Assembly (NCBI GenBank): GCA_027451445.1
Contig: DAIDJG010000562.1
Coordinates: forward strand, 1 to 37,789
DNA: 37,789 nucleotides
Direction: 5' to 3'
Origin: Singulisphaera sp.
Lineage (GTDB): Bacteria; Planctomycetota; Planctomycetia; Isosphaerales; Isosphaeraceae
Shown here: in pieces, positions 1 to 37,789 of the stretch
How the letters are laid out: each line of letters opens with the position of its first letter
Position numbering within the stretch: the stretch's first letter is position 1
Position numbers and translations under genes: made by a program
The notes under the pieces: generated by a model
Told to the model about the DNA's origin: nothing
What the model saw: only the letters and a program-made list of their open reading frames with translations
Databases searched by the model: none

Positions 1-1224
1 TTTGCCTGGAAAAACCTGTTATCTCGCCCTTCGCGAACGGCTCTCGCAGTTCTCGGGCTGACCATTCCCGTCCTGGCGTTCCTCGGGCTTTTCAGCATTT
101 CCCGAGGCATACGCGATCTCATGGGCACAACTCTGAGTAAGATGCAGGGCTTGCAGGTCTTGCGAGAAACGGCGCCGAGCCCAGTGTTCAGCGATCTTCC
201 GGCCGATATGGGTGAGAAACTGCGCAACATTCCTGGTGCGCGCGTCGTTGCCCCGGAAGTCTGGAAGCTAGCCCCCACGGTCGATGGCCGGGGCGGGGTG
301 GCCTCGTTGGCATTTGGGCTACTGACTCGGCCGAGGGAGCAAGGACTTCGGAGTTTGACAAATACGATCATCATTGAAGGTCAAGACTTGCCGCAGCATC
401 TCAAGCTGAAGAGCGCGCTGTTTGCGATGTCGTTGCTGCCGAAAGAGCGCAACGGGGGACGCTTTCTCAACCTGTCGGATATCGGCAAGTACAACGTGGT
501 GATCAGCACCAAGATCGCGCGCGAGTTTCCCAACGCGGACGGTACTCCAAAGCGCGTCGGGCAGACTCTTCGCGTCGGTACGAGCGACTTTACCGTCATC
601 GGTATCTACGAGACGGGATCTGTCCTTCTCGATGTGACCCTGGTCATGGAGATCAGTGTCGCCCGCAAGGTACTCGGGGTCGCGGAGACCACCGTGTCCT
701 CTTACGACATCGAGCCGGTCGACATCACGGAGACCGACGCCTTGAGCGAAAGGATCATGACCGCGTTTCCGGAGGTGAAGGCGCAACGGATCAGCCAATT
801 TAATCTGACCGTGGGTGCGATCATGGGCAAGCTGGACACGTTTTTGCTGATGGCGGTCGGTCTTGCCTTGCTGGTTGGGGGAGTGGGGATCGCCAACACG
901 ATGCTGATGAGCACGATGGAGCGCTACGTTGAATTCGGCGTGATGCGTACCAACGGATGGACGAAGCGAAATATCCTTTCCCTCGTCACTGTGGAAAGCG
1001 CACTCCTGGGAGCGATCTCGGGGATCCTGGGCGGAGCGCTGGCGGTCGTGATCGTAATGGTTGCGAATCGGATGCTCTCGGAGTTTTCACTCGATCTGAG
1101 CCCCTGGCTCCTCATCACGAGTTTCGTGGTGGCATTGTTGATCGCGACATTGTCAGGCCTGTATCCGGCCTGGCGTGCTTCGCGTATGACGCCCATGGAC
1201 GCGATCCGCCACAGCGGATTGTAA
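1..1224 (+). CDS. ABC transporter permease, MacB/FtsX type (5' partial)
   Basis: Membrane subunit of a MacB/LolCE-type ABC system, probably exporting a substrate or extracting lipoproteins; the substrate is unknown. The frame is open from base 1 to the TAA at 1222-1224, so the true start lies before the window. The Met codon at 121 is not the start: codons 1-40 encode the classic first segment (AWKNLLSRPSRTALAVLG, then a hydrophobic stretch). Visible residues about 40-270 form the periplasmic MacB-core region. Three further membrane segments follow at about 280-302, 330-356 and 368-390, with the FtsX-typical 'GGVGIANTML' and the closing 'RMTPMDAIR'. The ATPase gene follows 32 nt downstream on the same strand, so the two are probably one operon. 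Family assignment is firm; the transported substrate cannot be read from the sequence. Confidence 0.92.
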   Translation, partial: FAWKNLLSRPSRTALAVLGLTIPVLAFLGLFSISRGIRDLMGTTLSKMQGLQVLRETAPSPVFSDLPADMGEKLRNIPGARVVAPEVWKLAPTVDGRGGVASLAFGLLTRPREQGLRSLTNTIIIEGQDLPQHLKLKSALFAMSLLPKERNGGRFLNLSDIGKYNVVISTKIAREFPNADGTPKRVGQTLRVGTSDFTVIGIYETGSVLLDVTLVMEISVARKVLGVAETTVSSYDIEPVDITETDALSERIMTAFPEVKAQRISQFNLTVGAIMGKLDTFLLMAVGLALLVGGVGIANTMLMSTMERYVEFGVMRTNGWTKRNILSLVTVESALLGAISGILGGALAVVIVMVANRMLSEFSLDLSPWLLITSFVVALLIATLSGLYPAWRASRMTPMDAIRHSGL

Positions 1225-1256
1225 TCCAGCGCGAGGTCTCGGCGTGAGGTTAGGCG

Positions 1257-1952
1257 ATGATCGAAGCTGCTGGTGTTCGCAAGACGTTTCGGGCCGGCGA
1301 CGAGACCGTCGACGCCTTGCGGGGCATCACCCTCCACATACCCCGCGGATCGTGCAGTTTCATCGTTGGACCCTCGGGTTCGGGCAAGAGCACGCTGTTG
1401 TATCTGATCGGCGCCCTCGATCGTCCCACCGCGGGGACCATTCGCGTCGACGGTGAAGAGATCACCGCGATGACCGAAGCGGAGCAGGACGCGTATCGGC
1501 GCAAAAAGGTCGGCTTCGTCTACCAGTCATTCAATCTGATCAGCAATCTTTCATGTATCGACAATGTCCTCTTGCCGTACATCCCGTCGGGCGTGACCGA
1601 CGAATTACGAGCCAGAGCCACAGCGCTTCTCTCGCAGGTCGGTATGGGCGACCGACTCAAGCACCGACCCAGTCAACTTTCCGGTGGCCAGCAGCAACGG
1701 GTCGCCATTGCCAGGGCCTTGATCAGGGAGCCACTTTTGATTCTGGCGGACGAGCCGACCGGCAACCTGGACCGTGCTGGCGGCGATGAAATCGTGAATC
1801 TTCTACGCGCCCGTCAACGAACCCTTGTGATCGTCACTCACGACCGGCGCTTCATCGCACCCGGCGACTTTGTGTTCGAGATCGAAGACGGGCTCCTCAA
1901 AGAGGGGACCGGAAAGCCGTTTCAGGTTCCAGACGTCGCTCCGGCAACCTAA
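1257..1952 (+). CDS. ABC transporter ATP-binding protein, LolD/MacB family
   Basis: Nucleotide-binding subunit that powers the upstream permease at the inner face of the cytoplasmic membrane. The 231-aa length is typical of stand-alone LolD/MacB-type ATPases. Visible motifs are Walker [10 protein letters not shown] (residues 38-46, Lys44), the Q-loop in 'VGFVYQSFN', the signature [15 protein letters not shown], Walker B '[13 protein letters not shown]' and the H-loop 'IVTHDRR'. All catalytic residues are present. The start is ATG at 1257; there is no strong Shine-Dalgarno sequence, which is common in this group. The stop TAA (1950-1952) overlaps the stop of the convergent DUF1552 gene, leaving no room for a separate terminator. 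Confidence 0.95.
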
Positions 1953-3262
1953 ATCTCCGCAAGGCGCTCGGTGGAATCCCCGAACCGATCGAGCCGCACG
2001 CCCATTTTGTCCATGAGCGAGAGATACAGGCTGCACATCTTGCGGTTAGGCTTGCCGAGGTAGTCGCGGATCCGGCCGGTCTCCACCTTCCCACCGCCTC
2101 GGCCGAGCATCACAACGGGCAACTGGTCGTTGTTGTGGCTGCCGGTCATCATGCTCGACAGAAACAGCAGCATCGAATTGTCGAGCAACGTGCGGTCCCC
2201 TTCCTGGACCTGGTCGAGTTTCTCGGCAACGTAAGCCACCTGCTTCGTGAAGAACTGATTCACCTTGAGCCAATCGGCCGTGTCCGAGTGCGAGAGCAGG
2301 TGATGGATCATGTAATCCACACCAAGATTAGGGAATCGGAGCGACGAATGGTCGTTGTTCAGTTTGAGCGTGCAAACCCGCGTGGTGTCCGTGCGGAACG
2401 CGAGCACGAGAATGTCGCACATCAAGCGCATGTGCTGGTCGATGTCCTGGGGGATGCCGTCGGCGGGACGCGGAGAGTCGGGCTTGAGGAGGGTCGGACG
2501 CCACCCCTGGAGGCGCCGGTCCTTGCCGGCCTGGTCGATGCGCTGTTCGACCTCGCGCACCGAAGCGAGGTAATCGTCGAGCCGGTGGCGATCCGAGTCG
2601 CTGATCTTCCCGCGCAGTCCTTTTGCCTCATCGAGGACCGCGTCGAGCACGCTCTTGTCCGCACGTCCAACCTCATCGCGGAACAGGCGGTCGAAGGCCA
2701 GCGCGGGGTAGAGCTCGAGCGGCGTCGGCGTCGAGGCCGAGCTCCACGAGATATGCGAGCTGTAGATCATCGAATAGTTCTTGTGGAGCGCGGCGATTGA
2801 AGGCTCGCAGCCCAGGACGAGGCTCGGCACCTTGGTCTGGTCAGCGAGCCGCTGCGCCACGAGCTGATCCATGCTGACGCCCGACCGGATCTCGCCGCCG
2901 CTGGCGAGATGAGCGCCGGTGAGCAGGTTGCCAGTCTGGCAACTGTGAATACCACCGATCAGCGCCTCGGCGTTATAGAGCCCTTTCAGAAAGAGAAGTT
3001 TGCGCCGGAACGGCTCGAACGGCTCCAGCACCTTGCCCAGTTCCATCGCGTCGCCTTCGCCCTTGGCCCACCATTCCTTGCTGTGGAAGCCGTTCCCCGC
3101 GAAGAAGCACGCGAACCGGACCGGCGGCTCGGACGACTCATGTTTGACCTCGGTGTCGCCCCATACCGGTACCGACTCCAGCCACGGCAACGCCATCGAC
3201 ACGCCGACTCCGCGCAAGAACGCACGTCGCGACAGGGGGTGGAACGGGACTGAAGCTCGCAT
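1949..3262 (-). CDS. DUF1552 family Tat-exported protein
   Basis: Exported protein of unknown biochemical function, from a family greatly expanded in Planctomycetes. It begins with a twin-arginine signal (SRRAFLRG at residues 11-18, then a hydrophobic segment ending near 'VPVWG'). The rest is a DUF1552 domain, recognised from 'FACFFAGNGFHSKEWW', 'LKGLYNAEALIGGIHSCQTG', 'SGVSMDQLVAQRL' and 'LGVDYMIHHLLSH'. The 437-aa length is normal for the family. The start ATG at 3262 has a good ribosome site, GGAGG 8 nt upstream. It lies 24 nt downstream of the DUF1592-type gene on the same strand, so the two are surely co-transcribed; this pairing is a known planctomycete arrangement. The Tat signal suggests folding, perhaps with a cofactor, before export. 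Confidence 0.92.
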   Translation of the reverse strand: MRASVPFHPLSRRAFLRGVGVSMALPWLESVPVWGDTEVKHESSEPPVRFACFFAGNGFHSKEWWAKGEGDAMELGKVLEPFEPFRRKLLFLKGLYNAEALIGGIHSCQTGNLLTGAHLASGGEIRSGVSMDQLVAQRLADQTKVPSLVLGCEPSIAALHKNYSMIYSSHISWSSASTPTPLELYPALAFDRLFRDEVGRADKSVLDAVLDEAKGLRGKISDSDRHRLDDYLASVREVEQRIDQAGKDRRLQGWRPTLLKPDSPRPADGIPQDIDQHMRLMCDILVLAFRTDTTRVCTLKLNNDHSSLRFPNLGVDYMIHHLLSHSDTADWLKVNQFFTKQVAYVAEKLDQVQEGDRTLLDNSMLLFLSSMMTGSHNNDQLPVVMLGRGGGKVETGRIRDYLGKPNRKMCSLYLSLMDKMGVRLDRFGDSTERLAEI

Positions 3263-3286
3263 GGCGATCCTCCAGAAATCGGTCGT

Positions 3287-6200
3287 TCATTCGTTCTCGA
3301 CAAACGCGCTGCCGCGGATCAGACGAAACTGTGGACTGGCGACGATCGCCTGTACCAGGGACGAGACGGGTGCCTTGCCATCGTTCACGGCGGCGACCAT
3401 CGCGTCAATCAACGGTTGGTCCGATAACGTGACTTCCCGGCCCAGGGCGTAACCGAGCAATCGTCGGCAGAACAGACGCGTAAATACGGTTCGCTTCTTC
3501 GTCAACAAATAATTCCGTAGCCCATCAATGCCTTCGAATTCCGTCCCATCGCGGAGAGTCGACCGGGAATCGAGCGGTAGCCCGCCCAGTTCCTTCTCGC
3601 GAAGCCGGCCGATCGGATCGTACTTCTCCAATGCGAATCCGAAGGGATCGATGCGCTGATGGCACACCGCGCATTCGGCGACGCTGGTATGCTTCAGAAC
3701 CAATTGCCGCATCGTGAGCCCGTCAGTGCCGCCCTCTTCCTCAGGCAAGCGCGGGACGTTGGCAGGAGGCCGCGGCAGCTTCTCGCCGAGCACGGTCTCG
3801 ACGACCCAATTGCCACGCAGTACGGGACTCGTCCGCGACGCCCCGGCCTGCGTCGTCAAGACGCTCGCGAGGCCCAGAATCCCGCCTCGCCCGTACTTTT
3901 TGATCCCGTGGACACGCCGCCACTCCGACCCTGTGACGCCCGGAATCCCGTAATGCTTGGCAAGCGCTTCATTGAGGAATGTGTAATCCGCGTCGAGGAT
4001 CTCCGTGACCGCGCGATCGCTCTGAAACAAATCCTGAAAGAACCGGATCGACTCCTCGTAGATCGCCCTCCGAAGCGTCTCATCGAACATGGGGAAGAGG
4101 CATTCGTTCTTCTCCTTGAGCTCATCGAAGCCTCGCACGTGAATCCACTGCGTGCCGAATTCAATGGCCAGATTTCGGACGCGGTCGTCCTTGAGCATCC
4201 TGCGCGTCTGTGCGGCGAGTTCCGCCGGATCATGGAGCCGCCCGGCGGCGGCTGCCTGGCGCAGGGGTTCATCAGGGACGCTGGACCAGAGGAAATAGCT
4301 GAGTCTCGCCGCGAGCTCCCAGTCATTCAAAGGACCGGGCGCGGTTCCCGGGGGCGCGGCTTCGATGTGGTAGAGGTAGGATGGTGAAACCAGAATCCGT
4401 TCCAGCACACCGCGGAAGGTGTCTTCATGCGACACCTTGTTCCGTCGCATCGCGTCATAGAGCCGGCGTAACTCCTGTCGCTCACTCTCCGACAGCGGGC
4501 GCCGGTAGGCACGCGCACAGAACTCGTGGAGGGCCTCAAACTGTCGCGGTGCGGCCGCTTCGAATTCCTTCTCGAACTCATCGGCTCTGCGCTTGAAAGG
4601 CTCGCGCTGACTCTCGAAATAGGCGAGCAATTCCTTGGGCTGATCCTGAGTCACAAAGCCGATGAAAAGAGGCAGGTACTCGTTTTCGACCACCGGGAAC
4701 CGGCTGATGAAACGATGCTCCTCCCAGAGTCGGTTGATATGACGTGTTTCGGCGTCGTCGAGGAACAGGCGGATCAGGGGTTCGTCTTCGCGATGGAAAC
4801 TTTTCAGACAGACGACTTCGTCTGTGGGGATCACATGCGGGAAGCACACGAACGGCGGGAATAAACGCCGATACTCCGCCAGCCCTGCGAGCCAGCGAGT
4901 GCGAGCAGCCCCCTCGGCGGCTGCCACCAGCGCCGATTTTCCGTCCCAGCGCGGTTCTCGAGGGGGCAGCGTTGAGGACAGAACGAATTGCACAATTCCC
5001 AACTGCGAGGCGTGCGTTCGTTTGCCATCAACGACGAACTCGAAATCCCGCAGAAGAGGCGCGGGCAACCGGAGTTCGACGACCTGATTGCACGGCAGAA
5101 TCAAATCGGACTCATCAGCCGCTTCAGCTCCCGTCGCGTTGCCAAACCGCGCTTTGTCCAATCCGTATTTGCCAGCCGGAGAGGGCGTCTTACGCACGTG
5201 TGCCAGGTCGAGGCCACGCATGAAGAGGCCGTCCATCGAGACGATGCTGTCATACAGTTTACGATCCGGGTGTTTCTCATCCTTCGGGCGCGGCCCCACG
5301 AGGAGAGCACGTACCTTGCTCGCGATTTCCTTCGCCGTGTCCTGCTTCTGGGGATCCGACGCCGCCTCGCGCCAACGGCCCAGGATCGAGTCCGCAGGGA
5401 TAGACGAGGAAGAAGACGTTCGCGATGGCCCTTTGACGAAGCTCCAGACGTCGCGATTGCCGAGTCCGTCGGCGTGGGGATTCCCGTCACCCACGCGGTC
5501 GGCGATGTCTTTGGCAAGGTCCCACGTACGATGCGGGTCCCCGGATTCGGAGATCGTTAGCGCAATTTCGGTCAGATCGCAAACGTGGTTTTTCTCTCGA
5601 GCATCCACCGCCAACAATACCACATCACCGGGTGCGACCTTCGTTTTCCTCAAAGGCGGTGTCGTTTCCTTGCCAAGATCGAGGCTACCGTCCGCCAAAA
5701 CGAACGCCTTGTCGCCCTTGCGGGTCCCCAGCCACCAGGCCACGCCGTTGCCGCACGCGGGGTGGGCATGAGCCACCTTGCACGTGATCTGCACTTCGGC
5801 TTCGATTGGACTTTTCCACGCAACGGCAACAAACTCCGAGGGTGTCGGATGGGCCGCAACGTGATGCGGCGAAACGCGCCCAGGGACCAGCTCGGCTTGA
5901 TCGGACGAGTTTGCGATGAGGACAGGAAGGTCCGCTCCTCGGGCTTTCCAGCCGTTGACGGCGGGCTTCTTCGGGAGCGGGTCGCTGAGCAACTCCAACG
6001 GCACTAGCGGTATCGGTTTCTCTACCGCGGATCTGTTGGCTTCCTTCGCGAACGGTTCCAGCGCCACGATGTCGAACCAACGCTGCAAGCAGATCGGGTC
6101 TAGCTCGTGCCTGGCGGCAAGCTCCGAAATCGGTCTATCGGGATTACTGGCGGCTTCGATCGCAACCGACAGGTAACGGTCCGTGTCATGAAAGACGTCG

Positions 6201-7447
6201 CGATAATCGATTTCATACTGCGGGCCGAATTTCGCGTAGTCACGAAGGAGCCGCGGAGGCCCGTCCTTGCGCTCGAAACGGGGTCGTTTCCAGACCACGC
6301 TCCCTGGCTCATCGCTGTTGGTCAGTTCCTGCGCGACGAGGTACAAGACCACGTCGGTCTCGCCCGGTTCCGCCTTGGGATTCGCTTTGAGCGTCAACGA
6401 CTCGACCAGCGACGGCTCGTTGGCGACTTGCCTGACCACGTTGCCATACCGGTAGCTGCCGATCGGCTGAAACCGCCACAACGCATCTTGCCACGCCGAT
6501 ACCTCATCGACCAGCAACCCCACATCGTCCGCCGAGGCATGTCGCCATCGCGACCGCAGCCGGCCGAGCGGGGCGAGCTCGCCGTCGGTGGTCAGCGCTT
6601 TGTAGAGCGTGGACAGGTACTTGGCACTGAGGTTCTCAGCCCGCGCCAACGACTCGATCGTCAGCTTCCCCGCCTCCAATTCGTCACGATGCCGCAACAT
6701 GCTCGAGACGTAAGGCTTGAGCGGCAGCCGGCCGTCTTCACCCGTATACTTCGCGTAGAATCTCCTCAGGCTGGCGACACTTTCATCCGTCCAATCGCGG
6801 CGCGTGCTTGTCGACGAGAAGCGAATGCCGTCGGGCAGAAGCACCGCGTGCGCCGCGATGTCCTTTGCGGCCTTCAAATACTTGCCAAGCAGCGTGGGCG
6901 ACATCCCGAGCGCCTCGGCGGCGTTGGTGAAGCCCTCCCCCGCGGCGCCATCCGCGGGGAATTCCCGGGTCGGTTTCAGATCGACCCCTGTGAGATCGCG
7001 AATCGTGGCGTCGTACTCGGCGTTGCTCAACCTCCGAAGTCCTGTGGGGCCCGGGTCACCCGACCTGGCCCGCGCTTCGAACGCCAGGAACTCGCGGACC
7101 CAGCCCAGCAGTCGTCCGCGCTCCTCGGCTGTGGGCTGCGGCTTCTTTGGGGGAGGCATCGCGCCCGATTCCAGCATCTCGATCATCGGCTCCCAGGGCT
7201 TGAGGTCGCCCCGGGCCGCTTCGATCGTGCGGAACCGCTCGAGGTCGAGGTCCCCCTTCTTGGTTTTCGCCGAGTGGCATGTGAGACAATATCGTTCCAG
7301 AACGGGACGAGCGTCTGTTCGGTATTGCTCGCTGAGCTTCGTCAGCGGCGCAGGATTCTCGTCCGCTCGAACGACCGGCAACGTAAGTAACGTCGGGAGT
7401 CCCACGGCCAGAAGCAGTCGTACCAATAAAGTCGCCGTGTTTCCCAT
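3287..7447 (-). CDS. Exported DUF1587/DUF1595/DUF1592/DUF1588/DUF1585 protein with cytochrome c-type motifs
   Basis: Very large (1386 aa) exported protein of the planctomycete 'PSCyt/DUF1592' group; function unknown, a redox role is inferred. It has a Sec signal peptide (residues 1-28). A heme-binding-type CLTCH motif lies at 54-58. A DUF1587 region follows at about 135-200 ('LRRLSNAEYDATIRDLTGVDL'). DUF1595 lies around 970-1030 ('FCARAYRRPLSESERQELRRLY') and DUF1592 just after it ('DWELAARLSYFLWSSVPDEPL'). DUF1588 then follows ('RGGILGLASVLTTQAGASRTSPVLRG' in part) with a second CAVCH at 1259-1263, and DUF1585 ends the protein ('RTVFTRLFCRRLLGYALGRE'). The central residues of roughly 210-960 contain no domain I recognise and make it longer than usual members. 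Start ATG 7447 has only a weak AGGA upstream. It heads the two-gene unit with the DUF1552 gene. Confidence 0.9.
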   Translation of the reverse strand: MGNTATLLVRLLLAVGLPTLLTLPVVRADENPAPLTKLSEQYRTDARPVLERYCLTCHSAKTKKGDLDLERFRTIEAARGDLKPWEPMIEMLESGAMPPPKKPQPTAEERGRLLGWVREFLAFEARARSGDPGPTGLRRLSNAEYDATIRDLTGVDLKPTREFPADGAAGEGFTNAAEALGMSPTLLGKYLKAAKDIAAHAVLLPDGIRFSSTSTRRDWTDESVASLRRFYAKYTGEDGRLPLKPYVSSMLRHRDELEAGKLTIESLARAENLSAKYLSTLYKALTTDGELAPLGRLRSRWRHASADDVGLLVDEVSAWQDALWRFQPIGSYRYGNVVRQVANEPSLVESLTLKANPKAEPGETDVVLYLVAQELTNSDEPGSVVWKRPRFERKDGPPRLLRDYAKFGPQYEIDYRDVFHDTDRYLSVAIEAASNPDRPISELAARHELDPICLQRWFDIVALEPFAKEANRSAVEKPIPLVPLELLSDPLPKKPAVNGWKARGADLPVLIANSSDQAELVPGRVSPHHVAAHPTPSEFVAVAWKSPIEAEVQITCKVAHAHPACGNGVAWWLGTRKGDKAFVLADGSLDLGKETTPPLRKTKVAPGDVVLLAVDAREKNHVCDLTEIALTISESGDPHRTWDLAKDIADRVGDGNPHADGLGNRDVWSFVKGPSRTSSSSSIPADSILGRWREAASDPQKQDTAKEIASKVRALLVGPRPKDEKHPDRKLYDSIVSMDGLFMRGLDLAHVRKTPSPAGKYGLDKARFGNATGAEAADESDLILPCNQVVELRLPAPLLRDFEFVVDGKRTHASQLGIVQFVLSSTLPPREPRWDGKSALVAAAEGAARTRWLAGLAEYRRLFPPFVCFPHVIPTDEVVCLKSFHREDEPLIRLFLDDAETRHINRLWEEHRFISRFPVVENEYLPLFIGFVTQDQPKELLAYFESQREPFKRRADEFEKEFEAAAPRQFEALHEFCARAYRRPLSESERQELRRLYDAMRRNKVSHEDTFRGVLERILVSPSYLYHIEAAPPGTAPGPLNDWELAARLSYFLWSSVPDEPLRQAAAAGRLHDPAELAAQTRRMLKDDRVRNLAIEFGTQWIHVRGFDELKEKNECLFPMFDETLRRAIYEESIRFFQDLFQSDRAVTEILDADYTFLNEALAKHYGIPGVTGSEWRRVHGIKKYGRGGILGLASVLTTQAGASRTSPVLRGNWVVETVLGEKLPRPPANVPRLPEEEGGTDGLTMRQLVLKHTSVAECAVCHQRIDPFGFALEKYDPIGRLREKELGGLPLDSRSTLRDGTEFEGIDGLRNYLLTKKRTVFTRLFCRRLLGYALGREVTLSDQPLIDAMVAAVNDGKAPVSSLVQAIVASPQFRLIRGSAFVENE

Positions 7448-7571
7448 GAACTTACATCCTGGCTGAGAGGTCGTTTCTATCGCGGCTCTATCCTAACAGA
7501 TCGCCCATCCCGCTTCACCCAGTCCGCCGGATGCCACACTCTGGTTATCCTGACCCAGGTCGAGTCAAATG

Positions 7572-7588
7572 GGATTTGCGTCAAATCC
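7572..7588. promoter_or_regulatory. Perfect 7-bp dyad upstream of kinase gene
   Basis: GGATTTG and CAAATCC are separated by CGT, giving a perfect 17-bp dyad that ends 23 nt before the kinase start at 7612. A nearby second copy of 'gtcaaat' (7564-7570) gives an extra half-site. It lies in the divergent region between the DUF1592 gene and the kinase gene, so it could be an operator or a small 5' hairpin covering the start. No recognisable -10/-35 pair was found beside it. Function is inference. Confidence 0.35.
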
Positions 7589-7611
7589 ATCCATTCGAAT
7601 GCGAATTTTCC

Positions 7612-9336
7612 ATGAGCCACCCTTTCGATTCTGACCGATCCTTCGATCCTTCCACCGACCGCACCTCGGCGACCTGGGTCGCTGTGTCCGACTCCATGCC
7701 GACGATCGTTGCTTCGCCTCCGCCCGTGATCCATCGAGTGTTCGACGACGACACAGATCGTTTCCGGATCCCGGTCGTAATCACGTCTGAGGCCGAACCG
7801 GATCCGGCGGCCGAAGCGAACCGGTTACTCCAGTTGCGGGTGCGCGCGGCATGTCTGGCGCTGGGGGCAACCCATGTCGCAGGTCTGCTCGGCAAGCTTG
7901 TGTTTGTCTGGCCAGCGATGGTCTGGATCTTCCCTGTGCTGATGATTGGATTACTGAGCGCGTTGGTGGTGGCCTTGAGACGTTCGCGACGCTTTTCGAC
8001 CTTCCAACTTCGGCAGATCGAGCTCGCCGTCTTCGGCCTCTCCGTCGCGTACATCGCCATTCAACAGGATTGCTCGCTTCGCTATTGGACCCGGCGAGGC
8101 GGGAACGTTTGGGCGCTCGACTGCATCGACATCGCGCTGATCGCCTCCGTGGTGCAGATGCTCTTCTACGGGATGGTCATTCCGAACACCTGGCGCCGTG
8201 CCGCCTTGATCGTGCCGGCGACGTTTCTCGTGCCGTTGACAACGCTTGGGGTGAGGTTGGCGATCGACCCGGGAATGTTCCAGGCGGTTCGCTCGGTCGT
8301 CACGATCGAGTGGTTTGGTGCCTGCCTCCTCGCGGCGCTCGCCACGGCGGTGCTTACCCTCTACGGAATCCACACCGTCCACGGCTTACGAGCGGAGCTG
8401 ATCCGAACTCGAGTTCTCGCGCGTTACCGGCTGGGCGACCAGATTGGCTCGGGAGGAATGGGCGATGTCTTCCAGGCCGAGCACGTCCTCATGAAACGGC
8501 CCTGCGCAATCAAGTTGATTCGTCGCGAATTCCTGAGCGAACCGACCGCGGTCGTTCGCTTCGCGCGCGAGGTGCACGCGACCTCGACTCTGACGCACCC
8601 CAACACGATTGAAATCTACGACTATGGCCGGACGGCTGACGGCCGCCTCTACTACGTGATGGAGTATCTCCACGGATTGAATCTGCAAACACTCGTCGAG
8701 CACTATGGTCCGCTTCCGCCCGGCCGGGTCATCTACTTTCTGCGCCAGGCTTGCGGAGCCCTGGCTGAAGCCCATGACCTCGGGATCATTCACCGCGATC
8801 TGAAACCCGCGAACCTTTTTGCTGCGAAGCTCGGTGGACTTTCCGACTTTCTCAAAGTGCTCGACTTCGGGCTCGCCAAGCTGCTCGAACCGCCTCCCGG
8901 TGGTGTCGAACCCAGCGCTCAGGGGAAGGTCCGCGGTACCCCCGCATTCATGGCCCCCGAACAGGTTCTGGGCGATGCCAAGCTCGATGGTCGAGCGGAC
9001 CTGTACGCACTGGGATGTGTTGGCTATTACCTGCTCACTGGTCATCCGCCGTTCACAGAGCGGAGCCGGGTCGACGTGCTCATCGCGCAGGTCCGCGACC
9101 CCGTGGCTCCGCTTTCCGAAGTCAAGCGCGATGTCCCGGCCGATCTCGGCGACGTGATCATGAAGTGCCTGGCGAAGTCCCCGACAGACCGTTACCCGGA
9201 CGCCCGAGCGCTTTCCCAGGCGCTGGCAAGTTGCAACACGGCCGTCATGTGGAACGCCGATCGAGCCACATCCTGGTGGGAGTTGAATGGCCCCGGTTCG
9301 GTGGTCGACGGTAGGGACTCACACTCGAGTGATTGA
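7612..9336 (+). CDS. Membrane-anchored Ser/Thr protein kinase
   Basis: Hanks-type kinase that phosphorylates Ser/Thr in unidentified partners. I place the start at ATG 7612 (574 aa, MSHPFDSDRS), because the upstream ATG at 7531 would add 27 residues unlike the rest and cover a dyad. After a polar N-terminus of about 65 residues, residues about 75-255 contain roughly six hydrophobic segments. The kinase domain then runs from about 271 to 545: glycine loop GSGGMG (279-284), catalytic Lys301 in 'CAIKLI', HRDLKPAN with Asp396, DFG with Asp418, and APEQ. All active residues are present. Most bacterial kinases of this type have the kinase first and the membrane segment afterwards; here the order is reversed and the membrane part is polytopic, suggesting a membrane sensor. 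Its target is unknown. Confidence 0.9.
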   Translation: MSHPFDSDRSFDPSTDRTSATWVAVSDSMPTIVASPPPVIHRVFDDDTDRFRIPVVITSEAEPDPAAEANRLLQLRVRAACLALGATHVAGLLGKLVFVWPAMVWIFPVLMIGLLSALVVALRRSRRFSTFQLRQIELAVFGLSVAYIAIQQDCSLRYWTRRGGNVWALDCIDIALIASVVQMLFYGMVIPNTWRRAALIVPATFLVPLTTLGVRLAIDPGMFQAVRSVVTIEWFGACLLAALATAVLTLYGIHTVHGLRAELIRTRVLARYRLGDQIGSGGMGDVFQAEHVLMKRPCAIKLIRREFLSEPTAVVRFAREVHATSTLTHPNTIEIYDYGRTADGRLYYVMEYLHGLNLQTLVEHYGPLPPGRVIYFLRQACGALAEAHDLGIIHRDLKPANLFAAKLGGLSDFLKVLDFGLAKLLEPPPGGVEPSAQGKVRGTPAFMAPEQVLGDAKLDGRADLYALGCVGYYLLTGHPPFTERSRVDVLIAQVRDPVAPLSEVKRDVPADLGDVIMKCLAKSPTDRYPDARALSQALASCNTAVMWNADRATSWWELNGPGSVVDGRDSHSSD

Positions 9337-9358
9337 CCGCACAGATTCGCCCCGCAAC

Positions 9359-9395
9359 TTGCGTATCGTATTTAACAGATGTTCCGATTACGCAA
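9359..9395. repeat. 7-bp inverted repeat after kinase gene
   Basis: TTGCGTA (9359-9365) and TACGCAA (9389-9395) are perfect complements with a 23-nt AT-rich spacer. It begins 22 nt after the kinase stop and lies 127 nt before the next gene. It has no T-run, so it is a poor intrinsic terminator; an operator for the downstream gene is equally possible. Confidence 0.3.
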
Positions 9396-9521
9396 ATCGT
9401 TGGAAGGGGTCGCGGCTAACTGTGTGTCTGGGGTTTCAGCGAGTGAAAGGGATCGGTCGATCAATACTGCGAACGTCCGCAATGGGCACTCCGCCGAGGA
9501 TTCCGGCGCTGGGGCAAGGCC

Positions 9522-10433
9522 ATGGATGGCAGGTCAAGCGAGTCTCGGATTGCGCGCGATCGCGACACGCGCCGTCGTTTGAATCTGTTCGCCTCTCTGA
9601 TACTTGCGTTGAGCCTGGTCGCCTCGGCCGGTTGCCTCAGCACGGGAGACGTGAGCCGGAGCTTGGTCCCCCGCGAGTGGCGAGGAAACCCCTGGGGACC
9701 GGAGGCAGAGATCGCCCGCCACGCCGGCGAGTTGCCGGCCGTTCCGTACAGCCCGCCGATGCGCGCCTGGGAGGCCTGGGCACGAACGAACCTGCAAGAG
9801 GGCGACATCCTCTTTCGGATGGGCGACGCCCGCGCCGCGTTCGGCTTGTTCCCATTTTCCCGCATCTCGGCGCAAATGGCAGATAGTCGGTTCTCCCACA
9901 CGGGAATCGTCGCCTGGGAACACGGGGAACCGATCGTTTACGACACGACGCGAACGGGGCCGCGGCGACAACCGTTCGCCGTCTGGGTACTCGACGTCGT
10001 GGGTACGTTTGGCGTCAAACGCCCCAAACCGCAGTTTCAGAACCAGATTCCCAAAGCCGTCGCCTATTGCCGTCGGGTCTATCAACAACAGGTGCCGTTT
10101 GACGACGCGCTCACGCTCGGTGAGGATCGGCTTTATTGCATCGAGTTAACGGAGCTCGCCTATCGCGCCGCGGGTCTGCCCCTCTCCCACCCGGTTCGAA
10201 TCGACCAACTGCCGCGCTACCATGAATTCCCCAAGGTGGCACGGCTTGTCCAACTGTTCACACCGATCCGGCCCGATCAGCCTGCCTTTGTGATCGGCAA
10301 TGACAATTTGGGAATCTGGTCGAGCCCCAGTCTCGAACTCGTCTACGAGGCACCCGAAGCCACGTTTCCGCGCGAAACTCTACCATCGATGATCGCCTCC
10401 GCCGGGTCCAGAGAATCAAACGCATCTCGTTAG
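9522..10433 (+). CDS. YiiX/YebB-like permuted NlpC/P60 cysteine hydrolase, probable lipoprotein
   Basis: Probable envelope cysteine hydrolase of the permuted papain-like group (YiiX, formerly DUF830), which acts on amide or thioester bonds; the substrate is unknown. The family signs are 'GDILFR' (about residue 94), the catalytic-type His in 'SRFSHTGIVAW' (about residue 126) and the Cys in 'LYCIELTELAYRAAG', the usual order for permuted members. After 20 charged residues comes a hydrophobic stretch ending in 'LVASAGC', which looks like an atypical lipobox, so the protein is probably lipid-anchored. The start ATG at 9522 has no clear Shine-Dalgarno sequence. The gene lies 185 nt after the kinase on the same strand; a functional link is not shown. 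Confidence 0.72.
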   Translation: MDGRSSESRIARDRDTRRRLNLFASLILALSLVASAGCLSTGDVSRSLVPREWRGNPWGPEAEIARHAGELPAVPYSPPMRAWEAWARTNLQEGDILFRMGDARAAFGLFPFSRISAQMADSRFSHTGIVAWEHGEPIVYDTTRTGPRRQPFAVWVLDVVGTFGVKRPKPQFQNQIPKAVAYCRRVYQQQVPFDDALTLGEDRLYCIELTELAYRAAGLPLSHPVRIDQLPRYHEFPKVARLVQLFTPIRPDQPAFVIGNDNLGIWSSPSLELVYEAPEATFPRETLPSMIASAGSRESNASR

Positions 10434-10775
10434 CCATTCGGATCTTATGGTAATCAGGCCCGAGCGCCGTCAGCGTATCGAACCGATCGAGGCGGCTTGA
10501 CGGTGCATGTTCGTTTCGCGCGCAAGCCGACGACCCTGTGCACGGAAATGCAATTTGCGAACGCCACGCGCCAAGTTGATCTAGTCTTTCTGTGTAAGCA
10601 TCACAAGCACCCGCCGGGCTCTCTCCTCGGGCTTGTCGATGAACGATTTCCGAAGGACGGCTTGCTCCTTCAGTCGTTTCCCGCCTGAGACGCTCAAGAG
10701 CTTCCGAACGCAATACGCTGAGAGGATTTCGGCAGATCGGCTCCTGAGGTCTCGAATCGAGGCTGAGACCGGGTT
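10434..10775. other. Gene-free stretch before c-di-GMP gene
   Basis: About 340 bp between the YiiX-like gene and the c-di-GMP gene. Short open frames occur on both strands, but none has a ribosome site, a recognisable motif or convincing composition. A TTGACG at 10497-10502 has no matching -10 element at proper spacing. I see no RNA gene or strong hairpin. It presumably holds the promoter of the downstream gene. Confidence 0.5.
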
Positions 10776-13700
10776 ATGCGAGAGTTCAGATTCGACCAGC
10801 CCCGCGAAGCGCTCCCCAGCGCCAAGGAAGACAGGCCCATTCACGCCCTTCACACGATCAAGCCCTTCCGATCAGCGACCCCACAGGTCTCTCCCGACCT
10901 GGACGAGTCTTGTTATCGTCTGCTGTTTGAGGCGAATCCCTATCCGATGTGGGCCTATGACCTCGAAACACTGGCGTTTCGCGCTGTGAATGAAGCCGCG
11001 ATCCACCAGTTCGGCTACTCGCGCGACGAGTTTCTGACGATGACCATCGCCGAGATTCGGCCCCCAGAAGACATCCCGGCGCTTCGTGCCGATGCCGCGG
11101 GATTACGGGGAACCGCGTACCGGGAATCCATCAGCCGCCTGAGGCGCAAGAATGGCAGCGTATTCGAGGCGGAGATCACGTCCAACTCCCTGCAGTTCGC
11201 CGGCCGGACCGCCCGGCTCGTGCTCGCGCATGATGTGACCGAACGCGTCCAGATGAATCGTGCCCTGCTCCGGGCCGAGGCGAAGTACCGGACGATCTTT
11301 GAGAACGCCGTCGAAGGGGTCTTTCAGACGACCCCCGACGGACGCTACCTCGACGCCAATCCCGCGCTCGCGCAAATCTACGGCTACAACTCACCGGCTG
11401 ATTTGATCGCTGAGCTGACTGACATCGGCCGGCAGCTCTACGTCGACCCCGCTCGCCGCGCGGAGTTTGCGCGGGAGATGAGGCTTCATGGCTCGGTTTT
11501 CGGCTTCGAGTCGCAAGTCCGCCGCCGCGACGGACGCGTGATCTGGATTACCGAAAGTAGCCGGGCGGTCTGTGATGAGAATGGACGGCTGCTTTACTAC
11601 GAAGGGATCGTTGAGGACATCACCCGGCGCAAGGAGACCGAGGAACAAATCCTCACCCTGAACGTCGAGTTGAACCGGCGATTGGACCGGGTCGCGGCCC
11701 TCCGGCGCATCGACCTGGCGATCATCGAAGGCCAGGACCTGGGACTCACGCTGGAAGTTTGCCTCGATCAGATCGTCGGCCAGTTGTGCGTTGACGCGTC
11801 GGTGATTCACGTTTGGGAGGCCGGGACGAGGACCACGCTACAAACGGCAAGTCGCGGTTTGCGTCACGGCGCCCTAGTTTCGGAGCCGCTCATCCCGCGT
11901 GAAGAGTTCGTTTCGAAGCCGCAGGAAAACTACCGAATCGGAAACCTGATCGATCTGACGCGCGACAGTCGAACCCGAAATCCCACGCCCCATCTCATCG
12001 GCGAGCGTTTCGTCAGTTATTTTGCCTTGCCGCTGACCATCAAAGGCCAGGTCAAGGGCATCCTCGAAATCTTCCACCGCAAACCGCTTGCGCCGGATTC
12101 GGAATGGCTTTCTTACCTCGAGACGCTCGCAGGGCAACTCGCCATCGCGATCGACAATGCATGCCTTTTCGACGAACTTCGCCGCTCGAACAGCGATCTC
12201 GCGTCCGCCTACGATGCCACAATCGAGGGCTGGTCACGTGCGCTCGACCTACGCGATGAAGAAACCGAAGGGCATAGCCGGCGCGTTACGGAAATGACTC
12301 TGCGAGTCGCCGAGGAGCTCGGTATTCCCGAGGCCGACCGCGTCCACGTCCGCCGGGGTGCGCTCTTGCACGACATTGGCAAGATGGGGGTTCCCGACCG
12401 CATCCTCCTCAAGCCCGGACCGCTTTCCGAGGATGAGTGGAGGATTATGCGGAGACATCCGCAGTACGCTTACGAAATGCTCTGGCCGATCGAGTTCCTC
12501 CGTCCTGCGATCGCGATTCCGTACTGCCACCACGAACGATGGGACGGAAGCGGCTACCCACGGGGACTGCGCGGCGACGAGATCCCGCTCGCCGCGAGGA
12601 TCTTCGCAACGGTTGATGTCTGGGACGCCCTCCGTTCCGACCGGCCGTATCGCCCCGCATGGTCCGAGGCGCGCGTGGTCGAGCACTTGCGATCTCTTGC
12701 AGGTACTCATCTCGACCCAGACATCGTCGAAGTCTTTCTCCGGACGATTGCGCCCCAGGACACGACGCGGGCACATGGCCGGAATGGTCATGAGCTCTCA
12801 GCCGGTGCGCAAGCCTCCCGAATCAGCGCCTCTCGCAGTGCGGGCGAAGCGGAGGATTTTTCAATTGCTCTGGAAACCATCGCTCGGCCGGCCGGAACGC
12901 CGATGCAAGTGCTTATCGTCGAAGACCATGAGCCCTCCGCTCGGGAATTGTCGCACATGCTCGAGGCCCTCGGCCACGAGGTGTTCTTCGCCGCCGACGG
13001 CGAGGAAGCCTGGAGGATCGTGCAAGAAGGCGGACCCCGGCTGGTGATTTCCGACTGGACCGCACGGGGCATCGACGGCCCTCGCTTGTGCCGGCGGATC
13101 CGGGCGCTCAAGAACACTCCGTATGTTTACATCATCATACTCACCGCGCGCGGAGAGAGCGCCGATCGCCTTGAGTGCCTGCACGCCGGAGCGGATGACT
13201 TCCTTTCCAAGCCCCCGGACGTGCGCGAGCTCGCCGCGCGAATGGAAATCGCCCGCCGGATCCTGGATATCCAGAGCGAGCTCGAATCCAAGAACGCCCG
13301 GCTCGCCGAGTTGGTGTCCATCGACTCGCTGACCGGGCTGAAGAACCGTCGACACTTCTTCGAGTCGCTCGAGTCCGCGTTCTCGCGCGCGATTCGTTGC
13401 GACGAAGCACTCTCCGTCGTCATGGTCGACGTCGACGGATTCAAGAGCTACAACGACGAGTTCGGCCATCCCGCCGGCGATGATCTGCTCTGTGTCTTCG
13501 CCGATCGACTGCGTTCGTCCGCGCGAGAACACGACGTCGTCGCGCGATACGGCGGAGAGGAATTCGCAATCATTCTGCCCGCGACGGATGCGGAAGGTGG
13601 CAGAACCCTCTCGAAACGGCTGCAAACGAGTCTTTTGGGTTCGGCGTGGCCATTCCGTAAGATCACCGCGAGTTTCGGCGTGGCGACGTTGTCCGTCAGT

Positions 13701-13835
13701 ACGTCCTCGGCGGCGGAACTCGTCGCCGAGGCCGACCGAGCAATGTACGCTTCAAAGCGGAGCGGCCGAAATCGCGTTACGCATCACGAGGATCTGGACA
13801 CCGCGACTACCGCGGTGACCGCCGCGAAGTGGTAA
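10776..13835 (+). CDS. PAS-PAS-GAF-HD-GYP-REC-GGDEF hybrid c-di-GMP signalling protein
   Basis: A single 1019-aa soluble protein that appears able both to break down and to make cyclic di-GMP. Domains in order: PAS1 (about 45-158), PAS2 (about 168-288), GAF (about 305-467), HD-GYP phosphodiesterase (about 475-665), receiver (about 710-830) and GGDEF (about 845-1003). HD-GYP residues are intact: HDIGK with His532-Asp533, His585-His586 and DGSGYP (590-595). The receiver keeps the acidic pair in 'VEDHE' and the phosphate-accepting Asp760 in 'VISDW'. The cyclase has GGEEF (926-930), metal-binding Asp885, and an inhibitory I-site R-E-H-D (917-920) exactly five residues before GGEEF. No membrane segment is seen, so sensing is cytoplasmic, through PAS/GAF ligands or a partner histidine kinase. 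The start ATG 10776 is the best available, without a strong ribosome site. Confidence 0.95.
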   Translation: MREFRFDQPREALPSAKEDRPIHALHTIKPFRSATPQVSPDLDESCYRLLFEANPYPMWAYDLETLAFRAVNEAAIHQFGYSRDEFLTMTIAEIRPPEDIPALRADAAGLRGTAYRESISRLRRKNGSVFEAEITSNSLQFAGRTARLVLAHDVTERVQMNRALLRAEAKYRTIFENAVEGVFQTTPDGRYLDANPALAQIYGYNSPADLIAELTDIGRQLYVDPARRAEFAREMRLHGSVFGFESQVRRRDGRVIWITESSRAVCDENGRLLYYEGIVEDITRRKETEEQILTLNVELNRRLDRVAALRRIDLAIIEGQDLGLTLEVCLDQIVGQLCVDASVIHVWEAGTRTTLQTASRGLRHGALVSEPLIPREEFVSKPQENYRIGNLIDLTRDSRTRNPTPHLIGERFVSYFALPLTIKGQVKGILEIFHRKPLAPDSEWLSYLETLAGQLAIAIDNACLFDELRRSNSDLASAYDATIEGWSRALDLRDEETEGHSRRVTEMTLRVAEELGIPEADRVHVRRGALLHDIGKMGVPDRILLKPGPLSEDEWRIMRRHPQYAYEMLWPIEFLRPAIAIPYCHHERWDGSGYPRGLRGDEIPLAARIFATVDVWDALRSDRPYRPAWSEARVVEHLRSLAGTHLDPDIVEVFLRTIAPQDTTRAHGRNGHELSAGAQASRISASRSAGEAEDFSIALETIARPAGTPMQVLIVEDHEPSARELSHMLEALGHEVFFAADGEEAWRIVQEGGPRLVISDWTARGIDGPRLCRRIRALKNTPYVYIIILTARGESADRLECLHAGADDFLSKPPDVRELAARMEIARRILDIQSELESKNARLAELVSIDSLTGLKNRRHFFESLESAFSRAIRCDEALSVVMVDVDGFKSYNDEFGHPAGDDLLCVFADRLRSSAREHDVVARYGGEEFAIILPATDAEGGRTLSKRLQTSLLGSAWPFRKITASFGVATLSVSTSSAAELVAEADRAMYASKRSGRNRVTHHEDLDTATTAVTAAKW

Positions 13836-14183
13836 GGGCCTCTGCAGACACACTCTTGGCAATTTGATTGCTAACTGTCTCTATAATCATCTTCGAATAG
13901 CTCTTCGTTTCCTTCGATTCCTTCTGTTCATCAATCTTTCTGTTCCGTGCACGCCAAGTTTGAACAGAAGGAAACAAAGGAAACGAAGAGAATATGATTC
14001 TCACTTTTTTTTGCTTGGAACGCTGCACGACGACTCCGTGTGCCCAAGGCGCAATCCCCCGCGCACTTCGAACCCGCCCCGCGCGCGTGTATCATGTGCC
14101 GAGACGACGGGGACGTGACGCCAACGTGTCGTCCGCCTCGCGCAGAGTCGTGCTCCAGGATTGCAGCCAAAAGGACGTGGGCC
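13836..14183. other. Gene-free, AT-richer stretch with long inverted repeat
   Basis: About 350 bp separating the c-di-GMP gene from the cyclase-domain gene. It is clearly more AT-rich than its surroundings between about 13855 and 14025. It contains a TATAAT at 13882-13887 with a TTGGCA 20 bp before it (poor spacing), and the long inverted repeat listed separately. An upstream ATG at 14040 in frame with the next gene is rejected as its start. I see no gene. Confidence 0.6.
13901..13990. repeat. Inverted repeat, 30-nt arms, 30-nt loop
   Basis: Arm 13901-13930 and arm 13961-13990 are complementary at 28 of 30 positions, with a 30-nt loop. Each arm is strongly strand-biased: the left is pyrimidine-rich, the right purine-rich. 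The right arm also carries a short direct repeat, GGAAACAAA followed by GGAAACGAA. As RNA it would fold into a long stable stem. The composition differs from the GC-rich genes around it. It may be a dispersed intergenic repeat element or a transcription-end structure for the c-di-GMP gene, whose stop is 66 nt upstream; a T-run follows at 14005-14012, beyond the stem. Confidence 0.7.
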
Positions 14184-15908
14184 ATGGCAACCGATTCTTC
14201 GGCAACGTTGACGACGCGCATCCGGCTCTCATTTCTGTTGGTGCTCGCATGGGCCGCCGCGTTCAACCCTCACGGGTCATACGGAGGCGATTCCGATCAA
14301 CCGGTCTATCGTGATCTCTCGCTCCTCATCGCGCCCGAATATCCTTGCACATGGCCAACCTGGCCCCAATTCGTCATCAGCCGAGCGACCCAGGTCGGGC
14401 CGCTCAGTCCCTACAACACCGATACGCTGATGCTCGATGGCAATACCGGAACTCAACTCGACGTGCCGCCCCATTCCGTGACTCCGCCCGATTCCGGCTT
14501 ACCCAACGCCGGCGCATTCGGGCGTTCGTTTACCGATGTGATTCCTCCTTGGCAATTCGGCGGTGAGGCCTGTGTCATTGACTGCCGCGATCTCATCGCG
14601 TCAGCACCTGCGGGTCAGAGTAGCCTGATCAAGAAAGAGCGTGTCGTCGCCTGGGAAAAAGCACACCGGCCGCTTGGACCGGGCGACGTCGTCCTCTTTC
14701 GGAGCGAGTTCAGTGACAGGTTCTATCGGCCTCTTCCGGAAGGAAGGCGATACGCTGCGGATCCCGTCGAGGGCAAAGCGCCGGCGTGGCCCGATCCTGA
14801 TCCGGAATGCATGGAGTATCTGGCCAGCCGGCACGTGATGACCCTGGGAACGGACAGCACCAGCATGGGTCCGCTCCCGGACCTGGCGGAACCGACGCAT
14901 TTCGCCGGGCTCAAGCGCGGCATGATCTGGACGGAGAGCGCCACGAACCTCGGATCGCTGCCGGACACCGGGGCCTTCTACTGTATCCTCAGCCCCAAGC
15001 ACTTTGGCGCTCCTTTCGCGGAAAGTCGCGCGGTCGCAGTTGTCGGCGATCCGCTTGCGCGACGGCTGATCGACGCCGCCCGCAAGAAGAATGTCGTCGA
15101 TCTGTCCGTTGTGCTTTCCGAGGATTTGCCAATCTCGTGGACCGGTCCGGGAGTGGGAAACCACCGGCAGCCATACTTCCGCGTTAGATTCGGTTTCAAC
15201 CCGAACACCAAGACGCCGTTCGAGACGCACGTCCTGGACAGCCAGGCGGGCACGCACCTGGTCCCGCCGGCGTTTGCACTGCCGGCAAAAGGAAGTCCGC
15301 CGGTGTCCTACTCGCCTGAAGTTCGCGAGTGGCTCGCGGAGTATGAGGCAACGTACGGACCTCGAGGCGTGAGCGACATGACCACCGAAAAGGTCCCCGT
15401 TGCGCTGACCTGCGGACCGGCAAGAGCGATCGACGTCCGTTACCTGTTGGGCACCAGCGACAAGACGAAGTGGCCGGCCTCGCCGGAAATCAGTTTATCC
15501 GAGATCCGAAAATATGAATCAAATCACGGAGTGCTGAATCTTGGTGATATTGTCCTTTTTCAGAGCGGATGGAGCGACCAGTTCTGCCGTCCGCTTCCCG
15601 AGGGTAAGGCCTGCATGGACGATCCGTTGAACGGCAAGAGCGAGGGCTGGCCGTCTTTGGGTCCGGACGCGATCGTTTACCTGGCGAAGAAAGGGATCCG
15701 CTGCGTGGCCACCGACGCACCGACACTGGGAGGCGTCGACCCCAAACGCGCGCTGATGTGCTACTGGGCGCTCGGTAGCCATGAAATGGTTGGAGTCGAG
15801 TTTCTGACGAACCTGGGCCGAATGCCCGAAGGCGCACACTTCCTGTTCGCAGCCGTCAAGATCAGGGATTGCCATGGCGGCCCCGGGCGAGCGATCGCGC
15901 TCTGGTAG
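14184..15908 (+). CDS. Secreted protein with two tandem cyclase (kynurenine formamidase-like) domains
   Basis: Exported 574-aa protein with two copies of the cyclase/kynurenine-formamidase fold, a metal-dependent amide or ester hydrolase family; the substrate is unknown. Start ATG 14184 is chosen because AAGGA lies 8 nt upstream and the protein then opens with a signal peptide (about residues 1-35). Copy 1 is about 42-290 and copy 2 about 304-574. They share 'GDVVLFRSEFSDRFYRPLPEG' versus 'GDIVLFQSGWSDQFCRPLPEG' in part, and 'TESATNLGSLP' versus 'VEFLTNLGRMP'. The family metal motif HxGTHxDxPxH is broken differently in each copy: copy 1 has Asn87, Gln91, Asp93 and His97; copy 2 has Gln354, His358, Val360 and Phe364. 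Activity is therefore uncertain and may need both halves. Confidence 0.85.
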   Translation: MATDSSATLTTRIRLSFLLVLAWAAAFNPHGSYGGDSDQPVYRDLSLLIAPEYPCTWPTWPQFVISRATQVGPLSPYNTDTLMLDGNTGTQLDVPPHSVTPPDSGLPNAGAFGRSFTDVIPPWQFGGEACVIDCRDLIASAPAGQSSLIKKERVVAWEKAHRPLGPGDVVLFRSEFSDRFYRPLPEGRRYAADPVEGKAPAWPDPDPECMEYLASRHVMTLGTDSTSMGPLPDLAEPTHFAGLKRGMIWTESATNLGSLPDTGAFYCILSPKHFGAPFAESRAVAVVGDPLARRLIDAARKKNVVDLSVVLSEDLPISWTGPGVGNHRQPYFRVRFGFNPNTKTPFETHVLDSQAGTHLVPPAFALPAKGSPPVSYSPEVREWLAEYEATYGPRGVSDMTTEKVPVALTCGPARAIDVRYLLGTSDKTKWPASPEISLSEIRKYESNHGVLNLGDIVLFQSGWSDQFCRPLPEGKACMDDPLNGKSEGWPSLGPDAIVYLAKKGIRCVATDAPTLGGVDPKRALMCYWALGSHEMVGVEFLTNLGRMPEGAHFLFAAVKIRDCHGGPGRAIALW

Positions 15909-16174
15909 AACCGGGCGCTGCGATTGCCGATTCTGGGCAGGCCCTCGGCGCGTCCGTTCCTCACACTTCGCTTCGGGATCAGTGCGAAGTCCTTTTAGCC
16001 CCCCTTGGAATCCAGCGCGCAGATCTGAGATAATCTCGCTGCACCCGTAAGATGCTGGAGTCTTGAAAGACCTGCCTTCACCTCACATGGAAAAGAGGAA
16101 GAGGGCAACGTCGGACGAAATGTTGCCTCGGTTCGGACACCTCTTGCGGGTATGCTGAGAAGGGAGAAGCGGAC

Positions 16175-16534
16175 ATGCCAGGAGCCGTCAAGCAACGCCT
16201 GAGCGCGGCGTCGGTAAAGGATGTGACCGTCGTCTCGTTCACGGACAGAATGTTAATTCACGAGGACATGATTCGCGAGGTCGGCGAGCAGATCCAGGAG
16301 CTTATCCCCGCGAAGGAGGCCATGAAGCTTCTGCTCAATTTCCAACAGGTGCGCCACATGTCCAGCTCGATGCTGGGCATTTTGCTCCCCCTGTCGCGTG
16401 CTCTCGCCAAGAACGGTGGACAGTTGAAATTGTGCAGCCTTGAGCCAGGGCTCCGCGAAGTCTTCAAGGTCACCAAGCTGGAACGCGCGTTTGTGATCTA
16501 CGAGGACGAGGCGTCGGCGCTCGCCGCATTTTAA
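16175..16534 (+). CDS. STAS-domain anti-sigma factor antagonist (SpoIIAA-like)
   Basis: A 119-aa single STAS domain protein of the anti-anti-sigma type, which normally binds a kinase-type anti-sigma factor and is switched off by Ser phosphorylation. The typical core 'LLLNFQQVRHMSSSMLGILLPL' is present in part; Ser64 aligns with the phosphorylated Ser of SpoIIAA, although the Asp usually just before it is Ser63. 'GGQLKLCSLEPGLREVFKVTKL' matches the second half of the fold. The start ATG 16175 is preceded by AAGGGAG. It stands alone between the cyclase gene and a convergent reductase gene, with no anti-sigma kinase beside it, so its partner must be encoded elsewhere. Confidence 0.88.
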   Translation: MPGAVKQRLSAASVKDVTVVSFTDRMLIHEDMIREVGEQIQELIPAKEAMKLLLNFQQVRHMSSSMLGILLPLSRALAKNGGQLKLCSLEPGLREVFKVTKLERAFVIYEDEASALAAF

Positions 16535-16597
16535 CCAGCGCCCGGTTCGTTCCGCATTCCAGCACAGCGTTTGACAGTTTCCGCCAGTCAGAGACCG

Positions 16598-16635
16598 AAA
16601 AGGGCCGGGCAGAGAAGTTATTTCCTGACCGGCCC
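16598..16635 (-). terminator. Intrinsic terminator of the aldo/keto reductase gene
   Basis: CTGACCGGCCC (16625-16635) and GGGCCGGGCAG (16602-16612) pair at 10 of 11 positions with a 12-nt loop. Read on the minus strand, the stem is GC-rich and is followed by TTTT (16598-16601). It begins 26 nt after the reductase stop codon. It may also end transcription from the convergent STAS gene, although that side lacks a T-run. Confidence 0.65.
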
Positions 16636-16661
16636 ATGCGTCGAAGATACCCCTGTTGCCG

Positions 16662-17906
16662 TCATGCCAGATGACGGTCGCACTCGGGGAGGAGCTTCGC
16701 GAAGTCAAGCTTGTTGGGACATGCGGCGCGGGCGGCTTCGAGATCGGCTCCCGACCAGTCGCGGGCTTCTGAGCTGAGCGCCGCGTATTGCCGACGGGCC
16801 TCGGATCGAATGCCGTGGTGTTCGTGGTACGTGAGGAACCGGGTCAGGTTGCCGAGCTCCGCCTTCGTTCCGGCGGCCAGCGAGCAACGACCGTCGCAAT
16901 CTGCACACAGCGTGGGGCCGAACGCGAGGGCTGAGTCGCGAAGCTGATCGATCTCGGCCTGTTTGAGTGGTGCATAGCGGCGCGCGGCGTCGGCGTCTTC
17001 ACGAAGCTGGTCGTCGTTCTTGATCGAGACGCACGAGCCACTGATCCGTTCATCCGTCCAGATCGCGTGCAGCAGTCCCTGGTAGGGCGAGAGCTTCTTT
17101 TGCGCCAGCATCGGCGTACGGCGGACCACCTCTTCCAGCGTGTCGGTCTTGGCTCCCTTCGGGAACTGGCCGGCGACTTGCTTCATTGAGATCAGGCCGA
17201 CGCCCTTTTCATGGCAGGCGTCGAGCGCCAGGTTGAGCGGCGAATCCTTGTCCAGCCAGGGCGTGTACATCAGCATGATCGCGTCGACGATACCGCCTTC
17301 CGCGGCGGCCTTGATGATTTGGGCGCGATCCTTGTGGTGGGTTGAGAAGCCGAGGAAATGTGCCTTGCCGGACTTACGAATCGCCTCGGCAGTCTCCTTG
17401 AATTCCTGCCCTTTCACGAAGTTGATGGCCTCGTCGAGCGTGTGGTGATCGCCCAGGCCATGGACGAAGTAGAAGTCGACGTAGTCCGTGGCGAGAGCTT
17501 CGAGGCGCTGATCGAGGCGCTGGAGCATTTGCCTGGGCGTATCGACTTCATCCTTGGTGACGAGGACGATTTGCTTGCGGACGTCGGGGGCCGACTCGAA
17601 CCACTTCTTGAAGCCCGGCTCCGTGCCGTAGAGGTTCGCGGTATCGAACGTGCGAACGCCGGCAGCAAACGCAAGTCGAAGTAGGCGATCGAGAACACCG
17701 CGTTCGCGCAAGGCGCCGGTGCCCATTTCGAGCAGAGTCATCTCGACTCCGGTCTTGCCCAGTTTTCGCTTTGGCAGCGGACCCGTCCTGGCCGCGGCAT
17801 CGTCCGCCGACAGCCGCCCTGCGGAGCTCAACGCCGCGGCAGTGGCGAGCGCACCGGCCTGAAGGAACGCGCGGCGGTCGGATCCGCTGGTCTCGTCGTG
17901 GGACAT
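16662..17906 (-). CDS. Tat-exported aldo/keto reductase with C-terminal Cys cluster
   Basis: Probable exported oxidoreductase of the aldo/keto reductase superfamily. Start ATG 17906 (414 aa) is chosen because AGGAG lies 9 nt upstream and it places a Tat signal (DRRAFLQAG, residues 10-18) at the N-terminus; a longer frame up to 18158 has no such signs. The barrel runs from about 45 to 320 with the catalytic set Asp88, Tyr93, Lys118 and His149 ('FDTANLYG', 'LVTKDE', 'FVHGL'). After the barrel comes C-x2-C-x3-C (334, 337, 341) with a later Cys-Pro (396), a pattern of the 4Fe-4S type. Tat export fits a protein folded with cofactors before export. The substrate is unknown. Confidence 0.9.
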   Translation of the reverse strand: MSHDETSGSDRRAFLQAGALATAAALSSAGRLSADDAAARTGPLPKRKLGKTGVEMTLLEMGTGALRERGVLDRLLRLAFAAGVRTFDTANLYGTEPGFKKWFESAPDVRKQIVLVTKDEVDTPRQMLQRLDQRLEALATDYVDFYFVHGLGDHHTLDEAINFVKGQEFKETAEAIRKSGKAHFLGFSTHHKDRAQIIKAAAEGGIVDAIMLMYTPWLDKDSPLNLALDACHEKGVGLISMKQVAGQFPKGAKTDTLEEVVRRTPMLAQKKLSPYQGLLHAIWTDERISGSCVSIKNDDQLREDADAARRYAPLKQAEIDQLRDSALAFGPTLCADCDGRCSLAAGTKAELGNLTRFLTYHEHHGIRSEARRQYAALSSEARDWSGADLEAARAACPNKLDFAKLLPECDRHLA

Positions 17907-18135
17907 GAAACTCGGCTCCTGCTGGGACTGATTGATGATACGGGAGATCCGATTTCGGCCGGTGGATTTTAACAAAAATCGAACACGCCCGCACCCCCCA
18001 GCCTCGGTCGCACGCAACCTCGTCGTGCTTTTGTTCGACCGCGTGTCTGAGGGCGTTTGGATTTGGCTATGAAGAGAAGGGGGCTCGTCGCACCGAAGCT
18101 GGGGACGGGGTCGAAACGTTCGGGAGTGATTCGGG

Positions 18136-20436
18136 ATGAGATCGCGGTCGAGGAACATCAGCGCGTCTCTGCCCCTTGCCCTTCGGCTGGAGATCGATGA
18201 GGTCTGCGACCGTTATGAGGCAGATCGTCGCCAAGGTATTCAACCCTCTTTGCGGATCTTCCTCGACGGCTTCGAGCCACGCGATCGCCCCGCGTTATTT
18301 CGCGAGCTCCTTGCGCTCGATCTCGCCTATCGCGCTGAGGAAGGCGAGGGCCCGAACGCCCAGGAATACCGCGACAGCTTCCCGGAGTACATTGACCTGA
18401 TCAACGTCGCATTTCGACAACGTGAAAACGCGGCCGAAACGGTCGATGCGGTGTCCGGTGAAGCGGTCATCGAACTTGAAACAGCGCCGGGCGCTCCAGA
18501 CAACGTTACGGGCCTGCGAGCAGCACTTCGAGCGGCCGGATATGAAGTGCTAGAAGAGCTTGGCCGCGGCGGAATGGGACTCGTTTTGCGCGCGCACCAA
18601 GCCTCGCTCAACCGTACGGTTGCCGTCAAAGTCATCCGATCGGGGGGCTTCGCCTCCACAACCGAGCGGCGCCGGTTCCTGAATGAGGCCGAGTCGGTCG
18701 CAAGGCTCGACCACCCTCATATCGTCCCCGTTTATGAGGTCGGCCAGAGCCACGGACTCCACTTCTTCAGCATGAAGCTCGTCAACGGTGCAAGTCTCGA
18801 TCGACGTCTGGATAGTTACTCCGCTGATCCGCATGCGTCCGCGAAGTTGGTCGCGGTCGTTGCGGCAGCGGTGCATCACGCCCATCAGCGAGGCATTTTG
18901 CACCGCGATCTCAAGCCGGCAAATATTCTGATCGACGAGCAGGGACAGCCGCATGTGACCGACTTCGGTCTCGCCCGGCACGTTGAGCCGAACAGCGAGC
19001 TGACAATATCGGGCGCTCTGGTTGGGACTCCGTCTTACATGTCGCCGGAGCAAGCGAAGGGGACACGCGGCGGGTCCACGACGGCGACCGATATTTACGG
19101 CCTGGGTTCCATCCTCTACGCGCTGCTGACGGGGCGTCCTCCCCACACAGGAAGCAGCGTGCTGGAGACCCTCGACCTGGTGCGAGGCACAGCACCCGAA
19201 CCACCGTCCAAACTGAACCGTCGCGTGCCGCGCGACCTCGAAATCATTTGTCTGAAGTGCCTCGAAAAAGATCCCGGTCGCCGCTACGAGAGCGCCGGGG
19301 CGCTGACTGACGACCTCACTCGGTGGATAGAAGGAAAGTCGATCACCGCGCGTCCTGCGGGAGTGCTGCGGAAAATCGTCCTGTGGTGTCGTCGCTACCC
19401 GCTCCCCGCCGCTCTCTCAGGAACGCTGGTCTTAACGCTGTTCCTCGGTCTCGCCGGGGTCACATGGAAGTGGCGTGAGGCCGAACGGGAGCGCAAGACT
19501 TCGGCGAGAACAGTCGACTATGTGGCCAACGTACTGCTCTCCGAATCCTCGACTGATTTTAATCCCCGAGCGGCCAAGCTGACGGTCGTGGAGATGCTCG
19601 ATCGCGTTGGCTCCCGGATCGCCGGTGACTTCCAGGACCAACCCGAGACCGAGGCGGTGATTCGTGAGATGGTTGGTCGGTCGTATCTCTCTCTGGGCGA
19701 ATATGCCAAGGCGGAACCACACCTGCGCGTTGCGTTGAGACGAAACGCGCAAAGTCGTGGGCCCGAGGACGCAGCATCGTTGCGGGTCGCGAACTTACTG
19801 GCCTCCGTGCTGGATCTTGCCGGACGGCCTTCGGACGCAGAGTCCCTTCTCCGCACGAGCTTGAATTCGAGCCGCCGGGTCCTCGGTTCAGACGCTCCAA
19901 TCACTCTCCAGGCGATGAGCCAGCTCGGGACCGTGCTCCGCAAGAGTCGAAAGCTCGACGAGGCGGAATCGTTGTTGCGCGCGACACTGACGGCGCGGCG
20001 TCGCGTTTTGCCGGTCGACGATCCGGACACGCTTCGATCCGTGTGGGACCTCTGCCTGCTTTGTCTCGATCGGGATCGCTTCGACGAAGCGGAAGCGCTT
20101 GCCCACGAATACGAGCACGGAATCCGCTGCGCCCGAGGGCCGAAGCACCCCGACAACGTGACCGCACTCACCAATCGCGGCCTGATCCGTCGCCTCCAGG
20201 GAAAGCCAGCCGAGGCCGAACCGTTCTATCGAGCTGCCGTGGAAGCCGCCCAGCGCATCCTCGGACCCGCGCATCCGATCACGCAGTCCACCGCTCGCGA
20301 TCACGCCGACTTGCTCCGCGAGGTCAAACTCGATGACCTTCCCCGCTCCCAGCGTTCCGCCTCACCCGAGGTGCCCTCCGAACCTACGACACAACCCTCC
20401 GCGCCGCCAAGCCTCTCCATTCAAGGTGCCCCATGA
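18136..20436 (+). CDS. Ser/Thr protein kinase with TPR-type sensor region
   Basis: A 766-aa membrane kinase of a form common in planctomycetes. Residues 12-95 are the usual N-terminal helical region ('[19 protein letters not shown]'). The kinase domain is about 137-400, with GRGGMG (143-148), Lys165 in 'VAVKVI', HRDLKPAN with Asp258, DFG with Asp276 and 'SPEQAKG'. A single membrane segment lies at about 421-445. Residues about 450-735 contain repeated ~42-residue helical units ('[17 protein letters not shown]', '[17 protein letters not shown]', '[17 protein letters not shown]') of the kinesin-light-chain TPR type, presumably outside the cytoplasm and binding proteins. Its stop codon overlaps the start of the DUF1559 gene, so the two are translationally coupled. 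Confidence 0.93.
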
Positions 20437-21491
20437 GAAGAACGGAACCCCATCTCGCCAGGCGTTCCCTTCGGTCGTCCCGGAACGCGTTCACGTTGAT
20501 CGAGCTCCTCGTCGCCGTCTCGATCATTGCGATCCTGATCGCGCTGTTGTTGCCAGCGGTTCAGGCGGCTCGGGAAGCGGCCAGACGCATGCAATGCACG
20601 AACAACCTGAAACAAATCGGGCTGGCCATCCATAGCTATATCGCGTCGTGTGACATGCTTCCCGTTGTTGGCGGCGTCGATATCAAAGGGAACTCCACAG
20701 GCAGCGGCCTGGTGCCTCAGACGGCGTCGGTTCATCTCCGGCTCACCAACTACCTCGGCCAAATTGCGGTGTACAACGCCTACAACTTCATGCAGGGGGA
20801 CGTCCTGGACGGGAGCGCCGTGGCGGCGAACACCACAGTGATCGCCACCGCGATCCCCGGCTACCTTTGCCCCTCAGACCCCGATCCAGGAAATACCGGG
20901 CCTATCGCCGGCGGGTACACAGTGAACGTGACGTGCGTCAATTACGCGGTCAACGGCGGGACGAACCGTCAAAACAGCGGCGGCATCGTCAACGGAGTTG
21001 CCTGGTGGCTCGGGGGCAACGCGAGTTACGGAAGCGGCGTCGGGCTGGCGGGGATCGTTGATGGCACCAGCAATACCGCTGCGTTCAGCGAGTGGGTCAA
21101 GGGAAAATCAGGGCAGGGGAGTCCCGGGCACAACCTGGTCTACGCGATCACCCAATACGCCAATGGAGGTGCTCAGAACGATTTCCATATGTGCAATATG
21201 GCCACGACGAGCCTTTGGGATTACAAGGGCGAATACTGGACCCTTCAAGATACCGGACGCGGCGGGCCGTATTACCACGTCATGCCGCCGAACGCGACAG
21301 CGTGCGCCGTGAACGCGAACTTCGGCAACGTGGATTCGTTCATCGGCCCCAGTTCGTTTCACTCCGGAGGAGCGAATTTGCTGCTCATGGATGGGTCGGT
21401 CCGGTTCGTGAAGGACAGTGTCGCTCTCACCCTCTGGAATGCGCTCGGAACGCGCCGCGGCGGAGAGGTGATCAGCGGTGACGCGCTTTGA
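20433..21491 (+). CDS. DUF1559 prepilin-like protein
   Basis: A 352-aa pseudopilin-type exported protein, a family vastly multiplied in planctomycetes and of unknown role, perhaps surface or secretion-linked fibres. The N-terminal type IV prepilin signal is clear: basic residues, then [17 protein letters not shown] with cleavage expected before Phe20, and '[14 protein letters not shown]'. The C-terminal family mark '[20 protein letters not shown]' is present in part, with the H..DG motif. The ATG overlaps the kinase stop as ATGA (20433-20436), which indicates translational coupling and suggests the kinase and this protein work together. Confidence 0.94.
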
Positions 21492-21563
21492 CGGAACGCC
21501 CCGGAGCGGGACACCATCAGGAAGATGTCCCAACTCGCCAATGCACAGTACGACCTTCCCCGA

Positions 21564-22406
21564 TCATTTTTCGGACTGCCCCACCGCTTTGCGAATCGCC
21601 GCGACGGTCGCATTCGCGCGATGGTCCACGATCTTACGACCCCATGCGATCGTGTTCGCCTCGGGGGCCAAATCGATGCCGTTAATCCGGAATCGCCCGG
21701 CGGCGATTCGCTGCTTTGCCCGGACAGTCGTGGGATCGACAACCATCATCTGGGCCGTGATCGCGAAGTCGTCGTGAAGCCCCTCCGGCATCTCTTTGAT
21801 CCCCTGCTGCGCCAGCCAGCGCGACACTTCCGGATAGTCGTAATACTCGCGAATGAAGTGCACCCGCGTCTTGCCCCCTTTCCATGCGGCATTGAGCTCG
21901 TCCGCGACGGCTTTCATCCCCTTCTGGTTCCCGCCGCTATCGCCGATCAGCACGATGTGCGCAAAGCCGTGGGTCCGGAAGCTCGCGCAAATCTCCTTCA
22001 GCAGGTGCTCGTAGGTCTCCTCGGTCAGACTGATCGTGGTTGGGTAACGCATGTGTTCCGTCGGCGGGTCGATATCGCCTTCGGGGACGAAGGGGACGAT
22101 CGGCGCGACAAGGGCGTTGCCCAACTTACGAGCGATCGCCTCGGTGGTCGCGCGAAGAATGTAGTTGTGCTTTCCCGCGGCGAGGTACGGCCCATTCTGC
22201 TCCATGCCACCGGTTGGCACGATGATCGTATCCTTGCCGGCGCGGAGCGCATCACGGACCTCCATCCAGGTCATCTCCTCCAGGAACACCGTATCGAGCG
22301 CGTCGATCGGGCGCGGCGTCTCCGGGTCGGGACGGACGGGATCGGGTGCCGAGGCCTGCGCACCGGCGAGCAAGACGAGGGCGAAAACGGTCGTCACAAG
22401 TCGCAT
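21564..22406 (-). CDS. Exported creatininase-family amidohydrolase with variant metal site
   Basis: A 280-aa exported protein with a signal peptide (residues 1-20) and the creatininase fold, a family of metal-dependent amide hydrolases. The usual E-x-H...D metal motif (EQHGPHLPLGTD in typical members) reads here Glu69-Gln-Asn71-Gly-Pro-Tyr ... Lys79-His80-Asn81. The usual NGHGGN reads GDSGGN (155-160), and 'DHRANATVAAIR' closes the protein. I recall the Asn71, Lys-His-Asn and GDSGGN features as a consistent subfamily rather than random decay, so the site may be rebuilt for a different metal or substrate. Start ATG 22406 has AGAGGA upstream. It follows the mutarotase gene by 24 nt on the same strand. 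Confidence 0.82.
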   Translation of the reverse strand: MRLVTTVFALVLLAGAQASAPDPVRPDPETPRPIDALDTVFLEEMTWMEVRDALRAGKDTIIVPTGGMEQNGPYLAAGKHNYILRATTEAIARKLGNALVAPIVPFVPEGDIDPPTEHMRYPTTISLTEETYEHLLKEICASFRTHGFAHIVLIGDSGGNQKGMKAVADELNAAWKGGKTRVHFIREYYDYPEVSRWLAQQGIKEMPEGLHDDFAITAQMMVVDPTTVRAKQRIAAGRFRINGIDLAPEANTIAWGRKIVDHRANATVAAIRKAVGQSEK

Positions 22407-22430
22407 GAGAGTCCTCTCATCGAGCGATAA

Positions 22431-23585
22431 TTAACGCGTGGAGAACTTGTAGATCGTCGTCTGCGTGTAGGTCGAGCCCGGCCGCAGGATCGTGGAGGGG
22501 AACTCGGGATGGTGGACCGAGTCGGGGTAGTGCTGGGTCTCGAGGCAGAACCCTTGATGCTTGCGATAGGGGACTCCGCCCTTTCCGGTCAGCGTGCCGT
22601 CGAGGAAGTTGCCCGTGTAGAACTGAACCCCCGGCTCGGTCGTGAAGACTTCCATCACGCGGCCGCTCGAAGGCTCGTAGACCGTGGCCGCGAGCTTCGG
22701 TGATTTCCCGTCCCCTGGCAAGACATAGTTATGGTCGTAACCGATCGGGTCCGCCTTGAGTCCGTTCATGTGTTTGCCGATCGGCGTCGACGTGGTGAAG
22801 TCGAGCGGAGTGCCCCGGGCGGACTTGATTTCGCCCGTCGGGATGAGCGTGTCGTCAGCGACCGTGTACTTGTCTGTGGCAAGTTTCAGTTCGTGATCCA
22901 GGACCGTGCCCGAGGCGGGTCCCGCGAGATTGAAGTAGCTGTGATTGGTGAGGTTCAGAGGCGTGGCCTTGTCGGTGGTGGCCTTGTAGTCGATCTTGAG
23001 TGCGTCGTCGTTTGTGACGGTGTAGGTCACCGACACAGAAAGGTTACCCGGGTATCCTTCGTCACCGTCCGGGCTAAGATGCGTTAGCTTCACGGCCGGG
23101 CCGTCGGCTCCGCTGGCGTCTTCGGCTTTCCAGACCACCTTGTCGAAAGCCTTGATACCGCCGTGGAGGGAGTTCGGGCCGTTGTTCACGGCGAGCTTGT
23201 AATCTTTGCCGTCGAGGGTGAATTTGCCGCCCGCGATCCGGTTGGCGAACCGCCCGACGATGGCGCCGAAGTAGGGGTTGCCGGAGAGATAGCCTTTCAG
23301 ACTGTCGAACCCCAAAACGACGTCTTCCGTCTTCCCTTTCTTATCAGGCACGTGCAGTTCGGTCACGATGCCGCCGTAGGTGATCACCTTGGCAGTCACG
23401 CGACCGTTCGACAGAACGTAGAGCTCGACCGGCGTTCCGTCCGGCATCTTTCCGAAGTCCATCTTGGTGCAACTCCTTGTGGATTTGGAGACAGAATCCG
23501 CAGCCTCGACGCCTCCGATCGAGATCACTCCCGCGCTGCTGAGTAACAAAACGATGAACGACATCGCCGCGTTGCGCTTCCGCAT
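22431..23585 (-). CDS. galM: Exported aldose 1-epimerase (galactose mutarotase)
   Basis: Catalyses interconversion of the alpha and beta forms of aldoses. The protein is 384 aa from ATG 23585, which has AGGAG 8 nt upstream; a GTG at 23594 lies inside that ribosome site and is rejected. Residues 1-29 form a signal peptide, so this copy acts outside the cytoplasm, unlike the usual cytoplasmic GalM. Catalytic-type residues are present: His141 in 'NSLHGG', His215 in 'NHSYFNL' and Glu349 in 'FCLETQHYP'. 'VGRFANRIAGGKF' and 'GYDHNYVL' are also typical. It is the first gene of a unit with the creatininase-family gene. An exported mutarotase fits extracellular polysaccharide breakdown. Confidence 0.93.
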   Translation of the reverse strand: MRKRNAAMSFIVLLLSSAGVISIGGVEAADSVSKSTRSCTKMDFGKMPDGTPVELYVLSNGRVTAKVITYGGIVTELHVPDKKGKTEDVVLGFDSLKGYLSGNPYFGAIVGRFANRIAGGKFTLDGKDYKLAVNNGPNSLHGGIKAFDKVVWKAEDASGADGPAVKLTHLSPDGDEGYPGNLSVSVTYTVTNDDALKIDYKATTDKATPLNLTNHSYFNLAGPASGTVLDHELKLATDKYTVADDTLIPTGEIKSARGTPLDFTTSTPIGKHMNGLKADPIGYDHNYVLPGDGKSPKLAATVYEPSSGRVMEVFTTEPGVQFYTGNFLDGTLTGKGGVPYRKHQGFCLETQHYPDSVHHPEFPSTILRPGSTYTQTTIYKFSTR

Positions 23586-23883
23586 CGATCCCACTCCTCG
23601 TGGTCGTTGCCACTGGTCCTCGCGCGTTCTGTCGACGGAATGGGGAATTAGGATACACGGTGATTTCCAGTGAGGCTACACACCGCCTCAGTAAACTCGC
23701 GACGTCTGACGACTTGCTCTTCAGGCTCGACCTCACCAATCCCAAACTCGCTATGTTCGCGCCCCAACGGTTGAGCGTTTGCGGTTTTTTGCCGCGGCGG
23801 ATTTTCCCTGGATGCGCGAGGGTATACAATAAAGCTGATGGGGGAAGTCCGTCAGCATTTGAGCCGTCGTTCTGGAGGACGTC
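23586..23883. other. Divergent intergenic region
   Basis: About 300 bp between the mutarotase (-) and the Gly/Tyr-rich gene (+). On the plus strand, TATACAAT at 23823-23830 resembles a -10 element, with no good -35 at 16-18 bp. No gene or stable hairpin was recognised. It must hold the promoters for both directions. Confidence 0.4.
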
Positions 23884-24465
23884 ATGAAACCTTTTTGGGG
23901 ATACCTTGCGTCATTGCTCCTTCTCGCCTCTCCGCTTTCCGCGAGCGAACTGGACACGGAGTTCGGCAGCAACAAAAGCGCTGAAACGCACGCGGTGACC
24001 TTGCCAGCTCCGTCGCTCGGTTCGGCTCAGTCCGTGGCCCAGCTCGGAAAAACCGTAGTGGCGAAGTCGAGTGAGCTGGATGCGGAACATCCAGTTCCCG
24101 CGTTCCACGGCGGGTTCCACGGTGGTGGCTTTCACCATGGGTTCGGTGGCTTTCACCACGGGTTCGGTGGCTTCGGCGGGTTTGGCTACCGTCCGTACTA
24201 CGGCTTCGGCGGGTTCGGCTATCGTCCGTTCTACGGCTATGGGCTGGGATATGGCGGACTGGGGTTCGGACTGGGACTTGGCTACGGGCTGGGATACGGG
24301 CTCGGCTATGGGCTGGGGTACGGAGGCTACGGGTTGGGCTATGGTGGTTACGGACTCGGCTATGGCGGCTATGGGTTGGGCTATGGTGGTTACGGCTACC
24401 TTCCCGTAGCGTACTCATACCCCTACCTCGGCTACGGATTCGGTTATCGCAGGTTCTGCTGGTAA
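23884..24465 (+). CDS. Secreted Gly/Tyr/His-rich repeat protein
   Basis: A 193-aa exported low-complexity protein; function unknown. It has a Sec signal peptide (about 1-20). A short normal region follows with two related 'SELD' units (21-24 and 63-66). A His/Gly/Phe part (about 74-100, 'HHGFGG' twice) is followed by two 'GFGYRP' units. Residues about 118-172 are nearly pure Gly/Tyr/Leu with an 8-residue period GYGLGYGG. The end is '...GYRRFCW' with the only Cys. The start ATG has GGAGG 5 nt upstream, a strong site. Such proteins are frequent in planctomycetes and could form part of the cell wall or bind metals through the His clusters; automated tools may call them bacteriocin-like, for which I see no modifying enzymes nearby. 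Confidence 0.85.
   Translation: MKPFWGYLASLLLLASPLSASELDTEFGSNKSAETHAVTLPAPSLGSAQSVAQLGKTVVAKSSELDAEHPVPAFHGGFHGGGFHHGFGGFHHGFGGFGGFGYRPYYGFGGFGYRPFYGYGLGYGGLGFGLGLGYGLGYGLGYGLGYGGYGLGYGGYGLGYGGYGLGYGGYGYLPVAYSYPYLGYGFGYRRFCW
24235..24404 (+). repeat. Coding tandem repeat, 24-nt period
   Basis: Within the Gly/Tyr-rich gene the DNA repeats a unit encoding GYGLGYGG, with a 24-nt period clearest between about 24318 and 24400. The copies differ at silent positions (tac/tat, ggt/ggc/ggg), so the protein repeat has been kept while the DNA drifted. Copy number could vary between strains. Confidence 0.75.
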
Positions 24466-24575
24466 CCGTCACCGTGATGGCACAAAACCGGGAGGCGGTC
24501 CGACGCACAGCGCCCCAATGCGAGCCAGACTCTGACGCGACGCAGGCGAAGTAACCGGGGGGGCGGAGGAAGGTG

Positions 24576-26081
24576 ATGTCGTGGAAAGTGTCCTCCTTCC
24601 TCGTCGGTCTGGTGATCACCACCACAGGCGCCTGGGCACAACCCGCGAAGACGGATCCGATCGCGACCGCCAAGAAACCTCGCCTACCTGCTTCGCACCT
24701 TGTGAATGCTGCCGAGGTGCGCAAGAGGCTGGGTCTGTCACCGGAGTATGATGGAGTCGCCGGTGTCGAGTCCCTGAAAGTTGCGGTCCTCGACATCGGA
24801 TTTGACGGCGTGGGCACAGGCCGCCCCTACTTGCCTGAGAACGCCGAGCTGATCGAGCACTACGACCCAGAGTTCGTCCGGCAACACGGGCTCGGCGACC
24901 CCAAGTTCACGAAAGGGTTCGAGCCGCTCAATCGCCACGGCCGTGTCATGGCCCAGATCGTTTGGGCCGTGACCGGCTCGCTTCCGGGCGGACCAAAGTT
25001 CTACCTCCTCAACGCGAACGGCCCCACCATGTTGAGGCGGGCCGTTCGCTTTGCGATTGACCACAAAGTTGACCTCATACTCTTCAGCAACTCGTTCGAA
25101 GGGGGTGGAAACGGCGACGGTCGCGGTCCGATTGACCGGATTGTCGCCGACGCACTCGCGGCGGATATCCTCTGGATCAACGCAGCCGGGAACTACGGCC
25201 GGCGCGTTTACAACGGGCCAGTGCGACTGCTGCCGGACGGCTACCTACGCTTGCGGACTGGCTCCGATGTCGCCGCCTTGCGGTTTCGCAGCCGAGTCGA
25301 CGAGAATACCGTCAGCATCACATTGACCTGGGACGACTACCGTGAAGAGGAAGATGCCGGCACGGACAAGGACCTTGACCTCTTCGTTGAAGACGGCGCG
25401 GGGCGGCGAATCGGGTCGAGCGAGAAGGTTCAGATCTCCGGGAATCAACCGGCTGCGGCGAATGAGAGCCGCAATCCGCGAGAGCGCGTCATCCTGACCA
25501 ACCTTCCCGCAAACACCGAGCTCGCGTCCGACCCGGAGTACACGTACCGGATTCGCGTGCGTGCCAAGCGTGGAGCATTCACTGGGCTCGACCGCATTCG
25601 CATTCTTGCCACAGCAACTCGAGACTCCTATTTTCCCCTTAATGGCGACACCCCGCGCGAGGCATTCGAGTTTCTCGACGCCTCGGGCGAGGGCGAACTG
25701 TTTCCTCCCGCGGACCATCCCCTTGTTCTGACGGTCGGCGACTCCGATCCATCGTCCTCGATCGGACCGACCGCCGATCGCCGTGTGAAGCCCGACGTCA
25801 TCCTCGAAGATTCGCGCGCGTTTCTCAGCGATGGCGAGGTCACTGCTGGCTCGTCTGACGCAGCCGCTTATGTGGCGGGCGCCGTGGTTGTGCTCAAGGC
25901 CGTCGCTCCCTCGTTGCGACCCGGCGATCTGCTTCGAATCGCTCAGCAAGGTCCCGCCGTGAAATGGACCACCCTCCATCGCCAGCCTTCCGCGTCTGCC
26001 GCGGCGTTTTCCCCCGGATTTTGCTACTGGCAAACTCCGAGCCGGAGTCGCCTCACCGCGGCGCTTCTGGGGATCCCTTGA
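24576..26081 (+). CDS. Exported subtilase-like (S8) protein
   Basis: A 501-aa exported protein with a subtilisin-type arrangement. ATG 24576 is chosen over the GTG at 24573 because GGAGG lies 6 nt before it. Residues 1-22 are a signal peptide. The triad positions are readable: Asp73 in 'VAVLDIGFDG', His121 in 'NRHGRVMA', oxyanion Asn206 in 'NAAGN' and Ser427 in 'TAGSSDAAAYVAGA'. The last differs from the standard GTSxAxPxVAG: Thr is Ser and the conserved Pro is Ala. Residues about 215-350 form an inserted beta-rich region. Protease activity is likely but not certain. The gene follows the Gly/Tyr-rich gene by 110 nt on the same strand. Confidence 0.75.
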   Translation: MSWKVSSFLVGLVITTTGAWAQPAKTDPIATAKKPRLPASHLVNAAEVRKRLGLSPEYDGVAGVESLKVAVLDIGFDGVGTGRPYLPENAELIEHYDPEFVRQHGLGDPKFTKGFEPLNRHGRVMAQIVWAVTGSLPGGPKFYLLNANGPTMLRRAVRFAIDHKVDLILFSNSFEGGGNGDGRGPIDRIVADALAADILWINAAGNYGRRVYNGPVRLLPDGYLRLRTGSDVAALRFRSRVDENTVSITLTWDDYREEEDAGTDKDLDLFVEDGAGRRIGSSEKVQISGNQPAAANESRNPRERVILTNLPANTELASDPEYTYRIRVRAKRGAFTGLDRIRILATATRDSYFPLNGDTPREAFEFLDASGEGELFPPADHPLVLTVGDSDPSSSIGPTADRRVKPDVILEDSRAFLSDGEVTAGSSDAAAYVAGAVVVLKAVAPSLRPGDLLRIAQQGPAVKWTTLHRQPSASAAAFSPGFCYWQTPSRSRLTAALLGIP

Positions 26082-26140
26082 CATCGGGCGCTCGCTTTTG
26101 GACGCCCTCATCTGCAGCCCGGCAATTGTTTCATTTTTCT

Positions 26141-26169
26141 TTGATAACTGGACGTGCGCAATGTATGCT
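26141..26169 (+). promoter_or_regulatory. Sigma70-like promoter for gamma-glutamyltransferase gene
   Basis: TTGATA (26141-26146) and TATGCT (26164-26169) are separated by exactly 17 bp and preceded by an AT-rich stretch. The expected start of transcription is near 26176, about 44 nt before the ATG at 26220, with the ribosome site AAGGAG between. Motif match only. Confidence 0.5.
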
Positions 26170-26219
26170 GCGCGCTGGCCGTGCTCGAGCTGATGATCCA
26201 GCACAAGGAGTAATCGACG

Positions 26220-27869
26220 ATGGGCCGATTGGCATTGGCCGCCACCATGGTTCTGTCTTGCGCGTCCGTACTGGTCGCGCAAACGCCGACGCAACCTGTC
26301 GCGACCTGGCAGGCGTCAGGGACCAACGGTGCCGTGGTGGCCGGCGGAGAGGATGCCGTCGCCGCCGGAATGGAGGTTCTGCGTGAGGGCGGCAACGCGA
26401 TCGATGCCGCCGTCGCGACGATCCTGGCCCTCACGGTCACCGACTCCGGTTCGTGCTGCTTCGGGGGCGAGGTACCAATCCTGGTCTTCGACGCGCAGCG
26501 AGGGGTCGTCGAGGCACTCGCGGGCCAGGGAGCCGCGCCTCGGTTGGCAACCCAGACGTATTTCGAGCAGCGCGGGGGCATTCCGGGCCAAGGTATCGAG
26601 TCAGCCGCTGTGCCCGCGGTCCTTGATGTATGTGTCACCGCGCTCGATCGGTCCGGAACGCGCACCTTCGCTCAGGTCGCCGCACCGACGCTACGTTTGC
26701 TCGACAAGGGAAACAAAGACTGGCATCCCCAGCTTGCCCGGACGATCCGGCGTCTCAACGCCGCTGAGGCCGCTTCTCCGAGCGATCGCAAACGCGGTCT
26801 GCGGCTGGTCGCTGACGCATTCTATCGCGGACCGATCGCACACGAGATCGACCGTTGGTCGCGCGAACACGGCGGTCTGATTCGCTATGTGGATCTCGCA
26901 ACCCACGTGACGCGCGTCGAAGAACCGGTAGCTGCGAACTATCGCGGGATGTCGGTCGTCAAGTGCGGAGCCTGGACCCAAGGCCCTTACTTGCTGGAAG
27001 CACTCCAGATTCTTGAAGGATACGACCTGAAGTCCATGGGGCATAACCAGCCGGATGCGATTCATACGACCGTCGAAGCGCTGAAGTTGGCGCTCGCGGA
27101 TCGGGACACGTATCTGGCCGACCCACTCTATGCGGACGTGCCGCTGGCTGAATTGCTCGCACCTGCGTATGCGTCCAAACGGCGCTCACTCATCGATCCA
27201 CTTCACGCATCGCACGAGCAGCGGCCTGGCGACCCTCGGCACGACAAGGCGCTGCTGGAACAGGCGGATGCCCGCAAAGGCTCGGCGGGGCCTGCGAACG
27301 ATACGACCACGTGCCTGGTGGCCGACCGCTTCGGTAACGTGGTGGCGGCGACGCCGAGCGGTTGGTCGGGGGTGGTCGTGGGGACAACCGGTGTCTGGCT
27401 CGGCTCGCGTCTTCAAAGCTTTAACGCCTGGGCGGGGCACCCCAACTGCATCGAGCCGGGGAAACGTCCCAGAATTACGCTCACGCCAACCATCGTCCTT
27501 AGGGATGGCAAACCGGTGGCGGCAATCAGTGTCGCGGGCGGGGACAACCAGGACCAGATGACACTCCAACTCTTGCTCAACCGTTTCGACTTCGGCCTCG
27601 AGGCCGACGAAGCCGTCACGGCGCCTCGGTTTATGAGCGATCACTTCCTCGGATCGTTCCGCCAGACCCGGCCCAAGCTCGGTCAATTGCGGATCAACCC
27701 TCAGGTCGGGGGCGCGACGATGGCCGACCTCGCCGCGAGAGGCCACGACCTGGTAGTTAGCCCGACCCCTCTGGGGGCGGCCGCGACCATGATTACGATC
27801 GACCCTGCGACGAAGCGACTTCATGCGGCGGGCGACCCACGAGCCAAACGTCACGCCGGCGCGTACTGA
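26220..27869 (+). CDS. ggt: Exported gamma-glutamyltransferase family protein
   Basis: N-terminal-nucleophile enzyme that cleaves gamma-glutamyl bonds, as in glutathione, or a related acyl bond; made as one chain that cuts itself. It is 549 aa, the normal length, with a signal peptide (1-20). Early signs are 'EVLREGGNAIDAAVA' (about 52-66). The nucleophile Thr is expected at 362 in 'NDTTTCLVADRFGNVVAATPS', which would start the small subunit. 'KRPRITLTPTIVLRDGKP' and 'AGGDNQDQMTLQLLLN' complete the family pattern. The oxyanion region usually containing several Gly reads 'SGSCCFGGEV', a variation. AAGGAG lies 9 nt before the start, and a promoter is proposed upstream. The nitrilase gene follows 43 nt later, probably in the same unit. 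Confidence 0.88.
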   Translation: MGRLALAATMVLSCASVLVAQTPTQPVATWQASGTNGAVVAGGEDAVAAGMEVLREGGNAIDAAVATILALTVTDSGSCCFGGEVPILVFDAQRGVVEALAGQGAAPRLATQTYFEQRGGIPGQGIESAAVPAVLDVCVTALDRSGTRTFAQVAAPTLRLLDKGNKDWHPQLARTIRRLNAAEAASPSDRKRGLRLVADAFYRGPIAHEIDRWSREHGGLIRYVDLATHVTRVEEPVAANYRGMSVVKCGAWTQGPYLLEALQILEGYDLKSMGHNQPDAIHTTVEALKLALADRDTYLADPLYADVPLAELLAPAYASKRRSLIDPLHASHEQRPGDPRHDKALLEQADARKGSAGPANDTTTCLVADRFGNVVAATPSGWSGVVVGTTGVWLGSRLQSFNAWAGHPNCIEPGKRPRITLTPTIVLRDGKPVAAISVAGGDNQDQMTLQLLLNRFDFGLEADEAVTAPRFMSDHFLGSFRQTRPKLGQLRINPQVGGATMADLAARGHDLVVSPTPLGAAATMITIDPATKRLHAAGDPRAKRHAGAY

Positions 27870-27912
27870 ACCATTTGCCGAGAAACACCGCGTACTGGTG
27901 AAGGGGACCGTG

Positions 27913-29319
27913 ATGAGGGGACTTTCCTACCGGATCGCCGCATGCATCTTGGGGTGCTACCTCGGTTACGCCGGGGTTGCCTGGTCGGCCGAAAAACCAG
28001 CCGAACCGGAGAGTCCGCCGGAGGGATGGCGAATGAAGTCGCCCCGAGATGAGATCCGACCCAAGTTTACTCACGTCGCCGACGGTGGCCCGGAACATCG
28101 CGGCAGTCTCGTGATCGAGGCGGACCAGCGAGCGGGGTTGTTCGGCTGGTGGGAAAAGACGTTCAAGGTTGAGGGGGGCCGGACCTACAAGTTCTCGGTG
28201 AAGCGGAAGATCGAGGGGCTCGCCTTATCCCGACGCTCCGCCGTGGCGCGCGTCCTCTGGCACAACGACAAAGGGGGGCAAGTGCTCCACGACGAACCCT
28301 CGCGAGCCTCGTTCGTTCTTGGCAAGCGACCCGGTTCCGAACCGGAGTATCCCGCCGAGGGTGCGGTAGATGAGCAAGGCTGGGCAACCGTTAGCGGCAC
28401 ATACCACGTTCCCTCCGGAGCGTCGACGGCCGTCGTCGAGCTTGGCTACCAGTGGGAGCCGAACGGTCGCGTCGAATGGGCGGATGTCCGTTTGGACCCA
28501 ATTGAAGCGCCGACGCCGCGACGGGTGCGTCTCGCAACGATCCACTACATTCCGCACCGCGCGCCAACGTCGATGGACAACTGCCGCTCGTTCGACCCCA
28601 TGATCGAAGACTGCGTTCGGCAGAAGGCGGACCTGATCGTACTCCCCGAAACGCTCACGCACACGAATCGCGGACTGAGCTACGCCGAGTGTTCCGAGCC
28701 CGTTCCCGGTCCATCGACAGACTATTTCGGCTCGCTGGCCAGGAAGCACAATGTCTACATCGTGGCCGGGCTGATCGAGCGCGAGAAGCACCTGATCTAC
28801 AACGTGGCTGCCTTGGTCGGCCCGGAAGGGTTCATCGGGAAGTACAGGAAGGTGACTCTCCCTCGAGGTGAAATCGAAGGCGGAATCACCCCAGGGGATG
28901 ATTACCCTGTCTTCACGACCCGGTTCGGCCAGGTCGGGATGATGATCTGCTATGACGGGTTCTTCCCCGAGGTTGCGCGGGCGTTGAGCAATAACGGGGC
29001 AGAGGTCATCGCCTGGCCAGTCGCCGGTTGCAACCCACTACTCGCGGCGGCACGGGCCTGCGAGAACCATATTTATCTGGTGAGCAGCACCTACACCGAC
29101 GTTTCCCAAAACTGGACGATCTCGGCGATTTACGGTCAGGATGGCCGGCCGTTGGCCCAGGCGAAGGACTGGGGAACGGTCGCGGTGGCGGAGGTCGATC
29201 TCAGCGCGCCGCTTCACTGGCAAAACCTGGGGGACTTCAAAGCGCAGATTCCGCACCACCGGCCAGTCAGCCCACGCGAGCCATCCCCGAAATCTGCGGA
29301 CGTGTCGGAGAGCCGTTGA
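27913..29319 (+). CDS. Exported carbon-nitrogen hydrolase (nitrilase superfamily)
   Basis: Hydrolyses a C-N bond in an unknown amide or carbamoyl compound. ATG 27913 (468 aa) is chosen because AGGGG lies just upstream and the protein then begins with a signal peptide (about 1-26); a longer frame from 27823 would overlap the gamma-glutamyltransferase gene. Residues about 30-198 are a beta-rich domain with features of a carbohydrate-binding type fold ('GRTYKFSVKRKIEG', 'VELGYQWEPNGRVEWADVRL'). The nitrilase domain is about 204-440, with the catalytic Glu246 ('VLPETLTH'), Lys313 ('YRKVTLPRGE') and Cys346 ('MMICYDGFFPE') all present. It is the last gene of its strand, 19 nt from the convergent ATPase gene. 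Confidence 0.88.
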   Translation: MRGLSYRIAACILGCYLGYAGVAWSAEKPAEPESPPEGWRMKSPRDEIRPKFTHVADGGPEHRGSLVIEADQRAGLFGWWEKTFKVEGGRTYKFSVKRKIEGLALSRRSAVARVLWHNDKGGQVLHDEPSRASFVLGKRPGSEPEYPAEGAVDEQGWATVSGTYHVPSGASTAVVELGYQWEPNGRVEWADVRLDPIEAPTPRRVRLATIHYIPHRAPTSMDNCRSFDPMIEDCVRQKADLIVLPETLTHTNRGLSYAECSEPVPGPSTDYFGSLARKHNVYIVAGLIEREKHLIYNVAALVGPEGFIGKYRKVTLPRGEIEGGITPGDDYPVFTTRFGQVGMMICYDGFFPEVARALSNNGAEVIAWPVAGCNPLLAAARACENHIYLVSSTYTDVSQNWTISAIYGQDGRPLAQAKDWGTVAVAEVDLSAPLHWQNLGDFKAQIPHHRPVSPREPSPKSADVSESR

Positions 29320-29338
29320 TGGACCGAGGAACGGCGGG

Positions 29339-32300
29339 TTACGCTGCCGGCGTTGTTCGCCGCCTGAACTGTTCCCGAACCTCATCGAGCCATTCCTCGG
29401 GCGGAAACGCGTAGGGCCGGAACTTCTCGAGCCGATTCTGCTCCTCGCTCGCGAAGAACGCGCGATGAGGCCCGAGCTTGCTCGCGTGCGGCGCATCGAT
29501 GAGGTGGCCGGAGTCGGTGGGGCTCATTTGGAACAGTACACGCATCTCGAACTCGCGCAGCATCTGGTGATCGAGGACCCGGTTCAAATTGTTCACCGTA
29601 TCGCACCAGATGAGGACGTGAATACCTAGCCCTGGACCTTCGCGGAGGATTGTGGCGAATTGATCCGCCGGGCTCGCCTCTTCCCGGCGGGAGAAGCCGA
29701 AGTCGTTCTCGTTCCGACGGATCTCGCGGAACCGGGCCACGTCGTGTATGACCAGAAAGATCTCCGGTCCATCGGTCGTGTCGGGCTGCTGCCGGCGCTC
29801 GACTTCCGCCGCCACCGCAGAAAGGATTCGGGGCACGTCCCGCCAGTTGCCCACCTCGACGGGATGCGGCAACGTCCTGGCGACCTTGGCGAGGAACTCC
29901 GCATGGGGGTGATCTTCGGGCGTGCCGTCCAGGATCGCGAAACGAGCGCCCGAGCGGACCGTTTCCGATTCGGCCGGCAGGAACTGGGCCGCGAGGCTCA
30001 CGATCGACGCCGCCACGATGCCGATCGCAGCCTCTTCATTCTGTCCAACGATCAGGAGATGATTCCCTGCCTGCCTGCGGAAGAGCGCAGAGGTCGGGTC
30101 CTTGATCGCAACCGCTTCACCGAGCCATGCGTGAGCCGACCGCGGCGACGGGGGCCACTGTGGTGCTTCGAGCTGAGGCTTCAACAGAGCGCACCGTGAA
30201 AGGTCGGCCTCGGAGTCGCCCTCGAAGACGATCGGCACTCGCTTCAAAATCGGTTTGCGGATCTGGGCCAGTTCGCGGACCTGCGTCAGGTAATACTCCC
30301 GGCGCTCGTCGGAGAGCCAGACCACCTGAAAGAAGTGATTCCCCTCCGGCTGCCCGTTCGCATCGTTGTAAACCGCCTCGCCCGGCCGAGTCAGCATCTG
30401 CGCGGCTGGGTTCTGCTCGCTGAGGATCAGGTGCGCGTCCGCGTCGCTGCATTGGAGCGCAATCCGAACGGCCATCTGACCGAGTGTCGTGCGCGCGAGC
30501 GCGTACGCACCGCCGAGCGACTGGGAGCCAAGATGCACGTGCACACCGAACGCTCGGCCCTGGCGCACCAGGCGGTCGAGCAACTGTGCGGCCTCCTGCG
30601 CCACCTTGTCTTCCTCGACGAAGAACTCCTGAAACTCGTCGACGATGAGCAAGAGCCGAGGCAATGGCGGCGTGCCCGGCACGTTGCGATAACCATTCAC
30701 GTCCTGAACGCCAGCGTCCCGAAAACGATCGGCCCGTTCGCGCATCGCCCCGTCGAGCCGCTGGAGCACGCTAATCCCGAACTCCCGTTCGCTCTCAATC
30801 GCGACGACGCCAGCATGCGGCAGTTCGTGCGTGGCGTAGACCTTGAACTCGACGCCCTTCTTGAAGTCGATGAGATAAAGCTCGATCTCGTCCGGGCTGT
30901 AGTTCAAGATCAAGTTCGTAATCAGGGCATGCATCAACGTCGACTTGCCTGAGCCCGTTCGACCGGCGATGAGAACGTGCTGCGACGTGCCGTGCCCCAG
31001 AGTGATATTCTGGCGTTTCGTGGCCCCCGCCTTTCCGAGGGGGACATCGATCCCGGTCCGGCTGTCTTTCGTCCACCACGAATCTTTGGCGGGTGCGATA
31101 AACTCGAACGGCACTTCGACCCGCTTGGCGTCACGGGCGGCGGCACCTCCCCGGTGAATCAGACGGTTGGCGAATTCGGCGGACGGCATGGGGTCAAGCG
31201 CAAGGGGATACGCGCCGAAATCGGGATCTGTCCATACGAGCTGACCGCCGTCCCACGTAAGGTTGACGGCGTTTGCACGGAACTCATCGAGCGAGAAACC
31301 TTCGGGAATTGGGCGGTCGCGATCGACGGCGAGCAGGATCAAGACGCCGCATGGGATCCCATTGGCCGCGATGCTCGACAGCCGCGACAGCGCCTTTTCG
31401 TCGAAATGCGTGGGAAAATCCGCGATCACCAGGATCCGATAGGGCTCCGCAACTTCCTCGGCGACCGCGTTGTATTCCTCAATCGTCGCATATTCATTAC
31501 GCAGATACTTCTGGGTCACCTTCTCCATGTGTGCGGCGAGGTCGGTGAGACGCTCTTCGATCTGGCGGGCATCGGTCCACACCTGCTGCGTCACCAGGGC
31601 GGGGTCAAAGTCCGCAAGGTGCATGAACGCGCCAAAGTTGCGGCCGATCCCAACCGGGTCGATGATGGTAAACCGAACCTGTCCAGGAGGCAGGCTCGTC
31701 AAAAGCCTGAGCATCGTCGCCTGGAGGATCGTACTGGCTGCGGCTCGACCTGCGCTCGGGGTTTCGATGAGGAGGTTTGCGTGGGCGGGGAACGCATAAA
31801 GCGACGGAAAAGTGAAGCTGTTTGCGATTCCATCCCTCAGACGCGGGTCGGCTGGAACCCCGTCTGGCAACGTCGCGAGGTCCAGGTGCACGTCGCCAAA
31901 GCGAACAACGGGGGGGATCGCCTTGGGAAACGCTCGATCGTTCCAGGCCGGGTCGTCCCAACGGAGCCCAAGTGCATTGACGTCCTGGCCAATGGCGTCC
32001 AGATCCGCCTGGGCCCGTTCCATCCCTTGCCGCCAGCGCGTTGCCATCTCGCCCCAAGCGGTCTCGTATCGCACGCGGATTTCCTGTTTGGCCGCGTGGT
32101 ACTTCTCGTCGAGCCGTTTGATCTTGTCTTCGTAATGGGCCTGGATTTCCGCCTTGTGTCGATCGTGCACATCGATGGCTTCGCGCAGGTCGACCTGTTG
32201 CTTCGTCTGAATCTCCATCTGGCGCTGAGCGTAGACCTCATTGATGCGTCGCAAGCGCTCGTCGCGCTCGTTTTCGCCCGCGGTGATGGTCTGTGCGTTG

Positions 32301-33304
32301 CGCTCCTTCGCTTTCTGAAGATCGGCGTCGCGTTTTTGCGCCGCCTGGCTGCGCTGGGTCTTGAGCTGCTCGTCGGCCAGGCTTCGGTCGTGTGCTGCCA
32401 GCGCCTCGGCATCGACGAGCGACTGGAACAGCGGATAATACAGCCGGCTCACCTGCGTCTTGGCGAGCTTGTACATCTGAATCTTCGCCGCGAACCCAAG
32501 TGCGATCGCGACAATAAGGGCGCCGAGGATTGGGTAGTCGGCTCCGAACAGCAGCAGACTAGGGACCACAACCAATACCGCTATTACAATGAAGATCCAG
32601 AGGAACCTGCGCCCTTTGAGAGACTTTGGGATAAACAGTTCCTCGAGCAGCTTGAGCGAGGGTTCGAGCTTCGCGAGCCGGTCGATGAGCAAGCCGGTGA
32701 GATCGTCCGTCTTGTAAGTCTCGCGGGTCGGGGTTGTCGGTGGTTCGTCGAGACCGAACTTCGCGTAGTCGGCGAAGACCGCCGCGAGACGGTCGCGCAT
32801 CGATTCGACGATTTTCAGTGAGTTATTGATCGGCGCGATGCGCTCGGCATGCTTGTTGACGGCGGCTCGTTCGGTCAGTTCGAACAAGGCCGAGGCGTCC
32901 GCGCGGTCGCGCGCGAGCTGGTTTCTGGCCTTCTCACGTGTGCTGTCAAAGTCCGAGGCAATCTTGCGGCTCGCCCGGGCAAACTCCGACTTGGCATCCG
33001 CCTCGCCCGCGAGCGCCGCGTCAATGATGGAACGGCGCCGGGTTTCGTCGGCCTTTTGCTCACTTGCCTTGGCATGCTCGAACTTTTCGATACGGGACTT
33101 GCGCGCTTCGTCATATTGTCGGTCCGCGCTGGCGTCGGTCGTTGCGCGCACGCGCTCGACCTCGGCTTCCGCGGCGGCGCGTTCGGATACGAGCCGGAGG
33201 ATCTCACGCAAAGCTTCGCGTTCGCGCGCGATCAACCCTGGGCCATTGCCTGGGGAGGCATTTTCAACCAGATTAATCGGCGGGGTTTGCTGAAGAGTGC
33301 TCAC
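29339..33304 (-). CDS. Three-module FtsK/SpoIIIE-type ATPase with coiled coils, EssC/EccC-like
   Basis: Membrane motor of 1321 aa, probably driving export of proteins (or, less likely, DNA). Residues about 25-180 are coiled coil, followed by two membrane segments (about 234-254 and 257-275) and a second coiled coil (about 290-440). Three FtsK-like modules follow. Module 1 (about 460-715) lacks a real Walker A (TPSAGRAAAST, 515-525) but keeps 'ILVIADF'. Module 2 (about 750-1010) is intact: GRTGSGKST (781-789, Lys787) and LLLIVDEF (Asp889, Glu890). Module 3 (about 1060-1316) is degenerate ('IVGQNEEAAIG' and 'FLVIHDVARF'). Two membrane segments plus three tandem modules is the type VII secretion motor layout. 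The start is GTG 33304, overlapping the stop of the 79-aa gene as GTGA, so the two are coupled. Confidence 0.85.
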   Translation of the reverse strand: MSTLQQTPPINLVENASPGNGPGLIAREREALREILRLVSERAAAEAEVERVRATTDASADRQYDEARKSRIEKFEHAKASEQKADETRRRSIIDAALAGEADAKSEFARASRKIASDFDSTREKARNQLARDRADASALFELTERAAVNKHAERIAPINNSLKIVESMRDRLAAVFADYAKFGLDEPPTTPTRETYKTDDLTGLLIDRLAKLEPSLKLLEELFIPKSLKGRRFLWIFIVIAVLVVVPSLLLFGADYPILGALIVAIALGFAAKIQMYKLAKTQVSRLYYPLFQSLVDAEALAAHDRSLADEQLKTQRSQAAQKRDADLQKAKERNAQTITAGENERDERLRRINEVYAQRQMEIQTKQQVDLREAIDVHDRHKAEIQAHYEDKIKRLDEKYHAAKQEIRVRYETAWGEMATRWRQGMERAQADLDAIGQDVNALGLRWDDPAWNDRAFPKAIPPVVRFGDVHLDLATLPDGVPADPRLRDGIANSFTFPSLYAFPAHANLLIETPSAGRAAASTILQATMLRLLTSLPPGQVRFTIIDPVGIGRNFGAFMHLADFDPALVTQQVWTDARQIEERLTDLAAHMEKVTQKYLRNEYATIEEYNAVAEEVAEPYRILVIADFPTHFDEKALSRLSSIAANGIPCGVLILLAVDRDRPIPEGFSLDEFRANAVNLTWDGGQLVWTDPDFGAYPLALDPMPSAEFANRLIHRGGAAARDAKRVEVPFEFIAPAKDSWWTKDSRTGIDVPLGKAGATKRQNITLGHGTSQHVLIAGRTGSGKSTLMHALITNLILNYSPDEIELYLIDFKKGVEFKVYATHELPHAGVVAIESEREFGISVLQRLDGAMRERADRFRDAGVQDVNGYRNVPGTPPLPRLLLIVDEFQEFFVEEDKVAQEAAQLLDRLVRQGRAFGVHVHLGSQSLGGAYALARTTLGQMAVRIALQCSDADAHLILSEQNPAAQMLTRPGEAVYNDANGQPEGNHFFQVVWLSDERREYYLTQVRELAQIRKPILKRVPIVFEGDSEADLSRCALLKPQLEAPQWPPSPRSAHAWLGEAVAIKDPTSALFRRQAGNHLLIVGQNEEAAIGIVAASIVSLAAQFLPAESETVRSGARFAILDGTPEDHPHAEFLAKVARTLPHPVEVGNWRDVPRILSAVAAEVERRQQPDTTDGPEIFLVIHDVARFREIRRNENDFGFSRREEASPADQFATILREGPGLGIHVLIWCDTVNNLNRVLDHQMLREFEMRVLFQMSPTDSGHLIDAPHASKLGPHRAFFASEEQNRLEKFRPYAFPPEEWLDEVREQFRRRTTPAA

Positions 33305-33540
33305 AGGGTCGGGCTCCGGTCAGAGCAATCGCGGCGGACCTGATCGAGCACTTCGGCGAGCTTGAACATGCCGATGACCGCGGCGTCAATCGCCGGGTCG
33401 AGAGGCGCGAGGTAGCGTTCCTCAAACCGGTGCCGGACCTTATCGTTCCACGTTGCCTCAGTGATCAACCATTGGTCTTTGAGGGTTTTGATTGCGTGTT
33501 TCAGTCGTGTCGTGCCAGCAACCACGTTTGCGTTTGCCAT
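33301..33540 (-). CDS. Small helical protein, WXG100-like candidate
   Basis: A 79-aa protein without signal peptide or Cys-rich motif; function unknown. It reads as two helices (about 5-29 and 33-70) joined by Trp31-Asn-Asp33, with Phe39 and Tyr43 after the turn ('WNDKVRHRFEERY'). That resembles the W-x-G turn followed by an aromatic residue in WXG100 proteins, with Asp in place of Gly; WXG100 proteins are about 100 aa, so this is short. Its position directly before, and translationally coupled to, an EssC/EccC-like ATPase is where a type VII substrate would lie. Start ATG 33540 has AAGG 9 nt upstream. The assignment to the WXG100 group is inference. Confidence 0.7.
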   Translation of the reverse strand: MANANVVAGTTRLKHAIKTLKDQWLITEATWNDKVRHRFEERYLAPLDPAIDAAVIGMFKLAEVLDQVRRDCSDRSPTL

Positions 33541-33608
33541 CGTTCATTGCCTTGCTCGAGGAGCGTATGACCACAGACATGTTCCCGCATACAACCGAGG
33601 GAAAAGAG

Positions 33609-34280
33609 TCAGGTCGGCGGCTCGGTCGCGTCTGGCTCGCCGGGCGGTTCGACGAAATCGACCGTTACCTCCGCGGAGTGCGCTCCCGACTCAGACGGCG
33701 TCGTAGCACTTTCCGGAGGTTCGGTTGTCGTTGACGAGGGGCCCAGGATCGTGTCGGCGATGGCATCGAACGGCGACACGCCGCCACTCCCGGACGGCGG
33801 CGCCACCCGTAGATAAGCCTCCAAAGCTTCGATCATCCGTTCGAGCGCGTACATCGCGCGCGGGACATCCCCGCTCGCCAGGTCTTTGATGCGACGGATG
33901 CTACCGTGGTACTCCAGCACGACCTGCTGGAGCGCGTGTTCCCATTTCTTCACCAACGCGGCGCGCATCTCAGCGTCTTGCAGGCTGGCCTCGGCCCTCC
34001 GTAACAGTTCCTTCTGTTCGGACATTGCGGGCGTGTAATCAGCCGTCTTGGCAAGCTTGCGCCGAAAGACTTCCGCTTTCGCCTGGGCGACCATCTCCCG
34101 CCGGCGCTTGAGTTGGTCTTGCCAGTAGGCGCGGCGGTCGTGCTGAAGCCACTGCAACGTCCTCTTCGCCTCCATATCCACGGCGCCCAGGGCGCCCAGC
34201 GATTCCTCGCCGAACAGCGCCAGGGCCACTCGAAACTGCTTGAGCGCATCGATCGAGTAAACAGAGGCCTGATCGCTCAT
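33609..34280 (-). CDS. Helical coiled-coil protein with Pro/Thr/Glu-rich tail
   Basis: A 223-aa protein of unknown function, first gene of the ATPase unit. Residues 8-158 are predicted almost wholly helical, with heptad-like stretches ('RRREMVAQAKAEVFRRKL', 'ELLRRAEASLQDAEMRAALV') and Trp44, Trp53 and Trp113. Residues about 160-223 are a low-complexity acidic tail rich in Pro, Thr, Ser and Glu. No signal peptide or membrane segment is seen. The long helical N-terminus with a disordered tail resembles large type VII substrates or their partners (LXG/WXG-type), but no diagnostic motif proves it. The 79-aa gene follows after 68 nt. The start ATG 34280 has no strong ribosome site. Confidence 0.75.
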   Translation of the reverse strand: MSDQASVYSIDALKQFRVALALFGEESLGALGAVDMEAKRTLQWLQHDRRAYWQDQLKRRREMVAQAKAEVFRRKLAKTADYTPAMSEQKELLRRAEASLQDAEMRAALVKKWEHALQQVVLEYHGSIRRIKDLASGDVPRAMYALERMIEALEAYLRVAPPSGSGGVSPFDAIADTILGPSSTTTEPPESATTPSESGAHSAEVTVDFVEPPGEPDATEPPT

Positions 34281-34386
34281 GAGAACAGCTCGGGAGCTAC
34301 TGCGTCGGCGTACAATATCATCCGCCGCTAGAAGAGGGGGCTAGCCGGCTGAAGTGTATCCCACGCGGGTCGAGGCGGGGACGACA

Positions 34387-34407
34387 ATCGTGAACGCACT
34401 TCACGAT
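34387..34407. repeat. Perfect 8-bp dyad upstream of ATPase unit
   Basis: ATCGTGAA (34387-34394) and TTCACGAT (34400-34407) are perfect complements around a 5-nt spacer. It lies 107 nt before the first gene of the ATPase unit and 119 nt after the ceramidase-like stop. There is no T-run on either side, so an operator is as likely as a terminator. The rest of 34281-34525 shows no gene. Confidence 0.4.
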
Positions 34408-34525
34408 GCGACACCGCCATGGTCGCATGGACGAGCGTAGCACGCTGCCGGGTCGCTGTAAAGTTGTGAGGGTCTCCGCGTTCCGCCGTCCACGCAGCGG
34501 GACGGTTCTTGCGGGAAACGCGGGA

Positions 34526-35950
34526 TCATCGCGCTCCCTGAGATCCAAGCAAAGCCTCACGAATCGCGCGTTTCATTCGTGCTTCCGACCCTGGGGCAAC
34601 CCAGCACCAGTCGCTGAGATTGGTGTCGTGCTCCTCAAAATGTTTGTCGGTCGGGATGTAACCCGTCGCGCTCTCACCGTACCCCATCGTCAAGACGAAT
34701 TTCTCGGGCCGAACCTGCTGGGCGGCCAGTTGATACTCCACGTACGACTCTCCGGGAAGGAGGAGAATCTGAGCGTTGCCGAGGTCGAGCACGGGAACGT
34801 CGATCGGCGAGCCCGCGGCAACCCGCCGGTGCCAGCTCAAGCCGAGCGCAGCGAGGCACTGGCCAAACGGTTTCGGATCTGTGGTCAGGCGTTTTTGAAG
34901 ATCCTCGACAGAGTATCCGTCAGTCGTTCGCGGCTCCAGTCGGAGCGGGATGGTTCGATAGTCAATGTCACTCAACGGGGTGCGAACTGTTGCCTTCCAC
35001 GCCGCAGCCATCGCCGTGTAGATGCGGTCGGCAAGAACTTGGCGGTTTGCGGAATCGCCGTCGTTGTACTTGCCGGCAGTTACGTTGCCGCTGCAGCCAG
35101 AGGTGTAAATCTGAAAGACTCCCGGCTCATCCTCCTGGCGACGCCGTCGCGCCTGGCCAATGAAGTCGGCCGAGACACCTCCTCGGCCGTAGTAGCTCAT
35201 CGGGTGCGTCGCGTAGCAACTGAGCGCGAGCACCGGCCGGTCTTCATACCAGAAGCTGAGTGTTTTGAGCCAGGGGTCGATCACACCCTCCGGCTGGTCG
35301 CGGATGGCAGGATCTCGGGTAGCGCTCATGCGGTTGAACGCAGGCTTACCGTCCGGCGCCACATAACGTCGGTTCGACGCGACTTTATCGACCTTGGCCT
35401 GACCAACACCGTAGTGGGTAATGGGACCAGCCTGCCCCAGCGATGACCGCACTGCCTTGGCGACGTTTTGGACAGCTCGCTCGTGGAACGCAAGGTCGCA
35501 GACACTTCCCGAGGCGCGGTGCTCGTCCAGAATGCGCTGCGCTGTAAGATCCGCGATCGGCGTGTCATGCTGATGGAGGCTTGTGACGATGACACGCGCT
35601 GGGTCGGTCCCCGCCGCTTCGGCGAGAACGTTTCTCCAACGTTCGTAAGCGTCATTGCGGATCTCGCACCAATCGATCGCCGCAAGTACGATGGGCTTGC
35701 CGGCTCCGAGCAGCACGAACCCGCGGGCGAACAGAGGATCGACGATCTTCTGCGCCGGTGCGATCCCTCCCCCCATCAGAGCATGTCCCAACGGCGGACT
35801 GACTTCAGCCGAGAAGGTCGTCAGTCGGTAGGAGCGGTCAAGCGGAGCACCCCAAGCGTTCCGTGCACCCAAGAAGGTGGCGATTGCGCCCAGGAATTGA
35901 CGGCGGTCCACGGCCTGAGTCCGTTCTCGACTTGCTGTGATGTCAGTCAT
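34526..35950 (-). CDS. Tat-exported neutral ceramidase-like protein
   Basis: A 474-aa exported protein resembling the N-terminal catalytic domain of neutral/alkaline ceramidases, amide hydrolases of sphingolipid-type substrates. ATG 35950 is preferred to a GTG at 35971. A Tat-type signal (DRRQFLGA, residues 15-22) leads. Family-like segments are 'FSAEVSPPLGHALMG', 'VIVTSLHQHDTP', 'SGCSGNVTAGKYND' and 'ILLLPGESYVEYQLAAQ'. The protein ends before the C-terminal beta domain of full ceramidases. Many planctomycete proteins of this kind have unknown substrates, so the name marks the fold rather than the reaction. It lies alone between the ATPase unit and the porin gene. Confidence 0.7.
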   Translation of the reverse strand: MTDITASRERTQAVDRRQFLGAIATFLGARNAWGAPLDRSYRLTTFSAEVSPPLGHALMGGGIAPAQKIVDPLFARGFVLLGAGKPIVLAAIDWCEIRNDAYERWRNVLAEAAGTDPARVIVTSLHQHDTPIADLTAQRILDEHRASGSVCDLAFHERAVQNVAKAVRSSLGQAGPITHYGVGQAKVDKVASNRRYVAPDGKPAFNRMSATRDPAIRDQPEGVIDPWLKTLSFWYEDRPVLALSCYATHPMSYYGRGGVSADFIGQARRRRQEDEPGVFQIYTSGCSGNVTAGKYNDGDSANRQVLADRIYTAMAAAWKATVRTPLSDIDYRTIPLRLEPRTTDGYSVEDLQKRLTTDPKPFGQCLAALGLSWHRRVAAGSPIDVPVLDLGNAQILLLPGESYVEYQLAAQQVRPEKFVLTMGYGESATGYIPTDKHFEEHDTNLSDWCWVAPGSEARMKRAIREALLGSQGAR

Positions 35951-36415
35951 GGTCAGCTTTTCCCTCGGCACGAACGAGCGGCCCGATCATGGTCTCCAAT
36001 GCATCATGCGACAGATGGTAACACGAAATACGCGGCGGTCCGAGGAGCGCGCACGTCTGACACGAGGATACCGATCCGCTCGCCTGCTCGCAGCTTGGTC
36101 CCTCCTCGCTCTCGGATTGAAAAGACGACACTCCTCGCTCGTCACCACCACGGCCTTGCGGACGAGTGGCCTGGGTGGCCGGGGCAAAGCCCGCGCAGCG
36201 GGCGTGCCGCGGAGACGCGAACCTCCGGGGCACGCTCGCCCTGCGGGCTGACTTTTCCCCGGCCACCCCGGGTCCCAAACCATCGACCCGAGGTGGTGTT
36301 CGGCGAGAAGTCTCGCAAATCCTCTGAGATTATGGGCTTGCGAGTATCCCGTTCAAACGCACTCCAGCCGCCTGATTGGATTTCGCGAGTCATCCGCCTG
36401 TGCTTCGGTCACCAC
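35951..36415. other. Gene-free stretch with large palindrome
   Basis: About 465 bp between the porin and the ceramidase-like gene. The only clear structure is the GC-rich imperfect palindrome at 36171-36272, listed separately. Open frames crossing the region on either strand are shadows of the neighbouring genes or lack any start signal. No RNA gene was recognised. Confidence 0.5.
36171..36272. repeat. Large GC-rich nested palindrome, REP-like
   Basis: Left arm 36171-36214 and right arm 36222-36272 are complementary over most of their length with small gaps: GGTGGCCGGGG pairs perfectly, as do GCGTGCC and CGGAG, around a loop of about 7 nt. Each arm also holds its own small hairpin (GCCCGC-gca-GCGGGC on the left, GCCC-tgc-GGGC on the right), so it could extrude as a cross. 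It starts about 143 nt downstream of the porin stop. The form is that of a dispersed intergenic repeat, and it may also end transcription. Confidence 0.7.
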
Positions 36416-37789
36416 TCAGAAGAAGAGCTGCAATCGAAGCAGGAAGAGGTCGCTCGTAAGCTGACGCTTGCCCGGCGCGTAAAAGACGGGCTGATTGAAT
36501 TCCGCGTGGTTCCACGCCAAGGAGACCTTCCAGTACTGAGTCAAGTACCAGTTAACTCCAGTCCAGGTTTGGTATGCCCGATTCGCCCAGAGGTTCCTAT
36601 CCGACAACCCCCCGGTAAAAACTTGGTCGCCGATATCAAGATACTCATATCGAAAGAACGGTTCGATCGCACCGGTACCAAAGCGACCCTTGCTGATGTC
36701 GAATGGGTTGCGCGGTTTGACGATCCCGATACTGCTCCTGGTCTCACCGGTCACCAGATAGCTCGTCTGCAGGTAGAAGCTCTCAACCGGGACTCGGACG
36801 CGATTCTGCAAGGAGCTCGTCTGGGCAAAGTCCTGGGTACCGCTTCCCCACTCGCCGATGAACTCCCACTGCCTGTAGAACCACGCCACATGAAGGTCCC
36901 AGAACGCCTCGAAGCCAGATTCGCGCACGTTGTTATTGAGTCCCAGGAATGGCACACCGGCCACGGTGTTGGCTGTGGTGGGGACGACGGTGCGGTAGGT
37001 CTGCGGGATCGGTAGCTGTTGGCTCTCACCGGCGTAGAGCGAGCCTCCGAGGTTGAAATTCTCGAGGAACGTCTCCTCCTCGTCTCCAAACGGGCGATAG
37101 TTGAAGAACGCGGTCACCTTCTTTGAGTTTTGAAGGTCCACGAAGCTATTACGGACGCCGTTGAAAATCCCTGCAGCGTAGTCGAATTTATTGTCGAAAA
37201 GCCGGCCGTAAGCCATGGCTCCGAGGTCGCGGTTCTCTGCGAAGTTATTGAAAAAGATCGAGCGTTCCGGAACGACCAGGCCTTGAACGGGCTCGACCAG
37301 GAACTCATACGTGAACGGTGTTTTGAACCGGCCGAAGCGCACGCGGAACTTGGAGCTGTATTCGAGGTCGAGGAAGACGTCGAGTACGGAGAAGGTGTCA
37401 AAACCGTTGGAGAACGACACGAAGTATCCGAACGGCTTGCCGACACGACCGCTGAACATATACCACTGACGGGGGATGTCGAACGTGTCATGTACGTTCG
37501 TCTGTCCCCCCTGCTGGTAGCCCCGATACTCGAGTTGGGTCAGGTTGTGAAACTGCATGATGTACTCGTCGTTGTCCGAGCGGAGCTCGAACCCCGGGCC
37601 GAAGCGGAAATTGCCCTTCAGACTTTCGAGAGTGGACGGTGAGTCGAACCGATTGATCGGAGGTGGATTGGGGGGAAGCGACTGTCCGGGCGCCCCAACG
37701 CCTCCAATTCGCGAAGGCGCGACGGCGGTTGCCGGGTTAGGGATATTCGATGGGGCGGTTGCACCCGGTGCGATGTTCGGAAGCACACC
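36416..37789 (-). CDS. OprO/OprP-type phosphate-selective porin (5' partial)
   Basis: Outer-membrane beta-barrel porin, probably for anions such as phosphate. The reading frame is still open at the last base of the window (Gly then Val codons at 37789-37784), so the N-terminus with the signal peptide is missing. The visible 458 residues begin with a Pro-rich linker, then 'GNFRFGPGFELRSDNDEY', 'VRFGRFKTPFTYEF' and 'GLVVPERSIFFNNFAENRDLGAM' in part, hallmarks of the OprO/P family, and alternating strands to the end. The last residue is Phe, as needed for barrel insertion. Selectivity for phosphate is by family only; no pho-type regulatory site can be seen here. Confidence 0.85.
   Translation of the reverse strand, partial: GVLPNIAPGATAPSNIPNPATAVAPSRIGGVGAPGQSLPPNPPPINRFDSPSTLESLKGNFRFGPGFELRSDNDEYIMQFHNLTQLEYRGYQQGGQTNVHDTFDIPRQWYMFSGRVGKPFGYFVSFSNGFDTFSVLDVFLDLEYSSKFRVRFGRFKTPFTYEFLVEPVQGLVVPERSIFFNNFAENRDLGAMAYGRLFDNKFDYAAGIFNGVRNSFVDLQNSKKVTAFFNYRPFGDEEETFLENFNLGGSLYAGESQQLPIPQTYRTVVPTTANTVAGVPFLGLNNNVRESGFEAFWDLHVAWFYRQWEFIGEWGSGTQDFAQTSSLQNRVRVPVESFYLQTSYLVTGETRSSIGIVKPRNPFDISKGRFGTGAIEPFFRYEYLDIGDQVFTGGLSDRNLWANRAYQTWTGVNWYLTQYWKVSLAWNHAEFNQPVFYAPGKRQLTSDLFLLRLQLFF

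Follow-up and report, generated by a model that had tools for sequence, protein, structure and literature searches.

Type VII secretion is usually discussed as a Gram-positive and mycobacterial trait. Recently, a WXG100/FtsK module was described in extended Type III-A CoCoNuT operons and TerY-P islands, comprising an EssC-like ATPase that is active in its central domain only and has a long N-terminal coiled coil but no membrane helices, two WXG100 proteins, one of them without WxG, and a protein that joins a coiled coil to a D-ExK nuclease (Bell et al., 2024; PMC11090510). Stand-alone occurrence of the module is credited there to earlier work (Anantharaman, 2012, as cited in PMC11090510). A table footnote (number 6) in Zhang et al. 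(2012; PMC3482391) places planctomycetes among the lineages with solo WXG proteins, and passages of the same paper refer, under the label 'mobile versions of T7SS', to a distinct YueA-like ATPase whose three HerA/FtsK domains are active in the middle one alone. In Helicobacter pylori, WxG plus FtsK (HP0062/HP0066 as paralogs) has been treated as a minimal type VII set in a pan-genome study (PMC4978471). A literature search found no paper on a planctomycete system itself.

The initial annotation of the locus reported here spoke of an undescribed planctomycete export system. This wording has to be given up: the module is described in Zhang et al. (2012) and Bell et al. (2024), it also occurs outside planctomycetes, and export is something that we infer. 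The operon represents the stand-alone WXG100/FtsK module, a kind barely characterised to date, in a planctomycete form with a membrane anchor. What is new is the membrane-anchored motor, the coiled-coil protein without a nuclease and the phylum-wide linkage of four genes. The solo-WXG system of Zhang et al. (2012) agrees with it in the naming of planctomycetes, the three HerA/FtsK domains, the activity of the middle one alone and the solo WXG protein; the passages concerned, as far as they go, do not mention S79, H223, the membrane segments, the paralogy or the co-occurrence described below.

The window, the whole stretch of 37,789 nucleotides that was analysed, is one contig (C562) of a Singulisphaera genome of 10.9 Mb in 622 contigs, whose nearest named relatives among the search matches are Isosphaeraceae. 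Three genes on the minus strand encode a three-module FtsK/EccC-like ATPase of 1321 aa with a GTG start (29339-33304), a 79-aa WXG100-like helical hairpin, S79 (33301-33540), and a 223-aa protein, H223 (33609-34280). The ATPase and S79 genes overlap by 4 bases, GTGA, and the positions, sizes, shared strand and overlap initially given were all reproduced. The three families are conserved in tens of genomes, with S79 homologs 23-81% identical, indicating more than chance; across Planctomycetota the trio is kept together, and the planctomycete neighbourhoods contain no conserved fifth gene. Upstream of the operon on the same strand lies a 481-aa gene (34526-35971) without a Pfam match at E 1. An apparent relative is found in Tautonia (L140:1-1281) about 3 kb from S79/H223, possibly by chance.

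The ATPase begins with a coiled coil (residues about 25-230), followed by a membrane hairpin recognised by hydropathy (residues 234-252 and 259-277) and a second coiled coil (residues about 290-440). A family profile then delimits exactly three FtsK-like modules, of which module 1 (residues 506-684) and module 3 (residues 1056-1293) are degenerate, and only module 2 (residues 751-987) is active, with Walker A GRTGSGKST and Walker B LLLIVDEF. Hence the two membrane segments and three tandem modules first noted from the sequence hold. Across 77 three-module relatives, Walker A was counted 0, 76 and 0 times in modules 1, 2 and 3, respectively, and most planctomycete ATPases carry two membrane segments at about residues 200-290, close to the position of the EssC segment. 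The long N-terminal coiled coil and the EssC-like arrangement of three modules with the middle one alone active are shared with the CoCoNuT/TerY-P module, whereas the two membrane segments set the planctomycete ATPase apart from it (PMC11090510). Module 1 was also considered as a homolog of the region preceding D1 in EccC/EssC; profile comparison gave no support. Antisense to the ATPase gene runs an open frame of 614 codons (30977-32821), probably a by-product of high-GC codon use.

For S79, structure prediction returned a confident hairpin (pLDDT 92; helices 2-27, 34-44 and 47-74) whose turn holds WND (residues 31-33), and W31 and D33 are invariant among 58 homologs, in agreement with the W-x-D hairpin proposed at the outset. 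In a Foldseek search with this model the best 8 rows were all WXG100 proteins, 6 of them Bacillus anthracis EsxB; among its best structural neighbours EsxB and HP0062 of H. pylori predominate. For hairpins this short, E-values and Z-scores are weak when taken alone. The window S79 has no Pfam match and does not reach the WXG100 (PF06013) gathering score. WXG100 is the Pfam family matched by most members (13/58 at E 1 or better, best 8.8e-4; the next family has 3). When the S79 profile was run over all reading frames, a second small protein, W90, supplied 42 of the 50 non-S79 matches, including the best 29. Against PDB sequences the profile reached EsxA only at E 0.5. Since direct profile-profile comparison of S79 with W90 is weak (13.6% probability), the evidence for the WXG link comes from rank enrichment, from Pfam counts and from the fold, which together support S79 as a WXG-like hairpin.

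W90 is a 90-aa protein encoded near H223 in 45 of the loci fetched, and it passes the Pfam WXG100 cut-off, with 32/32 family members matching WXG100. In the PDB it comes closest to HP0062 (8e-11), followed by B. anthracis EsxB (2e-9), so that a true WXG100 gene belonging to the system is supported. The order W90-H223-S79 is kept in 44/45 planctomycete loci, in Chloroflexota too, and by position on a Caballeronia plasmid. The window genome contains a sister operon, on contig C113, that encodes W90, H223 and S79 together with an ATPase sharing 49% identity with that of the window; its W90 is the only WXG100 protein above the cut-off in the genome. W90 was never found beside a window-type operon in 15 loci with the small genes (the named ones Isosphaeraceae), and six further Isosphaeraceae genomes have two H223 genes and one W90. 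The window operon is a paralog without its own WXG100 gene: a WXG100 gene accompanies the motor in the sister operon and the 45 related loci, while the window operon has the divergent S79 only. A 98%-complete relative (G288) carries the window type and lacks W90, suggesting that the window type may work without W90, unless the gene falls in an assembly gap. A phage search for W90 gave no match. At the family level, a true WXG100 protein (W90) with a WXG-like one without WxG (S79) is again what Bell et al. (2024) described for the CoCoNuT/TerY-P module. Of the H. pylori pair, HP0062 is the PDB protein closest to W90 and has WRD in its bend and an FtsK/SpoIIIE neighbour, but no W90 stands beside the window operon.

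H223 was predicted to form two very long antiparallel helices (residues 8-76 and 87-158) followed by a low-confidence tail in which 11 of 61 residues are D/E and none is K/R, which bears out the initial picture of a helical protein with a disordered acidic tail. A fold search with H223 returned generic coiled coils only, and therefore no WXG, LXG or PPE assignment is possible. Planctomycete H223 proteins have short, low-complexity tails and no nuclease domain; a nuclease-like C-terminal domain occurs on the corresponding protein in Chloroflexota and Caballeronia only. The CoCoNuT/TerY-P module also has one coiled-coil protein, with a comparable gene order in the Caballeronia copy, but in that module it is the D-ExK nuclease fusion, where planctomycetes have an acidic or low-complexity tail. 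A plasmid search for H223 gave no match. H223 was also considered as a polymorphic effector family in planctomycetes and rejected: it is present in one copy per operon and is not polymorphic, unlike an effector family. In 7/61 members a cysteine pair spans the interhelical turn (about residues 72-90), and the Deinococcus and Caballeronia coiled-coil proteins likewise have such a pair, which could be a disulfide or a metal site.

Of 292 genomes of the phylum, 49 were positive for each of W90, the ATPase, H223 and S79, and 47 for all four, with partial sets in three genomes (G046, G161 and G288). Pairwise overlap of the families has p about 8e-53, a statistic that ignores shared ancestry. The positive genomes represent no fewer than 15 family-level groups, and in some families positive and negative genomes occur side by side. 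The genes need not be adjacent: all four are present at 0.23, 0.71, 1.94 and 2.66 Mb on one complete chromosome (G092) and at 2.50, 4.30 and 5.92 Mb on another (G022). The ATPases of L042, L057, L058, L063, L082 and L085 at first seemed orphans, but W90 or H223, and in most cases the two of them, are encoded elsewhere in the respective genomes; neither gene is present in the L061 and L084 genomes. The four families form one linked system.

Outside the phylum, the module is present in Chloroflexota, Deinococcus and Caballeronia and, by homology, in H. pylori. In Thermoflexales (L083, Chloroflexota) the order W90-H223-S79-ATPase is kept, a WD40 propeller replaces the membrane part of the ATPase, and H223 combines a membrane segment with a nuclease-like domain (GFDRV..ESK..SPEW) that has no Pfam or NCBIfam match and recurs in another H223 encoded by this genome. 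Two Chloroflexota H223 paralogs (L083:716-1897 and L138:15-1214) share this C-terminal D...(E)xK...SPEW domain, which looks like a PD-(D/E)xK nuclease. Another Chloroflexota ATPase (L084:25-6079) has WD40 repeats ahead of its three FtsK modules and is directly followed by SbcD/Mre11-like and SbcC/Rad50-like genes. A Deinococcus plasmid carries genes for a three-module ATPase of 947 aa, for two proteins that match WXG100 weakly and, separately, for a coiled-coil membrane protein. On the Caballeronia plasmid the order is VWA, WXG100 (W90 profile match 1e-27), a 436-aa coiled coil ending in a D...ExK-like domain, a 76-aa protein and a three-module ATPase, then a CARF-PD-(D/E)xK nuclease (PADLOC 9e-271), VWA, PP2C, kinase and helicase genes. 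No membrane segment is predicted for any core gene on the Caballeronia plasmid, and the segment of the Chloroflexota and Deinococcus systems lies in a protein other than the ATPase, indicating that the motor is not membrane-embedded in every form of the module.

The nuclease-like domains in these relatives, the one defence-type operon and the moving or missing membrane segment make the main rival explanation a membrane-tethered, non-secretory cassette for conflict or nucleic-acid handling, in which the WXG hairpins and the coiled coil would regulate or sense, and the original effector would be a coiled-coil nuclease that planctomycetes have lost or replaced by a tail. The Caballeronia operon, with its nuclease, kinase, PP2C, two VWA genes and helicase, corresponds to the TerY-P/CoCoNuT setting (PMC11090510), and the SbcD/SbcC-like neighbours of the Chloroflexota WD40-FtsK homolog point the same way. 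The planctomycete copies themselves fit less well, as they are single-copy, with dispersed genes in some genomes, lack conserved neighbours of the defence or TerY-P type (no VWA, kinase, phosphatase or CoCoNuT genes recur near them) and combine a nuclease-free H223 with a hairpin-bearing motor; unlike the CoCoNuT/TerY-P module, this form has been retained across the family-level groups counted above. A nuclease behind a coiled coil would fit an exported toxin, too. We consider this explanation rather unlikely for the planctomycete system, while taking it more seriously than any other rival.

Sequence comparison of the motor bears on a second alternative, in which the ATPase would be a dedicated DNA translocase (FtsK/SpoIIIE/HerA kind) and its small neighbours would be unrelated accessory factors. 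The window ATPase scored 115.6 bits against NCBIfam EccCa, 113.6 against EssC, 99.5 against EccCb and 21 against FtsK, missing the curated cut-offs widely (509 bits for EccCa and 778 for EssC). Its best PDB sequence match is TcEccC (9e-36), then EccC5 (2e-28) and YukB, with FtsK at 1e-9. In profile comparisons against small reference sets (9 type VII and 5 FtsK sequences), module 2 matched type VII D1 at 3e-36 and FtsK at 2e-25, and module 3 matched type VII D2 at 1e-13 and FtsK at 0.004. By score, modules 2 and 3 are therefore favoured as closer to type VII D1 and D2 than to FtsK. The DNA translocase explanation can point to the generic FtsK_SpoIIIE Pfam match and to a 59-module tree, the phylogenetic check named at the outset, in which module 2, type VII D1 and FtsK are three separate groups of unsettled branching order (module 2 with D1, AU p 0.287; with FtsK, support 60/25). 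The scores, set beside this tree, favour a type VII-like working of the motor and leave identity with EccC/EssC unestablished. A translocase like FtsK/SpoIIIE has a single motor domain followed by gamma, whereas the window ATPase has three tandem modules, the third D2-like, and no Pfam match to the gamma domain; the strict co-occurrence with WXG100 proteins and the presence in the window genome of a separate FtsK-like protein (L003), which groups with FtsK in the module tree, also speak against it. A DNA translocase is accordingly improbable. Like EccC/EssC (T7SSa/T7SSb) and TsxC (T7SSc-j; PMC11217815), the window operon has a membrane-anchored motor with a D1-like active and then a D2-like module, and the system a WXG100 partner; those motors differ in having several Walker A modules, where the window ATPase has one in the middle of three, and no phylum-specific partners are found here.

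Nine genomes were searched for the partner genes EccB, EccD, YukC and YukD. No homolog of EccB, EccD or YukC/EssB was found above cut-off, so that of the initial statement that EccB-, EccD-, EccE- and EsaA-like genes are lacking, the part on EccB and EccD is now extended to nine genomes. The single YukD match in the window genome (C240:30387-30617) was rejected as a type VII partner: it sits in an operon of YukD/ubiquitin-like, E2-like, ThiF/E1-like and JAB-domain genes (G000:C240, about 26745-30674; L107:4746-8675), which explains the match. Similar operons occur in L108 and L109. The C-terminal export signal YxxxD/E was found in 0/45 W90 and 2/64 S79 sequences. A conventional T7SS with EccB/EccD/EssB-type partners elsewhere in the genome, for which it counts that scattered genes show partners need not adjoin, is already largely refuted by these absences and the widely missed EccC/EssC cut-offs, and we think it very improbable indeed.

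The type VII-like character originally proposed gains from motor scores that favour EccC/EssC over FtsK, the WXG-like S79 and the genuine WXG100 gene of the system. Our preferred reading, held with about as much doubt as conviction, is a minimal type VII-like inner-membrane translocase acting on the WXG hairpins and on H223, with export as its most likely purpose. The ATPase would assemble into a hexamer that its two-helix hairpin anchors in the membrane, and the degenerate modules 1 and 3 may have docking or regulatory roles around the single hydrolysing module. S79 and W90, the latter encoded by the sister operon, would bind the ATPase modules as partner, targeting or regulatory subunits, in the manner of type VII WXG100 dimers. 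The rod-like coiled coil of H223 with its flexible acidic tail may make it a dedicated partner or a cargo carrier. Export of a putative cargo is likely; we know of no route across the outer membrane for the module.

As to its history, it is possible, though we put it forward tentatively, that planctomycetes domesticated a conflict module of the mobile WXG100/FtsK kind and made of it a core, four-protein minimal exporter, with a hairpin-anchored motor and an acidic tail in place of the nuclease in a two-membrane phylum, and that a duplication in Isosphaeraceae left the window copy to S79 without a WXG100 gene of its own. The module occurs in cultured species, among them Singulisphaera acidiphila, Paludisphaera soli and Limnoglobus roseus, which makes these proposals testable. 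The four-gene, one-motor version found across Planctomycetota would be the smallest set in nature with which to ask how a type VII motor and a WXG100 hairpin act by themselves, and it would link secretion motors to the WXG100/FtsK cassettes of defence islands.
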